A DNA stretch of 64,000 bases from Simplicispira psychrophila DSM 11588 (GTDB lineage: Bacteria; Pseudomonadota; Gammaproteobacteria; Burkholderiales; Burkholderiaceae_C). The notes below the pieces were generated by a model. The model saw nothing but the letters and a program-made list of their open reading frames with translations. It did not search any database and was not told where the DNA came from. This document shows, piece after piece, positions 1-64,000 of this stretch (position 1 is its first letter; the number at the start of each line of letters is the position of its first letter). The position numbers and the translations under genes were made by a program. Where the stretch lies: the NCBI RefSeq assembly GCF_000688255.1, contig NZ_JHYS01000018.1, positions 1-64,000 on the forward strand, in the 5' to 3' direction.

Positions 1-154
1 TATAACTTTGATAGCCTTTGCTTAAAGAAATTTAAGTGATCTTCAAAGATTGTTATGCCAAAGCTGACGCAGTCAAAATACAAATTCGAAAAAAACTGAT
101 TCCAGACTCTATGAATTGGCTGTGCTGATCAATGATCAGCGCGGCAACCCTTTA
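1..154 (+). other. 23S-5S rRNA internal spacer
   Basis: AT-rich non-coding stretch directly upstream of the 5S rRNA with no plausible gene. By position it is the 23S-5S spacer of an rRNA operon whose 16S and 23S genes lie to the left of the window. A short inverted pair (TGATC...GATCA, 126-138) lies about 15 bases before the 5S gene and may belong to a processing stem. The 23S 3' end itself was not recognised. Confidence 0.6.
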
Positions 155-271
155 TGCCTGATGACCATAGCAAGTTGGCCCCACTCCTTCCCATCTCGAA
201 CAGGACAGTGAAACGACTTCGCGCCGATGATAGTGCGGGTTCCCGTGTGAAAGTAGGTCATCGTCAGGCTC
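155..271 (+). rRNA. rrf: 5S ribosomal RNA
   Basis: About 117 nt matching a betaproteobacterial 5S rRNA. The 5' end GCCTGA (156-161) pairs with the 3' end TCAGGC (264-269) to form helix I. The conserved internal blocks CCCATCTCGAAC and CCGATGATAGTG are in the expected places. It is followed 17 bases later by a rho-independent terminator, so it is the last gene of its rRNA operon. Ends are accurate to within one or two bases. Confidence 0.95.
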
Positions 272-287
272 TTACAGCCAGCAAATA

Positions 288-318
288 CCCCCCGCTCAGC
301 AATGTGCGGGGGGTTTTG
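288..318 (+). terminator. rRNA operon terminator
   Basis: GC-rich hairpin: CCCCCCGC (288-295) pairs with GCGGGGGG (306-313) and is followed by TTTT. It lies just after the 5S gene and ends the rRNA operon. Confidence 0.9.
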
Positions 319-410
319 TCTTTCTGGCAGCTGTTTGAGTATTTGATGAATTGGCTGCATTGCGCCAATTATCGAAAATGCTTGTCGCTGCTCAGCCGAC
401 CGAGTGCGCT

Positions 411-1184
411 TTATGCATCTCCTGCGTACACCGCACCATCGACAAACACCTTCAATTCCCGATGCCCCAATGCCGTCCAGGTCTCATTGCGGGTGAGCGG
501 TGCGGTGACGATGATCGCTACTTTGTCGTTTGGCGAGGTCTGGGTTGAAAAATCGACATGCAGATCTTCATCAGCTAACTGCGCTGCCGCAAAAGGATGG
601 CATCGTTCCAGGTAAAACAAGTGGGTCGAGGCATGGGCCCACAGCGCTTGGCCGTTGGACAGCAAAAAATTGAAGGTGCCGTGCGGCGCAATCTGCGCAG
701 CCAGCTCGCGCAGCGTCAGCGTCAATTCGCCAATGCTGGGCACCTGGGCGTGTGATTTGGCTAACTCTTGCATGATCCAGCAGAACGCGTGTTCGCTGTC
801 GGTCGCGCCCACTGGACGAAAACAGCCGTGCAGGCGTGGCCGAAATTCTTTCAGGTCGCCGTTGTGCGCAAATACCCAATAACGGCCCCACAACTCGCGC
901 ACAAAAGGGTGGCAGTTTTGCAAGGCGATGGCGCCCTGGGTGGCTTTACGGATGTGGGAGATGACGTTGCAGCTCTGGATGGGGTAGCGGCGAATCAGAT
1001 CCGCTACCGGGGAATCAAGGGCGCGCTGGTGATCGACAAAATGGCGCACGCCTTTGTCTTCAAAAAAAGCAATGCCCCAACCATCGCTGTGGTCGCCGGT
1101 GTGACCAGCGCGCTGGGCAAAGCCGGTGAAGCTGAAGGTCACGTCGGTGGGCGTATTGCAATTCATCCCCAAAAGTTGGCACAT
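411..1184 (-). CDS. Class II glutamine amidotransferase, YafJ-like
   Basis: A 257-residue stand-alone class II glutamine amidotransferase domain, the usual size for the YafJ family. After Met removal the catalytic nucleophile would be Cys2 (MCQLLG). Other family motifs are visible: DGWG at 34-37, SHIRKAT at 76-82 and HNGD at 108-111. Such domains hydrolyse glutamine to glutamate and ammonia; the acceptor for this stand-alone form is not established. I chose the ATG at 1184 because the family starts with Met-Cys; an upstream in-frame start would bury the nucleophile. No EgtB/EgtD neighbours are present, so an ergothioneine EgtC role is not supported. It reads towards the rRNA operon. The 319-410 gap downstream shows no clear terminator. 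Confidence 0.9.
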   Translation of the reverse strand: MCQLLGMNCNTPTDVTFSFTGFAQRAGHTGDHSDGWGIAFFEDKGVRHFVDHQRALDSPVADLIRRYPIQSCNVISHIRKATQGAIALQNCHPFVRELWGRYWVFAHNGDLKEFRPRLHGCFRPVGATDSEHAFCWIMQELAKSHAQVPSIGELTLTLRELAAQIAPHGTFNFLLSNGQALWAHASTHLFYLERCHPFAAAQLADEDLHVDFSTQTSPNDKVAIIVTAPLTRNETWTALGHRELKVFVDGAVYAGDA

Positions 1185-1221
1185 GGCAGATCCGTTGGAC
1201 GGTTTTTCTAGAAAAAATCGA

Positions 1222-1434
1222 TCATAAAACGTGCTGCCTGGCCGCACACGCTAGGCAGATGCAGCGTTGACCGCGCTCGACCTCGGGAATGCCTGCCAAA
1301 GCGTCGGTGGCGATGGTGCTTCCCATGCACCAACACTGCGTCGGCGATAACTGTTGTGCCATCGCGCACTGGTTGGCCTGACCGCACAGGGGGCAGTGCG
1401 CGGTGTCGATCGGTGATGTAGACAGGGGTTGCAT
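1222..1434 (-). CDS. Small cysteine-rich CWC family protein
   Basis: A 70-residue protein with eight cysteines (14, 17, 23, 34, 36, 58, 60, 63) in the order CPLCG, C, CWC, CICxxC. This is the signature of the cysteine-rich CWC family, a probable zinc-binding or metal-binding small protein of unknown function common in proteobacteria. The start is uncertain: ATG at 1434 gives the compact domain, while another ATG at 1467 would add 11 residues; neither has a strong ribosome binding site. It ends 37 bases before the amidotransferase start on the same strand, so the two may be cotranscribed. It lies downstream of the malate synthase terminator, so it probably has its own promoter. Confidence 0.75.
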   Translation of the reverse strand: MQPLSTSPIDTAHCPLCGQANQCAMAQQLSPTQCWCMGSTIATDALAGIPEVERGQRCICLACAARQHVL

Positions 1435-1468
1435 GGTGTGCAGTGTAGGCGGCTGGACGGCGGGCACA

Positions 1469-1493
1469 CAAAAACGGCACCTGAAGGTGCCGT
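1469..1493 (-). terminator. Terminator downstream of malate synthase
   Basis: CGGCACC (1475-1481) pairs with GGTGCCG (1486-1492) around a TGAA loop. On the minus strand the stem is followed by a T run (plus-strand A run at 1470-1474), as expected for ending the malate synthase transcript about 110 bases past its stop. Confidence 0.75.
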
Positions 1494-1511
1494 GGCTGTC
1501 ATGGAGCGCAG

Positions 1512-1582
1512 ACAGTAAGAGTCAAAACACCTTTAAGCCCAATAGATACATGCGCATTGTGCTATTGAATAAATAGTACATC
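1512..1582. repeat. Degenerate copy of the short interspersed repeat
   Basis: The non-coding stretch after malate synthase contains CCTTTAAG, ATACATGCGC and TGCTATTGAAT, words shared with the better-preserved repeat copy at 63935-63985. Decayed and without a clean stem; membership is by eye only. Confidence 0.4.
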
Positions 1583-1599
1583 CAGCTTGTTTCAAGCCT

Positions 1600-3843
1600 T
1601 TAAGCGTGTGCGCCTGCCTTGACTTTCAGACGCCAGGCGTGCAGCAGCGGCTCAGTGTAGCCACTGGGTTGCACCAAGCCCTTGAACACCAGTTCGCACG
1701 CCGCTTTGTAAGCAGACGACGTCTCAAAATTACCGGCCATCGGCTGGTACAGTGGGTCCCCGGCGTTTTGGCCATCGACCACGCTGGCCATGCGCTCGAA
1801 GGTTTCCTTGACTTGCGCTTCGGTGACGACGCCGTGCAGCAGCCAGTTGGCCATGTGCTGGCTGGAGATGCGCAGCGTGGCGCGGTCTTCCATCAGGCCG
1901 ACATTGTGGATGTCAGGCACTTTGGAGCAGCCCACGCCTTGATCGACCCAGCGCACCACATAGCCCAAGATGCCTTGGGCGTTGTTGTCCAGCTCTTGCT
2001 GCTTTTCAGCGTCCGACCAGTTGGGCGCGGCGGCCACAGGGATGGTCAACAGGCCCGTCAGCAGATCGTCACGCACGGCATTGAAGTCGGTTTTTTCCAG
2101 CGCGATTTGGATGTCGCTGACCAAAACCTGGTGGTAGTGCAGCGCGTGCAGCGTGGCGCCGGTCGGGCTGGGCACCCAGGCGGTGTTGGCACCGGCTTTG
2201 GGATGGGCAATTTTTTGCTCCAACATCGCCGCCATCAGGTCGGGCATGGCCCACATGCCTTTGCCGATTTGCGCCTTGCCGCGCAGGCCGCATTCCAAGC
2301 CGACCAGCACGTTGTTGCGCTCGTACGACTGGATCCAGGCGCTGGTTTTCATGTCGCCCTTGCGGATCATCGGGCCGGCTTGCATGGCGCTGTGCATTTC
2401 GTCGCCGGTGCGGTCGAGAAAGCCGGTGTTGATGAATGCCACGCGGCTGGCGGCGGCGCCAATGCAGGCTTTCAGGTTGACCGAGGTGCGGCGCTCTTCG
2501 TCCATGATGCCCAGCTTGACGGTGCTGTCGGGCAGGCCCAGCAGTTGCTCAACGCGGCCAAACAGCTCGCTGGCAAAGGCCACTTCGGCGGGACCGTGCA
2601 TCTTTGGCTTGACGATGTAGACCGAGCCTTTGCGCGAGTTGCGCAGGCCCACGGCGCCCGCGCCGTTTTCTGCATTCGTGCCGTGGCCTTTTTGCAGGTC
2701 GTGCAGTGCAATGGTGGTGGTGACGACCGCGTCCAGAATGCCTTCAGGGATTTCGCGCTGTGCGCCTTGGGCGTCGGTGTAGAGGATGGCCGGATTGGTC
2801 ATCAGGTGGCCGACGTTGCGCAGGAACATCAGCGAGCGGCCATGCAAACGCACTTCAGCGCCACCGTTGGCGGCGGTGTAAATGCGGTCGGCGTTGAGGC
2901 CACGTGTCAGGGTTTTGCCGCCTTTGTCGAAGGATTCGGTCAGTGTGCCCTTCAGGATGCCGAGCCAGTTGCTGTAGCCCAGCACTTTGTCGTCCGCGTC
3001 CACGGCGGCGACTGAGTCTTCCAAATCGAGGATGGTGGACAGTGCCGATTCGATCACCATGTCCGACACGCCGGCCGCATCGCTGGCGCCAATCGTCGTG
3101 GTGCGGTTGATGAGGATATCGATGTGCAAACCATTGTGCACCAGCAGCACCGAGGTCGGCGCCGCCGCTTCGCCTTGGTAGCCGACCAGTTGGGCGTTGT
3201 CTTTCAGGCCCGTTTTTGCGCCGCCTTGGAGCGTGACCACCAGTTGGCCGCCGCCCTCGATGGCGTAGCCGGTCGAGTCTTGGTGCGAGCCGTTGGCCAG
3301 TGGGGCGGCTTGGTCCAGCAAATTGCGCGCAAAGGCGATGACTTTGGCGCCGCGCTTGTCGTTGTAGCCGGGGCCTTTGGCGCAGCCGTCTGCCTCCGAG
3401 ATGGCATCGGTGCCATACAGCGCATCGTACAAGCTGCCCCAGCGCGCGTTGGCGGCGTTCAGGGCGTAGCGGGCGTTCAGGATGGGCACCACCAGTTGCG
3501 GGCCGGCTTGCACCGCCAGTTCGTCATCGACGTTTGATGTGGTGGTTTGCACGCCTTCGGGCACCGGCACCAAGTAGCCGATGGTTTCTAAAAACTTGCG
3601 GTAAGCCGCCATGTCGGTGATCGGCCCGGGATGCGCTTGGTGCCAGGTGTCCAGCTCGGTTTGCAGGCGCTCGCGCTCGGCCAGCAGGGCGATGTTGCGC
3701 GGTGCCAGGTCTGCCACGATGGCATCAAAGCCTTGCCAAAAAGCGGCGCTGTCCACGCCGGTGCCGGGCAACACCTGCTCGTTGATGAAGCGGTGCAAGA
3801 TGTTGGCCACTTGCAGGCGATGGACGGAGGTGCGTGCGGTCAT
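1600..3843 (-). CDS. glcB: Malate synthase G
   Basis: Malate synthase G condenses glyoxylate with acetyl-CoA to give malate, the second step of the glyoxylate shunt. The 747-residue length is slightly above the usual ~725 for isoform G and well above the ~530 of isoform A. Family landmarks: the ILDLEDS acidic block near residues 271-277, a GMWAMPD block, a WVPSPT block and the C-terminal [13 protein letters not shown] helix. I chose the ATG at 3843, which gives the standard N-terminus [13 protein letters not shown]; an upstream ATG at 3942 would add 33 non-conserved residues. It stands alone, with non-coding DNA on both sides and a terminator at 1469-1493. It allows growth on acetate and fatty acids, which fits the storage-lipid and PHA genes nearby. 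Confidence 0.97.
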
Positions 3844-4205
3844 GTGAAAAGTCTCAAATAAAAAATCGGTATGCACGCTTTGGTGCGGCTGGTAGCCACT
3901 GTATTCGATTTGATTGACGACATAAACAGTCTGAAAAATCATAAACCTGTGACTTTTATAAATGCAATTTGGGCTCGGCAGCGCCCGGTCAGTTGCCAGT
4001 TTGAGTTATTTTGATAGCAAATAGCGCTTGCTAATAGATGATTTGAAGTAGTTTTATCTATGAATGTCTTGTGCATAAAGCGCTTGCAGCTATCAAATTG
4101 ATATTTGTTGTCGTGCTCTAGATAGCCGCTTGTGTGGCTGTATGGCCGCGATGCCGGCAGTCGCCGCGCGCTTGGCTAGACTGGCAACTTGGAAGGAATC
4201 TCACC
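3844..4205. other. Divergent intergenic region, glcB / M20 hydrolase
   Basis: About 360 bases with no gene, between divergent starts, so it should carry promoters for both sides. A copy of the palindromic repeat occupies 4008-4100. Nothing else was identified with confidence. Confidence 0.6.
4008..4100. repeat. Short interspersed palindromic repeat
   Basis: Two half-copies face each other: TTTGATAGC (4010-4018) and GCTATCAAA (4089-4097) form the outer arms, and each is flanked inwards by an AGCGCTTG word. Both words recur in the other intergenic repeats of this window. Located between divergent promoters rather than at a transcript end. Confidence 0.65.
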
Positions 4206-5405
<1,200 letters not shown>

Positions 5406-5415
5406 AGTGGCATTA

Positions 5416-5437
5416 GCCGTTTTTGGATAAAAACGGC
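5416..5437. terminator. Hairpin between convergent genes
   Basis: GCCGTTTTT (5416-5424) pairs perfectly with AAAAACGGC (5429-5437) around a GGAT loop, between two convergent genes. There is no long T run outside the stem, but the arms contain their own T/A runs, so it could act in both directions. Downstream to 5485 are words of the interspersed repeat family (GCTGTATTTGCGC, GCTATTGTTTTGATA). Confidence 0.5.
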
Positions 5438-5501
5438 CGCAAACCCTTGCTGTATTTGCGCCTGCCGCTATTGTTTTGATATTCAGGGGCTACGCGGTGC
5501 T

Positions 5502-6980
5502 TCACGGCAACATCAGTGACAGCCATAGCAGTTGCTCGAATTCAGGGATAAAGGCATCGATGATCTGCTGGGGCTCGGGGCACAGCGCGGTGTCGGCGAT
5601 CAGGCCAAACTGCACGTTGCCGGCATAACTCAGGATTGACACGCCCAGGCCGACGCTGCCCGATTGCGGTACCCAGAACAGGCATTGCGCCAGACGCGCG
5701 CCGCACAGCGTGAGCGGCGCGTGCGGGCCGGGCACGTTGGTCATGACAGCGGTCGTCTTGCGGCTGAACAGGCCCAGCAGCGCGTCCTGTGCCGGCTGCA
5801 CCAGCACGCCCGCCACGGCCAGTAGGGCGTAGGTCAGCAGCGGCTGCGTGCTGCCCTTGAGCGCTGCCATGCGCCGGCGCACCTCGTAGACGCGCTCAAT
5901 GGGGTTGTTGATGCCGATGGGCAGTAACAGCGGTACCAGACCAAAGTGGTTGCCCAGGGTTCCGTCCTCGTCTGGTGAGCGTAGATTGACCGGCACCATG
6001 GCACGGATTTCCTGGCCTTCGGTGCGCTCGCCATGGCGGCGCAGATAACTGCCGAGGGCGCCGGCCACGCACGACAGCAGCACATCGTTGAGTGAGCAGC
6101 CCAGGGCGGCGCCCACGGCCTTGACCTCGTGCAGCGGCAGCGGCGTGCACCAAGCCACGCGCTTGGCGCCACCAGGCACGCCCTTGAGGCGCGTGGGCGA
6201 GTCGTTGGGCATCAGGGCCAGCGCCGCCATGTCGCTCAGCAGCTGCTGCCCCAGGCGCGCTGTCTCTAGGGTGGTGGCCCGAGCGTGTGCGAGGGTTTTT
6301 TGGGGTTCGTGCAGCGCCTGCAGTGCCTGTGCAGTGAAGTCGGTGAGGGGCGGGTCCTGTGCTGCGCCTGGCCCGCCCGAATGGTCCGACCGTGCCGCAG
6401 GCACCGGTGCAGGCGGTACGGTGCCGCCATCGACCAGCGACAAGATGACATGCAACAGCGCCATGCCATCGGCAATGCAATGGTGGATCCGCATGATCAG
6501 GGCGCTGCCGCTCTGGCCATCGCCATCGACAAAATTGTCGATCAGGTGAAACTGCCATAGGGGCCGCAGCGGGTCGAGTGGCTGCATCGCCAGTTCGCCG
6601 ATGCGCTCTTGCAGCGCCGTTTGCTGGCTTTGGCCTTTGCCCTCGCCAGCGCGCCGGGGCAGGGTGGTGCGCACGACGTGGGCGCGGATGTCAAAGTGGG
6701 CGTCTTCCACCCAGCGGGCGCCGATGGCATCGCGCACCACGCACTGGCGAAAGCGCGGATAGGCCAGCATCCGCTCTTGCACGCGTTCGCACAGCGCTGG
6801 CCATGGGATGCCGGGGGTGAGCGTCCAGACACCGTTGATCATCATCAGATTGCTGGCGCTGTCCATGCGCAGCCAGGCGGTATCGACCTTGCCCATGCGC
6901 TCATCGGGCAGGGGAGATAAGGCGGGTGGGCGGGCGTTGCAGCGTGCAGTTGGGGGGCGGGACGGCGTGCGGGTGACCAT
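5502..6980 (-). CDS. WS/DGAT wax ester synthase / diacylglycerol acyltransferase
   Basis: A 492-residue member of the bacterial WS/DGAT family, which transfers acyl groups from acyl-CoA to fatty alcohols or diacylglycerol to make storage wax esters or triacylglycerols. The catalytic HHxxxDG motif is intact at 166-172 (HHCIADG), followed by the C-terminal domain with a PLLLPIGI block and a VPGP segment. Usual length is 450-500. I chose the ATG at 6980 because CAGGAG lies 7 bases upstream; this leaves about 28 non-conserved residues before the conserved start near MGKVDTAWL. It is divergent from the acyl-CoA-binding protein gene, 142 bases apart, and the two may share control: one makes storage lipid, the other carries its acyl-CoA substrate. 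Confidence 0.92.
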   Translation of the reverse strand: MVTRTPSRPPTARCNARPPALSPLPDERMGKVDTAWLRMDSASNLMMINGVWTLTPGIPWPALCERVQERMLAYPRFRQCVVRDAIGARWVEDAHFDIRAHVVRTTLPRRAGEGKGQSQQTALQERIGELAMQPLDPLRPLWQFHLIDNFVDGDGQSGSALIMRIHHCIADGMALLHVILSLVDGGTVPPAPVPAARSDHSGGPGAAQDPPLTDFTAQALQALHEPQKTLAHARATTLETARLGQQLLSDMAALALMPNDSPTRLKGVPGGAKRVAWCTPLPLHEVKAVGAALGCSLNDVLLSCVAGALGSYLRRHGERTEGQEIRAMVPVNLRSPDEDGTLGNHFGLVPLLLPIGINNPIERVYEVRRRMAALKGSTQPLLTYALLAVAGVLVQPAQDALLGLFSRKTTAVMTNVPGPHAPLTLCGARLAQCLFWVPQSGSVGLGVSILSYAGNVQFGLIADTALCPEPQQIIDAFIPEFEQLLWLSLMLP

Positions 6981-7122
6981 GGGCAAGCTCCTGTGGACGG
7001 TTTTGGGGGCGGACCTCCCACGTGCGCAGGATCGAAGGCGTGCCCGAATGCTGGCCGTAAGATACAACGCAGGGGCTCGCCAGAAGCCTGTTTTTCTCAT
7101 CCGTATCCAAGGAGCATTCCCC

Positions 7123-7377
7123 ATGGCCGATTTGAACGCCAATTTTGAAGCCGCTGTCGCGCAGTCCAAAAACCTCAGCGAGCGCCCCGACAATCCGACG
7201 CTGCTGAAAATCTATGCCTTGTACAAGCAAGCCAGCGCGGGCGACAACACCGAGAAAAAACCCGGTTTTACCGATGTGGTGGCGCGGGCCAAATGGGACG
7301 CCTGGAGCAAGCTCAAGGGCACGGCTGCAGACGCCGCCCAGCAGCAGTACATCGAGCTGATCGCTGAACTCAGCTGA
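7123..7377 (+). CDS. Acyl-CoA-binding protein
   Basis: An 84-residue single-domain acyl-CoA-binding protein, the standard four-helix size. The family landmarks are LYKQAS at 33-38 and AKWDAW near 56-61, with the Tyr, Lys and Trp residues that bind the CoA headgroup. It binds long-chain acyl-CoA esters in the cytoplasm, buffering and delivering them. Start ATG 7123 follows AAGGAGC with good spacing. It is divergent from the WS/DGAT gene and followed by its own terminator at 7461-7486. ACBP is scattered rather than universal in bacteria; its position beside a storage-lipid synthase suggests a role in acyl-CoA supply. Confidence 0.95.
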   Translation: MADLNANFEAAVAQSKNLSERPDNPTLLKIYALYKQASAGDNTEKKPGFTDVVARAKWDAWSKLKGTAADAAQQQYIELIAELS

Positions 7378-7455
7378 AGCGCGCCGGGCGCTGGCCCCCG
7401 GCAACAGCGGGTGCGCATACACAACCACAAGCAACAGTCAGCATTAGCAAGCAAC

Positions 7456-7486
7456 AAAAAGGGCGGCCTCTGGGTCGCCCTTTTGG
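7456..7486 (+). terminator. Terminator after acyl-CoA-binding protein gene
   Basis: A run, then GGGCG (7461-7465) pairing with CGCCC (7476-7480), then TTTT. The outer A and T runs extend the stem, so it may also serve the converging PHA-system gene. Confidence 0.75.
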
Positions 7487-7538
7487 TGGCTGTCCTGGCT
7501 ATCACAGCCCGGCTGTGTCACCGCCTGTGAGCGCGCTG

Positions 7539-7886
7539 TCAGGCAGATGGCGCCGCCGGTTTTTTCTTCTGCGCCGCCTTCTTTGCGGCGGGCTTCTTCG
7601 GCAACAGCAAGCTGTCGAACTGCTTATTCAGTTCGGCTTCAATGCTGTCCTTGAAAGCGCTGAGCAAAAAACCCAGTTCTGCGGCCAGCGCAAACTGGTC
7701 TGGGTGCACCTGCAGGGTGCCTGTGACGCCCAGGCGGCTGAAGTGCAGCGTGTCCTGCTCCGTACCTTCTGCGTACGTGCAATCCATGTCAAATTTTTTC
7801 TCCACCTTCTCAGCCCAGGCAAAGGCGATCTTGCGTGCGGCGGGCAGACCGAGCTGGTGCGGGCGGTGGATATGGATGTGAGGCAC
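7539..7886 (-). CDS. Polyhydroxyalkanoic acid system (PHA granule-region) family protein
   Basis: A 115-residue protein of the PHA_gran_rgn family, small proteins often coded near PHA genes. The N-terminus PHIHIHRPHQLG and a DTLHFSRLG...LGFLL core fit that family; the last ~20 residues are Lys/Ala/Pro-rich (KKPAAKKAAQKKK), like the basic tails of PhaF-type phasins. I chose the GTG at 7886 because GGAG lies 9 bases upstream and the conserved region starts at its second residue; an ATG at 7946 would add 20 unrelated residues. Function is not proven; binding to granules or nucleic acid through the basic tail is inference. It converges with the ACBP gene. Confidence 0.8.
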   Translation of the reverse strand: MPHIHIHRPHQLGLPAARKIAFAWAEKVEKKFDMDCTYAEGTEQDTLHFSRLGVTGTLQVHPDQFALAAELGFLLSAFKDSIEAELNKQFDSLLLPKKPAAKKAAQKKKPAAPSA

Positions 7887-8108
7887 TGCGAGGGCTCCGT
7901 GGTGGGGTGACTGGGGTTGGGTTGCATCATAAAACCGTGGCCGCACATTCTGGCCATGGCACAGCGCCCGCTAAAGCTAGGCGGTCGCAAAAATCTGAAA
8001 CATTGACGGTGTGCATGGAGTGGTGTTGCGGTGTACGGTGTAGCGCAATCCATGGATCGTGCCCATGTTTCAGGCGCATGGCGGCGCCCACCACAGGAGT
8101 TCCAGACT

Positions 8109-9428
8109 ATGCCTCTGCCGTCTCTGCAGAAAAAAATTGTCCAGCGCATCGACCGGTTGCCGCTGTCTGTGGCGCTGCAGTTGCCCTCTGGTAAGCGTCT
8201 GGGGCCGCGCCAAGCCGCAGTGACGCTGCTTTTTCAGGATGCGGCCAGCCTCGCCGGTCTGGTGGCGGGGCGCATTGGCGCGGTCGCTGAGGCCATGGTG
8301 GAAGGTCGGGTGCGCTTTGAGGGCACTTTGCGCGATCTGATGCACGTGGCCAATGCGCTGCTGCCGGGCAATCCGACGCACAGCAACACCCGCTGGTGGA
8401 CGCGCACGCTGCACCACGCCCGCTCCATGGGCGCACATACGCCCGGACGCGATGCGCAGCAGATTCAGTTTCATTACGATGTGTCAGATGATTTTTATGC
8501 GCTGTGGCTGGATCCGCGGCGCGTGTATTCGTGCGCCTATTACCGCCAGCCAAACATGTCCCTGGCGCAGGCGCAGGAAGCCAAGCTCGACCACATCTGC
8601 CGCAAGCTGCTGCTGCAACCGGGCGAGCGTTTTCTGGATATCGGTGCGGGCTGGGGCGGGCTGCTGCTGTGGGCGGCCGAGCACTACGGGGTGGATGCCA
8701 CCGGCATCACACTGTCGCACCACCAGCACGCGTATGTGCAGCGCGTAATTGTCGAAAAGGGCTTGCAAGACCGGGTGCGCATGCTGCTGTGCGACTACCG
8801 CGAGTTGCAGGTGTCGCAGCCGTTTGACAAGGTCGCCTCGGTGGGCATGTTCGAGCATGTCGGGCGGGCCCACATACCGACGTACTTTGCCACCGTGCGC
8901 CGCCTGCTGCGCCCGGGCGGATGGGTCCTGAACCATGGCATCACGGCCGGTGGTACCGACAACACCGAACTGGGCGCTGGTATGGGGGCGTTCATCGAAA
9001 AATACATCTTCCCGGGTGGTGAGTTGCTGCATGTCAGTAGCGTGCTGAACGCGCTGGCTGGTGCAGGGTTGGAAATGGTCGATGCAGAAAACCTACGCCC
9101 GCACTATGCGCGCACCTTGTGGGCCTGGTCGGATGCGCTGGAGGCCCGCTTGGATGAGGCACGCCGGGTGCTTTCCGCTGACGATGGCATGGAGCAGGCG
9201 CAGCGCGTGGTGCAGGCGTACCGCTTGTATTTGGCCGGTAGCGCCATGGGTTTTGAGCGTGGCTGGATGAGTCTGTACCAGTTGCTGGCGACACGGCCGA
9301 ACAACGATATTGAACGGGGTGCACTTCCTGGAGCGCAATCGGACTATCCTTTCACTCGTGATTACCTCTATTCCTCCAAGGATGTTCCATGCTCTACAAA
9401 TTCAAATCCCGCTCTACCGCTGACCTGA
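8109..9428 (+). CDS. Cyclopropane-fatty-acyl-phospholipid synthase-like methyltransferase
   Basis: A 439-residue SAM-dependent methyltransferase of the CfaS family, which methylenates or methylates unsaturated acyl chains in phospholipids. Visible: an N-terminal lipid-binding-type region, QFHYDVSDDFY at 120-130, the SAM-binding LDIGAGWGG at 176-184, GMFEHVG, and a C-terminal helical region ending in MGFERGWMSLYQLLA. Length fits the proteobacterial family. Start at ATG 8109 with CAGGAG about 9 bases upstream. Its 3' end overlaps the DUF1840 gene by 40 bases in another frame, so the two are translationally linked. Some members of this family do other C-methylations, so the exact product is uncertain. 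Confidence 0.9.
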   Translation: MPLPSLQKKIVQRIDRLPLSVALQLPSGKRLGPRQAAVTLLFQDAASLAGLVAGRIGAVAEAMVEGRVRFEGTLRDLMHVANALLPGNPTHSNTRWWTRTLHHARSMGAHTPGRDAQQIQFHYDVSDDFYALWLDPRRVYSCAYYRQPNMSLAQAQEAKLDHICRKLLLQPGERFLDIGAGWGGLLLWAAEHYGVDATGITLSHHQHAYVQRVIVEKGLQDRVRMLLCDYRELQVSQPFDKVASVGMFEHVGRAHIPTYFATVRRLLRPGGWVLNHGITAGGTDNTELGAGMGAFIEKYIFPGGELLHVSSVLNALAGAGLEMVDAENLRPHYARTLWAWSDALEARLDEARRVLSADDGMEQAQRVVQAYRLYLAGSAMGFERGWMSLYQLLATRPNNDIERGALPGAQSDYPFTRDYLYSSKDVPCSTNSNPALPLT

Positions 9429-9745
9429 TCTTGCTGGAGCCGCATGGACGTCGGCTGCTGCAGATCATTGGCAAAGAGACCGGCCGCGCCGGTATCGTGA
9501 CGGTGGCGCAAATTCCTGCCGCAGTGGCCGCGCTCGAAGCAGCCGTACTTGATGAGGAGCGGCGGGCGGCCGCTGCCCAGGCGCAAGCCAAAGAGGCGCA
9601 TACCAATGCGCAGGCTGACGATGCGGCGGAGGAGGGCCCACAGGGCGACAGTGATGTCGTCAGCCTGCGCCAACGCGCTGCGCCGTTTATTGACATGCTG
9701 CGCCGCAGCGCCCAGGGCGGTGATGACGTGGTCTGGGGTACCTGA
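9389..9745 (+). CDS. DUF1840 domain-containing protein
   Basis: A 118-residue protein matching the DUF1840 family, small cytoplasmic proteins known mainly from beta- and gammaproteobacteria. It opens with MLYKFKSRSTADLILLEPHG and ends with an RAAPFIDMLRRS helix and DDVVWGT, both typical of the family; the middle (60-90) is Ala/Glu-rich and probably disordered. The ATG at 9389 lies within the last 40 bases of the cfa-like gene and is preceded by AAGGATG, so translation is probably coupled. Function unknown. A bidirectional terminator follows. Confidence 0.85.
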   Translation: MLYKFKSRSTADLILLEPHGRRLLQIIGKETGRAGIVTVAQIPAAVAALEAAVLDEERRAAAAQAQAKEAHTNAQADDAAEEGPQGDSDVVSLRQRAAPFIDMLRRSAQGGDDVVWGT

Positions 9746-9793
9746 GAACCTGTAGCCTGAACATGCGTTGCGCGCTGGATGGCGCGCCATGAA

Positions 9794-9828
9794 AAAGCCG
9801 CCGGTCTGGTCACAGATGCGGCGGCTTT
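9794..9828. terminator. Bidirectional terminator
   Basis: AAAGCCGCCG (9794-9803) pairs perfectly with CGGCGGCTTT (9819-9828), with A runs on the left and T on the right. It lies between the converging DUF1840 gene and the liv/ligase operon and can end both transcripts. Confidence 0.9.
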
Positions 9829-9854
9829 GTTGCGCTGGCCAGGGCGCAGGGGAC

Positions 9855-11102
9855 TCAGCGGTAGCTGCGTGCGTCCTCGATCACCTTGCCGTCGTTGGGC
9901 AGGGTGCCCGGTGCGACCAGTTCGACTTCGCCGCGCAGCTTGGTGACTTCGCGGATAGCATCTTGCAGACGCTCTGCCAGGCCGGACGAGGTTTCGGTAG
10001 TTTCGACCTGCAGCACCATCTGGTCGTTGGCCATTTCGCCACTGACCACCAGCCGTGCGCGCTGTACCTGGGGAAAGCGCGCCGCAATGCTGGCCACCTG
10101 GCCAGGGTGCACAAACATGCCGCGTACCTTGGTGGTCTGGTCGGCGCGCCCCATCCAGCCCTTGATGCGGATATTGGTGCGGCCAGTCGGGCATTGTCCA
10201 GGCAGGATGGCGGACAGATCGCCGGTGCCAAAGCGGATCAGCGGGTAGTCGGGGTTGAGCGTGGTCACCACCAGTTCGCCCACTTCACCTTCGGGCACCG
10301 GGTCACCCGTGCCCGGACGCACAATTTCGACGATGACGTGCTCGTCCAGTACTAAGCCTTCGCGCGCTGCGGTCTCATAGGCGATCAGTCCCAGGTCGGC
10401 AGTGCCATAGCACTGGTAGGCGGCCACGCCGCGCTCGCTGAACCAGTCGCGCAGCGAGGGCGGTAACGCTTCGGCCGAGAGCAGGGCTTTGGTCAGGCTG
10501 GGCAGGGGCTGCTTGAGTTCTGCCGCTTTGTCCAGAATCAGCTTGAGAAAACTGGGGGTACCGATGTAGCCGGCGGGGCGCAGTTCGACCATGGCTTGTA
10601 CCTGTTGCTCGGTCTGGCCGGTGCCACCGGGAAACACCGTGCAGCCCAACGCGTGGGCGCCACTTTCCATCATGGAGCCGGCCGGCACGAAATGGTAGCT
10701 GAAGCTGTTGTGCGCCAGGTCGCCCGCGCGAAAACCGGCCGCGTACAGCGCGCGTGCCATGCGCCAGTAGTCGCGGCGTGTGCCTTCGGGTTCGTAGATC
10801 GGGCCCGGGCTGCAAAAGACGCGCGGCATGGCCGCACCAAAGCCCAGGGTGGCAAAGCCGCCAAAGGCGTTGTCGGCGCGCAGTGCCTGCTGGCGTTCTT
10901 GCAGCTGGTATTTGCGTGTCACCGGCAGGCTGGCCAAGGCGGCGCGGCTGTTGATGCTGGCCGGATCGACATCGCCCAAGATCTCGGCGAAGGCGGCAGA
11001 GTTGGTGCGCGCGTTCTCGATCTGCACCGGCAGGGCTGCCATCAAGTCAGCCTCGCGCTCGGCCGGGGGACTGGTTTCCAGTGGATCGTAAAAGGGATTC
11101 AT
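9855..11102 (-). CDS. Phenylacetate-CoA ligase-like (PaaK family) AMP-binding enzyme
   Basis: A 415-residue adenylate-forming enzyme of the PaaK family, which activates an aryl or other carboxylic acid to a CoA thioester using ATP. It is close to the usual ~430 length. Visible blocks: FCSPGPIYEP (where PaaK has its Ser/Thr/Gly-rich ATP loop), QCYGTADLG, TLNPDYPLIRFGTGDLS and the hinge KVRGMFVHPGQV. The N-terminus MNPFYDPLETSPPAERE is typical. It is the last gene of the seven-gene operon, 51 bases after livF, and ends at a bidirectional terminator. No ribosome binding site is obvious before its ATG. The linkage suggests it activates a compound brought in by the transporter; the substrate is not identifiable. 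Confidence 0.88.
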   Translation of the reverse strand: MNPFYDPLETSPPAEREADLMAALPVQIENARTNSAAFAEILGDVDPASINSRAALASLPVTRKYQLQERQQALRADNAFGGFATLGFGAAMPRVFCSPGPIYEPEGTRRDYWRMARALYAAGFRAGDLAHNSFSYHFVPAGSMMESGAHALGCTVFPGGTGQTEQQVQAMVELRPAGYIGTPSFLKLILDKAAELKQPLPSLTKALLSAEALPPSLRDWFSERGVAAYQCYGTADLGLIAYETAAREGLVLDEHVIVEIVRPGTGDPVPEGEVGELVVTTLNPDYPLIRFGTGDLSAILPGQCPTGRTNIRIKGWMGRADQTTKVRGMFVHPGQVASIAARFPQVQRARLVVSGEMANDQMVLQVETTETSSGLAERLQDAIREVTKLRGEVELVAPGTLPNDGKVIEDARSYR

Positions 11103-11153
11103 GGGGTATGGAGGGTAAGGGGGAGAAAGCTCAGGGATTCACACAGGTCCAGG

Positions 11154-11963
11154 TCATGCCAGCCAGCGCTTGCGCCGTTTGTAGCTCTTGACGTCCTTGA
11201 AGCTCTTGCGCTCGCCACCGCCGACACCGAGGTAGAACTCTTTCACATCCTCGTTGTTGGCCAGATCGCTGGCGACGCCGTCCATGACGACGCGGCCCGA
11301 TTCCATGATGTAGCCGTAGTCGGAATATTTCAGCGCCATGTTGGTGTTCTGCTCGGCCAGCAGGAAGGTGACCTTCTCCTTGGCGTTCAGATCCTTGACG
11401 ATGTTGAACACCTCTTCGACGATCTGCGGTGCCAGGCCCATGGAAGGTTCGTCCAGCAGCACCATGCTGGGGTTGGTCATGATGGCGCGGCCAATGGCGC
11501 ACATCTGCTGCTCACCGCCCGAGGTGTAGGCCGCTTGCGAGGTGCGGCGTGTTTTCAGGCGTGGAAAGTAGTTGTAGACCTTCTCCAGATTGGCGGCAAT
11601 TTCGCCCTTGCTCGTGCGGGTGTACGAACCGGTCATCAGGTTCTCTTCAATCGTCAGGTGGGCAAAGCAGTGGCGCCCTTCCATCACCTGCACCACGCCG
11701 CGCTTGACCAGGTCGGCCGGCGTGAGTTTTTCAATGCGTTCACCGCGCAGCTCGATCGAGCCTTTAGTGACTTCGCCGCGCTCGCCTGCCAGCAGGTTGG
11801 AGACGGCGCGCAAGGTGGTGGTCTTGCCCGCGCCGTTGCCACCCAGAATGGCGACGATACTGCCCTCGGGCACCTGCAACGAGACGCCCTTGAGCACCAA
11901 GATCACGTGGTTGTAGATGACCTCGATGCCGTTGACGTTCAGAACAATGTTTTTGGGGTCCAT
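11154..11963 (-). CDS. livF: ABC transporter ATP-binding protein LivF
   Basis: A 269-residue ATPase of the HAAT (branched-chain amino acid type) ABC transporter. Walker A is GGNGAGKT at 41-48, the signature is SGGEQQ at 148-153 and Walker B is LLDEPS at 169-174, with the short LivF-type core. I chose the ATG at 11963; an in-frame upstream ATG at 12095 would read through the intercistronic hairpins. The C-terminus is extended and basic (KSFKDVKSYKRRKRWLA), which is longer than E. coli LivF (237 residues). It is separated from livK by paired hairpins at 12006-12059 and followed by the PaaK-like ligase gene. Confidence 0.93.
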   Translation of the reverse strand: MDPKNIVLNVNGIEVIYNHVILVLKGVSLQVPEGSIVAILGGNGAGKTTTLRAVSNLLAGERGEVTKGSIELRGERIEKLTPADLVKRGVVQVMEGRHCFAHLTIEENLMTGSYTRTSKGEIAANLEKVYNYFPRLKTRRTSQAAYTSGGEQQMCAIGRAIMTNPSMVLLDEPSMGLAPQIVEEVFNIVKDLNAKEKVTFLLAEQNTNMALKYSDYGYIMESGRVVMDGVASDLANNEDVKEFYLGVGGGERKSFKDVKSYKRRKRWLA

Positions 11964-12005
11964 AGGGTTTCTCTCTGTGCCAGTTCCAACTCGAATTCCA
12001 CTTCT

Positions 12006-12059
12006 CAATTGACAGGGCTGCACGGCAAACCTGTCAATTGGCGGCTCGGGATGAGCCGC
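12006..12059 (-). promoter_or_regulatory. Paired intercistronic hairpins between livK and livF
   Basis: Two back-to-back perfect stems: CAATTGACAGG (12006-12016) with CCTGTCAATTG (12030-12040), and GCGGCTC (12041-12047) with GAGCCGC (12053-12059). There is no T run after them on the transcribed minus strand, so they look like mRNA-stabilising or partial-attenuation structures just after the livK stop. This would let the binding protein be made in excess over LivF, as is common for periplasmic binding proteins. Confidence 0.7.
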
Positions 12060-12095
12060 TGCCTCCCCGCCCCTAGCGGATGAGGCAGGTGTCAT

Positions 12096-13424
12096 TTAAG
12101 ACTCGCAGTCAGATGCAGCGCGGCGCTGCAGCTTCTTGTCGGCCAGGTACTTGTCGGCACCGGCCTTGACCATGGGCTTCAAGATCTGCTCGTCCGCCTG
12201 GTACCACTCAGGGCTGATATCCCACTTCTTGCCGTCCCAGGTCTGGATACGTGCCCAGGTGGAACCCATGTGGTCAGCGCAGCTGGTCGAGAGGGGGCGC
12301 ATCACGCCGTTAAAGCCCATCGCGTCCAGCTTCTTCTGGTCGAGGTGCAGGTTTTCCAGGCCCCAGCGCACTTGCTCGCCGGTCATGACCTTGCCCTTGC
12401 CAAAACGCTCTTGCGCACGGCGCACGGCTTCCACACCGAGCATCTGGATGATCACGCCACGGGTGTACAGCACCGAGCCGACTTCGTCCTTGGCGCCGGT
12501 GCCCTGGCCTTTGTCGTGCACGTTCTTCAGGATGTCTTGAATCACCTTGGGCTGTGTGCCTGAGCCGTTCAGAGCCAAAGCATGGTAGCCCTTGGCGCCG
12601 TCGCCCACGTCGCGCACGTCCGGCTCGGCACCAGCCCACCAGACGCCATACATCTTGTCGCGGGGGAAGCCAGTGGCTTGTGCCTCTTTCAGGGCGGTGG
12701 AGTTCATCACGCCCCAGCCCCACAGCATCACGTAGTCGGGGCGGCTCTGGCGCACTTGCAACCAGGTGGCTTTCTGCTCTACGCCGGGAGCCGTGACCGG
12801 CAGCAGCTGCAGCTCAAAGCCGTGCATCTTGGCGCGCTCTTGGATCACGGGGATCGGCTCTTTGCCAAACGGGCTGTCGTGGTAAACCAAGGCGATTTTC
12901 TTCCCCTTGAGCTTGTCCAGGCCGCCAGCAGTTTTGCCAATGTGCTGGATCAGGATGTCCGCACCGGTCCAGTAGCTGCCCATGAGCGGGAAGTTCCATT
13001 TGAACGCCATGCCGTCTTGCGCCACCGACAGACCATAGCCCAGGGTCATGAGTGGTATTTTGTCCACAGGGGCTTTTTCGGTCAGGGCGAAGGTGATGCC
13101 CGTGGCCTGGGGGTCAAACAGCGTCACGCCAGGATGGCCCTTGAGGCGCTCATAGCACTCGACGCCGCGGTCGGTGGCATAGCCCGTTTCGCACTCTTCG
13201 TACGTCAGCTTGACGCCGTTGATGCCACCGTCGCGGGCATTGATCATCTTCAGATAGTCCTGCTTGCCGTTGGCCCAGGGGGTGCCGTTGGGCGCATAGG
13301 GACCAGTGCGGTAGGACAGCAGGGGGAAGAACTGCTCTTTGGCCTGCGCCATGGCGCTGGTGGCCAATGACGACGCACCAGCCGCCACGACGGCGGCGGC
13401 GAGCACAAACTTGGAAAGCTTCAT
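12096..13424 (-). CDS. ABC transporter periplasmic substrate-binding protein, LivK-like
   Basis: A 442-residue periplasmic binding protein of the type I (Leu/Ile/Val-binding) fold. A clear Sec signal peptide occupies about residues 1-26 (Lys, hydrophobic run, AMA-QA cleavage site). It is longer than E. coli LivJ/LivK (~370), matching the ~440-residue subgroup found beside acyl-CoA ligases in betaproteobacteria, so the ligand is not necessarily an amino acid. Start ATG 13424 has AAGGAGA 6 bases upstream. In the operon it comes after livM and is followed by strong hairpins before livF. It captures the substrate and delivers it to LivHM. Confidence 0.9.
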   Translation of the reverse strand: MKLSKFVLAAAVVAAGASSLATSAMAQAKEQFFPLLSYRTGPYAPNGTPWANGKQDYLKMINARDGGINGVKLTYEECETGYATDRGVECYERLKGHPGVTLFDPQATGITFALTEKAPVDKIPLMTLGYGLSVAQDGMAFKWNFPLMGSYWTGADILIQHIGKTAGGLDKLKGKKIALVYHDSPFGKEPIPVIQERAKMHGFELQLLPVTAPGVEQKATWLQVRQSRPDYVMLWGWGVMNSTALKEAQATGFPRDKMYGVWWAGAEPDVRDVGDGAKGYHALALNGSGTQPKVIQDILKNVHDKGQGTGAKDEVGSVLYTRGVIIQMLGVEAVRRAQERFGKGKVMTGEQVRWGLENLHLDQKKLDAMGFNGVMRPLSTSCADHMGSTWARIQTWDGKKWDISPEWYQADEQILKPMVKAGADKYLADKKLQRRAASDCES

Positions 13425-13526
13425 GGATGTCTCCTTTGGATGAATAGGTGGAAGCGCGGGAAAGAACCGGAAATATATAGAGAGGATGCACCGTGCGAAC
13501 GAGGCATTACCCGCGGTGTTTGCTGA

Positions 13527-14603
13527 TCAGTGCGGAAACGGCCAGAGACGCATTTTTTGCTTGCCGATAGACCACAGCTTGGCCAGGCCATGCGGCTCGA
13601 CGATCAGGAACCAAACGATCAGGCCACCAAAAATCATCAGCTCAGCGTGCGACACCCCGGCAGTTGAAATGGTGAAGCCAAAGGTATTGGCCAGTGCGGG
13701 CAGGAAGCGGTTCAGGGCAATCGGCAGCACCACAATGAACGCGGCGCCAAAGAAGCCGCCCATGATGGAACCCAGACCGCCGATGATCACCATGAACAAC
13801 AGGCGAAATGAGATCTCGACTGAGAACGCGGCCGGCTCCCAGGAGCTCAAGTGCACGAAGGCCCACAGCGCACCGGCCATGCCGATGATGAAAGAGCTGA
13901 CGGCAAAGGCGCTGAGCTTGGCGTACATCGGGCGGATACCGATCACCGCAGCCGCTACGTCCATGTCGCGGATCGCCATCCACTCGCGGCCAATGGCGCC
14001 GCGCACCAGATTTTTGGCCAGCAGTGCGACCACCACCAGAATGGTCAGGCAGAACAGGTATTTGGCAGTAGCGCTTTCAATGGGCAGACCAAACACTTGC
14101 AGGTGGTTGACCGAGACCGAGCCGGAGTCGGAATTGTTCGTCAGCCAGCGGATGCGCAAGAACATCCAGTCGCTGAAGAACTGCGCCGCCAGCGTCGCCA
14201 CGGCCAGATACAGACCTTTGACGCGCAGGCTGGGCAGCCCAAACAGGATGCCAAAGGCCATGGCGCACAAACCACCCAGAATCAGCGCTGGAATCAAAGG
14301 CAGACCGGGGATGCGTACAAAAAAGTTGTAGGCACCGTAAGCGCCAACGGCCATGAAGGCGCCTGAACCGAGCGAGATCTGACCGCAGTATCCGACCAGA
14401 ATATTCACCCCGATGGCTGCCAGCGACATGATCACCAGCGGGATCAGGATCGAGCTGTAGAAATAATCGGTGGCCAGCATCGGCACCACGATGAAGGCAA
14501 AGGCAAGCAGCAGGCCAATGGCCACGCGGTCTTGCGTGATCGGGAAGATCTGCTGATCCGCCCGATAGGTGGTCTTGAACTGACCGTTTTCGCGGTAAAA
14601 CAT
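13527..14603 (-). CDS. livM: ABC transporter permease LivM
   Basis: A 358-residue inner-membrane permease of the LivM type, with about nine to ten hydrophobic segments and the EAA-type cytoplasmic loop seen in LPSLRVKGLYLAVATLA and NLVRGAIGREWMAIRDMD. With LivH it forms the channel of the HAAT transporter. The length is in the normal LivM range. Start ATG 14603, 27 bases after the livH stop, with an AGGAG-like site (AAGGAGTCCC) upstream. A 102-base gap, holding the livK ribosome binding site, separates it from livK. Confidence 0.93.
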   Translation of the reverse strand: MFYRENGQFKTTYRADQQIFPITQDRVAIGLLLAFAFIVVPMLATDYFYSSILIPLVIMSLAAIGVNILVGYCGQISLGSGAFMAVGAYGAYNFFVRIPGLPLIPALILGGLCAMAFGILFGLPSLRVKGLYLAVATLAAQFFSDWMFLRIRWLTNNSDSGSVSVNHLQVFGLPIESATAKYLFCLTILVVVALLAKNLVRGAIGREWMAIRDMDVAAAVIGIRPMYAKLSAFAVSSFIIGMAGALWAFVHLSSWEPAAFSVEISFRLLFMVIIGGLGSIMGGFFGAAFIVVLPIALNRFLPALANTFGFTISTAGVSHAELMIFGGLIVWFLIVEPHGLAKLWSIGKQKMRLWPFPH

Positions 14604-14630
14604 GAGGGACTCCTTGTTCTTCTTGCTGGG

Positions 14631-15560
14631 TTACACGCGGTCAATGATTTTTTCGCCGAACAGCCCTTGGGGACGGAACAACAAAAACACCAACGCCAGC
14701 ACATAGGCAAACCAGATTTCAATGCCGCCGCCCACGAACGGGCCCAGATACACCTCGGAAAGTTTTTCACCTACGCCGATGATCAGGCCGCCGATGATGG
14801 CGCCGGGCACCGAAGTCAGGCCGCCCAGAATCACCACCGGCAAGGCACGCAGCGCCACGGTGGTCAGCGAGAATTGCACGCCCAGTTTCGAGCCCCAGAT
14901 CATGCCGGCCACCAAGGCCACCACGCCGGCCACACACCAGACGATGACCCAGATGCGATTCAGCGGAATACCAATCGACTGAGCGGCTTGGTGGTCGTCC
15001 GCGACAGCACGCAGGGCGCGGCCGGTGGAGGTTTTCTGGAAGAAAACGCTCAAGATAATCACCAGGGCTGCGGCGATGGCTGCGGCAATCACGTCTTCTT
15101 TGTTCACCAGCACGCCGCCGGGGAAGATGGAGTCGAGCATGAAGATCGGGTCTTTGGGCATACCAATGTCGATCTTGTAGATGTCGCTGCCAAACAGCGT
15201 CTGACCGAGGCCTTCGAGGAAGTAGGCAATGCCCAGCGTGGCCATCAGCAGGGTGGCACCTTCCTGGTTCACCAGGTGGCGCAGCACCAAGCGCTCAATC
15301 AGCCAGGCGACGACAAACATACAGCCGCCGGCAATCACAAAGGCGGCCAGGTTGGCGACGATGGCGTTGTCGATGCCGGTCCACTCGGGAATCCATTCGG
15401 CAAAGCGCGCCATGGCCAGTGCGGCAAACAGCACCATTGCGCCTTGGGCGAAGTTGAAGACGCCGGACGCCTTGTAGATCAGCACGAAGCCGAGCGCTAC
15501 CAGCGAATACAACATGCCGGCCATCAGGCCGCCAATCAGTGTTTCAAGAAAAAATGCCAT
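14631..15560 (-). CDS. livH: ABC transporter permease LivH
   Basis: A 309-residue inner-membrane permease, the usual LivH size (~300). It has an N-terminal membrane segment (FLETLIGGLMAGMLYSLVALG), the typical IYKASGVFNFAQGAM block, and the cytoplasmic EAA loop FFQKTSTGRALRAVADD with the SIGIP that contacts the ATPases. It pairs with LivM. It begins 18 bases after livG and is followed 27 bases later by livM, so all are cotranscribed. Confidence 0.94.
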   Translation of the reverse strand: MAFFLETLIGGLMAGMLYSLVALGFVLIYKASGVFNFAQGAMVLFAALAMARFAEWIPEWTGIDNAIVANLAAFVIAGGCMFVVAWLIERLVLRHLVNQEGATLLMATLGIAYFLEGLGQTLFGSDIYKIDIGMPKDPIFMLDSIFPGGVLVNKEDVIAAAIAAALVIILSVFFQKTSTGRALRAVADDHQAAQSIGIPLNRIWVIVWCVAGVVALVAGMIWGSKLGVQFSLTTVALRALPVVILGGLTSVPGAIIGGLIIGVGEKLSEVYLGPFVGGGIEIWFAYVLALVFLLFRPQGLFGEKIIDRV

Positions 15561-15578
15561 GGTGTTTCTTCCGGTGCT

Positions 15579-16364
15579 TCAGTGGCTGGTGCCCAGATAG
15601 GCGCTGATCACGTCTTCGTTGGCGCGGACTTCTTCGGGTGCGCCATCGCCGATCTTTTTGCCGTAGTCGAGCACGACAACGCGGTCGGAGATGTCCATCA
15701 CCACGCCCATGTCGTGCTCGATCAGCACGATGGTGGTGCCAAATTCATCGTTCACGTCGAGGATGAAGCGGCACATGTCCTGCTTTTCTTCCACGTTCAT
15801 GCCGGCCATGGGTTCGTCCAGCAGCAGCACTTGGGGCTCCATTGCCAGAGCGCGGCCCAAGTCCACGCGCTTTTGCAAGCCGTAGGGCAACTGACCGACC
15901 GGCGTTTTGCGGAAAGCCTGGATTTCGAGGAAGTCGATGATGTGTTCGACGAATTCGCGGTGGCGTTCTTCTTCGCGCTGCGCCGGACCGACGCGCAGTG
16001 CCTGCATTAGCAGGTTGCTTTTGATCTTCAGATTGCGCCCGGTCATGATGTTGTCGATCACATTCATGCCCTTGAACAGCGCCAGGTTCTGAAAGGTGCG
16101 CGCCACACCCATTTCGGCCACTTGGCGTGAGCTCATGTGCGAGAAGCTGTTGCCACGGAAGGTGATCGAGCCTTCTTGCGGCGTATAGACGCCGTTGATG
16201 CAGTTGAGCATCGAGCTCTTGCCGGCGCCATTGGGGCCGATGATGGAGCGGATCTCGTGCTCTTTGACGTTGAACGAGATGTTCGTCAGTGCGGTGACGC
16301 CGCCAAAGCGCAGGGTGATGTTCTTGACGTCCAGAATGACGTCGCCAATCTTCTTTTGTGTCAT
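15579..16364 (-). CDS. livG: ABC transporter ATP-binding protein LivG
   Basis: A 261-residue ATPase of the HAAT transporter. Walker A GPNGAGKS lies at 43-50, the signature region reads LPYGLQKRVDLGRAL, and Walker B is VLLLDEPMAGMN, followed by the switch HD in IEHDMGVV. The long insertion with the LFKGMNVIDNIMTG region is typical of LivG rather than LivF. It starts 11 bases after the acyl-CoA ligase stop, which ties the ligase and the transporter into one transcript. Confidence 0.95.
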   Translation of the reverse strand: MTQKKIGDVILDVKNITLRFGGVTALTNISFNVKEHEIRSIIGPNGAGKSSMLNCINGVYTPQEGSITFRGNSFSHMSSRQVAEMGVARTFQNLALFKGMNVIDNIMTGRNLKIKSNLLMQALRVGPAQREEERHREFVEHIIDFLEIQAFRKTPVGQLPYGLQKRVDLGRALAMEPQVLLLDEPMAGMNVEEKQDMCRFILDVNDEFGTTIVLIEHDMGVVMDISDRVVVLDYGKKIGDGAPEEVRANEDVISAYLGTSH

Positions 16365-16375
16365 GGGGGCGGTCT

Positions 16376-18322
16376 TTAGGCGGCGGCTTTCACCGGGGTG
16401 AAGGTTTTGGCGTCCCAGATCTGCAGCGTGGCACTGACGCTACCGGTGCGCCCGTCCTCGAATTTGACCTGGGTTTCAATGTGCTGCTGGGTCTTGCCGT
16501 CGTACAACGCGTCGATCAGCGGCTTGTATTTGTCGGCAATAAAGCCGCGTCGCACCTTGTTGGTGCGGGTCAGTTCGCCGTCGTCGGCGTCCAGTTCCTT
16601 GTGTAGCACCAGGAAGCGGCTGACCTGGCTGCCCGCCAGCAGAGCATCACTGGCCAGGTCGGCATTGACCTTTTCAATGCATTCCTGGATCAGCTGGTAC
16701 ACCTCGGGCTTTTGTGCCAAGTCGGTGTAACCGGCATACGGCAGGTTGCGCCGCTCGGCCCAGTTGCCCACCGCATCAAAGTCAACGTTGATAAACACGC
16801 AGACTTGGTCGCGGCCGTCGCCATAAGCCACGACTTCTTTGATGTGCGAGAAGAACTTGAGTTTGTTCTCGACATACTTGGGTGCAAACATGGCGCCGTC
16901 GTTGCTGCCACCTTTGATGCGACCGACGTCTTTGACACGGTCGATGATCTTCAGGTGACCGTGGCTGTCGATGAAGCCGGCGTCGCTGGTGTGGTACCAG
17001 CCATCGGGCGTCAGCACCTCGGCCGTGGCCTCGGGGTTTTTGTAGTATTCCTTGAGCAAGCCGGGCGACTTGACCAGGATTTCGCCGTTGTCCGCCACCT
17101 TGATTTCCACGCCACGAATCGGCACACCCACGGTGTCGGCACGTGCTTCGTTGTCGGGGTGCAGGCAGACAAACACCGCGGTCTCGGTCGAGCCGTAGAG
17201 TTGTTTCAGGTTGATGCCGATGGAGCGATAAAAGCTGAACAGGTCAGGCCCGATGGCCTCGCCTGCCGTGTAGGCCACGCGCACCCGGCTGAAGCCCAGG
17301 TTGTTGCGCAGCGGACCGTACACCAAGAAGTTGCCAGCGGCGTACTTCAGGCGATCGAGCATACCGATGCTTTTGCCGTCCATCAGGTCGGGGCCGACAC
17401 GGCGCGCCACGCTCATACAGGCTTCAAAAAGCTTGCGCTTGAGCGGGCTGGCGTCTTCCATGCGGATGGTGACGCTGGTCAGCAGGCCTTCAAAGATGCG
17501 CGGTGGGGCGAAATAGTAGGTCGGGCCGACTTCCTTCAGGTCGATGGTCACGGTGCTGGCCGACTCGGGGCAGTTGACGACGTAGCCGCAGACCAGCCAT
17601 TGCGCATAGCTAAAGATGTTTTGACCAATCCAGGCGGGTGGCAGGTAGGCCAGCACTTCTTCGGCGTGGGTCAGCTTGTCAAATTCAGCCCCGGCCAGAG
17701 CGCGATCCAGCAGGCTGTGGTGGGTGTGCACCACGCCTTTGGGGTTGCCGGTGGTACCCGAGGTGAAAAACATCGCTGCCACATCGTCGGGCTGCACCTT
17801 GGCCACTTCGTCGCGGAACCACTGTGGGTTTTGCGCTGCAAAGGCGGTGCCGGTCTCGATCAGGGTGTCAAACGCGGCCAGACCTTCTTCGTTGTACTTG
17901 CGCAGGCCGCGCGGGTCGTCGTAGTAGATATTGGAGATAGCCGGGCAGCGGTCGCGGATTTCAAGGAATTTATCCACTTGCTCCTGGTCTTCGACCACGG
18001 CAAAACGCACTTCAGCGTTGTTCATCGGATAAACGCATTCGTTGGCCACGGCGTCCTGGTACAGCGGGATCGGGATGGCTCCCAGCGATTGCACGGCCAG
18101 CATGGTGGCGTACAAGCGCGGGCGGTTGGCGCCAACGACGACCATGTGCTCGCCACGGCGCAGTCCGGCTTGGTGCAGTCCGGCAGCGACCTGCTCGACC
18201 AGGCGGGCCACATCGGCCCAGCTGTGTGCCTGCCAGATGCCATATTCTTTTTCGCGCAGTGCCGCGGCATCGGGGCGCTCGGCAGCATGCTTGAGCAGCA
18301 TTTGCGGAAACGTGATCTTCAT
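16376..18322 (-). CDS. Long-chain acyl-CoA synthetase-type AMP-binding ligase
   Basis: A 648-residue adenylate-forming ligase of the FadD/long-chain acyl-CoA synthetase group, activating a carboxylic acid to its CoA thioester. The P-loop motif TSGTTGNPKG lies at 187-196; the A5-type YGSTET block and the hinge DRVKDVGRIKGG are also present. About 650 residues matches the long FACS subgroup common beside HAAT transporters in betaproteobacteria. I chose the ATG at 18322; a TTG at 18343 would add seven residues. It is the first gene of the operon, divergent from a Crp/Fnr regulator across 417 bases. By context it may activate the imported substrate; that role is inference. Confidence 0.92.
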   Translation of the reverse strand: MKITFPQMLLKHAAERPDAAALREKEYGIWQAHSWADVARLVEQVAAGLHQAGLRRGEHMVVVGANRPRLYATMLAVQSLGAIPIPLYQDAVANECVYPMNNAEVRFAVVEDQEQVDKFLEIRDRCPAISNIYYDDPRGLRKYNEEGLAAFDTLIETGTAFAAQNPQWFRDEVAKVQPDDVAAMFFTSGTTGNPKGVVHTHHSLLDRALAGAEFDKLTHAEEVLAYLPPAWIGQNIFSYAQWLVCGYVVNCPESASTVTIDLKEVGPTYYFAPPRIFEGLLTSVTIRMEDASPLKRKLFEACMSVARRVGPDLMDGKSIGMLDRLKYAAGNFLVYGPLRNNLGFSRVRVAYTAGEAIGPDLFSFYRSIGINLKQLYGSTETAVFVCLHPDNEARADTVGVPIRGVEIKVADNGEILVKSPGLLKEYYKNPEATAEVLTPDGWYHTSDAGFIDSHGHLKIIDRVKDVGRIKGGSNDGAMFAPKYVENKLKFFSHIKEVVAYGDGRDQVCVFINVDFDAVGNWAERRNLPYAGYTDLAQKPEVYQLIQECIEKVNADLASDALLAGSQVSRFLVLHKELDADDGELTRTNKVRRGFIADKYKPLIDALYDGKTQQHIETQVKFEDGRTGSVSATLQIWDAKTFTPVKAAA

Positions 18323-18739
18323 TCCGGGTCCTAAAAAATTCAAGAGGGCGACACAAGGTCAGCGTTTGCAACTGATCGTAGGTTGAACTTTGACGTTATT
18401 TTGTCTTCGTGACGACAATCTAAGGGAAATCCCGTGTCAGGCAAAACCCTCACATTTGTCGGCTATTTCAGCCCATAAGACGGCTATGCTGTTCCAGCAG
18501 AGTCCGTTCGACGCAATTGCAGACGCTGAGTTGAAAACCGCCCAGGTCGTAATGCCGGTCCAAGATCGCCCAGCGCGCCGGTCAAGGCCGTAGATGGGTC
18601 AATCTGGAGGAACGATCCGGGCGCCTTCTCTGGCGCTTGCTCTGAAAGGGCCTCTTGGCTAATGTCGAAAAATGTGTGGCCATTTCTTGCCTGAGCAAAA
18701 ATTGCCTTTTTTATCCTGTGCCCTGTCTGCCAACGACCC
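18323..18739. other. Divergent regulatory region, ligase operon / Crp-Fnr gene
   Basis: 417 bases without a believable gene between divergent starts. It should contain the operon promoter and the regulator's own promoter. The only structured element I see is the near-palindrome at 18401-18418. Confidence 0.6.
18401..18418. promoter_or_regulatory. Candidate operator (near-palindrome)
   Basis: TTGTCTTC and GACGACAA around a GT spacer form an 18-base inverted repeat with one mismatched pair per arm. It lies about 80 bases upstream of the ligase start, on the side of the divergent Crp/Fnr gene. Crp/Fnr proteins bind symmetric sites of this general size, but the half-site is not the classical TGTGA or TTGAT. 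Confidence 0.35.
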
Positions 18740-19456
18740 ATGAGCCACGACATTGCATTGCACCAACGCCGCCGTCCGCCCTGCCCGCAAGACCTTGCCA
18801 GCATCCCGTGGCTGGCCGCCTTGTTACCCGTCGAGCGTGAACACGCACTGGCTGCATTGCAGGTCGGGGACGCCAAGGCGGGCGACTATGTCTGCCGCGT
18901 CGGGCGGCCCGTCACCTACTGGTTTGGCGTGGTCGATGGCCTGCTCAAAATGAGCTCAGACAGTGCCGATGGCAGCACCATGACCTTTGCCGGCCTGCCG
19001 CCAGGGGGATGGTTTGGCGAGGGCACGGCGGTCAAGCGCGAGCCGTACCGCTATAACGTGCAGGCGCTGCGCAAAAGCGTGGTGGCGGGTCTGCCGATCG
19101 ACACTTTCCACTGGTTGCTGGACCATTCCATCGGCTTTAACCGCTTTGTCATGCACCAGCTCAATGAGCGGCTGGGCCAGTTCATTGCTGCGCGTGAAAT
19201 CGACCGCTCCAATAACCCCGATCTGCGCGTGGCGCGCAGCCTGGCGGCGCTGTTCAATCCGGTGCTTTACCCTGGCGTGGGCCAGGTGCTGCGCATCACC
19301 CAGCAAGAATTGGCTTATCTGGTGGGGCTGTCGCGCCAACGTGTCAATGAGTCCCTGTCCATCTTGCAGCAGCAGGGTGCCATCGAAGTGGTGTATGGCG
19401 GTGTGCGGGTGCTTGATCTGGGGGCCGTGCGCACCGGATTTTTAAGACTCAAATAG
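18740..19456 (+). CDS. Crp/Fnr family transcriptional regulator
   Basis: A 238-residue regulator with an N-terminal cyclic-nucleotide-binding-type sensor domain (about 20-150, including GGWFGEGT) and a C-terminal winged helix (about 165-230). The recognition helix region reads QQELAYLVGLSRQRVNESL. It lacks the N-terminal cysteine cluster of Fnr, so an oxygen-sensing iron-sulfur cluster is not supported. It is divergent from the ligase/liv operon, the usual arrangement for a local regulator, so control of that operon is a reasonable inference. Its effector is unknown. Confidence 0.9.
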   Translation: MSHDIALHQRRRPPCPQDLASIPWLAALLPVEREHALAALQVGDAKAGDYVCRVGRPVTYWFGVVDGLLKMSSDSADGSTMTFAGLPPGGWFGEGTAVKREPYRYNVQALRKSVVAGLPIDTFHWLLDHSIGFNRFVMHQLNERLGQFIAAREIDRSNNPDLRVARSLAALFNPVLYPGVGQVLRITQQELAYLVGLSRQRVNESLSILQQQGAIEVVYGGVRVLDLGAVRTGFLRLK

Positions 19457-19502
19457 GCTTTAAACCCTTTGTGTAAAAGCGGTTGTAGCTATCTTTTTAT
19501 TC
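19452..19502. repeat. Degenerate interspersed repeat
   Basis: Just after the Crp/Fnr stop: AATAGGCTTTAAACCC, then AAAGCGGTTGTAGCTATC and a T run. The words ATAGGCT, TTTAAACCC and GTAGCTAT match the repeat copies at 23094-23140 and 38445-38520. No strong stem remains. Confidence 0.5.
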
Positions 19503-19587
19503 ATTTTGACGGGCTGGATTGCCGGCGTCCGCAGGGCGCACTGGACGGGGGTGTGGCGCTGGCGCACGCGCTGGTTGAAAATACCCC

Positions 19588-20658
19588 ATGCCTTCTTCGA
19601 ACCGCCCCCCTGTGCCCCCTTCTTCTGCCGCCGACGTCCCGGCGCCGGCCCAGCGTGCGCTTTTGCGCCGCCCAACCCTTTCCGTGCGCCCTGCGCCCGA
19701 CGCGCCTGCTGCACCTGTCCATCGCCCTGCGCCTGCGCCCGCGCCAACGGCATGGAAAGCCCCTGCTGGCGCAGCCCGCTCCGCCAGCTCCAACCGTCCG
19801 CTGGCTCCGTCCAACCCGTCCAACCCGTCTGACCCCGGTACCACGCGCCTGAACAAACGCCTGGCCGAGCTGGGTCTGTGCTCGCGCCGCGAGGCCGACG
19901 ACTGGATTGCCCACGGCTGGGTGTACGTCAACGGCGCCGTGGCCGAGATGGGCGTCAAGGTCACGCCACAGGACACCGTCACGGTCGAGCGCGCAGCGCA
20001 GCGCTACCAAGACAACCGCGTCACCATCTTGCTGAACAAACCGATGGGCTATGTCAGTGGCCAGGCCGAGGATGGCCACACGCCCGCAGTGGCGCTGATC
20101 AACCCGCGCACGCACTGGCGCGAAGACCCCAGTGGCCTGCGCTTCACGCCGCCGCACCTGCGCGGCCTGGCGCCGGCGGGGCGGCTGGACATCGACTCGG
20201 TCGGCCTCTTGGTGCTGACGCAGGACGGGCGCGTGGCGCGCCAATTGATTGGCGAGGACTCGATGCTGGACAAGGAGTACCTGGTGCGCGTGGTCTATGA
20301 AGGCAGCACGCCCGTGCCGCGCCATCCCGACGAGCGCAGCGCACCGCTGCAGGAGATCGATGAGCGTGACCCGGTCAGCACCAACGTGCAGGCGGTGTTT
20401 CCGCCGGCGCTGCTGGCTCGCCTGCGCCATGGCCTGAGTCTGGACGGCCAGCCGCTCAAACCGGCCAAGGTGGAGTGGCAAAACCCCGAGCAATTGCGCT
20501 TCGTGCTGGTCGAGGGCAAGAAGCGCCAGATCCGGCGCATGTGTGAACAGGTCGGCCTCAAGGTGGTGGGCTTGAAGCGCATCCGCATGGGCCGCGTGGT
20601 GCTGGGCAACCTGCCGGTAGGGCAATGGCGTTATCTGGCGCCGAACGAGCGCTTCTGA
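19588..20658 (+). CDS. 23S rRNA pseudouridine synthase, RluB/RluE/RluF family (RluF-like)
   Basis: A 356-residue pseudouridine synthase. Residues 1-85 are Pro/Ala-rich low-complexity sequence. An S4 RNA-binding domain follows (about 86-135, RLNKRLAELGLCSRREAD), then the catalytic domain with GRLDIDSVGLL at 198-208, where Asp201 is the expected catalytic residue, and a C-terminal KRQIRRMCEQVGL block. The family isomerises specific uridines of 23S rRNA; RluF acts at 2604 (and tRNA-Tyr) in E. coli. The S4-plus-catalytic arrangement fits RluF best. The start is uncertain: the ATG at 19588 includes the whole low-complexity tail, and the conserved part begins near residue 85. Confidence 0.88.
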   Translation: MPSSNRPPVPPSSAADVPAPAQRALLRRPTLSVRPAPDAPAAPVHRPAPAPAPTAWKAPAGAARSASSNRPLAPSNPSNPSDPGTTRLNKRLAELGLCSRREADDWIAHGWVYVNGAVAEMGVKVTPQDTVTVERAAQRYQDNRVTILLNKPMGYVSGQAEDGHTPAVALINPRTHWREDPSGLRFTPPHLRGLAPAGRLDIDSVGLLVLTQDGRVARQLIGEDSMLDKEYLVRVVYEGSTPVPRHPDERSAPLQEIDERDPVSTNVQAVFPPALLARLRHGLSLDGQPLKPAKVEWQNPEQLRFVLVEGKKRQIRRMCEQVGLKVVGLKRIRMGRVVLGNLPVGQWRYLAPNERF

Positions 20659-20713
20659 GAGCTTGTGAGCGCTGCGCGGGCGGTGCTTTGTGTTTCCCTT
20701 GCTGGAGTCGCCA

Positions 20714-22000
20714 ATGGCCACACGCCGCATCCCTTCGCCTGACCCCGTCGCGGCGCCTAGGACGCCGCCGAACCCGCCTACCGGCGCATTGCGCCAGCTG
20801 CGCGCCGCCGATCTGCGGGGTCTGGTCGCGCTCGCCACCCAGGCCACCCTGGGCGTGGCACGTATCACCGAGGGCGTGCACCAGTCGGTATTGGGCAGCA
20901 TCGGGCTGCGCGGTGGGGCGCAGCCGGGACAGACACGCGGGCTCACGCGGCTGATCTACCAAGGCGTGCGCGGTACCACGCAGCTAGTGGGCACCAGTCT
21001 GCAGGCGGCGTTGCTGCGGCTGGAGCTGTGGTTGCCCGCCGCCGAACCCGCCGCAGCGCCCGCCGTGGAACGCGAAGCTGTGCTGTCCGCACTCAACGGC
21101 GTGCTGGGCGACCAATTGGCGCAGCAGGGCAATCCGCTGGCCCTCTCCATGCAACTGCGCCAGTACGGGCGCGTGCTCGATCTGGCCGCGTTGCACGCCG
21201 CTGGCGCTGCCAGCGGCAAATTGCTGCTGCTGGTACACGGCCTGTGCATGAACGACTTGCAGTGGCAGCGTGGTGGCTACGACCATGGTGCGCACCTGGC
21301 GCAGGCGCTGGGTTACACGCCCGTCTACCTGCGCTACAACACCGGCCGGCACATTTCTACCAACGGGCACCAATTGGCCGAGCAGCTCGAAGCCTTGCTG
21401 GCCGAGTGGCCGGTGCCGGTGCAGGAGTTTGCGGTGCTGGCGCACAGCATGGGCGGCCTGGTCATGCGCAGCGCCTGCCAGCAGGGCGCTGCGGCGGGAC
21501 ACGCTTGGCTAGCGCAACTCAGGCAGCTGGTCTTTCTGGGCACGCCGCACCACGGCGCCGCGCTGGAGCGTGCCGGACATTGGGTCGATGTGGTGCTGGG
21601 CAGTACGCCCTACAGCCGGCCTTTTACCCGACTGGGCCAAGTGCGCAGCGCGGGCATCACGGACCTGCGCTATGGCTACGTGCTGGATGCCGACTGGCAG
21701 GGCCGCGACCGCTTTCGGCATAGCCCCGACCAGCGCCAGCCGGTGCCGCTGCCCCCGGGCGTGGCTTGTTTTGCCATCGGCGCCACCCTGGCCGCGCAGC
21801 GCAGCCCCGTGGCAGAGCGCCTAGTGGGCGATGGGCTGGTGCCACTGCACAGTGCTCTGGGCTGGCACAGCGATCCGGCCCGCCGCCTGGGTTTTGCCAA
21901 AGAGCGCCAATGCGTGGTACACCGGGTCGGCCATGTGGCGCTGCTCAGCGACGCCAGCGTGGCGCGCCAACTGGTGCAATGGCTCACGCCGGGCGCTTGA
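20714..22000 (+). CDS. Alpha/beta hydrolase, lipase/PGAP1-like
   Basis: A 428-residue alpha/beta hydrolase. The oxyanion-hole HG lies at 175-176 (LLLVHGLCMND), the nucleophile elbow is HSMGG at 244-248 (Ser245), followed by LGTPHHGA, the typical lipase continuation. Candidate acid and base residues are the Asp in VGDGLVP and the His in VHRVGHVALL near the C-terminus. The first ~165 residues are helical and without a recognised domain. There is no signal peptide, so it is probably cytoplasmic or membrane-associated. I chose the ATG at 20714 with TGGAG upstream; a GTG at 20690 would add eight residues. The substrate is unknown; triacylglycerol, PHA or ester hydrolysis are all possible. Confidence 0.82.
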   Translation: MATRRIPSPDPVAAPRTPPNPPTGALRQLRAADLRGLVALATQATLGVARITEGVHQSVLGSIGLRGGAQPGQTRGLTRLIYQGVRGTTQLVGTSLQAALLRLELWLPAAEPAAAPAVEREAVLSALNGVLGDQLAQQGNPLALSMQLRQYGRVLDLAALHAAGAASGKLLLLVHGLCMNDLQWQRGGYDHGAHLAQALGYTPVYLRYNTGRHISTNGHQLAEQLEALLAEWPVPVQEFAVLAHSMGGLVMRSACQQGAAAGHAWLAQLRQLVFLGTPHHGAALERAGHWVDVVLGSTPYSRPFTRLGQVRSAGITDLRYGYVLDADWQGRDRFRHSPDQRQPVPLPPGVACFAIGATLAAQRSPVAERLVGDGLVPLHSALGWHSDPARRLGFAKERQCVVHRVGHVALLSDASVARQLVQWLTPGA

Positions 22001-22150
22001 GTAAGACGCTGGCGGGCGCTGAACGGGGCATTTCTGGAAAAAACAGATTCTTATACCCATACTGCCTTTGTTTTGTATGGAAAAGGCACGGCGCACGATG
22101 GCGCGGATGGCTAATATCTGCCTCTCAAGAAAATGAAACAAGGAGAAGCC

Positions 22151-23086
22151 GTGAGTAACAAAAAGTATCGTCTGGTCACGCGCAGTGATTTTGACGGCCT
22201 GGTGTGTGCCGTGCTCTTGCGTGAACTGGATCTGATCGACGACATTTTGTTTGTCCATCCCAAGGACATGCAGGACGGCAAGGTGGAGGTCACTGAGCGT
22301 GACATCACCACCAATTTGCCTTATGTGCCGGGCGCCTATCTGGTGTTTGACCACCATGAATCGGAAACCGTGCGCAACTCGGGTCGCCGCGATTTCAACC
22401 ACATCATTGAAGTGCACGCCCCCTCTGCGGCGCGCGTGGTTTACAACCATTACGGCGGCAAAGCCGCGTTTCCGCGCATTACCGACGAGATGATGACGGC
22501 GGTCGATCAAGCCGACTCGGCGCAGTATTCGCGCGAGGACATCCTGAATCCGCAGGGCTGGGTGCTGCTCAATTACATGATGGATGCGCGCACCGGTCTG
22601 GGCCGCTTCAAGGACTTTCGCATCAGCAACTACACGCTGATGATGGAGCTGATTGAGCACTGCGCTACCCACACCATTGAGCAGATCCTGGACCTGCCCG
22701 ACGTGCAAGAGCGCGTGCAGCTTTACTACGCACACGAGGCCCAGGCCAAGGCGCAAATCCTGCACTGCGCCTACCAGATCGGCAACTTGGTGATTCTCGA
22801 CTTGCGCGAAGAGGAAACCATCTGGGCCATCAACCGTTTCATGATTTATGCGCTGTTCCCGACGGCCAACATCTCTATCTATGTCATCTGGGGGCTGAGA
22901 AAGCAGAACACTGTGCTGGCCTGTGGCAAATCCATTCTCGACCGCAGCAGCAAGACCCATGTCGGTAACATGATGCTGGAGTTCGGTGGTGGCGGACATG
23001 CTGCGGCCGGCACTTGCCAGATCGCCAATGAGAAAGCCGATGGCATGATAAAAATGCTCATCGATCGCATCAATACAGACGGCTGA
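22151..23086 (+). CDS. DHH family phosphoesterase
   Basis: A 311-residue protein of the DHH/DHHA1 superfamily (RecJ, NrnA and exopolyphosphatase relatives), manganese-dependent phosphoesterases. Motif I is SDFDGLVCA near 12-20, the DHH motif is in FDHHES, and the C-terminal DHHA1 glycine-rich block reads FGGGGHAAAGT. I chose the GTG at 22151, which has AAGGAGA five bases upstream; the ATG at 22133 would place that site inside the coding region. No partner genes are adjacent. Hydrolysis of nanoRNA, a cyclic dinucleotide or polyphosphate are all possible and cannot be separated from sequence alone. Confidence 0.85.
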   Translation: MSNKKYRLVTRSDFDGLVCAVLLRELDLIDDILFVHPKDMQDGKVEVTERDITTNLPYVPGAYLVFDHHESETVRNSGRRDFNHIIEVHAPSAARVVYNHYGGKAAFPRITDEMMTAVDQADSAQYSREDILNPQGWVLLNYMMDARTGLGRFKDFRISNYTLMMELIEHCATHTIEQILDLPDVQERVQLYYAHEAQAKAQILHCAYQIGNLVILDLREEETIWAINRFMIYALFPTANISIYVIWGLRKQNTVLACGKSILDRSSKTHVGNMMLEFGGGGHAAAGTCQIANEKADGMIKMLIDRINTDG

Positions 23087-23093
23087 GTAAAAG

Positions 23094-23150
23094 ACAAATA
23101 GGCTGCAAGCGCTTGTGCTATATGCGCTTGTAGCTATTGTTTTTGATGTT
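23094..23150. repeat. Short interspersed palindromic repeat
   Basis: GCTGCAAGCGC (23102-23112) pairs with GCGCTTGTAGC (23124-23134) with one wobble pair, and is flanked by AATAG on the left and TATTGTTTTTG on the right. Located between the DHH gene and htpG. On the plus strand the stem plus T run could end the DHH transcript. Confidence 0.75.
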
Positions 23151-23261
23151 TTTTCTGGCTCTTGGGCTGGGCTTGCTTGAAACCTGCGCGCAGCGCCCCT
23201 AAATGCACTGTGCAAGCGCCGCTGGCGCTGTTTTTCGCATCCGTTTTTCAACCGAGTCCCT

Positions 23262-25247
23262 ATGAGCAAACAAACCCTGTCCTTCCAGGCCGAAGTGGCC
23301 CAGCTGCTGCACCTCGTCACGCACTCGCTGTATTCCAACCCCGAAATTTTTGCCCGTGAGCTGATCTCCAACGCCTCCGACGCCTGCGACAAGCTGCGTT
23401 TTGAAGCGCTGCATCGGCCTGAGTTGTACGAGGACGCACCGAGCCTGGAAGTGCGCGTGTCGTTTGATACGGGGGCCAAGACCATCACCATCACCGACAA
23501 CGGCATCGGCATGAGTGAGCAAGAGGCCATCGACCACCTGGGCACCATCGCCAAGAGCGGTACCAAAGACTTCGTCGGCAAGCTCACCGGCGACCAGAAA
23601 CAGGATGCGCAGCTGATCGGCCAGTTTGGCGTCGGCTTTTATTCAGGCTTCATCGTTGCCGACAAGATCACCGTCGAATCGCGCCGCGCCGGTGCTGCGG
23701 CGAGCGAAGGCGTGCGCTGGGTCAGCGGCGGCACGGGTGACTTTGAGGTCGAAGCCATAGAGCGCGCTGCGCGCGGCACCAGCGTCACGCTGCACCTGCG
23801 GAGCGATGCCGAGGAATATCTCAACGCCTGGAAACTCAAGTCGATCATCAGCAAATACTCCGACCACATCAGTCTGCCCATCCTGATGGAAAAGGAAGAG
23901 TGGAAAGACGGCGAGCTGATCACCCCCGGTGACGAAAACGGTGGCCGCCAGCCCGGCGGCATGGTCAAGACCGGCGAATGGGAGCCGGTAAACAAGGCCA
24001 GCGCGTTGTGGACACGCGCCAAAAAAGACGTCACCGAAGAGCAGTACCAAGCGTTCTACAAGGCCATCAGCCACGATCACGAGAACCCGCTGACCTGGGC
24101 GCACAACCGCGTCGAGGGCAACACCGAATACACACAGTTGCTCTACATCCCGGCCAAGGCGCCGTTTGACCTGTGGAACCGCGACAAGAAGACCGGCGTC
24201 AAGCTGTACGTCAAGCGCGTTTTCATCATGGACGACGCCGAAGCGTTGCTGCCGGGCTACCTGCGCTTTGTCAAAGGCGTGATCGATTCGGCCGATTTGC
24301 CGCTCAACGTCAGCCGTGAACTGTTGCAGGAAAGCCGCGACGTCAAAGCTATCCGCGAAGGCAGCACCAAGCGCGTGCTGTCAATGCTGGAAGACCTGGC
24401 CAAGCACGACAAACACGATGCGCCCGCCGCAGCGGCTGAAGGCGCCGATGCCGTCACCGATGTGGTGGACGCTGACGACAAGGCCAAGGAAGGCAAGTAC
24501 AGCCAGTTCTATGCCGCCTTTGGTGCCGTGCTGAAAGAAGGCCTGGGCGAAGACTTTGGCAACCGTGAGCGTCTGGCCAAGCTGCTGCGCTTTGCCTCGA
24601 CCAGCAGCGATAGCGCCAGCGTGTCGTTTGCCGACTACAAGGCGCGCATGAAAGAGGGCCAGGACGCCATCTACTACATCACGGCTGACACGCTCGCCGC
24701 CGCCAAGAACAGCCCGCAACTGGAAGTCTTCAAGAAGAAGGGCATTGAAGTGCTGTTGATGACCGACCGCGTCGATGAGTGGGCGCTGAACTACCTGCAA
24801 GAGTTTGACGACACACCGCTCCAAAGCGTGGCCAAGGGCGCGGTCGATCTGGGCAAGCTGCAGGATGAGACCGAAAAGAAGGCCGCTGAAGAAGCCGCCG
24901 AAGCCTTCAAGCCGCTGCTGGAGCGCCTGAAAGAAGTGCTCAAAGATAAGGCCCAGGACGTGCGTATCACCACGCGTCTGGTCGATTCGCCGGCGTGCCT
25001 GGTGGTGCAGGACGATGGCATGAGCACGCAACTGGCACGGATGCTGAAACAGGCCGGTCAGCCCGCGCCCGAGAGCAAGCCGGTACTCGAAGTCAATCCC
25101 GAGCATCCGCTGGTGAAAAAGCTCGAAAGCTCGGCACACTTCGACGACTTGGCCCATATCGTGTTTGACCAAGCGCTGCTGGCCGAAGGCGGTCTGCCGG
25201 ACGACCCTGCCGCCTATGTGCGCCGCGTGAACGCACTGTTGGTGTGA
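23262..25247 (+). CDS. htpG: Chaperone protein HtpG (Hsp90)
   Basis: A 661-residue bacterial Hsp90, an ATP-driven dimeric cytoplasmic chaperone. The N-terminal GHKL ATPase motifs are intact: [14 protein letters not shown] (about 28-41), TDNGIGM (about 78-84) and FGVGFYSGF. The middle-domain NVSRELLQ and the C-terminal dimerisation domain follow. It is slightly longer than E. coli HtpG (624) because of an Ala/Asp/Lys-rich linker near residues 385-410. Start ATG 23262. It is a single gene between two repeat copies, with a terminator at 25317-25352. No CIRCE or sigma-32 promoter was recognised with confidence. Confidence 0.98.
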
Positions 25248-25257
25248 TGATTTGAGG

Positions 25258-25312
25258 TCAAATCGGCCTCAAGCGCTTATGCAGTAAGCGCTAGTAGCTA
25301 TTCATACAATAG
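25258..25312. repeat. Short interspersed palindromic repeat
   Basis: AGCGCTTA (25272-25279) pairs with TAAGCGCT (25285-25292), flanked by GGCCTCA on the left and AGTAGCTATT on the right. It lies between the htpG stop and its terminator. Confidence 0.75.
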
Positions 25313-25316
25313 TAAT

Positions 25317-25352
25317 AAAGCCCCGGTAGTGTTTTGCGCTGCCGGGGCTTTT
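25317..25352 (+). terminator. htpG terminator
   Basis: AAAGCCCCGG (25317-25326) pairs with CCGGGGCTTT (25342-25351), followed by T. A strong rho-independent terminator about 70 bases after the htpG stop. Confidence 0.9.
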
Positions 25353-25419
25353 GCTTGCTGGGTAGGCTGATGTGCTGCGGTGGTGGCACCGCTCTTGTAT
25401 ACAGGCTGTAACGATCTCA

Positions 25420-25462
25420 TTGCACTGTGGGGCTGAAACGGTGCATAATTGCTGCACTGCAA
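25420..25462 (+). promoter_or_regulatory. Phasin promoter with candidate PhaR site
   Basis: TTGCAC (25420-25425) and CATAAT (25444-25449) are 18 bases apart and resemble sigma-70 elements, about 35 bases before the phasin start. The inverted pair TTGC-N6-GCAA (25449-25462) overlaps the expected transcription start, and the word TGCACTG occurs at 25421-25427 and again at 25453-25459, so one copy sits at each core element. PHA repressors of the PhaR family bind TGC/GCA-rich sites at phasin promoters, so this may be a PhaR operator. Confidence 0.5.
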
Positions 25463-25482
25463 CATTTTTCAGAAAGTACACC

Positions 25483-25944
25483 ATGATCAACAATAACGCA
25501 TTCGCCGACGCCGCCAAGACCATGCAAGAAAACATGAAGAAGATCAACCCAGCTGCGGCCCAAGAAGCCTTTAAGCCTGTGATGGAAAACCTGAAGGCTT
25601 GGGGCGATCTGGCCCAGAAGCAGGCACAAGCAGCCCAGGCTTCGATGACCCAGACCATGGAAGCCTTCAAGGGCATCAAGGAACCACAGGCTGCCTTTGA
25701 AGCCATGAAGGCCTCAGCAGAAAGCAGCATGGCGCTGGCTGCCCAGAACCTGAAAGAAGTCACCGCTTTGGGCGTGGCGCAATTCACCAGCAGCGTGGAC
25801 GCTATGGAAAAAGCCTCTCCTGCTCCCCAAGCCATCGCTGGCTTGACCAAGGGCATGAAGGACGCTGCCGCCAAGATGGAAACCTCGGTCGAAAGCGCGC
25901 TGAACAACGGTGCTGCTGCCATCAAAAAAGCAGGTAAGAAGTAA
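25483..25944 (+). CDS. phaP: Phasin family protein (PHA granule-associated)
   Basis: A 153-residue all-helical, Ala/Met/Lys-rich protein matching the phasin family. Phasins coat polyhydroxyalkanoate granules and control their number and size. The pattern of amphipathic helices (VMENLKAWGDLAQKQAQA, then QNLKEVTALG) and a Lys-rich end (AAIKKAGKK) are typical; no signal peptide or membrane segment. The size is a little below PhaP1 of Cupriavidus (~190). Start ATG 25483; the ribosome binding site is weak (AGAAAG). It has a sigma-70-like promoter with a possible PhaR site and its own terminator. Its presence implies PHA storage, although no phaC is in the window. Confidence 0.92.
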   Translation: MINNNAFADAAKTMQENMKKINPAAAQEAFKPVMENLKAWGDLAQKQAQAAQASMTQTMEAFKGIKEPQAAFEAMKASAESSMALAAQNLKEVTALGVAQFTSSVDAMEKASPAPQAIAGLTKGMKDAAAKMETSVESALNNGAAAIKKAGKK

Positions 25945-25984
25945 TTGGACAGCGCGGCGCTGCCCCTGCGGCGCCCCTTCCCTT

Positions 25985-26014
25985 AAAAAACCCGGCCTGT
26001 GTGTCGGGTTTTTT
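25985..26014. terminator. Phasin terminator, probably bidirectional
   Basis: AAAAAACCCG (25985-25994) pairs with CGGGTTTTTT (26005-26014). It lies between the phasin gene and the converging kinase gene; A and T runs on both sides make it work in either direction. Confidence 0.9.
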
Positions 26015-26075
26015 GCTGGCTGGCGTGGGTGGGCTGCGCCGGCTCAGACTGCTGTGTGCTTTTTGCAGTCCATGT

Positions 26076-27116
26076 TCACGCCACCAGCGGTTCTTCTTGC
26101 ATCGCCTCAATCTGTTCGTGCAGCATGTTGACCTGCCCTTGCCAGTAGTCGCTGGAGCCAAACCAGGGAAAGTTGATTGGGAAGATCGGGTCTTGCCAGC
26201 GCCGTGCCAGCCAAGCGCTGTAGTGGATCAGGCGCAGCGTGCGCAGCGGCTCGATCAGCGCCAGTTCGCGCCGGTCAAAGCTGCGAAATTGCTCGTAACC
26301 GTCGATCAGCGCGCCCAGCTGGTGCGTGCGCTGGCGTCGGTCGCCCGATAGCAGCATCCACAGGTCTTGCACCGCCGGGCCCATGCGTGCGTCGTCCAGA
26401 TCGACAAAATGCGGACCACCGCGCCCCCATTCGTCCAGCGGTGTCCACAGGATGTTGCCGGGATGGCAGTCGCCGTGCAGGCGCAGCACGCTGGCGTCTT
26501 TCAGGTGCAGGCGATCCGGGCCGGAGGCCGTGTGGCCATGGCCACCGATCAGCGACAGGGCTTGCTCGCAGGCGCCGCGCCAGCTCGATTGCATGTCCAG
26601 CGGAATGATGTCGTGCGCCAACAGCCAGTCGTGCGGCTCGGAGCCGTAGGTGTGGATATCCAGCGGCGGGCGGTGGGTGAAGGTTTGCGCGGCGCCGACG
26701 GTGTGGATGCGCGCCAGAAAACGGCCGATCCATTCCAGCACTTCAAAGTCGTCCAACTCGGGCTGGCGACCACCGCGCCACGGGCTGACAGAAAACATGA
26801 AGCCAGCGTGCGGGTGCAGCGTCTGTCCGCGCAGTACTAGCGGCCCGACGGCGGGGACTTCGGCCGCCATCAAGTCGGCGGCAAAGGCGTGTTCTTCCAG
26901 AATTTGTGCTGTGCTCCAGCGCCCCGGACGGTAGAACTTGGTGACCACGCGCTCGCCGTTTTCCAGCGTGACTTGGTAGACGCGGTTTTCATAGGACGAC
27001 AGCGCCATCAGCCGGCCATCGCCGTACAGACCGATGCTGGCCAGGGCGTCCAGCACGGTATCGGGCATGAGGGTGGAGAACGGGTGCTGGCCTGTGGAGT
27101 CGAAGGTGGGGTTCAT
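26076..27116 (-). CDS. srkA: Stress response serine/threonine kinase SrkA (YihE-like)
   Basis: A 346-residue kinase with the aminoglycoside-phosphotransferase-like fold, close to E. coli SrkA/YihE (328). Visible motifs: SYENRVYQV (N-lobe), VVTKFYRP (ATP-binding lysine), the catalytic loop LHGDCHPGNILW and the metal-binding FVDLDDARMGP. SrkA counteracts stress-induced cell death by phosphorylating protein targets, in E. coli downstream of the Cpx response. Start ATG 27116. It is probably monocistronic: it converges with the phasin gene and is separated from ohr by a perfect hairpin. Confidence 0.9.
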   Translation of the reverse strand: MNPTFDSTGQHPFSTLMPDTVLDALASIGLYGDGRLMALSSYENRVYQVTLENGERVVTKFYRPGRWSTAQILEEHAFAADLMAAEVPAVGPLVLRGQTLHPHAGFMFSVSPWRGGRQPELDDFEVLEWIGRFLARIHTVGAAQTFTHRPPLDIHTYGSEPHDWLLAHDIIPLDMQSSWRGACEQALSLIGGHGHTASGPDRLHLKDASVLRLHGDCHPGNILWTPLDEWGRGGPHFVDLDDARMGPAVQDLWMLLSGDRRQRTHQLGALIDGYEQFRSFDRRELALIEPLRTLRLIHYSAWLARRWQDPIFPINFPWFGSSDYWQGQVNMLHEQIEAMQEEPLVA

Positions 27117-27203
27117 CGGGCCATTGTCGCCCGCCTGCCGTGCGCGCGCTACGTCCCTGGTGCCCGCAGGCCCGGACAGCCACCACCTCCAAAAATTTAA
27201 GAG

Positions 27204-27256
27204 AAAGAGGCTGTTAGCGCTTATGGAATAAGCGCTAACAGCTATCTTTTTTGATT
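27204..27256. repeat. Short interspersed palindromic repeat, best-preserved hairpin
   Basis: GCTGTTAGCGCTTAT (27210-27224) pairs perfectly with ATAAGCGCTAACAGC (27228-27242) around a three-base GGA loop, followed by TATCTTTTTT. It lies in the gap between ohr and srkA, both on the minus strand, and may end ohr transcription. Confidence 0.85.
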
Positions 27257-27267
27257 TGCAGGCGCAT

Positions 27268-27693
27268 TCACCCCGCGCCGGCCAGGGTCAGCGCCATGTC
27301 GATATGGCCGCGCGTGGCGTTGGAGTAGGGACAAACTTGGTGCGCAGCGTCCACCAGCGCCTGGGCGGCGGCGCGCTCCATGCCGGGCAGGTGGACGGTC
27401 ATGCGCACGGCGATGCCGTAACCGTGGGGGAGTACGCCCAGATCTACCTCGGCGTCCACGGCCACGTCTTGCGGCACGCTCAGTTTTTGCTGGGCAGCGA
27501 CGGCCTTGATGGCGCCGATGAAGCAGGCCGAATAGCCCGCGGCAAACAGCTGCTCAGGGTTGGTGCCGGTGCCGCTGGTGCCGGGTGAGGACAGCTTCAC
27601 GTCGAGGCGGCCGTCATCGGAGCGGGCTGCACCGTCGCGGCCCCCGGTGGTGTGGGCGTGGGCGGTATAGAGAACTTTTTCAAGCGAGGCCAT
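27268..27693 (-). CDS. Organic hydroperoxide resistance protein, Ohr/OsmC family
   Basis: A 141-residue Ohr-type peroxiredoxin that reduces organic and fatty-acid hydroperoxides using two cysteines. The peroxidatic Cys is in YSACFIGA and the resolving Cys in QVCPYSNATRG, both in place. The length and the start MASLEKVLYTAHAHTTGGRDG are typical of Ohr rather than OsmC. I chose the ATG at 27693; an upstream ATG at 27837 lies inside the preceding gene. No OhrR (MarR) regulator lies next to it, which is unusual for ohr. It is 124 bases after the HbdA gene on the same strand, separated by a terminator. Confidence 0.92.
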   Translation of the reverse strand: MASLEKVLYTAHAHTTGGRDGAARSDDGRLDVKLSSPGTSGTGTNPEQLFAAGYSACFIGAIKAVAAQQKLSVPQDVAVDAEVDLGVLPHGYGIAVRMTVHLPGMERAAAQALVDAAHQVCPYSNATRGHIDMALTLAGAG

Positions 27694-27761
27694 GGTGATT
27701 TCCTTGGTGGTAGTGGGTGCCGGCAGGATGCCGGCGCAGGGGACGCGGGACGCTTTGTCAT

Positions 27762-27793
27762 AAAAAAAGCCGCAGGGCAGGGGCCCGGCGGCT
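27762..27793 (-). terminator. Terminator after 3-hydroxybutyryl-CoA dehydrogenase gene
   Basis: AGCCGC (27768-27773) pairs with GCGGCT (27788-27793); on the minus strand the stem is followed by a T run (plus-strand A run 27762-27768). It lies about 25 bases past the stop. Confidence 0.75.
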
Positions 27794-27817
27794 GAAAGCC
27801 TCAGCGTTGGTGCAGAC

Positions 27818-28666
<849 letters not shown>

Positions 28667-28782
28667 ATAGAGAGCTTCCTTCAAAGTGAAACAGATCACT
28701 CGGATGGTATCGGCAATTGGTGGGCGGCTGGATTAAAGTGACCTGGTCACCGCCCAAGGTGGCGTGCAGGAGACAAAACCCT

Positions 28783-30375
28783 ATGGTTGATTACATCGTG
28801 ATCGGCGGCGGCTCGGCTGGCTGTGTGCTGGCTGGACGTTTGTCGCAAGACAGCGCTGTGCGCGTGTGCCTGCTCGAAGCCGGACCGGCCGATGCCAGCG
28901 TGCTGATCCACTGCCCCGCCGGGCTGGCGGTCATGGCCAAGTACGAATTGAACGGCTGGAACCAGCACACCACGCCGCAGGCCGGCCTGAACGGGCGCAG
29001 CGGCTACCAGCCGCGCGGCAAGGTGCTGGGTGGCTCCAGCTCGATCAATGCCATGATTTATGCCCGCGGCCAGCCGCAGGATTACGACCACTGGGCGGCG
29101 CAAGGCAACCCCGGCTGGGGCTGGAGTGACGTACTGCCCTACTTCCTGCGCGCAGAAAACAACGAGCGCGGCGCCAATGCCTGGCACGGCCGCGGTGGGC
29201 CGCTGAACGTGATGGATTTGCGCTCGCCCAACCGCTTTAGCCAGGTGTTTGTCGAGGCTGGCGTGCAGGCCGGCCACGTGCATAACCGCGACTTCAATGG
29301 CGCGGAGCAAGAGGGCGTCGGCCTGTACCAGGTGACGCACAAAAACGGCGAGCGCTTCAGCGCCGCCAAGGCGTATCTGACGCCGTACCTGGCACGCCCG
29401 AATCTGCACGTCATCACCGGCGCCCGCGCCACGCGCATCCTGCTGGAAGAGCGCCGCGCCGTCGGCGTCGAATACCGCCAAGGCGGCGCCACGCACCAGG
29501 TGCGTTGCACCCGCGAGGTGCTGCTGAGTGCTGGCGCACTGCTGTCACCGCAATTGCTGATGCTCTCGGGCATTGGCCCCGGCGCGCAGTTGCAGCAGCA
29601 CGGCATTGCCACCGTGCACGATCTGCCCGGTGTCGGCCAGCACCTGCACGATCACCCGGACGTGGTGCAGGTGATGGATGCGCCGGCCTTGAGTGATCTG
29701 TTTGGCCTGTCACTCCAGGGTGCGGCGAACCTGGTGCGCGGCGTGCTGGAGTGGCGCCGCCAGCGCAGTGGCCTGTTGACGACCAACTTTGCCGAGGCCG
29801 GCGGTTTCATCAAAAGCCAGCCCAGCGAGCTGCTGCCCGACCTGCAGTTGCACTTTGTCATCGGCAAGCTGCTCGACCATGGCCGTCAAACCGTACTTGG
29901 CCATGGCTACTCGTGCCATGTCTGCCTGCTGCAGCCCAAAAGTCGGGGCAGCGTGGCGCTGGCCAGCAGCGACCCGCAGGCGCTGCCGCTGGTCGATCCG
30001 AACTTTTTTGGCGTGGCCGATGACATGGCGCGTCTGGTGCGCGGTGTGCGCCAGATGCGCGCCATCCTGGCGCAGCCGGCGCTGGCGCAGTACGGTGCGC
30101 GCGAACTGCCGGCGTCGGCCGGTGCGCAGACGGATGCGCAGATAGAGCAGTTCATCCGCCAGTACGCCGACACCATTTACCACCCGGTCGGCAGTTGCCG
30201 CATGGGGACGGGGCCGCTGGACGTGGTGGATGCGCAGCTACGGGTGCATGGCGTACAGAGCCTGCGCGTGGTGGACGCGTCCATCATGCCGCGTATCGTC
30301 AGCGGCAACACCAACGCGCCGACCATCATGGTGGCGGAGAAGGCGGTGGATTTGCTCCACGGGGCGGGGCGCTAA
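28783..30375 (+). CDS. GMC family FAD-dependent oxidoreductase (choline/alcohol dehydrogenase-like)
   Basis: A 530-residue glucose-methanol-choline oxidoreductase. The FAD-binding GGGSAGC lies at 8-14, the second GMC signature region contains KVLGGSSSINAMIYARG (about 82-98), and the catalytic His is in HPVGSCRMG near residue 467; the C-terminal VVDASIMPRIVSGNTNAPTI is typical. Family members oxidise alcohols such as choline, polyethylene glycol or medium-chain alcohols. I chose the ATG at 28783, with GCAGGAGA about ten bases upstream. No betaine aldehyde dehydrogenase is adjacent, so choline is not favoured. It converges with the phzF-like gene. Confidence 0.9.
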   Translation: MVDYIVIGGGSAGCVLAGRLSQDSAVRVCLLEAGPADASVLIHCPAGLAVMAKYELNGWNQHTTPQAGLNGRSGYQPRGKVLGGSSSINAMIYARGQPQDYDHWAAQGNPGWGWSDVLPYFLRAENNERGANAWHGRGGPLNVMDLRSPNRFSQVFVEAGVQAGHVHNRDFNGAEQEGVGLYQVTHKNGERFSAAKAYLTPYLARPNLHVITGARATRILLEERRAVGVEYRQGGATHQVRCTREVLLSAGALLSPQLLMLSGIGPGAQLQQHGIATVHDLPGVGQHLHDHPDVVQVMDAPALSDLFGLSLQGAANLVRGVLEWRRQRSGLLTTNFAEAGGFIKSQPSELLPDLQLHFVIGKLLDHGRQTVLGHGYSCHVCLLQPKSRGSVALASSDPQALPLVDPNFFGVADDMARLVRGVRQMRAILAQPALAQYGARELPASAGAQTDAQIEQFIRQYADTIYHPVGSCRMGTGPLDVVDAQLRVHGVQSLRVVDASIMPRIVSGNTNAPTIMVAEKAVDLLHGAGR

Positions 30376-30381
30376 AAAGTC

Positions 30382-30432
30382 ATTTTTGATAGCTTAAGGC
30401 GCTTGCTGCATAAGCGTTTGAGCCACTTTTCA
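30382..30432. repeat. Short interspersed palindromic repeat
   Basis: TTTTTGATAGC, AAGGCGCTTG, CATAAGCG and a degraded right arm (TTTGAGCC). It lies between the convergent GMC and PhzF genes, where it could serve as a weak terminator. Confidence 0.6.
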
Positions 30433-30475
30433 GTCTTAATTGGGTGAGAGGCTGCAGCAGGGCTGCCTGCGGACC

Positions 30476-31375
30476 CTACAGCAGCACCGTCCCCTGAACG
30501 CAAGTCACCGTGTCGCCGCCGATCCAGATGTCGCTGCCTTCTTGTGCCACATGCACGCGCCCGGCGCTGCCCAGGGCCGTGCCCTGGCTGGCGATGTAGC
30601 GCGGCGGCGCGAGGCCGGCGCCGATCAACCACTGCGCCAGTGCCGCGTTCAGGCTACCGGTGACCGGGTCTTCCATCAGGCCGCTGTGGCCCGGCAGGAA
30701 AGCACGCACCTCAAAGGCAATGTTTTCGGGATCGTTGGCGGCATCGTTGGCGGCAGCGGTGGGGCCCGCCACGCCGACCTTGCCGCGCGGGCCGATCACG
30801 CCCACATCCAGTCCGGCCAGCACGGTGGCGTCGGGCTGCAGCGCCAGGACCTGCGCGGCTGAGTGCAGTAGCACGCCGCGCCAGCGCGGGCCGTTGTCGC
30901 ACCAGGCGTGCGCCACGATGTCGCTGCGCGCCACGCCCAGGCCGCGCGCAATCAGCGCCACCTCTGGCTCGTCCAGTGGGCCGCTGGTGACCAGCGGCGG
31001 TGCAGCAAACGCCAGGCGGGTGCCATGCCGCCGCAGCGTGATCAGGCCGGCAGCGCATTCCTGCACCACGCGGTCACTCTGCTGTGGTTGGCCACCGGCC
31101 TGTAGCCAGGCGTGGCAACTGCCTAACGTCGGGTGACCGGCAAACGGCAACTCGCGCCCGGGGCAAAAGATGCGTACGCGGTAATCGGCACCGGCCAAGC
31201 GGGCTGGCGGCGTGGGTGGCAGCACAAAGGTGGCTTCGGACAGATGCGTCCAGTCGGTGAAGCGCTGCATGGCCTCGGTGGACATGTCCGTGCCATCGAG
31301 CACCACGGCCAGCGGGTTGCCGCGGTACGGCGTGGCGGTGAAAACATCTACCTGTTGGAAAGGGCGTAATCGCAT
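30476..31375 (-). CDS. PhzF family phenazine biosynthesis-like isomerase
   Basis: A 299-residue PhzF-fold protein (usual 260-300), with two similar half-domains. Visible are the N-terminal QVDVFTATPYRGNPLAVV, the catalytic Glu in LSEATFVLPP (near 47), ELPFAGHPTLGS near 75-86, and the C-terminal EDPVTGSLNAALAQWL. PhzF in Pseudomonas is an isomerase in phenazine synthesis, but most homologues, like this lone copy, have unknown substrates; there are no other phz genes here. A 12-base tandem duplication at 30731-30754 adds an in-frame Ala-Asn-Asp repeat near residue 210. Start ATG 31375. Confidence 0.88.
   Translation of the reverse strand: MRLRPFQQVDVFTATPYRGNPLAVVLDGTDMSTEAMQRFTDWTHLSEATFVLPPTPPARLAGADYRVRIFCPGRELPFAGHPTLGSCHAWLQAGGQPQQSDRVVQECAAGLITLRRHGTRLAFAAPPLVTSGPLDEPEVALIARGLGVARSDIVAHAWCDNGPRWRGVLLHSAAQVLALQPDATVLAGLDVGVIGPRGKVGVAGPTAAANDAANDPENIAFEVRAFLPGHSGLMEDPVTGSLNAALAQWLIGAGLAPPRYIASQGTALGSAGRVHVAQEGSDIWIGGDTVTCVQGTVLL
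30731..30754 (-). repeat. 12-base in-frame tandem duplication
   Basis: ATCGTTGGCGGC occurs twice in tandem without mismatch inside the phzF-like gene, giving a repeated Ala-Asn-Asp stretch without shifting the frame. Confidence 0.8.
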
Positions 31376-31518
31376 GGGTGCAGTCTCTTGTCTGTTGCGT
31401 GCCGATGGTATCGGCCGGCGGTAATGGCTTCACGTTGCCGATGGGCAGCACGAGCACGCCATCGCAGCGCCCGACCAACACGGCGCAGGCACAGCACAGG
31501 GTGGCTGCGCCTGCGGGT

Positions 31519-32721
31519 TCAGCCAGGGCGTGCCACGGTTTGTGCGGCCAGCACACGCAACAGGGTGCGGTTGACGTCTTCCAGCACCATGTCGTTGTCT
31601 TCGCACAATTGGCGTACCACGCTGGCGTCGCAGTTCTCTAATGCGCGCGCCATCTGCAGGATGGGAGCGTACGGGCCGATGTGTTGCCCGGCGGCTTCAT
31701 AGACGCGCTCGGACAGGGGGATGCGGTGCAGGATGGTGTCCAGCGATTCGCCCAGCATGTCGTCCAGTTGCGAGAACAGCGCGCACAGATAGACCTCGCG
31801 GCGCAGTTCGATGCCGACGCCGGCGTCGATGAGGTGCTCGCTCAGCTTGGCGCGCAGCACCAGGGCTTCGCGCATCGGGCGCAGGTTGACTTCGGTGCTG
31901 GCGTGCGGCAGTTGGGTCGAGAGCCAGCGCATCAGCGAGCCGTAACCCATCATCACCAACCCCCGGCGCAGCGAGTCCACGCCGGTGCGCAGTCCCAGCG
32001 CGGCGGAGTTGGTATAGGTCATGAAGCGGTAGGCCAGCAGTGGGTCTTCGCTCAGGATGTCTTCAAATATTTCCAGCGATTGCTCAGCGTCGATGGCTTT
32101 CATCAGCCGGTAGATGACGGTGTGGCTGGGCTGCGGTGTCTGTTGGCGCAGGCTGTAGAGCACGTCTTCGGTCGGCCAGCCGAGCAGGGCGTGGGCTTTT
32201 TGCTCGTCCAAGCAGTGCTCCATCAGCGCGCGGCTGGCAATGCCTTCGTACATCTGCCCGGCCAGCACCGGGCTGGCGCCAGGAGCAGCCTTGAGCGCCT
32301 GCACTGCGGTCAGCGGTGGCACGCTCAGCAGGCTGTTGTCAAAGCAGCGTGCCAGCTGGGCGTCGGGCAGGTGGCCGATATCGCCGCGCCAGACCAGTTT
32401 CAGGCCGCGCCGCTTGGCGTCGAGCACGCGTTGGTACACGCTGGAGTCGTTCAGCCAGTCGTCCGGCACTTCCATCCACGGTGTTTCGGGCGGGGCGTGT
32501 TCGAGCAGGTCGCACAGCAGCTGGCGCGTTTGTGGGGCCAACAGCAGCGGTGGCGATTGTGGTTCCCAGATTTCTTGCAGCGTGCGCAGCAGGTGCTGCG
32601 CATCGATGGCCACGGTGCTGTCGGCTTCGTGGATGCACAGCTCGATGCCGCACAGCGAGCGCGACAGGCTCCACAACGGGCGGTAACCAAAAATCAGGCT
32701 GCCAAGAACAGATTGGGCCAT
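31519..32721 (-). CDS. HDOD domain signalling protein linked to the flagellar operon
   Basis: A 400-residue protein. About residues 195-390 form an HDOD domain (EDILSEDPLLAYRFMTYTNSA is its typical core, followed by RRGLVMMGYGSLMRWL), a helical module found in signalling proteins without catalytic HD residues. The N-terminal ~190 residues resemble a degenerate EAL-like region of YuxH-type proteins, with no intact EAL or DDFG motif, so c-di-GMP hydrolysis is not expected. It starts 19 bases after the flgL stop with no terminator between, so it is probably cotranscribed with late flagellar genes. A role in coordinating motility with other signals is inference. Confidence 0.8.
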   Translation of the reverse strand: MAQSVLGSLIFGYRPLWSLSRSLCGIELCIHEADSTVAIDAQHLLRTLQEIWEPQSPPLLLAPQTRQLLCDLLEHAPPETPWMEVPDDWLNDSSVYQRVLDAKRRGLKLVWRGDIGHLPDAQLARCFDNSLLSVPPLTAVQALKAAPGASPVLAGQMYEGIASRALMEHCLDEQKAHALLGWPTEDVLYSLRQQTPQPSHTVIYRLMKAIDAEQSLEIFEDILSEDPLLAYRFMTYTNSAALGLRTGVDSLRRGLVMMGYGSLMRWLSTQLPHASTEVNLRPMREALVLRAKLSEHLIDAGVGIELRREVYLCALFSQLDDMLGESLDTILHRIPLSERVYEAAGQHIGPYAPILQMARALENCDASVVRQLCEDNDMVLEDVNRTLLRVLAAQTVARPG

Positions 32722-32740
32722 AGGCTAATGCGGCGCGCGC

Positions 32741-34072
32741 TTAGGAGATGTAGTTGAACATGGACATTTTTTGCACCATAGCGTACGACTGTAGCGCCGC
32801 CTGGTAACCCAGTTGGGTGTGCTGAAAGTCCGAGATGCCCTGCACCATGTCCAAGTCTTCGGCGCGTGAGCGGTCGGATTCGAGCTGAATGCTGCGCGTG
32901 TCTTGGTCGCCCGTAATGCGGTCAGCGCGGTTAAGCAGTTCGCCGGCATAGCTGCGGATAGCCTGCAGGCGCTCCATGCCCCGATCCAAATTGGCCAAGC
33001 CCTGCCCGACGGCCTGGGCAGCGGCGTTGCTGTCAGCGGCGTTGGCGATGCCGCCAATGGCTTGGTCGATGGTGCCAAATAGGCCAGTGCTGGGTTTGAG
33101 GGTGATGGTGTCGAGGGTGGCCACACCGGGGGTGACGGTGCCATCGGAGGCCGTGATGGGGCTGGCCTTGATGCTGAACTTCAGGCCATCAATGAAGGCG
33201 GTGGGGCTGTTTTCTTTGGAGATTTCAAATTCCAGCGGTTTGTCGTTGGCGAAATCCGGGATGGTTCCAACCTGCGCTGCTGCCCCGGTCGTTTTGTTAC
33301 GCACTTCGTAGGTGGCGGTGCTGGTGTTGGGGGTGGCGCCGGCCGTGACGCTAGTGAAAACGATTTCAAAGTCGTCGCCCTGGCCATTGTTTGTGGCGGG
33401 GATTTGGGTGGGATCGACCACCGTGATTTCGCTGGTGCCGAATTTACGGCCCGTCAGGGACGTCGGCGGCGTTGCCGTGTTACTCAGTGCAGCGTTGTAG
33501 ATGCCATCGCGCTTGGTTTGGAACATGAAGGCCGAATCGCCATCCAGCATGGTCGGAATGCCCACGGCAGAGCCGCTGGTTTGGCCAGCCAACCCGGCAA
33601 AGCTGTCGGGTGTATTGCCCAAGAACGGCGCCAGCGCGCTGCCCAAGGCCCCCAGCAGCGGCAGGCCATTGGTGTCTTTGCGGTTGGCCACGCTGACCAG
33701 CTGGTCGCGCAGGCTTTCAATTTGGCCGGCAATGATGCGCCGGTCTTGCGGGGCCAAGGTGCCCGCGCCGGCGCTGACCATCAGCTCGCGTATTCCCTGT
33801 ACCAAGTTGACCGCGTCGCCCATGGACGATTCGGCCTGTGCTACGGCATTGCGCTGCACGTCCAGGGCACGTTGTTCGGTTTGGATGCGGGCCATGCGCG
33901 TGATGGCGCGTTCGGCCTGGGCGGCGGCCACCGGGTCGTCGCTGGCGCGCAGTACGCGCTTGCCAGAGGTGAGTTTCTCGTTCTGATCGGCCAGCGAGTT
34001 TTGACGCGCGCCGATGTTGCGGATCGAGTTGTCGTACATGCTGGCTGTGGCCACGCGGTTGATTGAGCTCAT
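32741..34072 (-). CDS. flgL: Flagellar hook-filament junction protein FlgL
   Basis: A 443-residue flagellin-fold junction protein (HAP3), connecting hook and filament above FlgK. The conserved terminal coiled-coil regions are present: N-terminal MYDNSIRNIGARQNSLADQ and KRVLRASDDPVAAAQAER (about 12-55), and C-terminal RAEDLDMVQGISDFQHTQLGYQAAL. The middle (~150-330) is an extended Thr/Gly/Asn-rich domain, making it about 125 residues longer than E. coli FlgL (317). Start ATG 34072 has GGAG upstream. It follows flgK by 38 bases and precedes the HDOD gene. Exported unfolded by the flagellar type III system; FlgN is its chaperone. Confidence 0.96.
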   Translation of the reverse strand: MSSINRVATASMYDNSIRNIGARQNSLADQNEKLTSGKRVLRASDDPVAAAQAERAITRMARIQTEQRALDVQRNAVAQAESSMGDAVNLVQGIRELMVSAGAGTLAPQDRRIIAGQIESLRDQLVSVANRKDTNGLPLLGALGSALAPFLGNTPDSFAGLAGQTSGSAVGIPTMLDGDSAFMFQTKRDGIYNAALSNTATPPTSLTGRKFGTSEITVVDPTQIPATNNGQGDDFEIVFTSVTAGATPNTSTATYEVRNKTTGAAAQVGTIPDFANDKPLEFEISKENSPTAFIDGLKFSIKASPITASDGTVTPGVATLDTITLKPSTGLFGTIDQAIGGIANAADSNAAAQAVGQGLANLDRGMERLQAIRSYAGELLNRADRITGDQDTRSIQLESDRSRAEDLDMVQGISDFQHTQLGYQAALQSYAMVQKMSMFNYIS

Positions 34073-34110
34073 GGCGGTGTCTCCGAAATCTAGGGGCGGT
34101 GCGCGTTGGC

Positions 34111-36183
34111 TTAGCGGCCGACGCTTTGCATCAAGGTGTCAAAAATGTTTTGCGCAATCGACAGCATCTTGGCCGAGGCTTGGTAGGCCTGTTGGTACTG
34201 CAGCAAGCGCGCGGCTTCTTCGTCCAAGTTCACGCCAGCGATGGCGGTGCGGTCTTGCTCTAGGTTGTCGGCAATGGCGGTGGACAGGTGGGACGCAAAC
34301 AGGGCACTTTGTGTCCGGGTGCCGATTTGTGCCATGGCGCTGGCAAAACCGTCAGACAGTGTGGCGCCGCCGTCAAACATCACCTTGTCGCGCAGCGCCA
34401 GCATGGTGCCGGCGTTGCCCGCATCGCGGGTGTACCAGTCGCCGTACTGCGCATCTTTGGCGTTGCCGACAGTGACAGTGTCATCGGTTTTCGGCGAGCC
34501 TTGCAGTGTGATTTCCCAGCCATCGATGCTGATCGGTTTGCCGGGCGTGTAGGTGAACGGCCCTCCCAGTGGCGTTAGGGCGGTGGGGGGCGTGGTGGAC
34601 AAATCCATCGGTGGATTGGTGTTGCCCGTCGGCATGAAGGTGGTGCCCGCTGCGCTGACAGTGAAGGTCAGCTTGACGCCACCGCCAGTGGTGGCAGGGA
34701 GCGTGGGCGAGGGTGGCAGCGCTAATCCGCTGGTGGTCGCATCGATGATGCCGGTGGCACGCAGGCTGGCCAGTTGCAGCGAGCCGGCGTTGGTGGTGCC
34801 CATCGCGGCGTTGACGGCATTGGCTGCGGCCAAGTTGCGCGGCGAGTACTGCTGCGCTTGCATCTGCCCCGCCAAGCCTTGCATGGGCGTGAGCAGAAAC
34901 TGGTCTTTGATGGCAGCACCGGCAAACGCGGTGGGCAGGGTGGGGGGAGCGGGCGGGGGCGCTCCGTCGGTCAGCTTCAGTCCTTCGCCCAGCATGACGG
35001 TGTCGAGGTCTGCCAAGCTGGTGAAATCAAACAATTTACCGTCTGACTGGCGCGTCACGGTACCGGCTGTAGCGCCGGTGAAAGTGATGTTGTAGCTGGA
35101 GGCCTGCAGTTTGGTCGGGTCGGCTACCGTCAGGCCCATTTGGTTGGGTGAAGTATTGTCCTTGCCGGTGACCGCATTGGCCAGCTCCAGCGGCTTGAAC
35201 AGGTTCTCGCCCAATTTGCCGTCCAGCGTCAGGCCGAGTTTGTTTTGCGTGTTCAGCGTCTCGCTGATGCCCAGCGCCAGGCGTCCGAGCAGATTCTGGC
35301 CCTCGGCCAGGTCACTGTTCTGAAATTGCAACAACCCGGCGATGGTGCCGCCGCCCAGCATGGACTGGTTCAGTTCAATCGGCTGGGTCGCGCCGGGCAT
35401 CGAGAAAAACAGTTGCTGTTGTGTTTTGCTGGTGGGAAAGGCGCTGGGTGCGCCCAGCGACAGGGTGGCGGCGGTGCTGCCCAGCACCAGCGGCTGGCTG
35501 GCGCTGACAAACACGCCGAGGCTGCCATCGTTGGCCGCAATTTGTGTGGTCTGGATGTGGACGTTCAGGTCGCGGATGAGCTGGTCGCGCTTGTCCAGCA
35601 GATCGTTGGGGCTTTGGCCGTTGCCTTTGGCTTCGACAATTTGTGCGTTGACCGCCGCAATGCTTTTGGCCAGTGCGTTGACTTGTGTCATGCTGCCGCC
35701 CAGCTGTGCGCTGACCGAGTTGCTGATTTCATCGAGCCGCTCGGAAGCGCCGCGCAAGCGCGTCGCAGTTTCTTCCATGCGGGTCAGCACCACGTTGCGT
35801 GCTGTCATGTCGGTAGGCGCGTTGGCTACCGATGAGAAGGCATTCATCATGTCGCTGATGGCAGCGCCCAAGCCGGAGGGGCCACCGCTGAACACGTCTT
35901 GCAGTTGCGACAAGCGATCTAGGCGCACGCTGTCGCCGGCCTTGACGGCCGCGGCTGAGGCCGCTTGGCGCGTCAGCAGGTCGCTGTGGTTGCGCAAGAT
36001 GGATTGCACATCGACACCTTGGCCGATGTAGCCGTCGCCGGTGTAGCGCCCCTGCACGGTTTCCAGCGATACCGTCTGGCGCGAGTAACCGGGGGTGTTG
36101 ACGTTGGCAATGTTGTGGCCAGCGGTTTGCAGACCGACTTGGTTGGCCTGCAGGGCGCGGGCGCCGACGTTTAAGAGGCTCAT
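34111..36183 (-). CDS. flgK: Flagellar hook-associated protein FlgK
   Basis: A 690-residue HAP1, the first hook-filament junction protein. The N-terminal motif is NIANVNTPGYSRQ (about 24-36); the C-terminal helix (GVNLDEEAARLLQYQQAYQASAKML) pairs with it in the coiled coil. It is longer than E. coli FlgK (547), with a Pro/Thr/Gly-rich central insert (about 380-600) that should be exposed on the filament base. It lies 50 bases after flgJ and before flgL. Secreted through the flagellar export gate with FlgN as chaperone. Confidence 0.97.
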   Translation of the reverse strand: MSLLNVGARALQANQVGLQTAGHNIANVNTPGYSRQTVSLETVQGRYTGDGYIGQGVDVQSILRNHSDLLTRQAASAAAVKAGDSVRLDRLSQLQDVFSGGPSGLGAAISDMMNAFSSVANAPTDMTARNVVLTRMEETATRLRGASERLDEISNSVSAQLGGSMTQVNALAKSIAAVNAQIVEAKGNGQSPNDLLDKRDQLIRDLNVHIQTTQIAANDGSLGVFVSASQPLVLGSTAATLSLGAPSAFPTSKTQQQLFFSMPGATQPIELNQSMLGGGTIAGLLQFQNSDLAEGQNLLGRLALGISETLNTQNKLGLTLDGKLGENLFKPLELANAVTGKDNTSPNQMGLTVADPTKLQASSYNITFTGATAGTVTRQSDGKLFDFTSLADLDTVMLGEGLKLTDGAPPPAPPTLPTAFAGAAIKDQFLLTPMQGLAGQMQAQQYSPRNLAAANAVNAAMGTTNAGSLQLASLRATGIIDATTSGLALPPSPTLPATTGGGVKLTFTVSAAGTTFMPTGNTNPPMDLSTTPPTALTPLGGPFTYTPGKPISIDGWEITLQGSPKTDDTVTVGNAKDAQYGDWYTRDAGNAGTMLALRDKVMFDGGATLSDGFASAMAQIGTRTQSALFASHLSTAIADNLEQDRTAIAGVNLDEEAARLLQYQQAYQASAKMLSIAQNIFDTLMQSVGR

Positions 36184-36233
36184 GGTGTTTCTCGTGCTTC
36201 AGAGGGCAGGGGGTGTCAGCGGTGCAATGGCGC

Positions 36234-37160
36234 TTAGGCTTGCGCGGCGCGCTGCACACGCAGGGCGCTGTTGATGGCGCCGCTTAACTTGCGGGCGTAT
36301 TCGGGGTCGGTGGCGTAGCCGGCTTTTTGCAGTTCGGTGGCGTAGGCCATGGCCGAGTCGGTCTTGGCACGCGCTTGCTCGTAGCGCGGGCTGTTGTTGA
36401 TCAGCTTGGCGTAGTCCTTGAACGAGTCTTCGTAGGAGTCGTAGGCGCGAAACTTGGCCACCATCTTGCGTGGTGTGCCGTCGATGTATTCGGTGGTGAC
36501 GATGTCGGCGGTCTTGCCGGTCCAGCCCTTGCCGGCCTTGATGCCAAACAGGTTGAAGGAGTTGCTGCCGTCTTGGCTCTTGATCTCGCTTTTGCCCCAG
36601 CCGGTTTCGTGCCCGGCCTGGCCAATCATGAAGCTGGCTGGAATGCCGCTGGCCTGCGCCACGCGTTCGGCGGCGGCGCTGTGGTGCTGGACAAAGTCGT
36701 CACGCCCCTTGGGGGCTGGGCCACTGGCGACGTTGGCCGTGCTGCTGGTGGCGCTGCTGCTGGTACGGGAGGGTTGCAGGCTGGACAGGCTCAAGGTCGA
36801 GGGCGCCACCAAGTTGGCTTCACCGCCGCCCATTTGACGTGCTATCTGGCGGGCAATGGCTTCAGACAAGCCGCCGGGCTGGCCCGACATCTGGATCGAT
36901 AGCTGCTGATCGAGCATGTCGGCGCCCAAGTCGCCCTGGGCGCTGTCGAGCAGGCCGGACTTCATGGTCGCCTCGCGCATACTTTTGATCATCTCGCGCA
37001 TGAACAGCGATTCAAACTGCTTGGCGGTTTCGCGCGCGGCCTGGGGGCTGTTTTTGCCGGCTTCAAATTTCAGCTGATTGAGCGAGCGGACATCGACGGC
37101 GAGCGCGTTCGAGGTGCTGCTGGTGTTGGCGCTGGCAGTGGAAGGGGTGGTTAAGGCCAT
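36234..37160 (-). CDS. flgJ: Flagellar rod assembly protein / peptidoglycan hydrolase FlgJ
   Basis: A 308-residue dual-domain FlgJ: the N-terminal rod-cap domain (about 25-110, AKQFESLFMREMIKSMRE) and a C-terminal glucosaminidase domain (about 150-300). The hydrolase motif QAGHETGWGKS lies at 181-191 with Glu185 as the expected catalytic acid. It caps the growing rod and opens the peptidoglycan in the periplasm. The linker (115-150) is Ser/Ala/Thr-rich. Its length is typical of the beta/gamma dual-domain type. Start ATG 37160 follows AGGAG; flgI lies 25 bases upstream. Confidence 0.96.
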   Translation of the reverse strand: MALTTPSTASANTSSTSNALAVDVRSLNQLKFEAGKNSPQAARETAKQFESLFMREMIKSMREATMKSGLLDSAQGDLGADMLDQQLSIQMSGQPGGLSEAIARQIARQMGGGEANLVAPSTLSLSSLQPSRTSSSATSSTANVASGPAPKGRDDFVQHHSAAAERVAQASGIPASFMIGQAGHETGWGKSEIKSQDGSNSFNLFGIKAGKGWTGKTADIVTTEYIDGTPRKMVAKFRAYDSYEDSFKDYAKLINNSPRYEQARAKTDSAMAYATELQKAGYATDPEYARKLSGAINSALRVQRAAQA

Positions 37161-37185
37161 GGTGGTGCACTCCTGGGGTGGGCCA

Positions 37186-38331
37186 TCAGATGACTTCCAG
37201 CTCGGCGTTGAGCGCGCCGGCGGCCTTGATGGCTTGCAAGATGGCCAGCAGGTCTTGTGGTGTTACGCCCAGGGCATTGAGGGCGCGCACCACGTCGGTG
37301 AGCTGTGGCGATGAGGGCACCTGAATCAGGTTGCCGGGTTCTTGGGTGATCTGGATATCGGCTTTTTCGCGCACCACCGTCTCGCCGCGCGAGAGCGGAT
37401 TGGGCTGGCTGATGACCGGCGTCGAGCTGATGGTGATGGCCAAATTACCGTGCGCCACAGCGCAAGCGCCCAGCGTGACGGCTTGGTTGAGTACCACCGA
37501 GCCCGTGCGGGCGTTGATCACCACCTTGGCTGCGGGCGCGGTAGTTTCGATGGCCAGTTCTTCCAGCTCGGCAATGAAGTTCACCCGTGCGCCGGGGCTG
37601 CTGGGGGCTTGCACCTGTACGGTGCGCCCATCCAGCGCGATGGCCTGATTCGGGCCCAGGCGCGCATTGATGGCTTGCGCCACGCGCCGCGCGGTTTGAA
37701 AGTCAGAAGCGTTCAGCCCCAGCGTGATGGAGCTGCCGTCGTTCAGTGGCGTAGGGACAGCGCGTTCCACTTGGGCGCCCTGCGGAATGCGGCCTGCACT
37801 GAGGTGGTTGATTTGTACTTTGCTGCCGCCAGCGGCCGCGCCGGCACCACTGACGACCATGTTGCCTTGGGCCAGCGCATAAATTTCGCCATCGGCACCG
37901 CGCAGTGGCGTGGCAATCAGCGTGCCGCCTTTGAGCGATTTGGCGTTGCCCATAGAAGAAACGCTGATGTCAATGAACTGGCCCGGCTGGGCAAAAGCCG
38001 GCAGTTGCGCGGTGATGATGACGGTGGCGACGTTTTTCAATTGCAGCCGGCTGGCGTTGGCGTCCGACAAGCTGATGCCCATTTGCTGCAGGTAGTTGGA
38101 CATGGCCTGCGTGGTGAAGGGCATTTGCGTGGTCTGGTCGCCCGTGCCATCGAGGCCGACGACCAGGCCGTAGCCGGTCAACTGGTTGCTGCGCACGCCT
38201 TGCACGGCCGCCACCTCTTTGATGCGCACGGCCTGCGCCGGCAGGGCAGTGCACAGGGCGGCGAACAGGGCCACCAGCGGGGCCAGTTGCCGGGCCGTGT
38301 GCCATGGAAGGGGGGGGCGCAGAGCTTTCAT
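37186..38331 (-). CDS. flgI: Flagellar P-ring protein FlgI
   Basis: A 381-residue P-ring protein that forms the periplasmic bushing around the rod; E. coli FlgI is 365. A Sec signal peptide (about 1-34, cleaved after PAQA) precedes the mature VRIKEVAAVQGVRSNQLTGYGLVVGLDGTGDQ. The C-terminal DVVRALNALGVTPQDLLAILQAIKAAGAL is typical. I chose the ATG at 38331; the nearest good AAGGAG lies 22 bases upstream, too far, so an upstream start (ATG 38385) cannot be excluded, though it would spoil the signal peptide. A 240-base gap with a large palindrome separates it from flgH. FlgA assists P-ring assembly. Confidence 0.96.
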   Translation of the reverse strand: MKALRPPLPWHTARQLAPLVALFAALCTALPAQAVRIKEVAAVQGVRSNQLTGYGLVVGLDGTGDQTTQMPFTTQAMSNYLQQMGISLSDANASRLQLKNVATVIITAQLPAFAQPGQFIDISVSSMGNAKSLKGGTLIATPLRGADGEIYALAQGNMVVSGAGAAAGGSKVQINHLSAGRIPQGAQVERAVPTPLNDGSSITLGLNASDFQTARRVAQAINARLGPNQAIALDGRTVQVQAPSSPGARVNFIAELEELAIETTAPAAKVVINARTGSVVLNQAVTLGACAVAHGNLAITISSTPVISQPNPLSRGETVVREKADIQITQEPGNLIQVPSSPQLTDVVRALNALGVTPQDLLAILQAIKAAGALNAELEVI

Positions 38332-38439
38332 GGCTGCAATTGTGGAAGGACAACTCCTTGTTAAATGGCCTGATAAGCGGCGCATTTACCCATCAATTGA
38401 GCGGCTGTATGTGAGTCTGCGTGTTTGAGTGAAACAAAA

Positions 38440-38535
38440 ATAATAGCTGCTAGCGCACGTGTTTAAAGGTTTTCAGCATAAAAACAGCTTGAAACCCTTT
38501 AAATACGTGCGCTAGCAGCTCACTTTTTAATAGGT
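38440..38535. repeat. Large palindromic repeat between flgH and flgI
   Basis: AGCTGCTAGCGCACGT (38445-38460) and ACGTGCGCTAGCAGCT (38505-38520) are perfect 16-base inverted arms; the inner part (TTTAAAGG and AAACCCTTTAAA) extends the pairing imperfectly. The same words occur in the other intergenic repeats. It lies inside the flgH-flgI gap of an operon that must be read through it. Confidence 0.9.
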
Positions 38536-38571
38536 CGGGTGAGCGCAGCGTCACCCGACACACCGGTCTAT

Positions 38572-39312
38572 TTAGAACGGTGAAACCGAATTGAACGCCC
38601 GCGACAGCCAGCCCATGGCCTGGATTTCGCTTTGTGCACCGCGTCCGCGCGATTGCACGCGCACGTTGGCCACCTGGGTGGAGCTGACCACGCTGCCCGG
38701 TTGCAGTGCACGCGGATCCACCGTGCCCGAGAAGCGCAGCACATCGACGTTGTCATTGACGCCGATCTGCTTCTCGCCGGCTACCACCAAGTGGCCATTG
38801 GGCAGTACGTCGATGACGGTGGTGGTGATGGAACTGGTGAAGATGTTTTCGTTGGTGGTCTTGCCGCCACCTTCAAATTCGCTGCCACTGTTGCCGCCGA
38901 TTTTTACGCGCCCCAGATTGGCCGCAGCATTGCCCTTCAGGAAAGGCAGCGCCGTGATGCCAGCGTTCATTTCGGATTTGCGGGTCAGGTTGGACGAGGA
39001 GGTCTGGCTGGCCGTGACGCGCTCGACGATTTGAATGGTCACGCTGTCGCCCACCATGCGCGCGCGCCGGTCTTCAAAGGTCGGGCGATAGCTGGCCGTG
39101 TTAAACAACCCGCCTGTGGCTGGGCCCATAGCGCGCGGTGCCATCGCCAGGGGGGGCGGCGCGGTGGGCAGTAAATCGACCGGCGGTGGCGGTGACAGGG
39201 GCGCGCAGCCGACGCACAACACCACCAAAGTCGTACCCGCCAAGCGGGTGAGCGGACGCGCAAACAGCGGCGCAAGGGCGGCGGCAATGGAGGAAAAGGT
39301 GAATGTTGGCAT
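38572..39312 (-). CDS. flgH: Flagellar L-ring protein FlgH
   Basis: A 246-residue outer-membrane L-ring lipoprotein. A signal peptide ends at VLCVGC with Cys36 as the expected lipidation site; the -3 position is Cys rather than the usual Leu or Val, so the lipobox is slightly non-canonical. A Pro-rich linker (about 40-65) follows, then conserved blocks ARMVGDSVTIQIVERVTAS, LPNGHLVVAGEKQIGVN and FSGTVDPRAL. The length is near E. coli FlgH (232). It follows flgG by 37 bases and is separated from flgI by 240 bases that carry a palindrome. Confidence 0.96.
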   Translation of the reverse strand: MPTFTFSSIAAALAPLFARPLTRLAGTTLVVLCVGCAPLSPPPPVDLLPTAPPPLAMAPRAMGPATGGLFNTASYRPTFEDRRARMVGDSVTIQIVERVTASQTSSSNLTRKSEMNAGITALPFLKGNAAANLGRVKIGGNSGSEFEGGGKTTNENIFTSSITTTVIDVLPNGHLVVAGEKQIGVNDNVDVLRFSGTVDPRALQPGSVVSSTQVANVRVQSRGRGAQSEIQAMGWLSRAFNSVSPF

Positions 39313-39349
39313 GGCGGAGCCTTTGCGGTGCGGTGCGGTGAACGGCGGC

Positions 39350-40129
39350 TTAGAGCTGACCGAGCTTGGCCAGCATTTGGTCGGAGGTCTGGATCGCCTT
39401 GGAGTTCATCTCGTAGGCCCGCTGCGTCTGGATCATGGTGACCAGTTCTTCCACCACGTTGACGTTGGACGATTCTAAAAAACCTTGCATGGTCTTGCCC
39501 ATACCGTTGGCGTCTGGCGCGCCAGTTTGTGGATTGCCCGAGGCCACGGATTCGCGGAACAGGTTCTGCCCGATGGGCTCCAAGCCACCGGGGTTGACGA
39601 AGGTGGCCAGCGTCAGGTTGGAGCCGCCGAGTTTGGCACCGGCTTTGTCAAAAAATTCGACCAATCCTTGGTCGCTGACGCTCATCTTGGCCGTGCTGGG
39701 CGGCACGGTGATGCCGCCCGACAACGGGTGGCCGCCAGCGTTGACCAGTTGACCCGTGGAGTCGGGGTTGAAGGTGCCGTCGCGGGTGTAGGCGATGGTG
39801 CCGTCGGGCATGTCGATTTGAAAGAATCCGGAGCCATTGATGGCGATGTCAAAGTCTTTGCCGCTGGCCTGCGGCGTGCCTTGGCGAAAATCGCGGCTGG
39901 TGGAAACGACGTTGACGCCCAAGCCCAAATGCAGGCCGGTGGGCAGCTGGCTTTGCTCGCTGCTGCTGGCGCCAACTTGGCGCAGGTTCTGGTAAGCCAA
40001 GTCCTGAAACACGGCGCTGGCGCGTTTGTAGCCAGTGGTGGAGACGTTTGCTAGATTGTGCGAGACGACATCCAGCTGTGTCTGCTGGGCCGACATGCCG
40101 GATTTGGCAATCCACAGGGAGTTGATCAT
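39350..40129 (-). CDS. flgG: Flagellar distal rod protein FlgG
   Basis: A 259-residue distal rod protein, essentially the canonical length (260). It has the N-terminal rod/hook motif LANVSTTGYKRA (about 27-38) and the C-terminal ELVTMIQTQRAYEMNSKAIQ helix. FlgG forms the outer rod that runs through the P and L rings. It follows flgF after a 37-base gap in the operon flgBCDEFGHIJKL. Confidence 0.98.
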   Translation of the reverse strand: MINSLWIAKSGMSAQQTQLDVVSHNLANVSTTGYKRASAVFQDLAYQNLRQVGASSSEQSQLPTGLHLGLGVNVVSTSRDFRQGTPQASGKDFDIAINGSGFFQIDMPDGTIAYTRDGTFNPDSTGQLVNAGGHPLSGGITVPPSTAKMSVSDQGLVEFFDKAGAKLGGSNLTLATFVNPGGLEPIGQNLFRESVASGNPQTGAPDANGMGKTMQGFLESSNVNVVEELVTMIQTQRAYEMNSKAIQTSDQMLAKLGQL

Positions 40130-40166
40130 GGTGTTTCTTTCAGTAAGGGCGGCAGGCGTGCGTGCA

Positions 40167-40907
40167 TCAGCCGTTGACGCTCAACAGCTGGCCGGCCGAT
40201 TTGTCGTTGGCTTCGGCGGTTTGCAGCAGCTTGATTTGCTGCTCGAACTGGCGCGAGGCGGCGATCATGCCGACCATGCACTCGACCGGGTTGACGTTGG
40301 ATCCTTCCAAGGCGCCGGCCAACATGCGGGCATTGGGGTCGCTAGGCAGTGGGTCGCCGGTGGTGGTGCGAAACAGCCCGTCATCGCTGCGCTTGAGCGG
40401 TGTGTCGGCAGTGGGTGAGGCCAGCTTCAGGCGCCCCAGTTGGGTGGGCGGCTGGTTACCGGTTTTGGTGGTGATGGTGCCGTCTGAGCCCAAGGTGATT
40501 TCAGCGCCCTGAGGAATATCGATGGGCGCACCGCTATCGGACAATACCGGTAGGCCCGTGGGGGTCAGCAGCTGTCCGGTGCTGGAGACTTCAAACACGC
40601 CTGCGCGCGTATAGGCTTCAGTGCCGTCCAGCCCCTGCACGCCAAACCAGGCGTTGCCCAGGGCCATGGCGTCCAGGCTGCGTCCGGTGCGCGTCACCGG
40701 GCCGGAGGCTTCAGAGTGGCCAGAGGTGGCTTCGAGCGCGAACACGCGCGTGGTGGCGCCTTCGCCCTGAATCGGCACCGAGCGAAAGGTGGACATTTCG
40801 GCGCGAAAGCCCTGCGTGGAGGCATTGGCCAAGTTGTTGGCCAACACCGCCTGCCGGGACGCCGCCGCGTTGGCGCCGGTCATGGAGGTGTAGATGATGC
40901 GATCCAT
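40167..40907 (-). CDS. flgF: Flagellar proximal rod protein FlgF
   Basis: A 246-residue rod protein (E. coli FlgF is 251). The N-terminal motif LANNLANASTQGFRAEMS and the C-terminal MVGMIAASRQFEQQIKLLQ helix are the rod-family signatures. It belongs to the proximal rod, between the MS ring and FlgG. Start ATG 40907 has GGAG upstream. It is 47 bases after flgE. Confidence 0.96.
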   Translation of the reverse strand: MDRIIYTSMTGANAAASRQAVLANNLANASTQGFRAEMSTFRSVPIQGEGATTRVFALEATSGHSEASGPVTRTGRSLDAMALGNAWFGVQGLDGTEAYTRAGVFEVSSTGQLLTPTGLPVLSDSGAPIDIPQGAEITLGSDGTITTKTGNQPPTQLGRLKLASPTADTPLKRSDDGLFRTTTGDPLPSDPNARMLAGALEGSNVNPVECMVGMIAASRQFEQQIKLLQTAEANDKSAGQLLSVNG

Positions 40908-40954
40908 GGCAGTAACTCCGGGTGTTGTTCAGGGGTGTCAGGGGTGGACGGTTA

Positions 40955-42229
40955 TCAGCGCAGGTTGACCAGCGTGGACATCACCTGGTCTTGCGTCTTG
41001 ATGGTCTGGGCGTTGGCTTGGTAGGAGCGCTGCGCCGTCATCATGTTGACCAGCTCGGCCGTTAGATCGACGTTGGACTCTTCCAGCGCGCCGGCGCGCA
41101 GCGTGCCAAAGCTGCCGCTGCCGGCTTTGCCATCGACCGGCACACCCGAATCACCCGACTCGACCCAGTTGTTGCTACCTACCGCCGTCAGTCCTTGCGG
41201 GTTGCGAAAGTTGGTCAGGGCGATTTGTGCCTCGGCGCGGGTGACGCCGTTGGAGTAGCTGGCCATGATGGTGCCGTCGGCGCCAATGTTGATGCCTTTC
41301 AGTTCACCCGAGGCGAAGCCATCTTGCTGCAGGTCGGAGACGGCGAATTTCGCGCCGAACTGGGTCATGCTGGATAAATCTAGCGCGACTGCAATGTCGG
41401 CCACCGGCGGAGAGTTGGGGTTGGACGCAGGCTTTACCGTCAATGTGATGGCTGCGTTGGCCGGATCATAGACGCCGTTATTGTCGAATTTGACAGTGCC
41501 AATGGAGGTCGCTACCACCGGTGGGACAGCAGTAGCATCGTCGAGCTTGTCAAAAACTTCCCATTCGTTAGGCCCTTTTTTCGCGAAGTACAGGTTTACG
41601 GGTGTCGCTACGCCTTGGGTGTCGTAGACGTTGACGGAGGTGCCATAGGTTGAGCGTGGTGTGGCGGGAATTGCGACTACAGCAGGTGGGCCGGCAGCTG
41701 CGGGCACGCCGGCGGCAAGATTGGCACGGGCATCCAGATTCATCGTTGCGGTAATACTGGTGGTCAGCTTTGCCGGAATCGGCGCACCGACAGGAAAGGA
41801 CAGCGGCGTGGTGGTCGAACTGGCGATACCCGTGGTGGGATCGACCTTGTAGCCCATGACGTGCGCGCCATCGTTGGTGACCACGTCGCCGGTTTTGTCT
41901 TGCTTGAAGTTACCGGCGCGCGTGTAGGCCGCCGAGCCATCGGGCAGTTGCAGCTTGAAGAAGCCGCCGCCGTTGATGGCCACGTCCAGGCCGTTGCCGG
42001 TCATGTTCAGCCCGCCTTGGCTAAATTGTTGCGAAATGGTGGCCGTTTCGACGCCAAAGCCGGCGCTTTTGCCGCCGCTAAAGCCAGCCATCGAGCTGGC
42101 CACCAAATCGGCGAATTCAGCGCGCGAGGCTTTGAAGCCGACAGTGCCGGAGTTGGCGATGTTGTTGCCGATAACGTCCAGATTTTTGCTGGCGGCATTG
42201 AGGCCTGAAATGCCTTGTTGAAAACCCAT
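40955..42229 (-). CDS. flgE: Flagellar hook protein FlgE
   Basis: A 424-residue hook subunit (E. coli 402). N-terminal NIANSGTVGFKASRAEFADL and C-terminal VNMMTAQRSYQANAQTIKTQDQVMSTL are the conserved rod/hook coiled-coil ends; the central D1/D2 domains are variable. It polymerises into the universal joint with the FlgD cap and is exported by the type III system. Start ATG 42229 with AGGAG eight bases upstream, the strongest site in this part of the operon, as expected for a highly made structural protein. Confidence 0.97.
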   Translation of the reverse strand: MGFQQGISGLNAASKNLDVIGNNIANSGTVGFKASRAEFADLVASSMAGFSGGKSAGFGVETATISQQFSQGGLNMTGNGLDVAINGGGFFKLQLPDGSAAYTRAGNFKQDKTGDVVTNDGAHVMGYKVDPTTGIASSTTTPLSFPVGAPIPAKLTTSITATMNLDARANLAAGVPAAAGPPAVVAIPATPRSTYGTSVNVYDTQGVATPVNLYFAKKGPNEWEVFDKLDDATAVPPVVATSIGTVKFDNNGVYDPANAAITLTVKPASNPNSPPVADIAVALDLSSMTQFGAKFAVSDLQQDGFASGELKGINIGADGTIMASYSNGVTRAEAQIALTNFRNPQGLTAVGSNNWVESGDSGVPVDGKAGSGSFGTLRAGALEESNVDLTAELVNMMTAQRSYQANAQTIKTQDQVMSTLVNLR

Positions 42230-42286
42230 GGTGTGCTCCTGATAGGAAAGAGGTTGCGTGCTACGGCTTTAATGGCACTAGCGGTG

Positions 42287-42955
42287 TTAGAGGACGGATT
42301 TGATGGCGCCATAGTCGATGGTGTTGCCGCGTCCCAGTTGCAGTTGCAGGGTGCCGTTGTCTTGGCTGACAGAAACCACCTGGTCGATGGTCAGTGGCGT
42401 AGCGGTCACATTGGTCGCGCCGTTCTTGGCCTGCACCTGGAAGTGCAGCGGGCCGCTGTCGGGGTGGGCGCTGGCGTCCCATTCAAAGTTGACGCGCCCG
42501 GCTTTAAGCGAGCCCAGATCCACCACGCCCAGCTCTTTGCCGCTGGCGTTGAGCACTTGCACTTGCACGTCGGCCGCCGGCTCTGATAAATCCAGTGCGC
42601 CATAGGCAGTTTTGGTTTCGGCATTGATGGCCATCGAATCGCCTTCCACCAGCACCTGGCGCCCCACCATGGCGGTGCCTTGCAGCAGTTGCTGGGCAGA
42701 AAACTGGCTGACCAGGCCTTTGACGGTGGTGTTGAGCTGCTCGATGCCGGTGACAGTGTTGATCTGCGCAATCTGCGAGGTCATCTGTGCGTTGTCCAGC
42801 GGGTTCATTGGATCTTGGTTGTTCAGCTGGGCCACGAGCAGCTTTAAAAAACGGTCTTGCGAATTAGCTGCATCGTTGGCGTTGATGTTGTTCGTACTGG
42901 CACTGGTGCTGGCAACATTGGCGCTGGGCGTGCTGGAGGTGATGGCGGAGGTCAT
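42287..42955 (-). CDS. flgD: Flagellar hook cap protein FlgD
   Basis: A 222-residue hook-capping scaffold (E. coli 231). The N-terminal family motif is DRFLKLLVAQLNNQDPMNPLDN followed by AQMTSQIAQINTVTGIEQLN (about 32-75); the C-terminal half is a beta-rich FlgD Ig-like/tudor region. The first ~28 residues are Ser/Thr/Ala/Asn-rich export sequence. It lies between flgC (65 bases) and flgE (57 bases). Confidence 0.96.
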   Translation of the reverse strand: MTSAITSSTPSANVASTSASTNNINANDAANSQDRFLKLLVAQLNNQDPMNPLDNAQMTSQIAQINTVTGIEQLNTTVKGLVSQFSAQQLLQGTAMVGRQVLVEGDSMAINAETKTAYGALDLSEPAADVQVQVLNASGKELGVVDLGSLKAGRVNFEWDASAHPDSGPLHFQVQAKNGATNVTATPLTIDQVVSVSQDNGTLQLQLGRGNTIDYGAIKSVL

Positions 42956-43020
42956 GGGGGGTGCACTTTCAGAAGGGTCGGCGAAGGAGGCAGCTCAGGA
43001 ACAGCGAAAGGAGCAGGCGT

Positions 43021-43425
43021 TTATTGGCCCATTTGCAGCGTTTTGAGCAGCAGCGTTTTGGCAGTGTTCATGACTTCGACGTTGTTCTGGTAGGAGCGCG
43101 AGGCCGAGATCATGTTGACCATTTCATCGACCGCATTGACGTTGGAGTGGGTGACGTAGCCCTCGGCATCGGCCAGAGGGTGGCTGGGGTCGTGCAGGCG
43201 GCGCCCAGGTTGATTGCTTTCTGTAATGGATTTGACACGCACGCCGTTGGAGCTGTCGGCGCCCATGGGGGCGGTTTCGAACACCACTTGGCGCGCTTTG
43301 TAGGCTTTGCCATCGGGGCCGGCCACGGCATCGACGTTGGCCAAGTTGCTGGCAACGACGTTCAGGCGCTGCGACTGCGAGCTGATGGCGCTGCCCGAAA
43401 CGCTGAAAATGGAGAACATCGACAT
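43021..43425 (-). CDS. flgC: Flagellar proximal rod protein FlgC
   Basis: A 134-residue rod protein, the canonical size. N-terminal FSVSGSAISSQSQRLNVVASNLANVDAV and C-terminal VNAVDEMVNMISASRSYQNNVEVMN are typical. It follows flgB by 28 bases. Forms the proximal rod with FlgB and FlgF. Confidence 0.97.
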   Translation of the reverse strand: MSMFSIFSVSGSAISSQSQRLNVVASNLANVDAVAGPDGKAYKARQVVFETAPMGADSSNGVRVKSITESNQPGRRLHDPSHPLADAEGYVTHSNVNAVDEMVNMISASRSYQNNVEVMNTAKTLLLKTLQMGQ

Positions 43426-43453
43426 GGCGGGGTGTGCTTTCTAAGACGGGGGC

Positions 43454-43885
43454 TCACTGGCCCTGGATGGCGCTGAGCATGGTTTTGGCGTTGCCGTTGA
43501 TAAAGCGCAGCGTGGCTTCGTAGCGCACGGCGTTGTCCACAAAGTTGGCGCGCTCGCGGTCTAAATCGACGGTGTTGTTGTCCAGGCTGGGCTGGGTCTG
43601 CACGGCATAGCCGAGCGTGCTGTCGCGGTCGCTGTGGAAGCGCACCGTAGGCAGCGGAATGTGGCGTGGGTCGCTGGTAGAGGCTGCCTTGCTGCTGGCG
43701 CTGCGGGCGTCACGTTCGCTGGCTTGCGTGGCCTCTTGCATGGCGGCGGCAAAATTCACGTCGCGGGCGACATAGCCGGGGGTGTCAGCGTTGGCAATGT
43801 TGCTGGCGATGGCACGTTGGCGCTCGGAACGCACCAACAGTGCGTTACCGTGGAACCCTATTTGCTGGGTCATCTTGTCGAGCAT
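43454..43885 (-). CDS. flgB: Flagellar proximal rod protein FlgB
   Basis: A 143-residue proximal rod protein (E. coli 138) and the first gene of the minus-strand operon flgBCDEFGHIJKL. It carries SERQRAIASNIANADTPGYVARD and the C-terminal NAVRYEATLRFINGNAKTMLSAI. I chose the ATG at 43885 (MLDKMTQQIGF), preceded by GAAGG; an upstream ATG at 43924 would add 13 residues without similarity. It is divergent from flgA across about 220 bases that must hold the class II promoters. Confidence 0.96.
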   Translation of the reverse strand: MLDKMTQQIGFHGNALLVRSERQRAIASNIANADTPGYVARDVNFAAAMQEATQASERDARSASSKAASTSDPRHIPLPTVRFHSDRDSTLGYAVQTQPSLDNNTVDLDRERANFVDNAVRYEATLRFINGNAKTMLSAIQGQ

Positions 43886-44104
43886 GGTGTGCCTTCGCCG
43901 AGGGTTGCAGAAATGGCCGGGCACTGCAGGGCGGCATCCGACGTGGATGAATTATGAAAACCTGGCAGTTTTGCTAAGCAGGGAAGAAGGTGGGTATTTC
44001 TGGGTTGTTCGGTGCTTTGGCCGGCGCGGCACTCCCTATAGTTCCAGTGGTGAAATGGCCTGTCGCGGATGCGTGGGGCCAACCCTTTTTTTAGGAGGCA
44101 AACC
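43886..44104. other. Divergent flgB / flgA promoter region
   Basis: About 220 bases without a gene between the two divergent flagellar transcripts. I found no clean sigma-54 element (GG-N10-GC) and no sigma-28 element. Activation by FlhDC, typical of betaproteobacteria, is possible but a box could not be assigned by eye. Confidence 0.5.
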
Positions 44105-44848
44105 ATGTCGCGTTCTTTTCTCGCAGCGTCCATGCCGGCCCCTTGGCGTATCGCTGTGACTGGCGTGGCGCTAGTCGCCGCCTTTGTTGCGCCACCCGTA
44201 CAGGCCCAAGTACAACCCTCCCCCGATTTGGGCCAGCTCACCCAGCGCTGGATTAACGATGCCTTGCAACAAACGCCCCAGAGCACACCGCTGCGCATGG
44301 AGGTGGATGTCGGGGCGCTCGATGAGCGTTTGCGCCTGTCGCCGTGTACGCACGTCGAGCCTTATTTGCCGGCCGGCGCCCGTTTGTGGGGACGCTCGCG
44401 GCTGGGTCTGCGCTGCCTGGACGGCGCTACGCGCTGGAATGTGTTTTTGCCGCTGACCATCAAGGCTTATGGCCCGGCTTGGGTGCTGACAAGCAATGTC
44501 CCCATGGGCACCGCGCTGACCGAGGCGGATGCCGCACAGGCCGAGGTGGACTGGGCGGCCGAGCCGGCGTCCGTAGTGGCTGACCCAGCGATGTGGGTCG
44601 GCCAAGTGGCTTCCCGCCAGTTGTTGGCGGGCCAAACACTGCGCCAGGCAATGGTGCGGGCGCCACATTTGTTCAAATCTGGCGCCCAGGTGCGCGTAGT
44701 GGCCGAGGGCCCTGGCTATGCCGTAACTGCCACCGGTCAAGCCATGGCGGCGGGCGCCGTGGGCCAGACGGTACGCATCCGCATGAGTAATGGCCGGATA
44801 ATCAGCGGCATTGTGGATGAGACCGGCGCCGTCTCGGCAGCTCTTTGA
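44105..44848 (+). CDS. flgA: Flagellar P-ring assembly chaperone FlgA
   Basis: A 247-residue periplasmic chaperone for P-ring (FlgI) assembly; E. coli FlgA is 219. A signal peptide (about 1-34, cleaved near PVQAQ) is followed by a SAF-like C-terminal domain with RQLLAGQTLRQAMVRAPHLFKSGAQVRVV and GQTVRIRMSNGRIISGIVDETGAV. Start ATG 44105 follows a perfect AGGAGG. It is the first gene of the flgA-flgM-flgN group, divergent from flgB, the classical arrangement in enteric and beta bacteria. Confidence 0.96.
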   Translation: MSRSFLAASMPAPWRIAVTGVALVAAFVAPPVQAQVQPSPDLGQLTQRWINDALQQTPQSTPLRMEVDVGALDERLRLSPCTHVEPYLPAGARLWGRSRLGLRCLDGATRWNVFLPLTIKAYGPAWVLTSNVPMGTALTEADAAQAEVDWAAEPASVVADPAMWVGQVASRQLLAGQTLRQAMVRAPHLFKSGAQVRVVAEGPGYAVTATGQAMAAGAVGQTVRIRMSNGRIISGIVDETGAVSAAL

Positions 44849-44904
44849 AACCCGCCGGAGGCATCCAGAAGACCGTTGGCCGACCTGCCCGGACTACAAA
44901 TCGC

Positions 44905-44931
44905 TAAAGTACGCAGCGAACAGGTCGAAAA
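44905..44931 (+). promoter_or_regulatory. Sigma-28 (FliA) promoter of flgM
   Basis: TAAAGTAC, 11 bases, then GTCGAAAA: a good match to the sigma-28 consensus TAAAGTTT-N11-GCCGATAA with exact spacing. It lies between flgA and flgM, about 46 bases upstream of the flgM start. FlgM is usually also transcribed from a class III promoter, which resupplies it during filament assembly. Confidence 0.8.
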
Positions 44932-44976
44932 CATGGCTACTGATGCCCCACGTTACAAGGGGTGGTGGAGAGAGTG

Positions 44977-45309
44977 ATGAAAATAGGTCAAAAACCGGAA
45001 TTGCCCAGCGCTGCAGCGCAGGCCGCAGGCTCTGCCAAGCAGCAGGCGCGGGCTGGTGCGTCTGCTGCCAGCGCCTTGGGCCAAAGCGTGGCTAAAGCCA
45101 AAGCTGCTGGTGCACCTGTTTCATTTTCACCCGCTGCCCGGGGCTTGGAGCCTATCAGCTGCAGCAGCAACAGCAGCGATTTTGATGTCGATCGTGTCAA
45201 TGCCATGCGCGCCGCCATTGCCAACGGCACTTTCCAGTTCAATCCCCAGGCGGTAGCCGACAAAATGCTCTCCAACGCCTATGAGGTGTTGTCACACGCA
45301 CGCGTTTAA
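44977..45309 (+). CDS. flgM: Anti-sigma-28 factor FlgM
   Basis: A 110-residue anti-sigma factor that holds FliA inactive until the hook is complete, then is exported. The N-terminal half is Ala/Ser/Lys-rich and disordered; the C-terminal half with DFDVDRVNAMRAAIANGTF and AVADKMLSNAYEVL is the sigma-28-binding region. I chose the ATG at 44977, with GGAGAG upstream. It has its own sigma-28 promoter and is followed by flgN 32 bases later. Its target fliA is at 45789-46514, converging from the other side. Confidence 0.94.
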   Translation: MKIGQKPELPSAAAQAAGSAKQQARAGASAASALGQSVAKAKAAGAPVSFSPAARGLEPISCSSNSSDFDVDRVNAMRAAIANGTFQFNPQAVADKMLSNAYEVLSHARV

Positions 45310-45341
45310 GCGCGCTTTTTTAACCCACTACTGATGCAGTT

Positions 45342-45716
45342 ATGCCACTGGAACAAACCCTTGCCTTGGTAGAGCAGCAGCTTGCGCAGGTGTCTGACCA
45401 CTTGCTGGCCAACGATGCGCTGGCACTGGAGCGCAGCAGTGCGGCTCTGCGCCATGCCATCGCCAGTTTCTCTGAAGCCATGGTGCTCGCGCGCCGTCGG
45501 CAGGCGTTGTCGCCCGCTTTGGTGCAGCGCCTGCAAGACATCCATACCCGTCTGGGCGCACAGCGCCAGGGCTTGGCGCGTATGGCCGCAGGCAACGATC
45601 GTTTGGCTGCAGTATTGTTGCCCAGTGCCCCTGACGCTACCTATGGCCGCGCCTTGGGCGTGCGCGCTGTCTCTGGCCCCCGAGCGCGCATTTACAGCTC
45701 TACCTACGCACACTGA
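45342..45716 (+). CDS. flgN: Flagellar export chaperone FlgN
   Basis: A 124-residue helical cytoplasmic chaperone for FlgK and FlgL (E. coli 138). The sequence is mostly amphipathic helix rich in Leu, Gln and Ala, with LARMAAGNDRLAAVLLP near the end; identification rests on position after flgM and on the family pattern. It is the last gene of flgA-flgM-flgN, ending at a strong terminator. Its clients are coded in the neighbouring operon. Confidence 0.88.
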   Translation: MPLEQTLALVEQQLAQVSDHLLANDALALERSSAALRHAIASFSEAMVLARRRQALSPALVQRLQDIHTRLGAQRQGLARMAAGNDRLAAVLLPSAPDATYGRALGVRAVSGPRARIYSSTYAH

Positions 45717-45728
45717 GAGTGTCGAATT

Positions 45729-45769
45729 GAAAAAGCCGCCGTTGCAAGGGTGCAACGGCGGCTTTTTTT
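45729..45769. terminator. Bidirectional terminator between flgN and fliA
   Basis: AAAAAGCCGCCGTTGCA pairs perfectly with TGCAACGGCGGCTTTTT around an AGGG loop, with further T on the right. It separates the converging flgAMN and motA-to-fliA transcripts. Confidence 0.95.
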
Positions 45770-45788
45770 GTGGGCGGGTTTGTTTAAT

Positions 45789-46514
45789 TCAATGGCTGCG
45801 CATCTTGGCGCGCAAGCGTGCAATGGATTGGCTGTGCAGCTGGCAAATACGTGATTCGGTCACGTCGAGCACAGCGGCAATTTCTTTCAGGTTCATGTCG
45901 TGCTCGTAATACATGCCCATGATGTATTGCTCGCGCTCTGGTAATGATTCAATGGCTTTGACTAACGCAGTGCGCAGGCGCTGATCGCGTAGCAGTTCGA
46001 CCGGGTCGGCGTCTTTGTTGTCGGCGATGTCATGGCGCTCCAGAAAACCTTCTTCGCCCTCTTCGCCGCCACGCGTCATATCTTCCAGGTACACCAGTTG
46101 CATGCCACGCACTTTGCCCAATAGGCTTTGGTAGTCAGGGAGAGACATTCCGAGTTCGGCAGCAATCTCTGATTCCAGCGGGCTGCGGCCTAGTTTTTGC
46201 TCGACGCGCTGCACTGCTTTTTCGATATCTTTTTGGCTCTTGCGCGAACTGCGTGACATCCAGTCGCCCTCGCGCAGTTCGTCGAGCATGGCCCCGCGAA
46301 TGCGCTGCGTGGCAAAGGTCTCGAATTGCACGCCCTGTGCTACTTCGTAGCGTGACAAGGCCTCGGTCAGGCCGATCATGCCGACCTGTATCAGGTCATC
46401 GAGTTCGATGTTGGGAGGGAGTTTGGCAATCATATGGTGCGCCAGCCGTCGCACCAGCGGCACATGCTGGCGAATTAACGCCTCACGGTCGAGCTGGCCT
46501 TTGGCGGTATACAT
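45789..46514 (-). CDS. fliA: RNA polymerase sigma-28 factor FliA
   Basis: A 241-residue sigma-28 factor (E. coli 239) that transcribes late flagellar, chemotaxis and stator genes. Region 2 shows LIRQHVPLVRRLAHHM, DDLIQVGMIGLTEALSRYE and FETFATQRIRGAMLDELRE; region 4 ends in KEIAAVLDVTESRICQLHSQSIARLRAKM. I give the ATG at 46514; a GTG immediately before it (46517) is an alternative. Its start lies 6 bases past the flhG stop, so translation is probably coupled. FlgM is the antagonist. Confidence 0.97.
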   Translation of the reverse strand: MYTAKGQLDREALIRQHVPLVRRLAHHMIAKLPPNIELDDLIQVGMIGLTEALSRYEVAQGVQFETFATQRIRGAMLDELREGDWMSRSSRKSQKDIEKAVQRVEQKLGRSPLESEIAAELGMSLPDYQSLLGKVRGMQLVYLEDMTRGGEEGEEGFLERHDIADNKDADPVELLRDQRLRTALVKAIESLPEREQYIMGMYYEHDMNLKEIAAVLDVTESRICQLHSQSIARLRAKMRSH

Positions 46515-46520
46515 CACTGA

Positions 46521-47339
46521 TCAGTGCCTCTGGTGAAAAGGCGGATAGCTCTCGGTGGGGGAGCGTGCAGAGGCTGCGGCCAAGTGAACGGGTACACCGT
46601 GCGCTGGCACACCGATAGTGCCAGCGTTTTCCAGTAGGCGCAAAGCTAAGCGCTGCATATCTTGGGCGCTGCCGGCGTAGATACTGGTGGTGCCGATGTG
46701 CTGGCCCAGGTGGCGCGCGGCACATTGGCGCAGGGTGTCCAGTTCAGTGTCGATCTCGCGCCGCCGTGCTGGGGCATCAGAGTCGGCAATGCAAGCCACC
46801 GTGCCAGCCAAGCCAGTGTGTATTGCCAGCTGTTTGAGTTGTTTGTAACTGGTGACAATGCCAGGTTTTCCGGGTTGCATTAGCAGCAGCGGTGTAGTGG
46901 CGATACCTTTGAGCAGAGGCGTCGAGAACGTCGCCACTGAGGCATACACCACGATCAGTGCATATTGGCGAAATAAGGGCTGCAGCGCCTGCAATGGCTG
47001 TGCTGCATGGGGCGAGTTGAACGCCAAGGTGTACAAACCTTGAAAGGCCGGCAGCACCGCTAAGGAGGATGCATGGGCACCGCCCATGGCAAAGCTGCCG
47101 TCTCCTCGGGGGGCGTTGGCCAGCAGGTGTTGTAGGCCCGGCGCTTCGTAGCTTTCTTCGGCGGTGCCGTCGAGAACAATCACCGGGTAGCCCAGGCGCT
47201 GCAGGTGTGAGCACACCTGCCACAGGGTTTCCAGTGTCCGCCCATCCGCGCCTTGGCTGACCACGGCAGTCAAGCGCAATTCGATCTCGGGCGTGTGGCA
47301 GTGCAGGCTGGTGCCTTGGTGCGAGTGGAGGTCAAGCAT
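46521..47339 (-). CDS. flhG: FlhG/FleN-position protein lacking Walker A
   Basis: A 272-residue protein between flhF and fliA, exactly where the MinD-like ATPase FlhG (FleN/YlxH) usually lies. Standard FlhG opens with a deviant Walker A, KGGxGKT. Here the matching place reads TAVVSQGADGRT (24-35), with neither lysine, and the Walker B-like strand is VIVLDGT instead of VxVxDAD. The size and alternating strand/helix pattern still fit a P-loop fold. I infer a degenerate, probably non-ATP-hydrolysing FlhG that may still control flagellar number with FlhF. It overlaps flhF by 8 bases and ends 6 bases before fliA. Confidence 0.7.
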   Translation of the reverse strand: MLDLHSHQGTSLHCHTPEIELRLTAVVSQGADGRTLETLWQVCSHLQRLGYPVIVLDGTAEESYEAPGLQHLLANAPRGDGSFAMGGAHASSLAVLPAFQGLYTLAFNSPHAAQPLQALQPLFRQYALIVVYASVATFSTPLLKGIATTPLLLMQPGKPGIVTSYKQLKQLAIHTGLAGTVACIADSDAPARRREIDTELDTLRQCAARHLGQHIGTTSIYAGSAQDMQRLALRLLENAGTIGVPAHGVPVHLAAASARSPTESYPPFHQRH

Positions 47340-48828
47340 CGAGGAGCCCCCTTTCGAAAGAATGTTCTTGCGTATGGGAGAAGAAAAAATTCAGATCAGT
47401 GGCCTTAGGGTCAAAGGCCGAGCGTGTGGAGGCACGCATCGAGGTGTTAATGAGCTTGTGGGCGTCGGCCGCTTCCCAGTCTTCGGGTACGCGCTGGCCA
47501 TTCGTCACGCCGCGCAATACCATCTGGTGGCGAATCAGGGCATCGATGGATGGGCCCAGTTTGGCTGCTTCATCGATCTTTGAGAGGATGGCTTGTTGCG
47601 ATCCTTCGGTCTTGAAAGCCGTCAGGGTGTCGTCCAGCGTATCTCCATGGCAACCGGCGCTGAGCACCAACAGGCGTTTGACGTGTGGCAGATTCAGCAC
47701 ATCCAGCATGTCGCGCTTGCGCGGGTCGCGTGGTGCTACACCGGTGGTGTCGATCAGTACCATTTTTTTGCCGCTGAGCAGGCTCAGCAGGTCTTGCAAC
47801 GCAGCTTGGTCGTGTGCCAAGTGGGCTACGACGCCAAGCATGCGGCCATAGGCGCGCAGCTGTTCGTGGGCGCCGATGCGGTAGGTGTCGAGCGTGATCA
47901 GGCCGATGCTGCTGGGACCATGCAGGCGTGCGCACATGGCTGCCAGTTTGGCGGTGGTGGTGGTTTTGCCGACGCCGGTAGAGCCTACTAGGGCGTAGAT
48001 GCCGCCTTCTTCGTACAGTGGGCGTGCGCTGGCATCGGTTTTGAGGTTGCGCTGCAGCACCTCCATTAGCCAACGCACGGCTTCGGTGGCACCGAGGTTG
48101 TCAGGAATGCGTTCCAGCACGGCGCGCGCCAGCGAGGGTGAATAGCCAGCGCGGATCATCTTTAGCATCAGGTTGGACTGGATCGGGTTTTGGTTCGCCT
48201 GGTTCAGCCACGAAAGCGTATTGAAGCGGTCTTCAATCAGGTCTTTCATCGACTGCAGCTCCGTCATCAAGCCTTGCTGGCTCACGGTGGCGGGAGCTGC
48301 CGGGGCTGCACTGTCGCGATTGTCACGCTGCACTCGCAGTGCTGATTCGCTGCTCATCTTGGGTGCGGGTGGTGTCATGGGTGCCGGCGGGCGTAAAGGG
48401 TTGTGGCGCGCTACGACGGGTGCGCTGGCCTGTGTGTATGACGGGGCAGGATCGTATGCCGGTTCCTCAAAATCAGCGTCTACACCACCACCATGCAGCG
48501 CTTCATGGCGGCGGCGCAACATGCGCTCGCGCACATAGTCTTGGAACGACAGCGTGCTCATGGCCAACTGCTCCGTATCTTCGTGTACCGGGTTGCGGGA
48601 CTCGGGCGCCAGCAGGGGGGGTGCGGCTGGCTCCGTCCGGCGCGACGCAGCGGGTGCGCCGGCAGGATAGTCATCGAGTGCATCAATCGAGTCTTCGGCC
48701 GTGGCTACCACTTCGACGCCGGTGGGGGTGGGGCGGTTGGACAAAATGAGTGTGCCATCGCCAAAGGTCATGCGTGCCTTGGCCAGCGCTTCACGTGAGG
48801 TGGCAGCGTGGAAACGTTGGATATTCAT
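47332..48828 (-). CDS. flhF: Flagellar biosynthesis SRP-like GTPase FlhF
   Basis: A 498-residue SRP-type GTPase that sets flagellar position and number. The N-terminal B region (1-180) is Pro/Ala-rich, the N domain follows (190-265), and the G domain carries G1 GSTGVGKT at 282-289, DTYRIGAHEQLRAYG, VLIDTTGVAPRD and a C-terminal SKIDEAAKLGPSIDAL. Its length is typical of beta/gamma FlhF. It overlaps flhA by four bases (ATGA) and flhG by eight, so flhA-flhF-flhG are translationally chained. Presence of FlhF suggests polar flagella. Confidence 0.96.
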   Translation of the reverse strand: MNIQRFHAATSREALAKARMTFGDGTLILSNRPTPTGVEVVATAEDSIDALDDYPAGAPAASRRTEPAAPPLLAPESRNPVHEDTEQLAMSTLSFQDYVRERMLRRRHEALHGGGVDADFEEPAYDPAPSYTQASAPVVARHNPLRPPAPMTPPAPKMSSESALRVQRDNRDSAAPAAPATVSQQGLMTELQSMKDLIEDRFNTLSWLNQANQNPIQSNLMLKMIRAGYSPSLARAVLERIPDNLGATEAVRWLMEVLQRNLKTDASARPLYEEGGIYALVGSTGVGKTTTTAKLAAMCARLHGPSSIGLITLDTYRIGAHEQLRAYGRMLGVVAHLAHDQAALQDLLSLLSGKKMVLIDTTGVAPRDPRKRDMLDVLNLPHVKRLLVLSAGCHGDTLDDTLTAFKTEGSQQAILSKIDEAAKLGPSIDALIRHQMVLRGVTNGQRVPEDWEAADAHKLINTSMRASTRSAFDPKATDLNFFFSHTQEHSFERGLLDA

Positions 48829-50909
48829 GCGGAGGCTCCTTGCAGGACTGGCCCGATGCGGATGGTGTGTGTTTCAGGAATTTCGCTGTGCCCCAGCACT
48901 TGCAGGCGCGGCGCTACGCGGCGCACCAGACGGGAGATGGCGCCGCGAATGGAATCAGGGACGAGCAGGCAGGCGGGCAAGCCAATTTCTTCTTGCTTGA
49001 GAGCGATTTCGGCGGCCTTTTGCGTCAGGATGTCGGCGACGCCGGGGTCCAGGGCCGGGCCGGCAGCGTTGCCCAGGGCTTGCACCAGCAAGCGCTCCAG
49101 GCCGGGCTCGATGGCGATCACATTGAGCTCGCGCGTCGGGCCATAGATTTGCTGCACGATGGCCGGTGACAAGGCAATGCGCACGCGCCGGGCCAGCTCG
49201 ACCGGGTCGGAAATGCTGACAGCGTGCTCGGCCAATGTTTCGATGATGGTGCGGATGTCACGGATGTGCACCGACTCTTCCAGCAGCAGCTGAAGCACCC
49301 GTTGAAACGTTGCAATCGAGACCATTTTGGGAACCACTTCTTCAATCAGTTTGGGGGCCAGTTTGGCCACGTGCTCCACCAATTGCTGGGTCTCAGTGCG
49401 ACTGAGCAACTTGGCGGCTTGTACCTGCATCAAGTGTGACAAATGCGTCGCCATCACGGTTTCCGAATCAACCACGGTAAAGCCTGCCATTTGCGCCGCT
49501 TCCTTCTGTTGTTCGTCAATCCAGTGTGCTGGCAAACCAAACGCGGGGTCGGTGGTCGGCGTGCCAATCAGCGGGGTGGAGATGCCGCCGGGGTTGATGG
49601 CCAAGTGCATGCCCGGGAAGGCTTCGCCCTCGCCCACCATCACGCCGCGCAGGGTGATGCGGTAGCCGCTGGGCTTGAGTTCCAGGTTGTCACGCACATG
49701 CACCGGTGGTGGCAAAAAGCCGACCTCCTGGGCAAACTTGCGGCGTACGCCCTTGATACGGGTGAGCAGGTCGCCCTGGCGATTTTTATCAACCAGGGCA
49801 ATCAGGCGATAGCCTAGCTCCAGTCCCAGCAGATCGATGGGCTGCAGATCATCCCAAGTGGCTTCGCCATCGGTCGGTGGGGGGGCCACGGGTGCTTCGA
49901 CTTCAGGTGGCACTTTGGCGCGCTGCAGCAGATTCCAGGCCATATAGCCGAGCAGGGAGCCAATGCCCAGAAACACCAAATGCGGCATGCCGGGAATGAG
50001 GCCCAGGAAAATCAAAATGCCAGCGGTGATACCCAGCACGCGTGGCGAGGTGAACAGCTGCTTGATGATCTGCTGGCCCATGTCGGTTTCTTTGCCGACA
50101 CGCGAGATCACCATGGCGGCTGCCACCGAGATCAGCAAACCTGGAATTTGCGCGACTAGGGCATCGCCGACGGCCATCAGGATGTAGGTGTCCGCCGCTT
50201 TGCCCGCCGAGAGGTCGTGCTGCAACATGCCAATGGCAAAACCGCCAACGATGTTGATGAGCAAAATCAAAATGCCGGCCACGGCGTCGCCGCGTACAAA
50301 CTTCGAGGCGCCATCCATGGAGCCAAAAAAATTGGCTTCTTCCGAGACTTCCAGGCGCCGGCGTTTGGCTTCGGTTTCGTCGATTAGGCCGGCGTTGAGG
50401 TCGGCATCCACCGCCATCTGTTTGCCGGGCATCGCGTCCAAGGTGAAACGGGCGGATACTTCAGCAATACGCTCAGCCCCCTTGGTAATCACGATAAAGT
50501 TGATCACCACCAGAATCGAAAACACAATCAGACCGACGGCAAAGTTGCCGCCGATCAGAAAGTGACCAAAGGCCTCGATCACGGCCCCCGCAGCGCCGGG
50601 GCCAGTGTGGCCCTCCAGCAAGACCACGCGTGTTGAAGCCACGTTCAGCGACAGGCGCATCAGCGTGGTCAGCAGCAGCACCGACGGGAAGGCGGCAAAG
50701 TCGAGCGGTTTGAGCATGTAAGCCGCCACCATCATCACCATCAGCGCGACGGCGATATTGAGGGTAAAGAACACGTCCAGCAGCCAAGTCGGAATGGGCA
50801 GCACCATCAGCGCCAGAATCGCCACCACCAGCAGCGGCGCCGACATGCCCTGGGCGGCGGCAGCATTTCTGCCGGCCCACTGCCGGGCAGAGTTCATAGT
50901 GGTATTCAT
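48825..50909 (-). CDS. flhA: Flagellar export gate protein FlhA
   Basis: A 694-residue export-gate component (E. coli 692). The N-terminal half has about eight membrane segments with the conserved loop ERIAEVSARFTLDAMPGKQMAVDADLNAGLI; the C-terminal half is the cytoplasmic domain forming the nonameric ring that binds chaperone-substrate complexes. It overlaps flhB by four bases and flhF by four bases. It works with FlhB and the FliPQR proteins, which are not in this window. Confidence 0.98.
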   Translation of the reverse strand: MNTTMNSARQWAGRNAAAAQGMSAPLLVVAILALMVLPIPTWLLDVFFTLNIAVALMVMMVAAYMLKPLDFAAFPSVLLLTTLMRLSLNVASTRVVLLEGHTGPGAAGAVIEAFGHFLIGGNFAVGLIVFSILVVINFIVITKGAERIAEVSARFTLDAMPGKQMAVDADLNAGLIDETEAKRRRLEVSEEANFFGSMDGASKFVRGDAVAGILILLINIVGGFAIGMLQHDLSAGKAADTYILMAVGDALVAQIPGLLISVAAAMVISRVGKETDMGQQIIKQLFTSPRVLGITAGILIFLGLIPGMPHLVFLGIGSLLGYMAWNLLQRAKVPPEVEAPVAPPPTDGEATWDDLQPIDLLGLELGYRLIALVDKNRQGDLLTRIKGVRRKFAQEVGFLPPPVHVRDNLELKPSGYRITLRGVMVGEGEAFPGMHLAINPGGISTPLIGTPTTDPAFGLPAHWIDEQQKEAAQMAGFTVVDSETVMATHLSHLMQVQAAKLLSRTETQQLVEHVAKLAPKLIEEVVPKMVSIATFQRVLQLLLEESVHIRDIRTIIETLAEHAVSISDPVELARRVRIALSPAIVQQIYGPTRELNVIAIEPGLERLLVQALGNAAGPALDPGVADILTQKAAEIALKQEEIGLPACLLVPDSIRGAISRLVRRVAPRLQVLGHSEIPETHTIRIGPVLQGASA

Positions 50910-52060
50910 GGCTGCAAACCTCTTTGGGTGGTGCGATTCAAGGGATCAAGCTCCGGGGGGACCTGCGGATCGGGTTGCTCGTCGGGCATCTGTCCCTCGC
51001 CGCGCAGCGCCGCCTTCAGGCGATACACATACGCCAAAATTTGGGCCACGGCGGTGTAGAGCGCGGCAGGGATGGGTTGATCCAGCTCGGCATGGGCGTA
51101 CAGCGCCCGGGCCAGCATGGGCGACTCCAGCACCGGCACGGCGTGCTGCTTGGCCAAGTCGCGAATCGTCATGGCGATCAGGTCGGTGCCCTTGGAGATC
51201 ACCTGGGGGGCATTCATCGAGTTCTCGTCGTACTTCAGCGCCACGGCGTAGTGGGTCGGGTTCATGACGACAAAATCAGCCTTGGGCACGGCGCTGACGC
51301 TGGTGCCATCGGCTATATCGCGCTGGCGCTGGCGTTGGCGCCCTTTGGTATGCGGGTTACCCTCCGACTCCTTGTGCTCCTGCTTGACTTCCTCGTGCGA
51401 CATCTTCAGGCGTGCCTTGAAGAAATACGACTGCAGTGGTACGTCTACCAGTGCGACCAGAAACACCACCAGCAATTGCAGCGTGATGCCCGAAGTCAGC
51501 CATTGCGCTGCCTGGCCAATGGCCAGTGGAGACGGTTGCAGGACCAAAATGGCGATCTGTTCAATGCTGCTACTCATGTAGTTCCAGGCCACGGCGCTGA
51601 GCACCGCCGTCATCAGCACCATCTTGGTCACATTGGTCAGTTGTTGCTTGGAGACAAGATTGGTGGCCCCGGAGATCGGATTGAGGCGATTGAACTGCGG
51701 CATGATGGGTTTGGTGCTGAAAACCCAGCCACCAGCACCGATGGCGCTGATCAGTGCGGCAGAGCCTGTAGCGAAGGCAAACAGCGCGCTGACGATCAAG
51801 CCCACAGACAACATGCTTTGCAGGCGCCTGAGCATGGAGTCCGGCGAGTGCACCACCGCAGCATCAAAGCTGAGCGCCTGGCCCATGGCCAACTGGAGGT
51901 GCTCGGAAAATTGGGGTGCCAGCGCCAACATGCAGACTGCGCCGGTGCCCAGAATCGCCAGATGCGAGAGGTCGCGTGAGCGCGCAGCTTCCCCGTCGGT
52001 ACGGGCTTTCTGCAGTTTTCGCTCACTGGCGGGAAGGTCTTTGTCTTGGCTCGAATCCAT
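50906..52060 (-). CDS. flhB: Flagellar export switch protein FlhB
   Basis: A 384-residue export-switch protein (E. coli 382). Four membrane segments lie between about 30 and 210, and the cytoplasmic domain holds the autocleavage motif NPTH at 267-270, cut between Asn and Pro to switch export from hook to filament proteins. The N-terminus DLPASERKLQKARTDGEAARSRDL matches the family. Start ATG 52060, 89 bases after the cheZ stop. The last ~30 residues are Pro/Gln/Asp-rich. Confidence 0.97.
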   Translation of the reverse strand: MDSSQDKDLPASERKLQKARTDGEAARSRDLSHLAILGTGAVCMLALAPQFSEHLQLAMGQALSFDAAVVHSPDSMLRRLQSMLSVGLIVSALFAFATGSAALISAIGAGGWVFSTKPIMPQFNRLNPISGATNLVSKQQLTNVTKMVLMTAVLSAVAWNYMSSSIEQIAILVLQPSPLAIGQAAQWLTSGITLQLLVVFLVALVDVPLQSYFFKARLKMSHEEVKQEHKESEGNPHTKGRQRQRQRDIADGTSVSAVPKADFVVMNPTHYAVALKYDENSMNAPQVISKGTDLIAMTIRDLAKQHAVPVLESPMLARALYAHAELDQPIPAALYTAVAQILAYVYRLKAALRGEGQMPDEQPDPQVPPELDPLNRTTQRGLQP

Positions 52061-52149
52061 GATGGCATGACGTCTTTTGTCATGCCATTGTCGTTATCGG
52101 GTTTGCTATCTAAAGTCCGATAAGAGGGGGTGAAGCGCCCCAGTTCGCG

Positions 52150-52779
52150 TTAAAACCCCAAGCTGGCCAGCAAGTCGTCTACCTGCGACTGATCGGTGAC
52201 GACGTCGGTCGCGGTTTCCGGGTTGACCACTGGGCCGTTCAGGTGCTCGTGTGGTTTTTCTACGGGAGGTGAAGCGGCATTGGGCGGTGCTGTCTCAAGC
52301 ACCAGTTGCAGCAGTTGCTTTTCAATGGTGGCGGCCAGTGCCACCACGCGGGCAATCACCTGGCCCGTCAAGTCATGAAAGTCCTGGGCCATCATGATTT
52401 CGGTCAGATGCTCGTCGGCGGCCTTGGTCACGCCGGCCACATCGGTCAGGTAGTTCATGATCTCGCCCGACGCCACGGCCCGCACCGGGTCTTGCACAAG
52501 CGCTGCCGTGACGCGCTGCGTTTCGGCGGCCAGATGGTCGTGCTGGATTTTGGCCTGCTCCACACGCCCTAATACTTTTTCTGCCGCCTCGCCCGTCAGC
52601 CGGGCAATATAGGTCAGCCGGCTTTGCGCATCGGGCAGCTCGTCCATGGTGCCGCGCAGTTGGTCGGCATAACCCAGCTCACTCAGTGAATCATGCAACT
52701 GGCGCGTCAGCAGACCGATTTTCTGGTGAATGGCGATGGTGTCAGCAATCGATGAATGGGATGTAGCGCTGGTGTCCAT
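52150..52779 (-). CDS. cheZ: Chemotaxis phosphatase CheZ
   Basis: A 209-residue CheY-P phosphatase (E. coli 214). The active-site segment AQDFHDLTGQVI contains Asp136 and Gln140, matching the E. coli catalytic Asp143/Gln147; the C-terminal CheY-binding peptide SQVDDLLASLGF is intact. Long antiparallel helices form the dimer. It lies 6 bases after cheY, so the response regulator and its phosphatase are translated together. Confidence 0.96.
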   Translation of the reverse strand: MDTSATSHSSIADTIAIHQKIGLLTRQLHDSLSELGYADQLRGTMDELPDAQSRLTYIARLTGEAAEKVLGRVEQAKIQHDHLAAETQRVTAALVQDPVRAVASGEIMNYLTDVAGVTKAADEHLTEIMMAQDFHDLTGQVIARVVALAATIEKQLLQLVLETAPPNAASPPVEKPHEHLNGPVVNPETATDVVTDQSQVDDLLASLGF

Positions 52780-52785
52780 GGCCGT

Positions 52786-53172
52786 TTACAACCCCATTTT
52801 TTTAATGATGAAGGTGACCTTGTCTTCCAACGTTGCCTTGGTAAAGGGCTTGACGATGTAGCCAGCAGCACCGCCCTGGGCGGCTGCCACGATGTCTTCC
52901 TTGCGGGCTTCAGCCGTCACCATGAGGACAGGCAGGTGCTTGAGCTTGTCATCGGTTTTGATGGCACTGAGCAACTGAAAGCCGTTCATGTTGGGCATGT
53001 TGATGTCGGTGACAACAAAATCAAATTTGCTGTTTTGCAGTTTGTGCAGTGCGACAAGGCCATCTTCCGCTTCATCGGCCTCGGAAAACCCACTTTCTTT
53101 CAGCAGGTTGCGAACAATGCGCCGCATGGTGGAGAAGTCGTCAACAATCAGGAAGCGAAGGTCTGAGGCCAC
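52786..53172 (-). CDS. cheY: Chemotaxis response regulator CheY
   Basis: A 128-residue single-domain response regulator, almost identical in plan to E. coli CheY (129). Acidic pocket Asp11-Asp12, phospho-acceptor Asp56 ([12 protein letters not shown]), Thr86 and Lys108 are all present. It binds FliM when phosphorylated and switches rotation. The start is a GTG at 53172 with AAAGGG upstream. It lies 66 bases after motB and 6 before cheZ; the kinase CheA and the receptors are not in the window. Confidence 0.97.
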
Positions 53173-53238
53173 GTGAGACCCTTTCGGTCGAAAATTACAG
53201 TAGATAGTGTCATGGGGGGCAGTGCCAGTTACGGCCAG

Positions 53239-54174
53239 TTACGGTGCCGCCTTGGCGGGGAGATTGTCTGTCTTTTCATCGGGCAATTGTGCCGTGGGGA
53301 TGACAGGAAGACTCTTTCCCAGCAATCTTTCTTCGGCTTCGCGCGTCAGAATGGTGATCGTGATACGCCGATTGGCGGGCGCGCGCGGGTTTTCGGGCTC
53401 CAGCAAATCGCTGGCGGCCAAACCGACGACGCGGCTGAGCTTGGCATCGGGCATTCCGGCCGCCACCAATTCACGGCGCGAGGCATTGGCCCGGTCAGCC
53501 GACAACTCCCAATTGCTGTAACCGCGGTCGCCCTTGCCGTAGGCTGCGGCATCGGTGTGGCCGGCCAGGCTGATGCGATTTTCGACCTCGCCCAAGGCCG
53601 CGCCAATGTCGCGCAATATGTCGCGCATATAGGGCTTGACGAGGGCACTGCCGCTGTCAAACATGGGCCGATTTTGGTCGTCCACGATCTGGATCTGCAA
53701 GCCATCGGGCGTCATGTCAATGCGAATCTGCGAGCGGTATTCATTGAGCTTGGCGTTTTGGGTGATGATCGCGTCAATTTTGGACTGCAGGGCCTTGATG
53801 CGTGCGGCATCCTGGCGCGCCACGGCGGCCCGGGCTTGGTCCGGCGACATTTTTTGCCGATTTTTCTCGGCCTCTGATTTGCGCGTTTGGCCATGGGCCT
53901 TGGTCAGGTCGGTGCCGCCGCCGGAGATGATGCTGCTGCTATTGCCAGAGCCTTCGCCGCCGGCCATCGCTACCTTCAGGGGGGTATTGAAATAATCTGC
54001 TAGCCCCTGCAACTCGCCCTGTGCGGTGGAGCCCAGCAACCACATCAGCAGAAAGAACGCCATCATGGCGGTCATGAAATCGGCGTAAGCAATCTTCCAG
54101 GCACCCCCATGCGCAGCGTGTGCCGTCTTCTTGACGCGCTTGATGATGATGGGTTGGAGTTTTTTTTCGGCCAT
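53239..54174 (-). CDS. motB: Flagellar stator protein MotB
   Basis: A 311-residue stator subunit (E. coli 308). The single N-terminal membrane segment contains the proton-binding aspartate Asp32 (YADFMTAMMAFFLLMWLLG). The periplasmic OmpA-like domain (about 150-280) includes ISLAGHTDAAAYG, YSNWELSADRANASRREL and NPRAPANRRITITI, which bind peptidoglycan. Its type (MotB, not PomB) suggests proton drive. It follows motA by 42 bases. Confidence 0.97.
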   Translation of the reverse strand: MAEKKLQPIIIKRVKKTAHAAHGGAWKIAYADFMTAMMAFFLLMWLLGSTAQGELQGLADYFNTPLKVAMAGGEGSGNSSSIISGGGTDLTKAHGQTRKSEAEKNRQKMSPDQARAAVARQDAARIKALQSKIDAIITQNAKLNEYRSQIRIDMTPDGLQIQIVDDQNRPMFDSGSALVKPYMRDILRDIGAALGEVENRISLAGHTDAAAYGKGDRGYSNWELSADRANASRRELVAAGMPDAKLSRVVGLAASDLLEPENPRAPANRRITITILTREAEERLLGKSLPVIPTAQLPDEKTDNLPAKAAP

Positions 54175-54216
54175 GGTGCAAAGCGGGTGCGGGCGACTTA
54201 GGCTGCCAAGGGCAGT

Positions 54217-55077
54217 TTATTTTTTGCCGCGCACATGATCTTCCAGCTCTAGGAAGGTGGGACGATCGGTAGAGAACAGCACCTTGCGGCCAAATTCGAT
54301 GGCAGTGGCCGGGTTGTAGCCCTGCATACTGGCCAGCAAAGTAGTTTTGATGCACTGCAACTCTTTGGCGGCGTCGGCTGCTTTTTGCTCGACCAAACCG
54401 GCCAAAGGCTCGACAAAAGCGTAGGCCAACAAAATCCCCAAAAACGTGCCGACCAGCGCCGAACCCACCATGGCGCCCAGCACCGAAGGTGGCTGGCCAA
54501 CCGAGCCCATGGTGTTTACCACCCCGAGCACCGCCGCCACAATACCAAACGCTGGCAAGCCACCGGCCACGCGGTTTAACGCAGCGACGGGGGCGTGGGC
54601 TTCCTCGTGGTGGGTGTCGATTTCGCTCTCCATCAGCGCTTCAATTTCGTGCGAGTTCAGGTTGCCCGAGACCATCATGCGCAGATAGTCGGTCATGAAC
54701 TCGACCACATGGTGGTCGGTGCCGACGTTCGGGTATTTTTTGAAAATTTCGGATTCGTGCGGCTCTTCCACGTCTTGCTCAATGGCCATCAAGCCTTCTT
54801 TGCGCGCCTTCTGCAAAATGTCATAAAGCAGGGCCATCAGTTCCATATAGCGCGCTTTGGTGTATTTGGAGCTTTTGATGGCGTTTTTAACGCTGGCCAG
54901 AGTGGCTTTGAGGACTTTGGGCTGGTTGTTGACGATGAAGGCGCCCACCGCAGCGCCGCCAATGGTGGCCATTTCAAAGGGCAGGGCGGTCAGCACCACG
55001 CCGATTTTGCCGCCGTGCAATATGAACACGCCAAAGACGCAAATCAGGCTGAGGACGTAACCAAGTATAAGAAACAT
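54217..55077 (-). CDS. motA: Flagellar stator protein MotA
   Basis: A 286-residue stator subunit (E. coli 295) with four membrane segments (about 1-20, 30-52, 165-190, 200-222) and a cytoplasmic loop whose charged residues drive FliG. It shows GGAAVGAFIVNNQP near 40 and LPAFGIVAAVLGVVNTMGSVGQPP near 170-195. It is the first gene of the minus-strand run motA-motB-cheY-cheZ-flhB-flhA-flhF-flhG-fliA, divergent from the GT41 gene. A sigma-28-like -10 lies upstream but its spacing is poor. Confidence 0.97.
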   Translation of the reverse strand: MFLILGYVLSLICVFGVFILHGGKIGVVLTALPFEMATIGGAAVGAFIVNNQPKVLKATLASVKNAIKSSKYTKARYMELMALLYDILQKARKEGLMAIEQDVEEPHESEIFKKYPNVGTDHHVVEFMTDYLRMMVSGNLNSHEIEALMESEIDTHHEEAHAPVAALNRVAGGLPAFGIVAAVLGVVNTMGSVGQPPSVLGAMVGSALVGTFLGILLAYAFVEPLAGLVEQKAADAAKELQCIKTTLLASMQGYNPATAIEFGRKVLFSTDRPTFLELEDHVRGKK

Positions 55078-55261
55078 GACGAATGAGCGCGGTGTAAATG
55101 GTGCGGCGGGGAGCTTGCTGTGGTTGCAAATGTATCGGATTGATGTCCAGGCAATGCTTTAAGAACCCTGCCAATTCCCTGCTTCTTTGGCGATTGCTGT
55201 CCAGCGTGTCGGGATACTCTCGGATACTTACACCTTTTTGCCCCTGTGGACTCCTGTTTTT

Positions 55262-57616
55262 ATGACTGAAACTGCCGCTGCGCCCTTGGCCGACGCTGAC
55301 ACCAATGCCGGCGCCGGCATCGAGTCGCCCCCTGTTTCCGCTGCCATAGCCCAGTTGCTGCAGCAAACGATGGAATTGGCGCTGCAATGCCACCGTGACA
55401 AGCAGTGGGCAGAAGCTGCTGAGCTTTATTACGCCGTGTTGCGCCAGCAGCCAGAACACCCTGATGCCAACCACAATTTGGGGGCGATAGCGGTGGAGCA
55501 GGGCGACCCTTTGGCCGCCATTCCTTTATTTCAGATCGCATTGCAAGCCGATCCCAAGTCCAGCCCCTACTGGGTTAGCTTGATTGATGCGCTGATGCAG
55601 GCGAAGGAATACACGCTGGCCACCGATATTTTGGAAGATGCCCGCCGCGCCGGTTTGAATCTTGGCAATGTGGGTGAACTGGTCGAGCGCCTGGTGGAAG
55701 TCGCCATGCGGCGTGCGCGTAACACGCCAGTAATCAGGGGAATTCAGCCACCGCAGGCGCAAAGCAGCAAGCTGGCGCGTTTGTATGAAGCCAATGACTT
55801 TGACGCGGTCATCAAGCTCAGTAAAAAGATAGCGCACCAGTACCCGCAAAGTTTGGTGGGATGGAAAGGCTTGGGTGCGGGCTATATGCGCCAGGGCCTA
55901 CGCGAAAAAGCTATCGACGCACTGCAGCACGCCTTAGCGTTGGATTCGACCGACTTTGATGCTCTGAGCAACTATGGTTTGGCCCTGTCGGCGCGCGGGG
56001 AGCTGGTGCAAGCAGAAATTTTGCTCCGCCAAGCGACACGGTATCGTCCGCGTGTAAATATTGGCTGGTTCAATTTGGGCCTTGTGCTGCGTTCGCAGGG
56101 CCGTTTTAACGACATTGAGCGCGTTTATCGCAGTGCCCTTGATGCTGTGGGCGACAGAATTGGCGTGCTGATCAATCTCAGCATCTGGCTGACTGACTTG
56201 AACCGCTTGACCGAGGCCGAAGAAACTGCCCGCCAGGCTATTGCTGAAAAGGCCAATTCAGCAGTGGCCCATGTCCAATTGGCCATGGTGCTTAAAGATC
56301 AGGGGCGATTAGTGGAGTCGGTAGAGGCATTGCGCCATGCCATCGTGCTTGACCCGAACGAGTTTGTCAGTTTGAGTAATTTGTTGTTTGTTGCCAATTG
56401 CATTCCGGATATGGACCCGTACGAGCGTTTTGCTTTATACCAAGAATTCGATGAACGTTTTGGTAAGGCCTTTCGTCCGTACTGGCGCCCGCACACCAAC
56501 CTACGCTCTACCGCACGGCGTTTGCGTGTAGGCTATGTGGCACCCGTTTTTCGGTATCATTCTTCGCAAAAATTTTTGGAGCCCTTGTTCGCCCACCACA
56601 ACCATGAGCGCGTTGAGTTGTTTGCTTATGCGAATAACTACGAATTGGATGATGAAGTTACCGATCGTTATCGCACTTATTTTGATCACTGGTGCGAGAC
56701 GGGCGATCTCCATGACCAGCAGCTGGTTGATCGTATCCGGGCTGATGGTATTGATGTGCTGGTGGACATTGCTGGCCAGACCAAGGGGGCTCGTTTAGCA
56801 GTTTTTGCATCCAAACCAGCGCCGGTGTCTTTGCACTGGTTGGACTCGGGTTACACCACTGGCCTGTCGGCGATTGACTATTACCTGACTGACGCTGCTA
56901 CCGTCCCGCCCGGTTCTGAAGATTTGTTTACAGAAATACCTTGGCGTTTGCCACACACGCAGTTGTCCTACCGACCCGATGCCGCCAGCATGGGTGCGGT
57001 CGGCCCCTTGCCTGCACTGGAGCGTGGTTACATCACTTTTGGCTCCTTGACCCGTGCAGTACGGCTTAATGCGGGACTCATCGCTACTTGGGCGCAATTG
57101 CTGCAGCGCGTGCCCCATTCCAAGCTGGTGCTCAATAGCATGAACTTTCATACAGCTGATATCTGCGACGTGTGGATACAGCGCTTTGCTGATTTGGGCA
57201 TTCCTGCCGATCGCTTGCAAATGGGTTATCAAACCCCGCCTTGGGATGTGTTACGTGGCATCGATATCATGCTCGACTGCTTTCCGCAAAATTCGGGTGC
57301 AACCTTGTTCGAATCGCTCTATATGGGCTTGCCCTTTGTATCTTTGGCCGGCGCACCCAGTATGGGTACGTTGGGTGCATCGGTGTTGACCGCGCTGGGG
57401 CGCCCGGAGTGGGTTGCCCATTCGAAAGAGGAATACCTCGATAAGCTGGTGGCATTGGCCAGTGACGTGCCGGCGCTGGCCGCGCTGCGTTCAGGCTTGC
57501 GCGCCGAGATGCAGGCCAGTGCGCTCATGGACGAGCCCGGTTTTGCCCGTGATGTGGAAGATGCCTATTTCGCCATGTTCCAGCGCTGGATTGATACCAC
57601 GCCCGAGGAGGTTTGA
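55262..57616 (+). CDS. TPR-containing GT41 (SPINDLY/O-GlcNAc transferase-like) glycosyltransferase
   Basis: A 784-residue protein: tetratricopeptide repeats over about residues 35-400, then a SPINDLY/OGT-type catalytic domain (about 420-770) with [57 protein letters not shown] and MGLPFVSL. The family transfers sugars to Ser/Thr of proteins. Two donor-site features of human OGT differ: the lysine (K842) is Arg598, and the NGHTT motif reads NSGAT at 677-681, so the donor may not be UDP-GlcNAc. I chose the ATG at 55262. It is divergent from motA and directly precedes a CDP-sugar pathway. Flagellin is the likely acceptor by context; that is inference. Confidence 0.85.
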
Positions 57617-57618
57617 GC

Positions 57619-58389
57619 GTGAAAGCCGTCATCCTTGCCGGTGGCCTGGGCACACGGATTTCAGAAGAATCGCACCTGCGTCCCAAGCCGATGATTGAGA
57701 TTGGTGGGCGCCCCCTCCTGTGGCACATCATGAAGATATACGCCGCGCATGGCGTGAACGACTTCGTCATTTGCCTGGGCTACAAGGGCTACGTTATCAA
57801 AGAGTATTTTGCCAACTACTTTTTGCACTCGTCTGATGTCACCTTCGACATGGCAGAAAACCGCATGGAAGTGCACCGTCGCCATGCCGAGCCGTGGCGT
57901 GTCACACTAGTCGATACCGGCGACAACACTATGACTGGTGGCCGTCTGCGCCGCGTGCGCGAATATCTGACACCCGGCGAGGCGTTTGCCTTTACTTATG
58001 GCGACGGCGTGGCCGACATCGACCTGACGGCGGAATTCGCCTTCCACCGCGCCCACGGCCAATGGGCTACCGTGGCCGCCGTACAGCCGCCCGGGCGCTA
58101 CGGCGCCTTGCAAATGGAGGGCAGCCGGGTCAGCGCCTTCACCGAAAAGCCCCGGGGTGATGGCGGCCTGATCAACGGCGGCTTTTTTGTACTGCAACCC
58201 GAGGTACTCGATTTGATTGCCAGCGACCAGACCAGCTGGGAGTTGGAACCGATGGCCGCGCTGGCCGCACAAAACCAGCTACAGGCGTTTGAGCACAGCG
58301 GCTTTTGGCAGCCGATGGACACTTTGCGCGAGAAAACTCTGCTGGAAGAGTTGTGGCAATCAGGCCAAGCGCCATGGAAAGTGTGGTGA
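57619..58389 (+). CDS. rfbF: Glucose-1-phosphate cytidylyltransferase
   Basis: A 256-residue nucleotidyltransferase making CDP-glucose from CTP and glucose 1-phosphate (Salmonella RfbF is 257). The N-terminal signature is [14 protein letters not shown]...RPKPM (about 5-25); GDGVADIDL holds the metal-binding Asp, and [14 protein letters not shown] and [11 protein letters not shown] complete the family pattern. I chose the GTG at 57619, with AGGAGG seven bases upstream; a TTG two codons earlier has no usable spacing. It starts two bases after the GT41 stop, so expression is coupled. Confidence 0.95.
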
Positions 58390-58391
58390 AC

Positions 58392-59471
58392 ATGACTAGC
58401 GGGATCCTGCCAGACGCCCCTTTTTGGCGCGGCAAGCGCGTGCTGCTGACGGGTCACACCGGCTTTAAGGGGGCTTGGTTGGCGCTGTGGCTGCAGCGCA
58501 TGGGCGCGCAGGTCACTGGTTTGGCGTTGGCGCCAGCCACCCAGCCGGCGCTGTTCGATTTGGCGTGCGTGGCACAGGGTATGGATAGCCAATTGGCGGA
58601 CATCCGTGATGCCGCCGCTGTAGCCACAGTCGTGCGTGCGGCCCAGCCGGAGGTGGTGTTGCACTTGGCGGCGCAAGCGCTGGTACGCCCCGGCTACGCC
58701 GCGCCGCTAGAGACTTTTGCCACCAACGTCATGGGTACCGCTCATCTGCTGGACGCCTTGCGCGGTCAGCCCAGTGTGCGCGTGGCAGTGGTGGTGACGA
58801 CCGACAAGGTGTACCGCAACCGCGAATGGGTGTATCCGTACCGCGAGGATGACCCGCTCGGCGGGCACGACCCCTACAGTGCCAGCAAAGCGGCGGCTGA
58901 ACTGGTGGCGGCCAGCTACCGCGACAGTTTTTTGGCCGTACAAGGCGTGGCCGTGGCCACGGCCCGCGCCGGCAACGTGATTGGCGGCGGCGACTGGGCC
59001 CAAGACCGTCTATTGCCCGATGCCGTGCGCGCGTGGCAGCAGGGCGCCACCTTGCACATCCGCCATCCCCAGGCCACGCGGCCCTGGCAACATGTGCTGG
59101 AGCCTTTGGCGGCCTATTTGCGGCTGGCTGAAGTGCTGTGGCAACACCCGCAGCGCGCCGGTGCCTACAATTTCGGCCCCCTGCCACACGAAGCCGCTAC
59201 CGTCAAAAATGTGGTCGAAATGGCTTCTATGGCTTACAAATCAAGCGCTGTAAGCTATCAAAATAATAGTGTAAATCCGCACGAAGCCCACTGGCTGGCG
59301 CTAGAAACCGCCCACGCCCGCAGCACGCTGTGCGTACAACCGCGCTGGCCGTTGGCGACTGCCGTGGCGCGCACCCTGGCGTGGTACCGCGCCCAGCAGC
59401 AAGGGGCTGATACGCTGGCGCTGTGCTATGCCGACATCGACGCTTACATCGATCCCTTGGCACAGCCATGA
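58392..59471 (+). CDS. rfbG: CDP-glucose 4,6-dehydratase
   Basis: A 359-residue NAD-dependent short-chain dehydratase converting CDP-glucose to CDP-4-dehydro-6-deoxyglucose (Salmonella RfbG ~359). NAD motif GHTGFKG near 22-28, catalytic TTDKVY and Tyr-x3-Lys in DPYSASKAAAE, substrate region AGNVIGGGDWAQDRLLPD. I chose the ATG at 58392, two bases after the rfbF stop. Residues about 277-293 (SMAYKSSAVSYQNNS) are coded by a copy of the interspersed palindromic repeat, read in frame without changing the total length. They replace a variable surface segment just before the conserved PHEAHWL, so the enzyme may still be active. Confidence 0.92.
   Translation: MTSGILPDAPFWRGKRVLLTGHTGFKGAWLALWLQRMGAQVTGLALAPATQPALFDLACVAQGMDSQLADIRDAAAVATVVRAAQPEVVLHLAAQALVRPGYAAPLETFATNVMGTAHLLDALRGQPSVRVAVVVTTDKVYRNREWVYPYREDDPLGGHDPYSASKAAAELVAASYRDSFLAVQGVAVATARAGNVIGGGDWAQDRLLPDAVRAWQQGATLHIRHPQATRPWQHVLEPLAAYLRLAEVLWQHPQRAGAYNFGPLPHEAATVKNVVEMASMAYKSSAVSYQNNSVNPHEAHWLALETAHARSTLCVQPRWPLATAVARTLAWYRAQQQGADTLALCYADIDAYIDPLAQP
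59221..59272. repeat. Interspersed palindromic repeat inside the rfbG coding frame
   Basis: GCTTACA (59232-59238) pairs perfectly with TGTAAGC (59249-59255); ATCAAGCGC lies in the loop and CTATCAAAATAATAG follows. These words are the hallmark of the intergenic copies, especially 63960-63978. The reading frame stays open through it. Confidence 0.8.
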
Positions 59472-60028
59472 GCCGCTTTGCCGTCACTCCGACAGCGCTG
59501 GCTGGTTTGCAGTGCATCCAACGCCAGCCGCTGCAAGACGCGCGCGGATTTTTGGCGCGGTTGTTTTGTGCGCAAGAACTGGCCGCCGCCGGCTGGCCCG
59601 GCCCGGTAGCGCAAATCAACCACACCCACACCGCCGAGTGCGGCACCGTGCGTGGCCTGCACTACCAACGCCCGCCCGCGCCCGAGGCCAAATTGGTCAG
59701 CTGCCTGCGTGGTGCAGTCTGGGATGTGGCGGTGGACTTGCGCGCCGGCTCGCCCACTTTCTTGCAGTGGCACGCGCAAGAACTGTCAGCGCAGAACCAC
59801 TGCGCGCTGCTGATTCCGCCCGGCTTTGCGCACGGCTTTCAGGTGCTAGAAGCCGGTACTGAGTTGCTGTATCTGCACTCTGCCCCCTACACCCCCGCTT
59901 GCGAAGGCGCACTGCACGCGCAAGACCCGCGCCTAGCCATTGCTTGGCCGCTGCCGGTACACGGCCTGTCGGCGCGTGACGCGGCCCACGCATGGCTTGA
60001 CACGTCCTTTGAAGGAGTCCGTTTGTGA
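59468..60028 (+). CDS. dTDP-4-dehydrorhamnose 3,5-epimerase-like (RfbC/cupin) enzyme
   Basis: A 186-residue cupin-fold sugar epimerase of the RfbC family (usual 180-185). Motifs: DARGFLARLF, INHTHTAECGTVRGLHYQ (catalytic His in GLHYQ), LRGAVWDVAVDLR and IPPGFAHGFQVL. In a CDP-glucose pathway it should epimerise C3 and/or C5 of the 4-dehydro-6-deoxy sugar, not dTDP-rhamnose, since no rmlA/B/D are present. Its ATG overlaps the rfbG stop (ATGA) and its stop overlaps the next start (GTGA), so all are translationally coupled. Confidence 0.9.
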   Translation: MSRFAVTPTALAGLQCIQRQPLQDARGFLARLFCAQELAAAGWPGPVAQINHTHTAECGTVRGLHYQRPPAPEAKLVSCLRGAVWDVAVDLRAGSPTFLQWHAQELSAQNHCALLIPPGFAHGFQVLEAGTELLYLHSAPYTPACEGALHAQDPRLAIAWPLPVHGLSARDAAHAWLDTSFEGVRL

Positions 60029-61284
60029 GCTCTTGTTCTAATTTCGTCCCCGCGCCGATGCACTGCCGCCACTGCGCCGCGCCGGTCACGCGGGTGCTGG
60101 CCGATTTGGGCACTGCGCCGCCGTCCAACGCCTACCTGCGCCTCGCCGCCCTGCAGGCGCCCGAGCGCTGGTACCCGCTGCGCGTGCTGGTGTGCGAGAA
60201 CTGCTGGCTGGTGCAGACCGAAGACTTTGCCCAGGCGCACGAGCTGTTCGATGCCGAATATGCCTATTTCAGCTCCTACTCCAGCAGCTGGCTGGCCCAT
60301 GCACAGGCCTACGTAGCCAGCATGGTCGAGCGCTTTGGCTTGGGCGCGCACAGCCAAGTGGTCGAAGTGGCGGCCAACGACGGCTACCTGCTGCAATACG
60401 TCGACCAGCGCGGCATCCCCTGCTTGGGCATCGAGCCCACTGCCAGCACCGCCGCCGCCGCCCGCGCCAAAGGCATCACCGTGGTCGAGCGCTTTTTTGG
60501 CGTAGCGCTGGCGCAAGAACTGCGCGCCCAAGGTCACAGCGCCGACCTGATGGCCGCCAACAACGTGCTGGCCCATGTGCCCGACATCAACGACTTTGTC
60601 GCCGGCTTTGCCACTTTATTGAAGTCCACGGGCGTGGCGACGTTCGAGTTTCCGCACCTGCTGCGCTTGGTGCAGCAGTGCCAGTTCGACACGCTGTACC
60701 ACGAGCACTTTTCTTATTTATCGCTCAGCGTAGTGCTGCGCATCTTTGCGGCCAACGGCCTGGCGGTATTTGACGTGCAAGAGCTGCCCACCCACGGTGG
60801 CAGCCTGCGTGTGCTGGCGCAGCGCAGCGATACGAGTGCGCAGCCTATTTCTCCTGCCGTCGCCGCCCTGCTGGCACGCGAATCCGCTGCCGGCATGATG
60901 ACAGCGGATTTTTATGGTGATTTTCAGCTCCAGGCCTTACGTATCAAGCGCGAGCTGCTCTTATTCTTGATAGACGCACAAGCCCGTGGCCGCAAGGTAG
61001 CCGCCTACGGTGCTGCCGCCAAAGGCAACACCCTGCTCAACTTCGCCGGTGTGCGCGGCGATTTGTTGCCCTACGTGGTGGATAAAAATCCGGCCAAACA
61101 AGGCCAATTTTTGCCCGGTAGCCGCATCCCCATCGTCGATGAAGCCCACCTGCGCGCGCACCGCCCTGATGTGGTGCTGATCCTGCCGTGGAATTTGCGC
61201 GATGAGGTGATGGCGCAGCTGGCCTATATCCGCGAATGGGGCGGCCAATTTGCAGTCGCGGTGCCGAGCTGGCAACTGTGCTGA
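60025..61284 (+). CDS. Sugar C-methyltransferase (TylCIII/NovU type)
   Basis: A 419-residue SAM-dependent methyltransferase with the full three-part layout of NDP-hexose C-methyltransferases: an N-terminal zinc-binding domain (CRHC near 14-17 and CENC near 57-60), the SAM domain with VVEVAANDGYLLQY and MAANNVLAHVPDINDF, and a C-terminal domain with AAYGAAAKGNTLLNF and VVDKNPAKQGQFLPGSRIPI. TylCIII and NovU methylate C3 or C5 of 4-keto-6-deoxy sugars. GTG start at 60025 with GAAGGAG upstream. Residues about 295-315 may be coded by a decayed repeat copy. Together with rfbF/rfbG this predicts a CDP-linked branched 6-deoxyhexose. Confidence 0.92.
   Translation: MSSCSNFVPAPMHCRHCAAPVTRVLADLGTAPPSNAYLRLAALQAPERWYPLRVLVCENCWLVQTEDFAQAHELFDAEYAYFSSYSSSWLAHAQAYVASMVERFGLGAHSQVVEVAANDGYLLQYVDQRGIPCLGIEPTASTAAAARAKGITVVERFFGVALAQELRAQGHSADLMAANNVLAHVPDINDFVAGFATLLKSTGVATFEFPHLLRLVQQCQFDTLYHEHFSYLSLSVVLRIFAANGLAVFDVQELPTHGGSLRVLAQRSDTSAQPISPAVAALLARESAAGMMTADFYGDFQLQALRIKRELLLFLIDAQARGRKVAAYGAAAKGNTLLNFAGVRGDLLPYVVDKNPAKQGQFLPGSRIPIVDEAHLRAHRPDVVLILPWNLRDEVMAQLAYIREWGGQFAVAVPSWQLC
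60921..60973. repeat. Possible decayed repeat copy in the C-methyltransferase gene
   Basis: CCTTACGTATCAAGCGC then GAGCTGCTCTTATTCTTGATAG recalls the repeat order CTTACAAATCAAGCGC, AGCTGCT and TTTTGATAG. The coded residues (QALRIKRELLLFLIDA) also fit the normal family helix, so similarity by chance is possible. Confidence 0.35.
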
Positions 61285-61333
61285 ACGGTGCTGAAGGCAT
61301 CTATACATTCAATCTACACAACCAGGAAATTTC

Positions 61334-62401
61334 ATGAGCAACGATCCCCGCGACTTGGATGGAAAACGTTTGCAGCAGGCGCTGCGTTTGTTAGGTCGAG
61401 ATACGGTGCTGCGTGCGCGTTTAGTTGAATTTTTGCGCGACTGCGAGCCAGCCTTGGTGTATGACGGAGCCGTGCGAGACGACGTGGTGGGGCCGATCAT
61501 CGATGCCCTGCATGAAGACAGCGACGTTTATGCTAAAGAACTGGCCGACGGCACGCGCATGGAGTTTTATTACCGCACCAAAATCGCGCGCGATTTGCTG
61601 CTGTCGGCCAGCGATCGTCCAACCCACGTTTGGGAGCCACAAACCACCAAGTTGCTGCTGACACTGGCACGCCACCTGCAGGGTGACGTTATCGTCGGCG
61701 GTGCCTATTTTGGTGATCAGGCCGTATTGGTGGCCAAGGCTATTGCCCCGGCTGGCTTGAAAGTGCATTGTTTTGAACCCAATCCCGATCAAGCGGCCAT
61801 GTTGCAGAGCAATGTGGCGCTCAACCAGTTGACCAATGTGGTGGTCAATAAAACCGGCCTGTGGAATCGTTCTGGTGAGCGGATGCGTCTGGACGGCTTT
61901 GACTCGTTTGCCAACGCAGTGGCGGCATCCGATGGAGAGGGTTTCAGCACCGAGGCCATGGACGACTACGCTGCCCGACAAGGCATTCGCGTTGGCCTGA
62001 TCCAGTTGGACATCGAAGGTGCCGAGCTGGCCGCTTTGCAAGGTGCGCAGCAACTGCTGGCCAAAGACCGCCCCGCAGTGGTGTTCGAGGTGCACCGCCA
62101 TTATGTGGACTGGAGCCAAGGCTTGCGCGCAACACCCATCTGCCAGCTCTTTTTGTCTCTGGGCTATGAAATTTTTGCCGTGCGCGACATCAACTCGCAC
62201 CGTGAAATGCCCGGCCAGCCGGTGGAGCTGGTGCCGTTGGATGCCGTTTATTTGGATGGCCCGCCGCACGGTTTCAATATGCTGGCGCTGCCGGATGCCA
62301 GCGTGTTGGATACGCCCGAATTTCGCCGAGTAGAAGGTGTCAGCCCCAAATTGCTGCCGCACAAGGCGGCGCACCTGCACCATCCGATAGGTGGTTTTTG
62401 A
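61334..62401 (+). CDS. FkbM family methyltransferase
   Basis: A 355-residue SAM-dependent methyltransferase of the FkbM family. The N-terminal ~105 residues have no recognised domain; then the Rossmann core shows GDVIVGGAYFGDQAVL (SAM loop), VHCFEPNPDQAAML, VNKTGLWNRSG, and IQLDIEGAELAALQGAQQLL with VVFEVH. FkbM enzymes O-methylate sugars or polyketides, and in glycan loci usually sugars. Start ATG 61334 follows AGGAAATTTC. It lies 49 bases after the C-methyltransferase gene, the largest gap in this otherwise tightly packed run. Confidence 0.9.
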   Translation: MSNDPRDLDGKRLQQALRLLGRDTVLRARLVEFLRDCEPALVYDGAVRDDVVGPIIDALHEDSDVYAKELADGTRMEFYYRTKIARDLLLSASDRPTHVWEPQTTKLLLTLARHLQGDVIVGGAYFGDQAVLVAKAIAPAGLKVHCFEPNPDQAAMLQSNVALNQLTNVVVNKTGLWNRSGERMRLDGFDSFANAVAASDGEGFSTEAMDDYAARQGIRVGLIQLDIEGAELAALQGAQQLLAKDRPAVVFEVHRHYVDWSQGLRATPICQLFLSLGYEIFAVRDINSHREMPGQPVELVPLDAVYLDGPPHGFNMLALPDASVLDTPEFRRVEGVSPKLLPHKAAHLHHPIGGF

Positions 62402-62404
62402 GCC

Positions 62405-63280
62405 ATGCCGGTTGACGACAGCCTGTTGACGGGGCGCTTGTTCACCGTCATCGGTGCAGCGGGTTTTGTCGGCCAGCGTGTAGTCGCCCGGCTGCGTGCC
62501 GCCGGTGCCTGCGTCTATGCCCCAGTGCGCGATGACCCCGCACTGTGGCAGCAGCCTTTGGGACAAGTGATCTACGCCGCTGGATTGACGGCAGACTATT
62601 TGGCACGGCCCTTTGACACCGTGCAAGCCCACGTCAGCCTGTTGGCTCAGGTGCTACAGCGCGGCCAGTGGGAGGCTCTGGTTTATCTTTCCTCCACCCG
62701 CCTTTACGACAGCTTGGGTGCTATCGACTGCACAGAGTCGCTACCGCTACAGCTGAACCCAGCGCAGCCGCGCCATTTGTACGACTTGTCCAAGGCTTTG
62801 GGCGAGTCGCTGTGCCACAGCGTGGGGCAGGGGCGGGCACGCATTGCACGGCTGGCCTGTGTCTATGAAGGCATAGAAGATGCCGATGGCTTCTTGCCCG
62901 CGCTGCTGCGCCAAGCATTGGCCGCGCGCGTGCAGGCCTGCGCGGTAGGGCCGGCTGCTCGGGGGGTGTTGTCCATCGATTCCTCGCCCGCATTCGAGCG
63001 CGACTATGTGCAGATGGCTGATGTGGTTGAGGCTTTGCTCCACATCCTGTTGCAAGGCCAGCAGGTGGTTTACAACGTCGCCAGCGGTTGCAATGTGCCC
63101 AATGCTGCTTTGTTTGACTACTTGGCGCAGCATGGCCAGTGCGACGTGCAGGCCATGCAGACGGGTACACCCAACCCTGCACCACAGATCAGCATTGCGC
63201 GTATGCGTGCCGAGTTTGATTGGCAGCCGCGCAGCGTGTTTGAGCTGTTGGATAGCCTTTACAAGGAGCTGGGATGTTGA
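62405..63280 (+). CDS. NAD-dependent epimerase/dehydratase family protein
   Basis: A 291-residue extended short-chain dehydrogenase. The Rossmann glycine motif is GAAGFVG near 17-23, STRLYD follows strand five, and the catalytic Tyr-x3-Lys is YDLSK near 127-131. It resembles GDP/UDP/dTDP-sugar epimerases and reductases but is shorter than GalE-type enzymes. By context it may reduce or epimerise the 4-keto group of the C-methylated CDP sugar, the step otherwise missing in the pathway; this is inference. It starts 3 bases after the FkbM stop and overlaps the next gene by 7 bases. Confidence 0.85.
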   Translation: MPVDDSLLTGRLFTVIGAAGFVGQRVVARLRAAGACVYAPVRDDPALWQQPLGQVIYAAGLTADYLARPFDTVQAHVSLLAQVLQRGQWEALVYLSSTRLYDSLGAIDCTESLPLQLNPAQPRHLYDLSKALGESLCHSVGQGRARIARLACVYEGIEDADGFLPALLRQALAARVQACAVGPAARGVLSIDSSPAFERDYVQMADVVEALLHILLQGQQVVYNVASGCNVPNAALFDYLAQHGQCDVQAMQTGTPNPAPQISIARMRAEFDWQPRSVFELLDSLYKELGC

Positions 63281-63927
63281 AGCTGGTGCATTTTTCACGT
63301 GCTGACTTGCTGCAATACGTGGTGCGGCAATTGGATCAGTTCTTTCCCGATGGATTGCAGCCCGACGCTGCTGACTTATTGCGCCCACACATGGATGTGG
63401 CACTAGATCGGTTGGGGTACTGCATTGATGCTGTACGCCCATGGAAGCCGGGCGAGTTTGACCACCTGCATTCGTCGCAATACACCATTTTTCTGTATTA
63501 CCTAGCGCACACCGTGTGGACGGTTACTGGGCAGCGTAGCTTGTGCGCCAAATTGTTTGGGCTGAACAAAGCCCTCAATGGCATTGATTTGTTCTACGAA
63601 ATTGAACTGCCGCCGGTGTTCTTTATCGGCCACTCGGTGGGCATCGTCTTTGCCAAGGCTACCTACGGTAATTATTTAGTGGTGTACCAAAACTCCACCG
63701 TGGGAAAAAACCATGGCGTGGCGCCGGTGTTGGGTGATGGTGTGGTGATGTACCCCAACACCGCCATCATTGGGCGCTGCGATGTGGGCGCTGGCACGGT
63801 GCTGGCGCAAGGGGTTAGTCTGATCAATACCAGCACGCCGGGCCACTGCACGGTGTATCCCGGCCCGGCGGGCGCGGTGGTGTGCAAGCCAACTGGGCGT
63901 AATGTATTGGCTGATATTTTTCGATGA
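63274..63927 (+). CDS. Serine acetyltransferase-like hexapeptide-repeat protein
   Basis: A 217-residue protein with a helical N-terminal half (1-115) and a left-handed beta-helix C-terminal half (VFFIGHSVGIVFAKATYGNYLVVYQNSTVGKNHG onward), like serine O-acetyltransferase (CysE). The CysE catalytic region usually reads DIHPAAxIGxGxxxDH; here IGHSVGIVF lacks that aspartate, so the substrate is probably not serine. In a glycan locus O- or N-acetylation of a sugar is more likely, but there is no direct proof. Start ATG 63274 follows AAGGAG and overlaps the epimerase stop. It is the last complete gene of the window. Confidence 0.78.
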   Translation: MLKLVHFSRADLLQYVVRQLDQFFPDGLQPDAADLLRPHMDVALDRLGYCIDAVRPWKPGEFDHLHSSQYTIFLYYLAHTVWTVTGQRSLCAKLFGLNKALNGIDLFYEIELPPVFFIGHSVGIVFAKATYGNYLVVYQNSTVGKNHGVAPVLGDGVVMYPNTAIIGRCDVGAGTVLAQGVSLINTSTPGHCTVYPGPAGAVVCKPTGRNVLADIFR

Positions 63928-63934
63928 AATAAGT

Positions 63935-63990
63935 CTACAGCCCTTTAAATACATGCGTTGATAGCTATCAAAATAATATTTGATGGATGC
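63935..63990. repeat. Short interspersed palindromic repeat
   Basis: CAGCCCTTTAAATACATGCGTTGATAGCTATC AAAATAATA in pieces: CCCTTTAAATAC, ATGCGTTG, ATAGCTATCAAAATAATA. It shares CCCTTTAAATAC with the flgI-flgH copy and CTATCAAAATAATA with the in-gene rfbG copy, linking the two variants. It follows the acetyltransferase-like gene and runs to near the window end. Confidence 0.7.
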
Positions 63991-64000
63991 TATTTTTCTG

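Follow-up and report, generated by a model that had tools for sequence, protein, structure and literature searches.

The window, that is, the whole 64,000-nucleotide stretch analysed, carries next to motA a run of eight genes on one strand, which begins with a glycosyltransferase of family GT41:

53239..54174, minus strand: motB (NF006548, 401 bits)
54217..55077, minus strand: motA, the divergent upstream border of the island (TIGR03818, 385 bits)
55262..57616, plus strand: GT41 glycosyltransferase, with a TPR region at about residues 37-370 and a catalytic region at about 411-784
57619..58389, plus strand: rfbF, glucose-1-phosphate cytidylyltransferase (TIGR02623, 465 against 300 bits; chosen start GTG 57619)
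58392..59471, plus strand: rfbG, CDP-glucose 4,6-dehydratase (TIGR02622, 469 against 278 bits; chosen start ATG 58392)
59468..60028, plus strand: RmlC-like sugar 3,5-epimerase (PF00908, 1e-56; TIGR01221, 141.9 bits, under the cut-off of 155.75; the chosen start, ATG 59468, overlaps the rfbG stop)
60025..61284, plus strand: sugar C-methyltransferase with Methyltransf_13 and Methyltransf_14 (PF08484, 1.1e-62; PF08421, 9.1e-21)
61334..62401, plus strand: FkbM-family methyltransferase (TIGR01444, 76.5 against 37.7 bits)
62405..63280, plus strand: NAD-dependent epimerase/dehydratase family protein, candidate 4-ketoreductase (PF01370, 4.3e-15)
63274..63927, plus strand: CysE/EpsC-like acetyltransferase (NF041874, 41 against 150 bits, under curated cut-offs)

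The GT41 gene is the first in an operon-like run, with rfbF, rfbG, rmlC and the C-methyltransferase, FkbM, epimerase and acetyltransferase genes following in the same direction at short distances or with overlaps. Its stop codon occupies 57614-57616 and, with GTG 57619 taken as the start, rfbF begins two bases later. The first-pass annotation had placed the gene two bases ahead of a CDP-glucose pathway, and this holds with that start: a CDP-6-deoxyhexose pathway is represented by a cytidylyltransferase and a 4,6-dehydratase, both scoring over their curated cut-offs, and neither rfbF nor rfbG reaches its cut-off anywhere else in the genome. The epimerase-family protein (62405-63280), the sole candidate 4-ketoreductase in the island, reached no NCBIfam cut-off, and the CysE-like protein gave no Pfam match at 1e-3.

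Just beyond the window, at contig positions 64077-64811 on the minus strand, lies a flagellin C-terminus (PF00700, 5.6e-28) belonging to a gene that runs off the end of the 64,813-base contig. With motA on one side and the 3' end of the flagellin gene on the other, the island is therefore bounded by both; by its genes it is a flagellin glycosylation island, a glycosyltransferase and sugar-pathway genes adjoining a flagellin gene. A flagellin gene within the window itself was considered and rejected, the genome's only PF00669 match (33653-34051, minus strand) lying in flgL. The family searches of the eight island genes found no second glycosyltransferase, which leaves the GT41 protein as the best candidate for transfer to flagellin.

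The 784-residue product of the GT41 open reading frame joins N-terminal TPR families (residues ~37-366) to a catalytic domain that matches PF13844 (Glyco_transf_41) with an E-value of 4.4e-37 and 128 bits against a gathering score of 25, the architecture expected of GT41. Its best solved relatives by HMMER are Arabidopsis SPINDLY (7y4i/8dtf, 4.5e-77), then 5djs (4.6e-65) and human OGT (1.5e-60), in agreement with the earlier description of the catalytic domain as SPINDLY/OGT-like. The nearest relative found is L001 from Acidovorax sp. Root219; between the two genes dN is 0.34 and dS 2.95, the latter near saturation, indicating purifying selection.

The positions that bear on donor binding are the following:

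57053..57064, plus strand: codons 598-601 (R-A-V-R), R598 in the OGT Q839/SPY N662 column and R601 in the OGT K842/SPY K665 column
57134..57136, plus strand: codon 625 (N), aligned with SPY K689
57290..57304, plus strand: codons 677-681 (NSGAT), aligned with OGT NGHTT

In the HMMER alignments and in the multiple alignment alike, R601 pairs with SPY K665 (OGT K842) and R598 with SPY N662 (OGT Q839). Arg598, earlier put forward as the counterpart of K842, is thus ruled out in that role: the assignment was off by three residues, the lysine column being that of Arg601, and Arg598 stands at the Gln839/Asn662 position. The pairing of NGHTT with NSGAT at 677-681 was borne out by the alignment. As had been claimed along with it, the His and one Thr of this motif are both replaced, but loss of the His is usual in bacterial GT41 proteins.

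SPINDLY is a protein O-fucosyltransferase with GDP-fucose as donor, in which K665 holds the pyrophosphate and is essential for activity (PMC9715652, PMC10027727). Its donor signature is described as K665, K689, A731 and Y744, and K689 corresponds to OGT L866, a position that helps to tell guanosine from uridine (PMC10027727). The window protein resembles SPINDLY in joining TPR repeats to a GT41 domain and in keeping SPY H495 and S496 as H433 and S434; it differs in having R601, N625, V663 and Q676 in place of the four signature residues, A680 in place of T748, and a base-loop stretch of 26 residues against 30. Human OGT likewise combines TPR and GT41 parts and shares the second Thr of NGHTT (681), whereas its donor signature of K842, Gln839 and NGHTT gives way in the window protein to R601, R598 and NSGAT, with Gly for the His and Ala for one Thr, and L866 to Asn625.

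Residues were counted across 104 catalytic domains, including SPY, 5djs and the window protein. Position 601 is Lys in 74, Arg in 28, Met in one and His in one, and the 28-domain set used below is defined by Arg601 itself. Arg598 is present in all 28 Arg601 domains and also in 16 of the 76 others, so that it is nothing special. In the column of the NGHTT His, Gly stands in 28/28 Arg601 domains and in 50/76 others, with His in only 8/76; since Gly is the commonest residue there, loss of the His was dismissed as evidence for a new donor. Residue 680 is Thr in 25/28 and 70/76 domains respectively, and Ala in 1/28 (the window protein) and 4/76. Among the 28, Gln506 belongs to the window protein only, the other 27 having His; residue 429 is Asp in 23, where the window protein has Val429, which it shares, together with Gln676, with L001. 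At residue 625, 23 of the 28 have Asp and five have Asn, and Trp661 is found in 26. The stretch containing the base-binding loop (query 650-675) measures 26 residues in 28/28 Arg601 domains, against 27 to 30, mostly 29, in the 76 others, and its motif, TPPWD in the window protein, is mostly SPPWD in the clade.

On a 100-domain tree computed with the trait columns removed, the 28 Arg601 rows form exactly one side of one branch (SH-aLRT 99%), and a single change suffices for Arg601 on a 104-row tree built without column 601. Three weak GT41 rows (L116 7108-9306, L118 1256-3544 and L061 4663-7596) were left out before tree building, and the fragment G039:C63:2-760 was left out of the clade sample. 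A core clade with 93% support takes in 26 of the 28 domains and mostly shows LTR..R, an SPPWD loop and NSGTT; the remaining two, L043 and the second L034 module, make up a deep branch, in which the motifs are SGRTERLN and SGGTM. The scan of genome contigs yielded one locus, L001. Among 369 genomes of the window's class, none besides the window itself gave a protein in the core-clade score range, and two besides the window's genome passed 1e-115 (386-391 bits). GT41 copies per genome are lower bounds, as at most three candidates per genome were scored in one relatives search and five in another, from truncated lists in both cases, the second with residues known for the best 20 hits.

The linkage to CDP-sugar genes was examined in 18 core-clade proteins from 15 genomes, chosen by GT41 similarity alone. 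A gene for rfbF lies in the stretch of 13 of them (the window, L001, L034, L035, L037, L039, L040 and L104-L109), and mot or flagellin genes accompany it in 11 of these 13, the two without being L105 and L106, the latter a 6-kb contig. As for the remaining five, contig ends truncate the stretches of L041, L042 and L110, and chemoreceptor genes adjoin L036 and L038. All 15 genomes in which the core clade was found contain rfbF. Within a sample of 299 genomes of the family, rfbF is present in 7/7 genomes with the core clade as against 77/292 others (Fisher p 1.1e-4, an optimistic value because the genomes are related); the 292 are genomes with no core-clade protein among the scored matches and include G082, which has the deep branch and no rfbF over the cut-off. 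Counting the deep-branch protein L043 of that genome, rfbF occurs in 7/8 family genomes with an Arg601 GT41. The order sample gave rfbF in 7/7 further core-clade genomes, plus Root219 (L001), and in 5/12 genomes whose best hits were of the Lys type.

The lone Arg-type GT41 genes of L036 (8185-10419, plus strand) and L038 (8687-11101, minus strand) stand beside genes for methyl-accepting chemotaxis proteins. No match to the window's pathway genes was found in either stretch, two of the other open reading frames in each having been scanned, and both genomes carry rfbF elsewhere; these two proteins perhaps serve another acceptor.

The linkage was also approached from the side of rfbF. The family sample has 84 rfbF loci over the cut-off, all of which were examined; 22 of them have a GT41 gene in the stretch, and these divide unevenly: 17 of 26 loci with flagellin or motA labels (the window added by hand) as against 5 of 58 without, so that GT41 is associated with CDP loci of the flagellar type. 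This recount supports the association and limits it with similar weight, for no GT41 was found in the stretch of the other 9/26 flagellar loci (L131, L133, L137, L138, L162, L168, L174, L188 and L191), at least some of which must rely on a different transferase. In a further set of 54 rfbF loci from the family, GT41 was present in the stretches of L176 and L187. The GT41 probe was the window's catalytic domain alone for L124-L143, where distant GT41s may therefore be missed, and seven representatives for L146-L205. Loci L124-L130, L132 and L146-L205 were chosen because of rfbF, which colours the counts that use them; neighbourhood counts leave out SPY, 5djs and the three loci at contig ends (L041, L042 and L110).

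GT41 proteins of other clades keep similar company. Eight loci of a Lys-type clade with Glu625 and the motif SCNNLGKL (L053, L063, L065, L068 and L124-L127, the last four selected for a nearby rfbF) all include rfbF, rfbG and flagellin within the stretch, the GT41 gene lying on the strand opposite rfbF; seven of the eight also have rmlC and the C-methyltransferase, and three (L065, L068 and L124) the FkbM, epimerase and CysE genes as well. A third clade, SLNNS with Met625, is found near rfbF in L128, L129 and L132, OGT-like GT41s with a hydrophobic residue 625 in L130, L136, L139, L176, L187 and L200, and a Lys-type GT41 with Asn625 in L202. At L129, two GT41 genes of different clades flank rfbF. 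Genome G556 has a Lys-type GT41 in its rfbF stretch and carries its Arg-type gene on a separate contig. Since clades that keep the lysine adjoin rfbF and rfbG, the change from Lys to Arg is not needed near a CDP pathway, and Arg601 alone was rejected as an indicator that CDP is used. GT41 genes are thus broadly linked to CDP-sugar genes, and Arg601 is the trait of one clade and not diagnostic; the Lys-type GT41s in CDP islands, the flagellar loci with no GT41 and L043 together mean that the substitution is no proof of CDP use.

Among 99 rows with a known neighbourhood, some from loci chosen for rfbF, Asp, Glu or Asn stands at position 625 in 31/41 with rfbF against 3/58 without, the other 10 of the 41 having Met, Leu or other residues. 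The tree needs no more than three origins of the trait, and an independent-pairs test of the association was not significant; an acidic residue 625 was accordingly rejected as a proven reader of cytosine.

From the observed gene order, protein families, residue conservation and recurrent linkage we infer, donor, acceptor and sugar structure included, that the GT41 protein is a cytoplasmic flagellin O-glycosyltransferase that moves a CDP-6-deoxy-3-C-methylhexose, a reading to which we give a probability of roughly 0.6. Flagellin is the likely acceptor, because the island spans motA to the 3' end of the flagellin gene and because GT41 accompanies flagellar rfbF loci in the proportions given above. 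In the proposed route RfbF would form CDP-glucose and RfbG would convert it to CDP-4-keto-6-deoxyglucose, which the RmlC-like enzyme would epimerise; the C-methyltransferase would add a branch methyl, probably at C-3, with the position and stereochemistry predicted only, and the epimerase-family protein would reduce C-4. The FkbM enzyme may O-methylate the sugar and the CysE-like enzyme may O-acetylate it. The TPR region probably binds flagellin, and the GT41 domain would transfer the CDP-activated 6-deoxyhexose. At the donor site, Arg601 and Arg598 are predicted to hold the diphosphate where other GT41s usually have Lys and Gln/Asn; kept throughout the clade under purifying selection, Arg601 most likely retains the pyrophosphate role of K665. 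Asp or Asn625 and the shortened loop, both aligned with the base-binding parts of SPINDLY, may read cytosine.

The idea that a CDP-linked deoxy sugar is put onto flagellin had already been advanced in the first-pass annotation. It is strengthened by rfbF in 13/18 core stretches, accompanied in 11 cases by mot or flagellin genes, and weakened by Lys-type GT41s at rfbF and rfbG, by the flagellar loci that have no GT41, and by L043. A wider and tentative reading, whose odds we place somewhat below even, is that the GT41s of flagellar islands have been re-tuned in nucleotide specificity: several clades would independently have become CDP-sugar transferases, an acidic residue or Asn at 625 reading cytosine in some and one clade having exchanged Lys for Arg.

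Alternatively, the GT41 protein might place a UDP-derived sugar (GlcNAc or another) on flagellin, the CDP-sugar being added on top of it or elsewhere by a glycosyltransferase encoded outside the island. UDP-sugars are the classical GT41 donors, and the solved GT41 relative 5djs, like the window protein, has no donor lysine. 5djs, titled Tetratricopeptide TPR_2 repeat protein in the PDB and presumably from Thermobaculum, differs in carrying Met at the lysine site and a longer loop, and sits outside the Arg clade. GT41 genes in enterobacterial flagellin islands were taken as a sign of GlcNAc derivatives, with the caveat of a wider specificity (PMC4875605), and the flagellar rfbF loci in which no GT41 was found fit a separate transferase for the CDP-sugar. 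Against this stand the lack of a second glycosyltransferase among the eight island genes, the pairing of GT41 with rfbF in 13 core-clade loci and in eight loci of a second GT41 clade, and a base-binding loop and residue 625 unlike those of SPINDLY and the other GT41s examined; we consider the explanation unlikely.

Still less probable, in our judgement, is that the feature recognised by the Arg-type clade is the sugar (a 6-deoxyhexose with a C-methyl group or some other modification) and not cytosine, with CDP or dTDP accepted. This reading draws on L043 (SGRTER branch, Arg601, Asp625), whose stretch has rmlC and the C-methyltransferase together with a DegT aminotransferase, a methyltransferase and an RMNT_CmcI O-methyltransferase; as it has no rfbF, and its genome G082 none over the cut-off, its sugar may be dTDP-linked. 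L043 is, however, one locus on a deep branch, set against rfbF in 15/15 core-clade genomes, and the stretches of L037 and L040 show no C-methyltransferase over the threshold, so that the feature they have in common with the rest is CDP rather than C-methylation. That the window protein is a decaying or inactive copy is very improbable: Arg601, Ala680, Gln506 and Val429 do fall at strongly conserved sites, and in SPINDLY T748A (the Ala680 column) lowers activity and K665A and K665M abolish it (PMC9715652, PMC10027727), but the 784-residue frame is intact within a closely spaced gene run, dN is far below a near-saturated dS, Arg601 is kept across a clade of intact proteins, and Val429 and Gln676 are common to L001.

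Returning to the CDP-sugar transferase that we favour, the closest published parallels are other flagellin systems. Flagellin islands with GT41 genes were reported in Enterobacteriaceae in 2016, where a wider donor specificity was deemed possible, and the account describes an island type 23, in four strains, with genes for CDP-4-keto-6-deoxyglucose (PMC4875605). Like the island in the window, the GT41-containing islands combine GT41, sugar-pathway and methyltransferase genes beside a flagellin gene, there fliC; unlike it, they are described as lying between fliC and fliA (PMC4875605). Caulobacter FlmG is a cytoplasmic enzyme that binds flagellin through its TPR part and glycosylates flagellins with pseudaminic acid, a sugar likely CMP-activated according to the same source (PMC7591256). 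It is comparable in its TPR plus GT-B architecture, by description and not by sequence, but is 596 residues long against 784, and the term GT41 is absent from PMC7591256.

The first-pass annotation had also held the donor use to be new for GT41. As SPINDLY uses GDP-fucose (PMC9715652, PMC10027727), the family is already known to accept donors besides UDP-GlcNAc; a CDP donor would still be new as far as the literature search goes, no report of a GT41 with a CDP-sugar donor having been found among the open-licence PMC matches listed. If the proposal is right, this would on that search be the first GT41 with a CDP-linked donor, and a lysine that SPINDLY cannot do without (both K665A and K665M abolish activity) would be replaceable by arginine throughout a clade. 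The residue at SPY K689 would then offer a sequence clue to the donors of uncharacterised bacterial GT41s, and a branched 3-C-methyl-6-deoxyhexose would be suggested as a flagellin sugar in bacteria related to Acidovorax.

Several members of the Arg601 clade are unusually large. Giant proteins with four, four and three GT41 modules in one frame are encoded by L035 (6032-13726, plus strand), L037 (6736-14559, plus strand) and L039 (7831-13896, minus strand), measuring 2565, 2608 and 2022 residues from stop to stop; every counted module is of the Arg type and rfbF follows directly. Because L035 lies on a 5.8-Mb contig, an assembly error is unlikely there. In L034 (5615-10486, plus strand), a single frame fuses a core-clade module with a module of the deep SGRTER branch, both of the Arg type.
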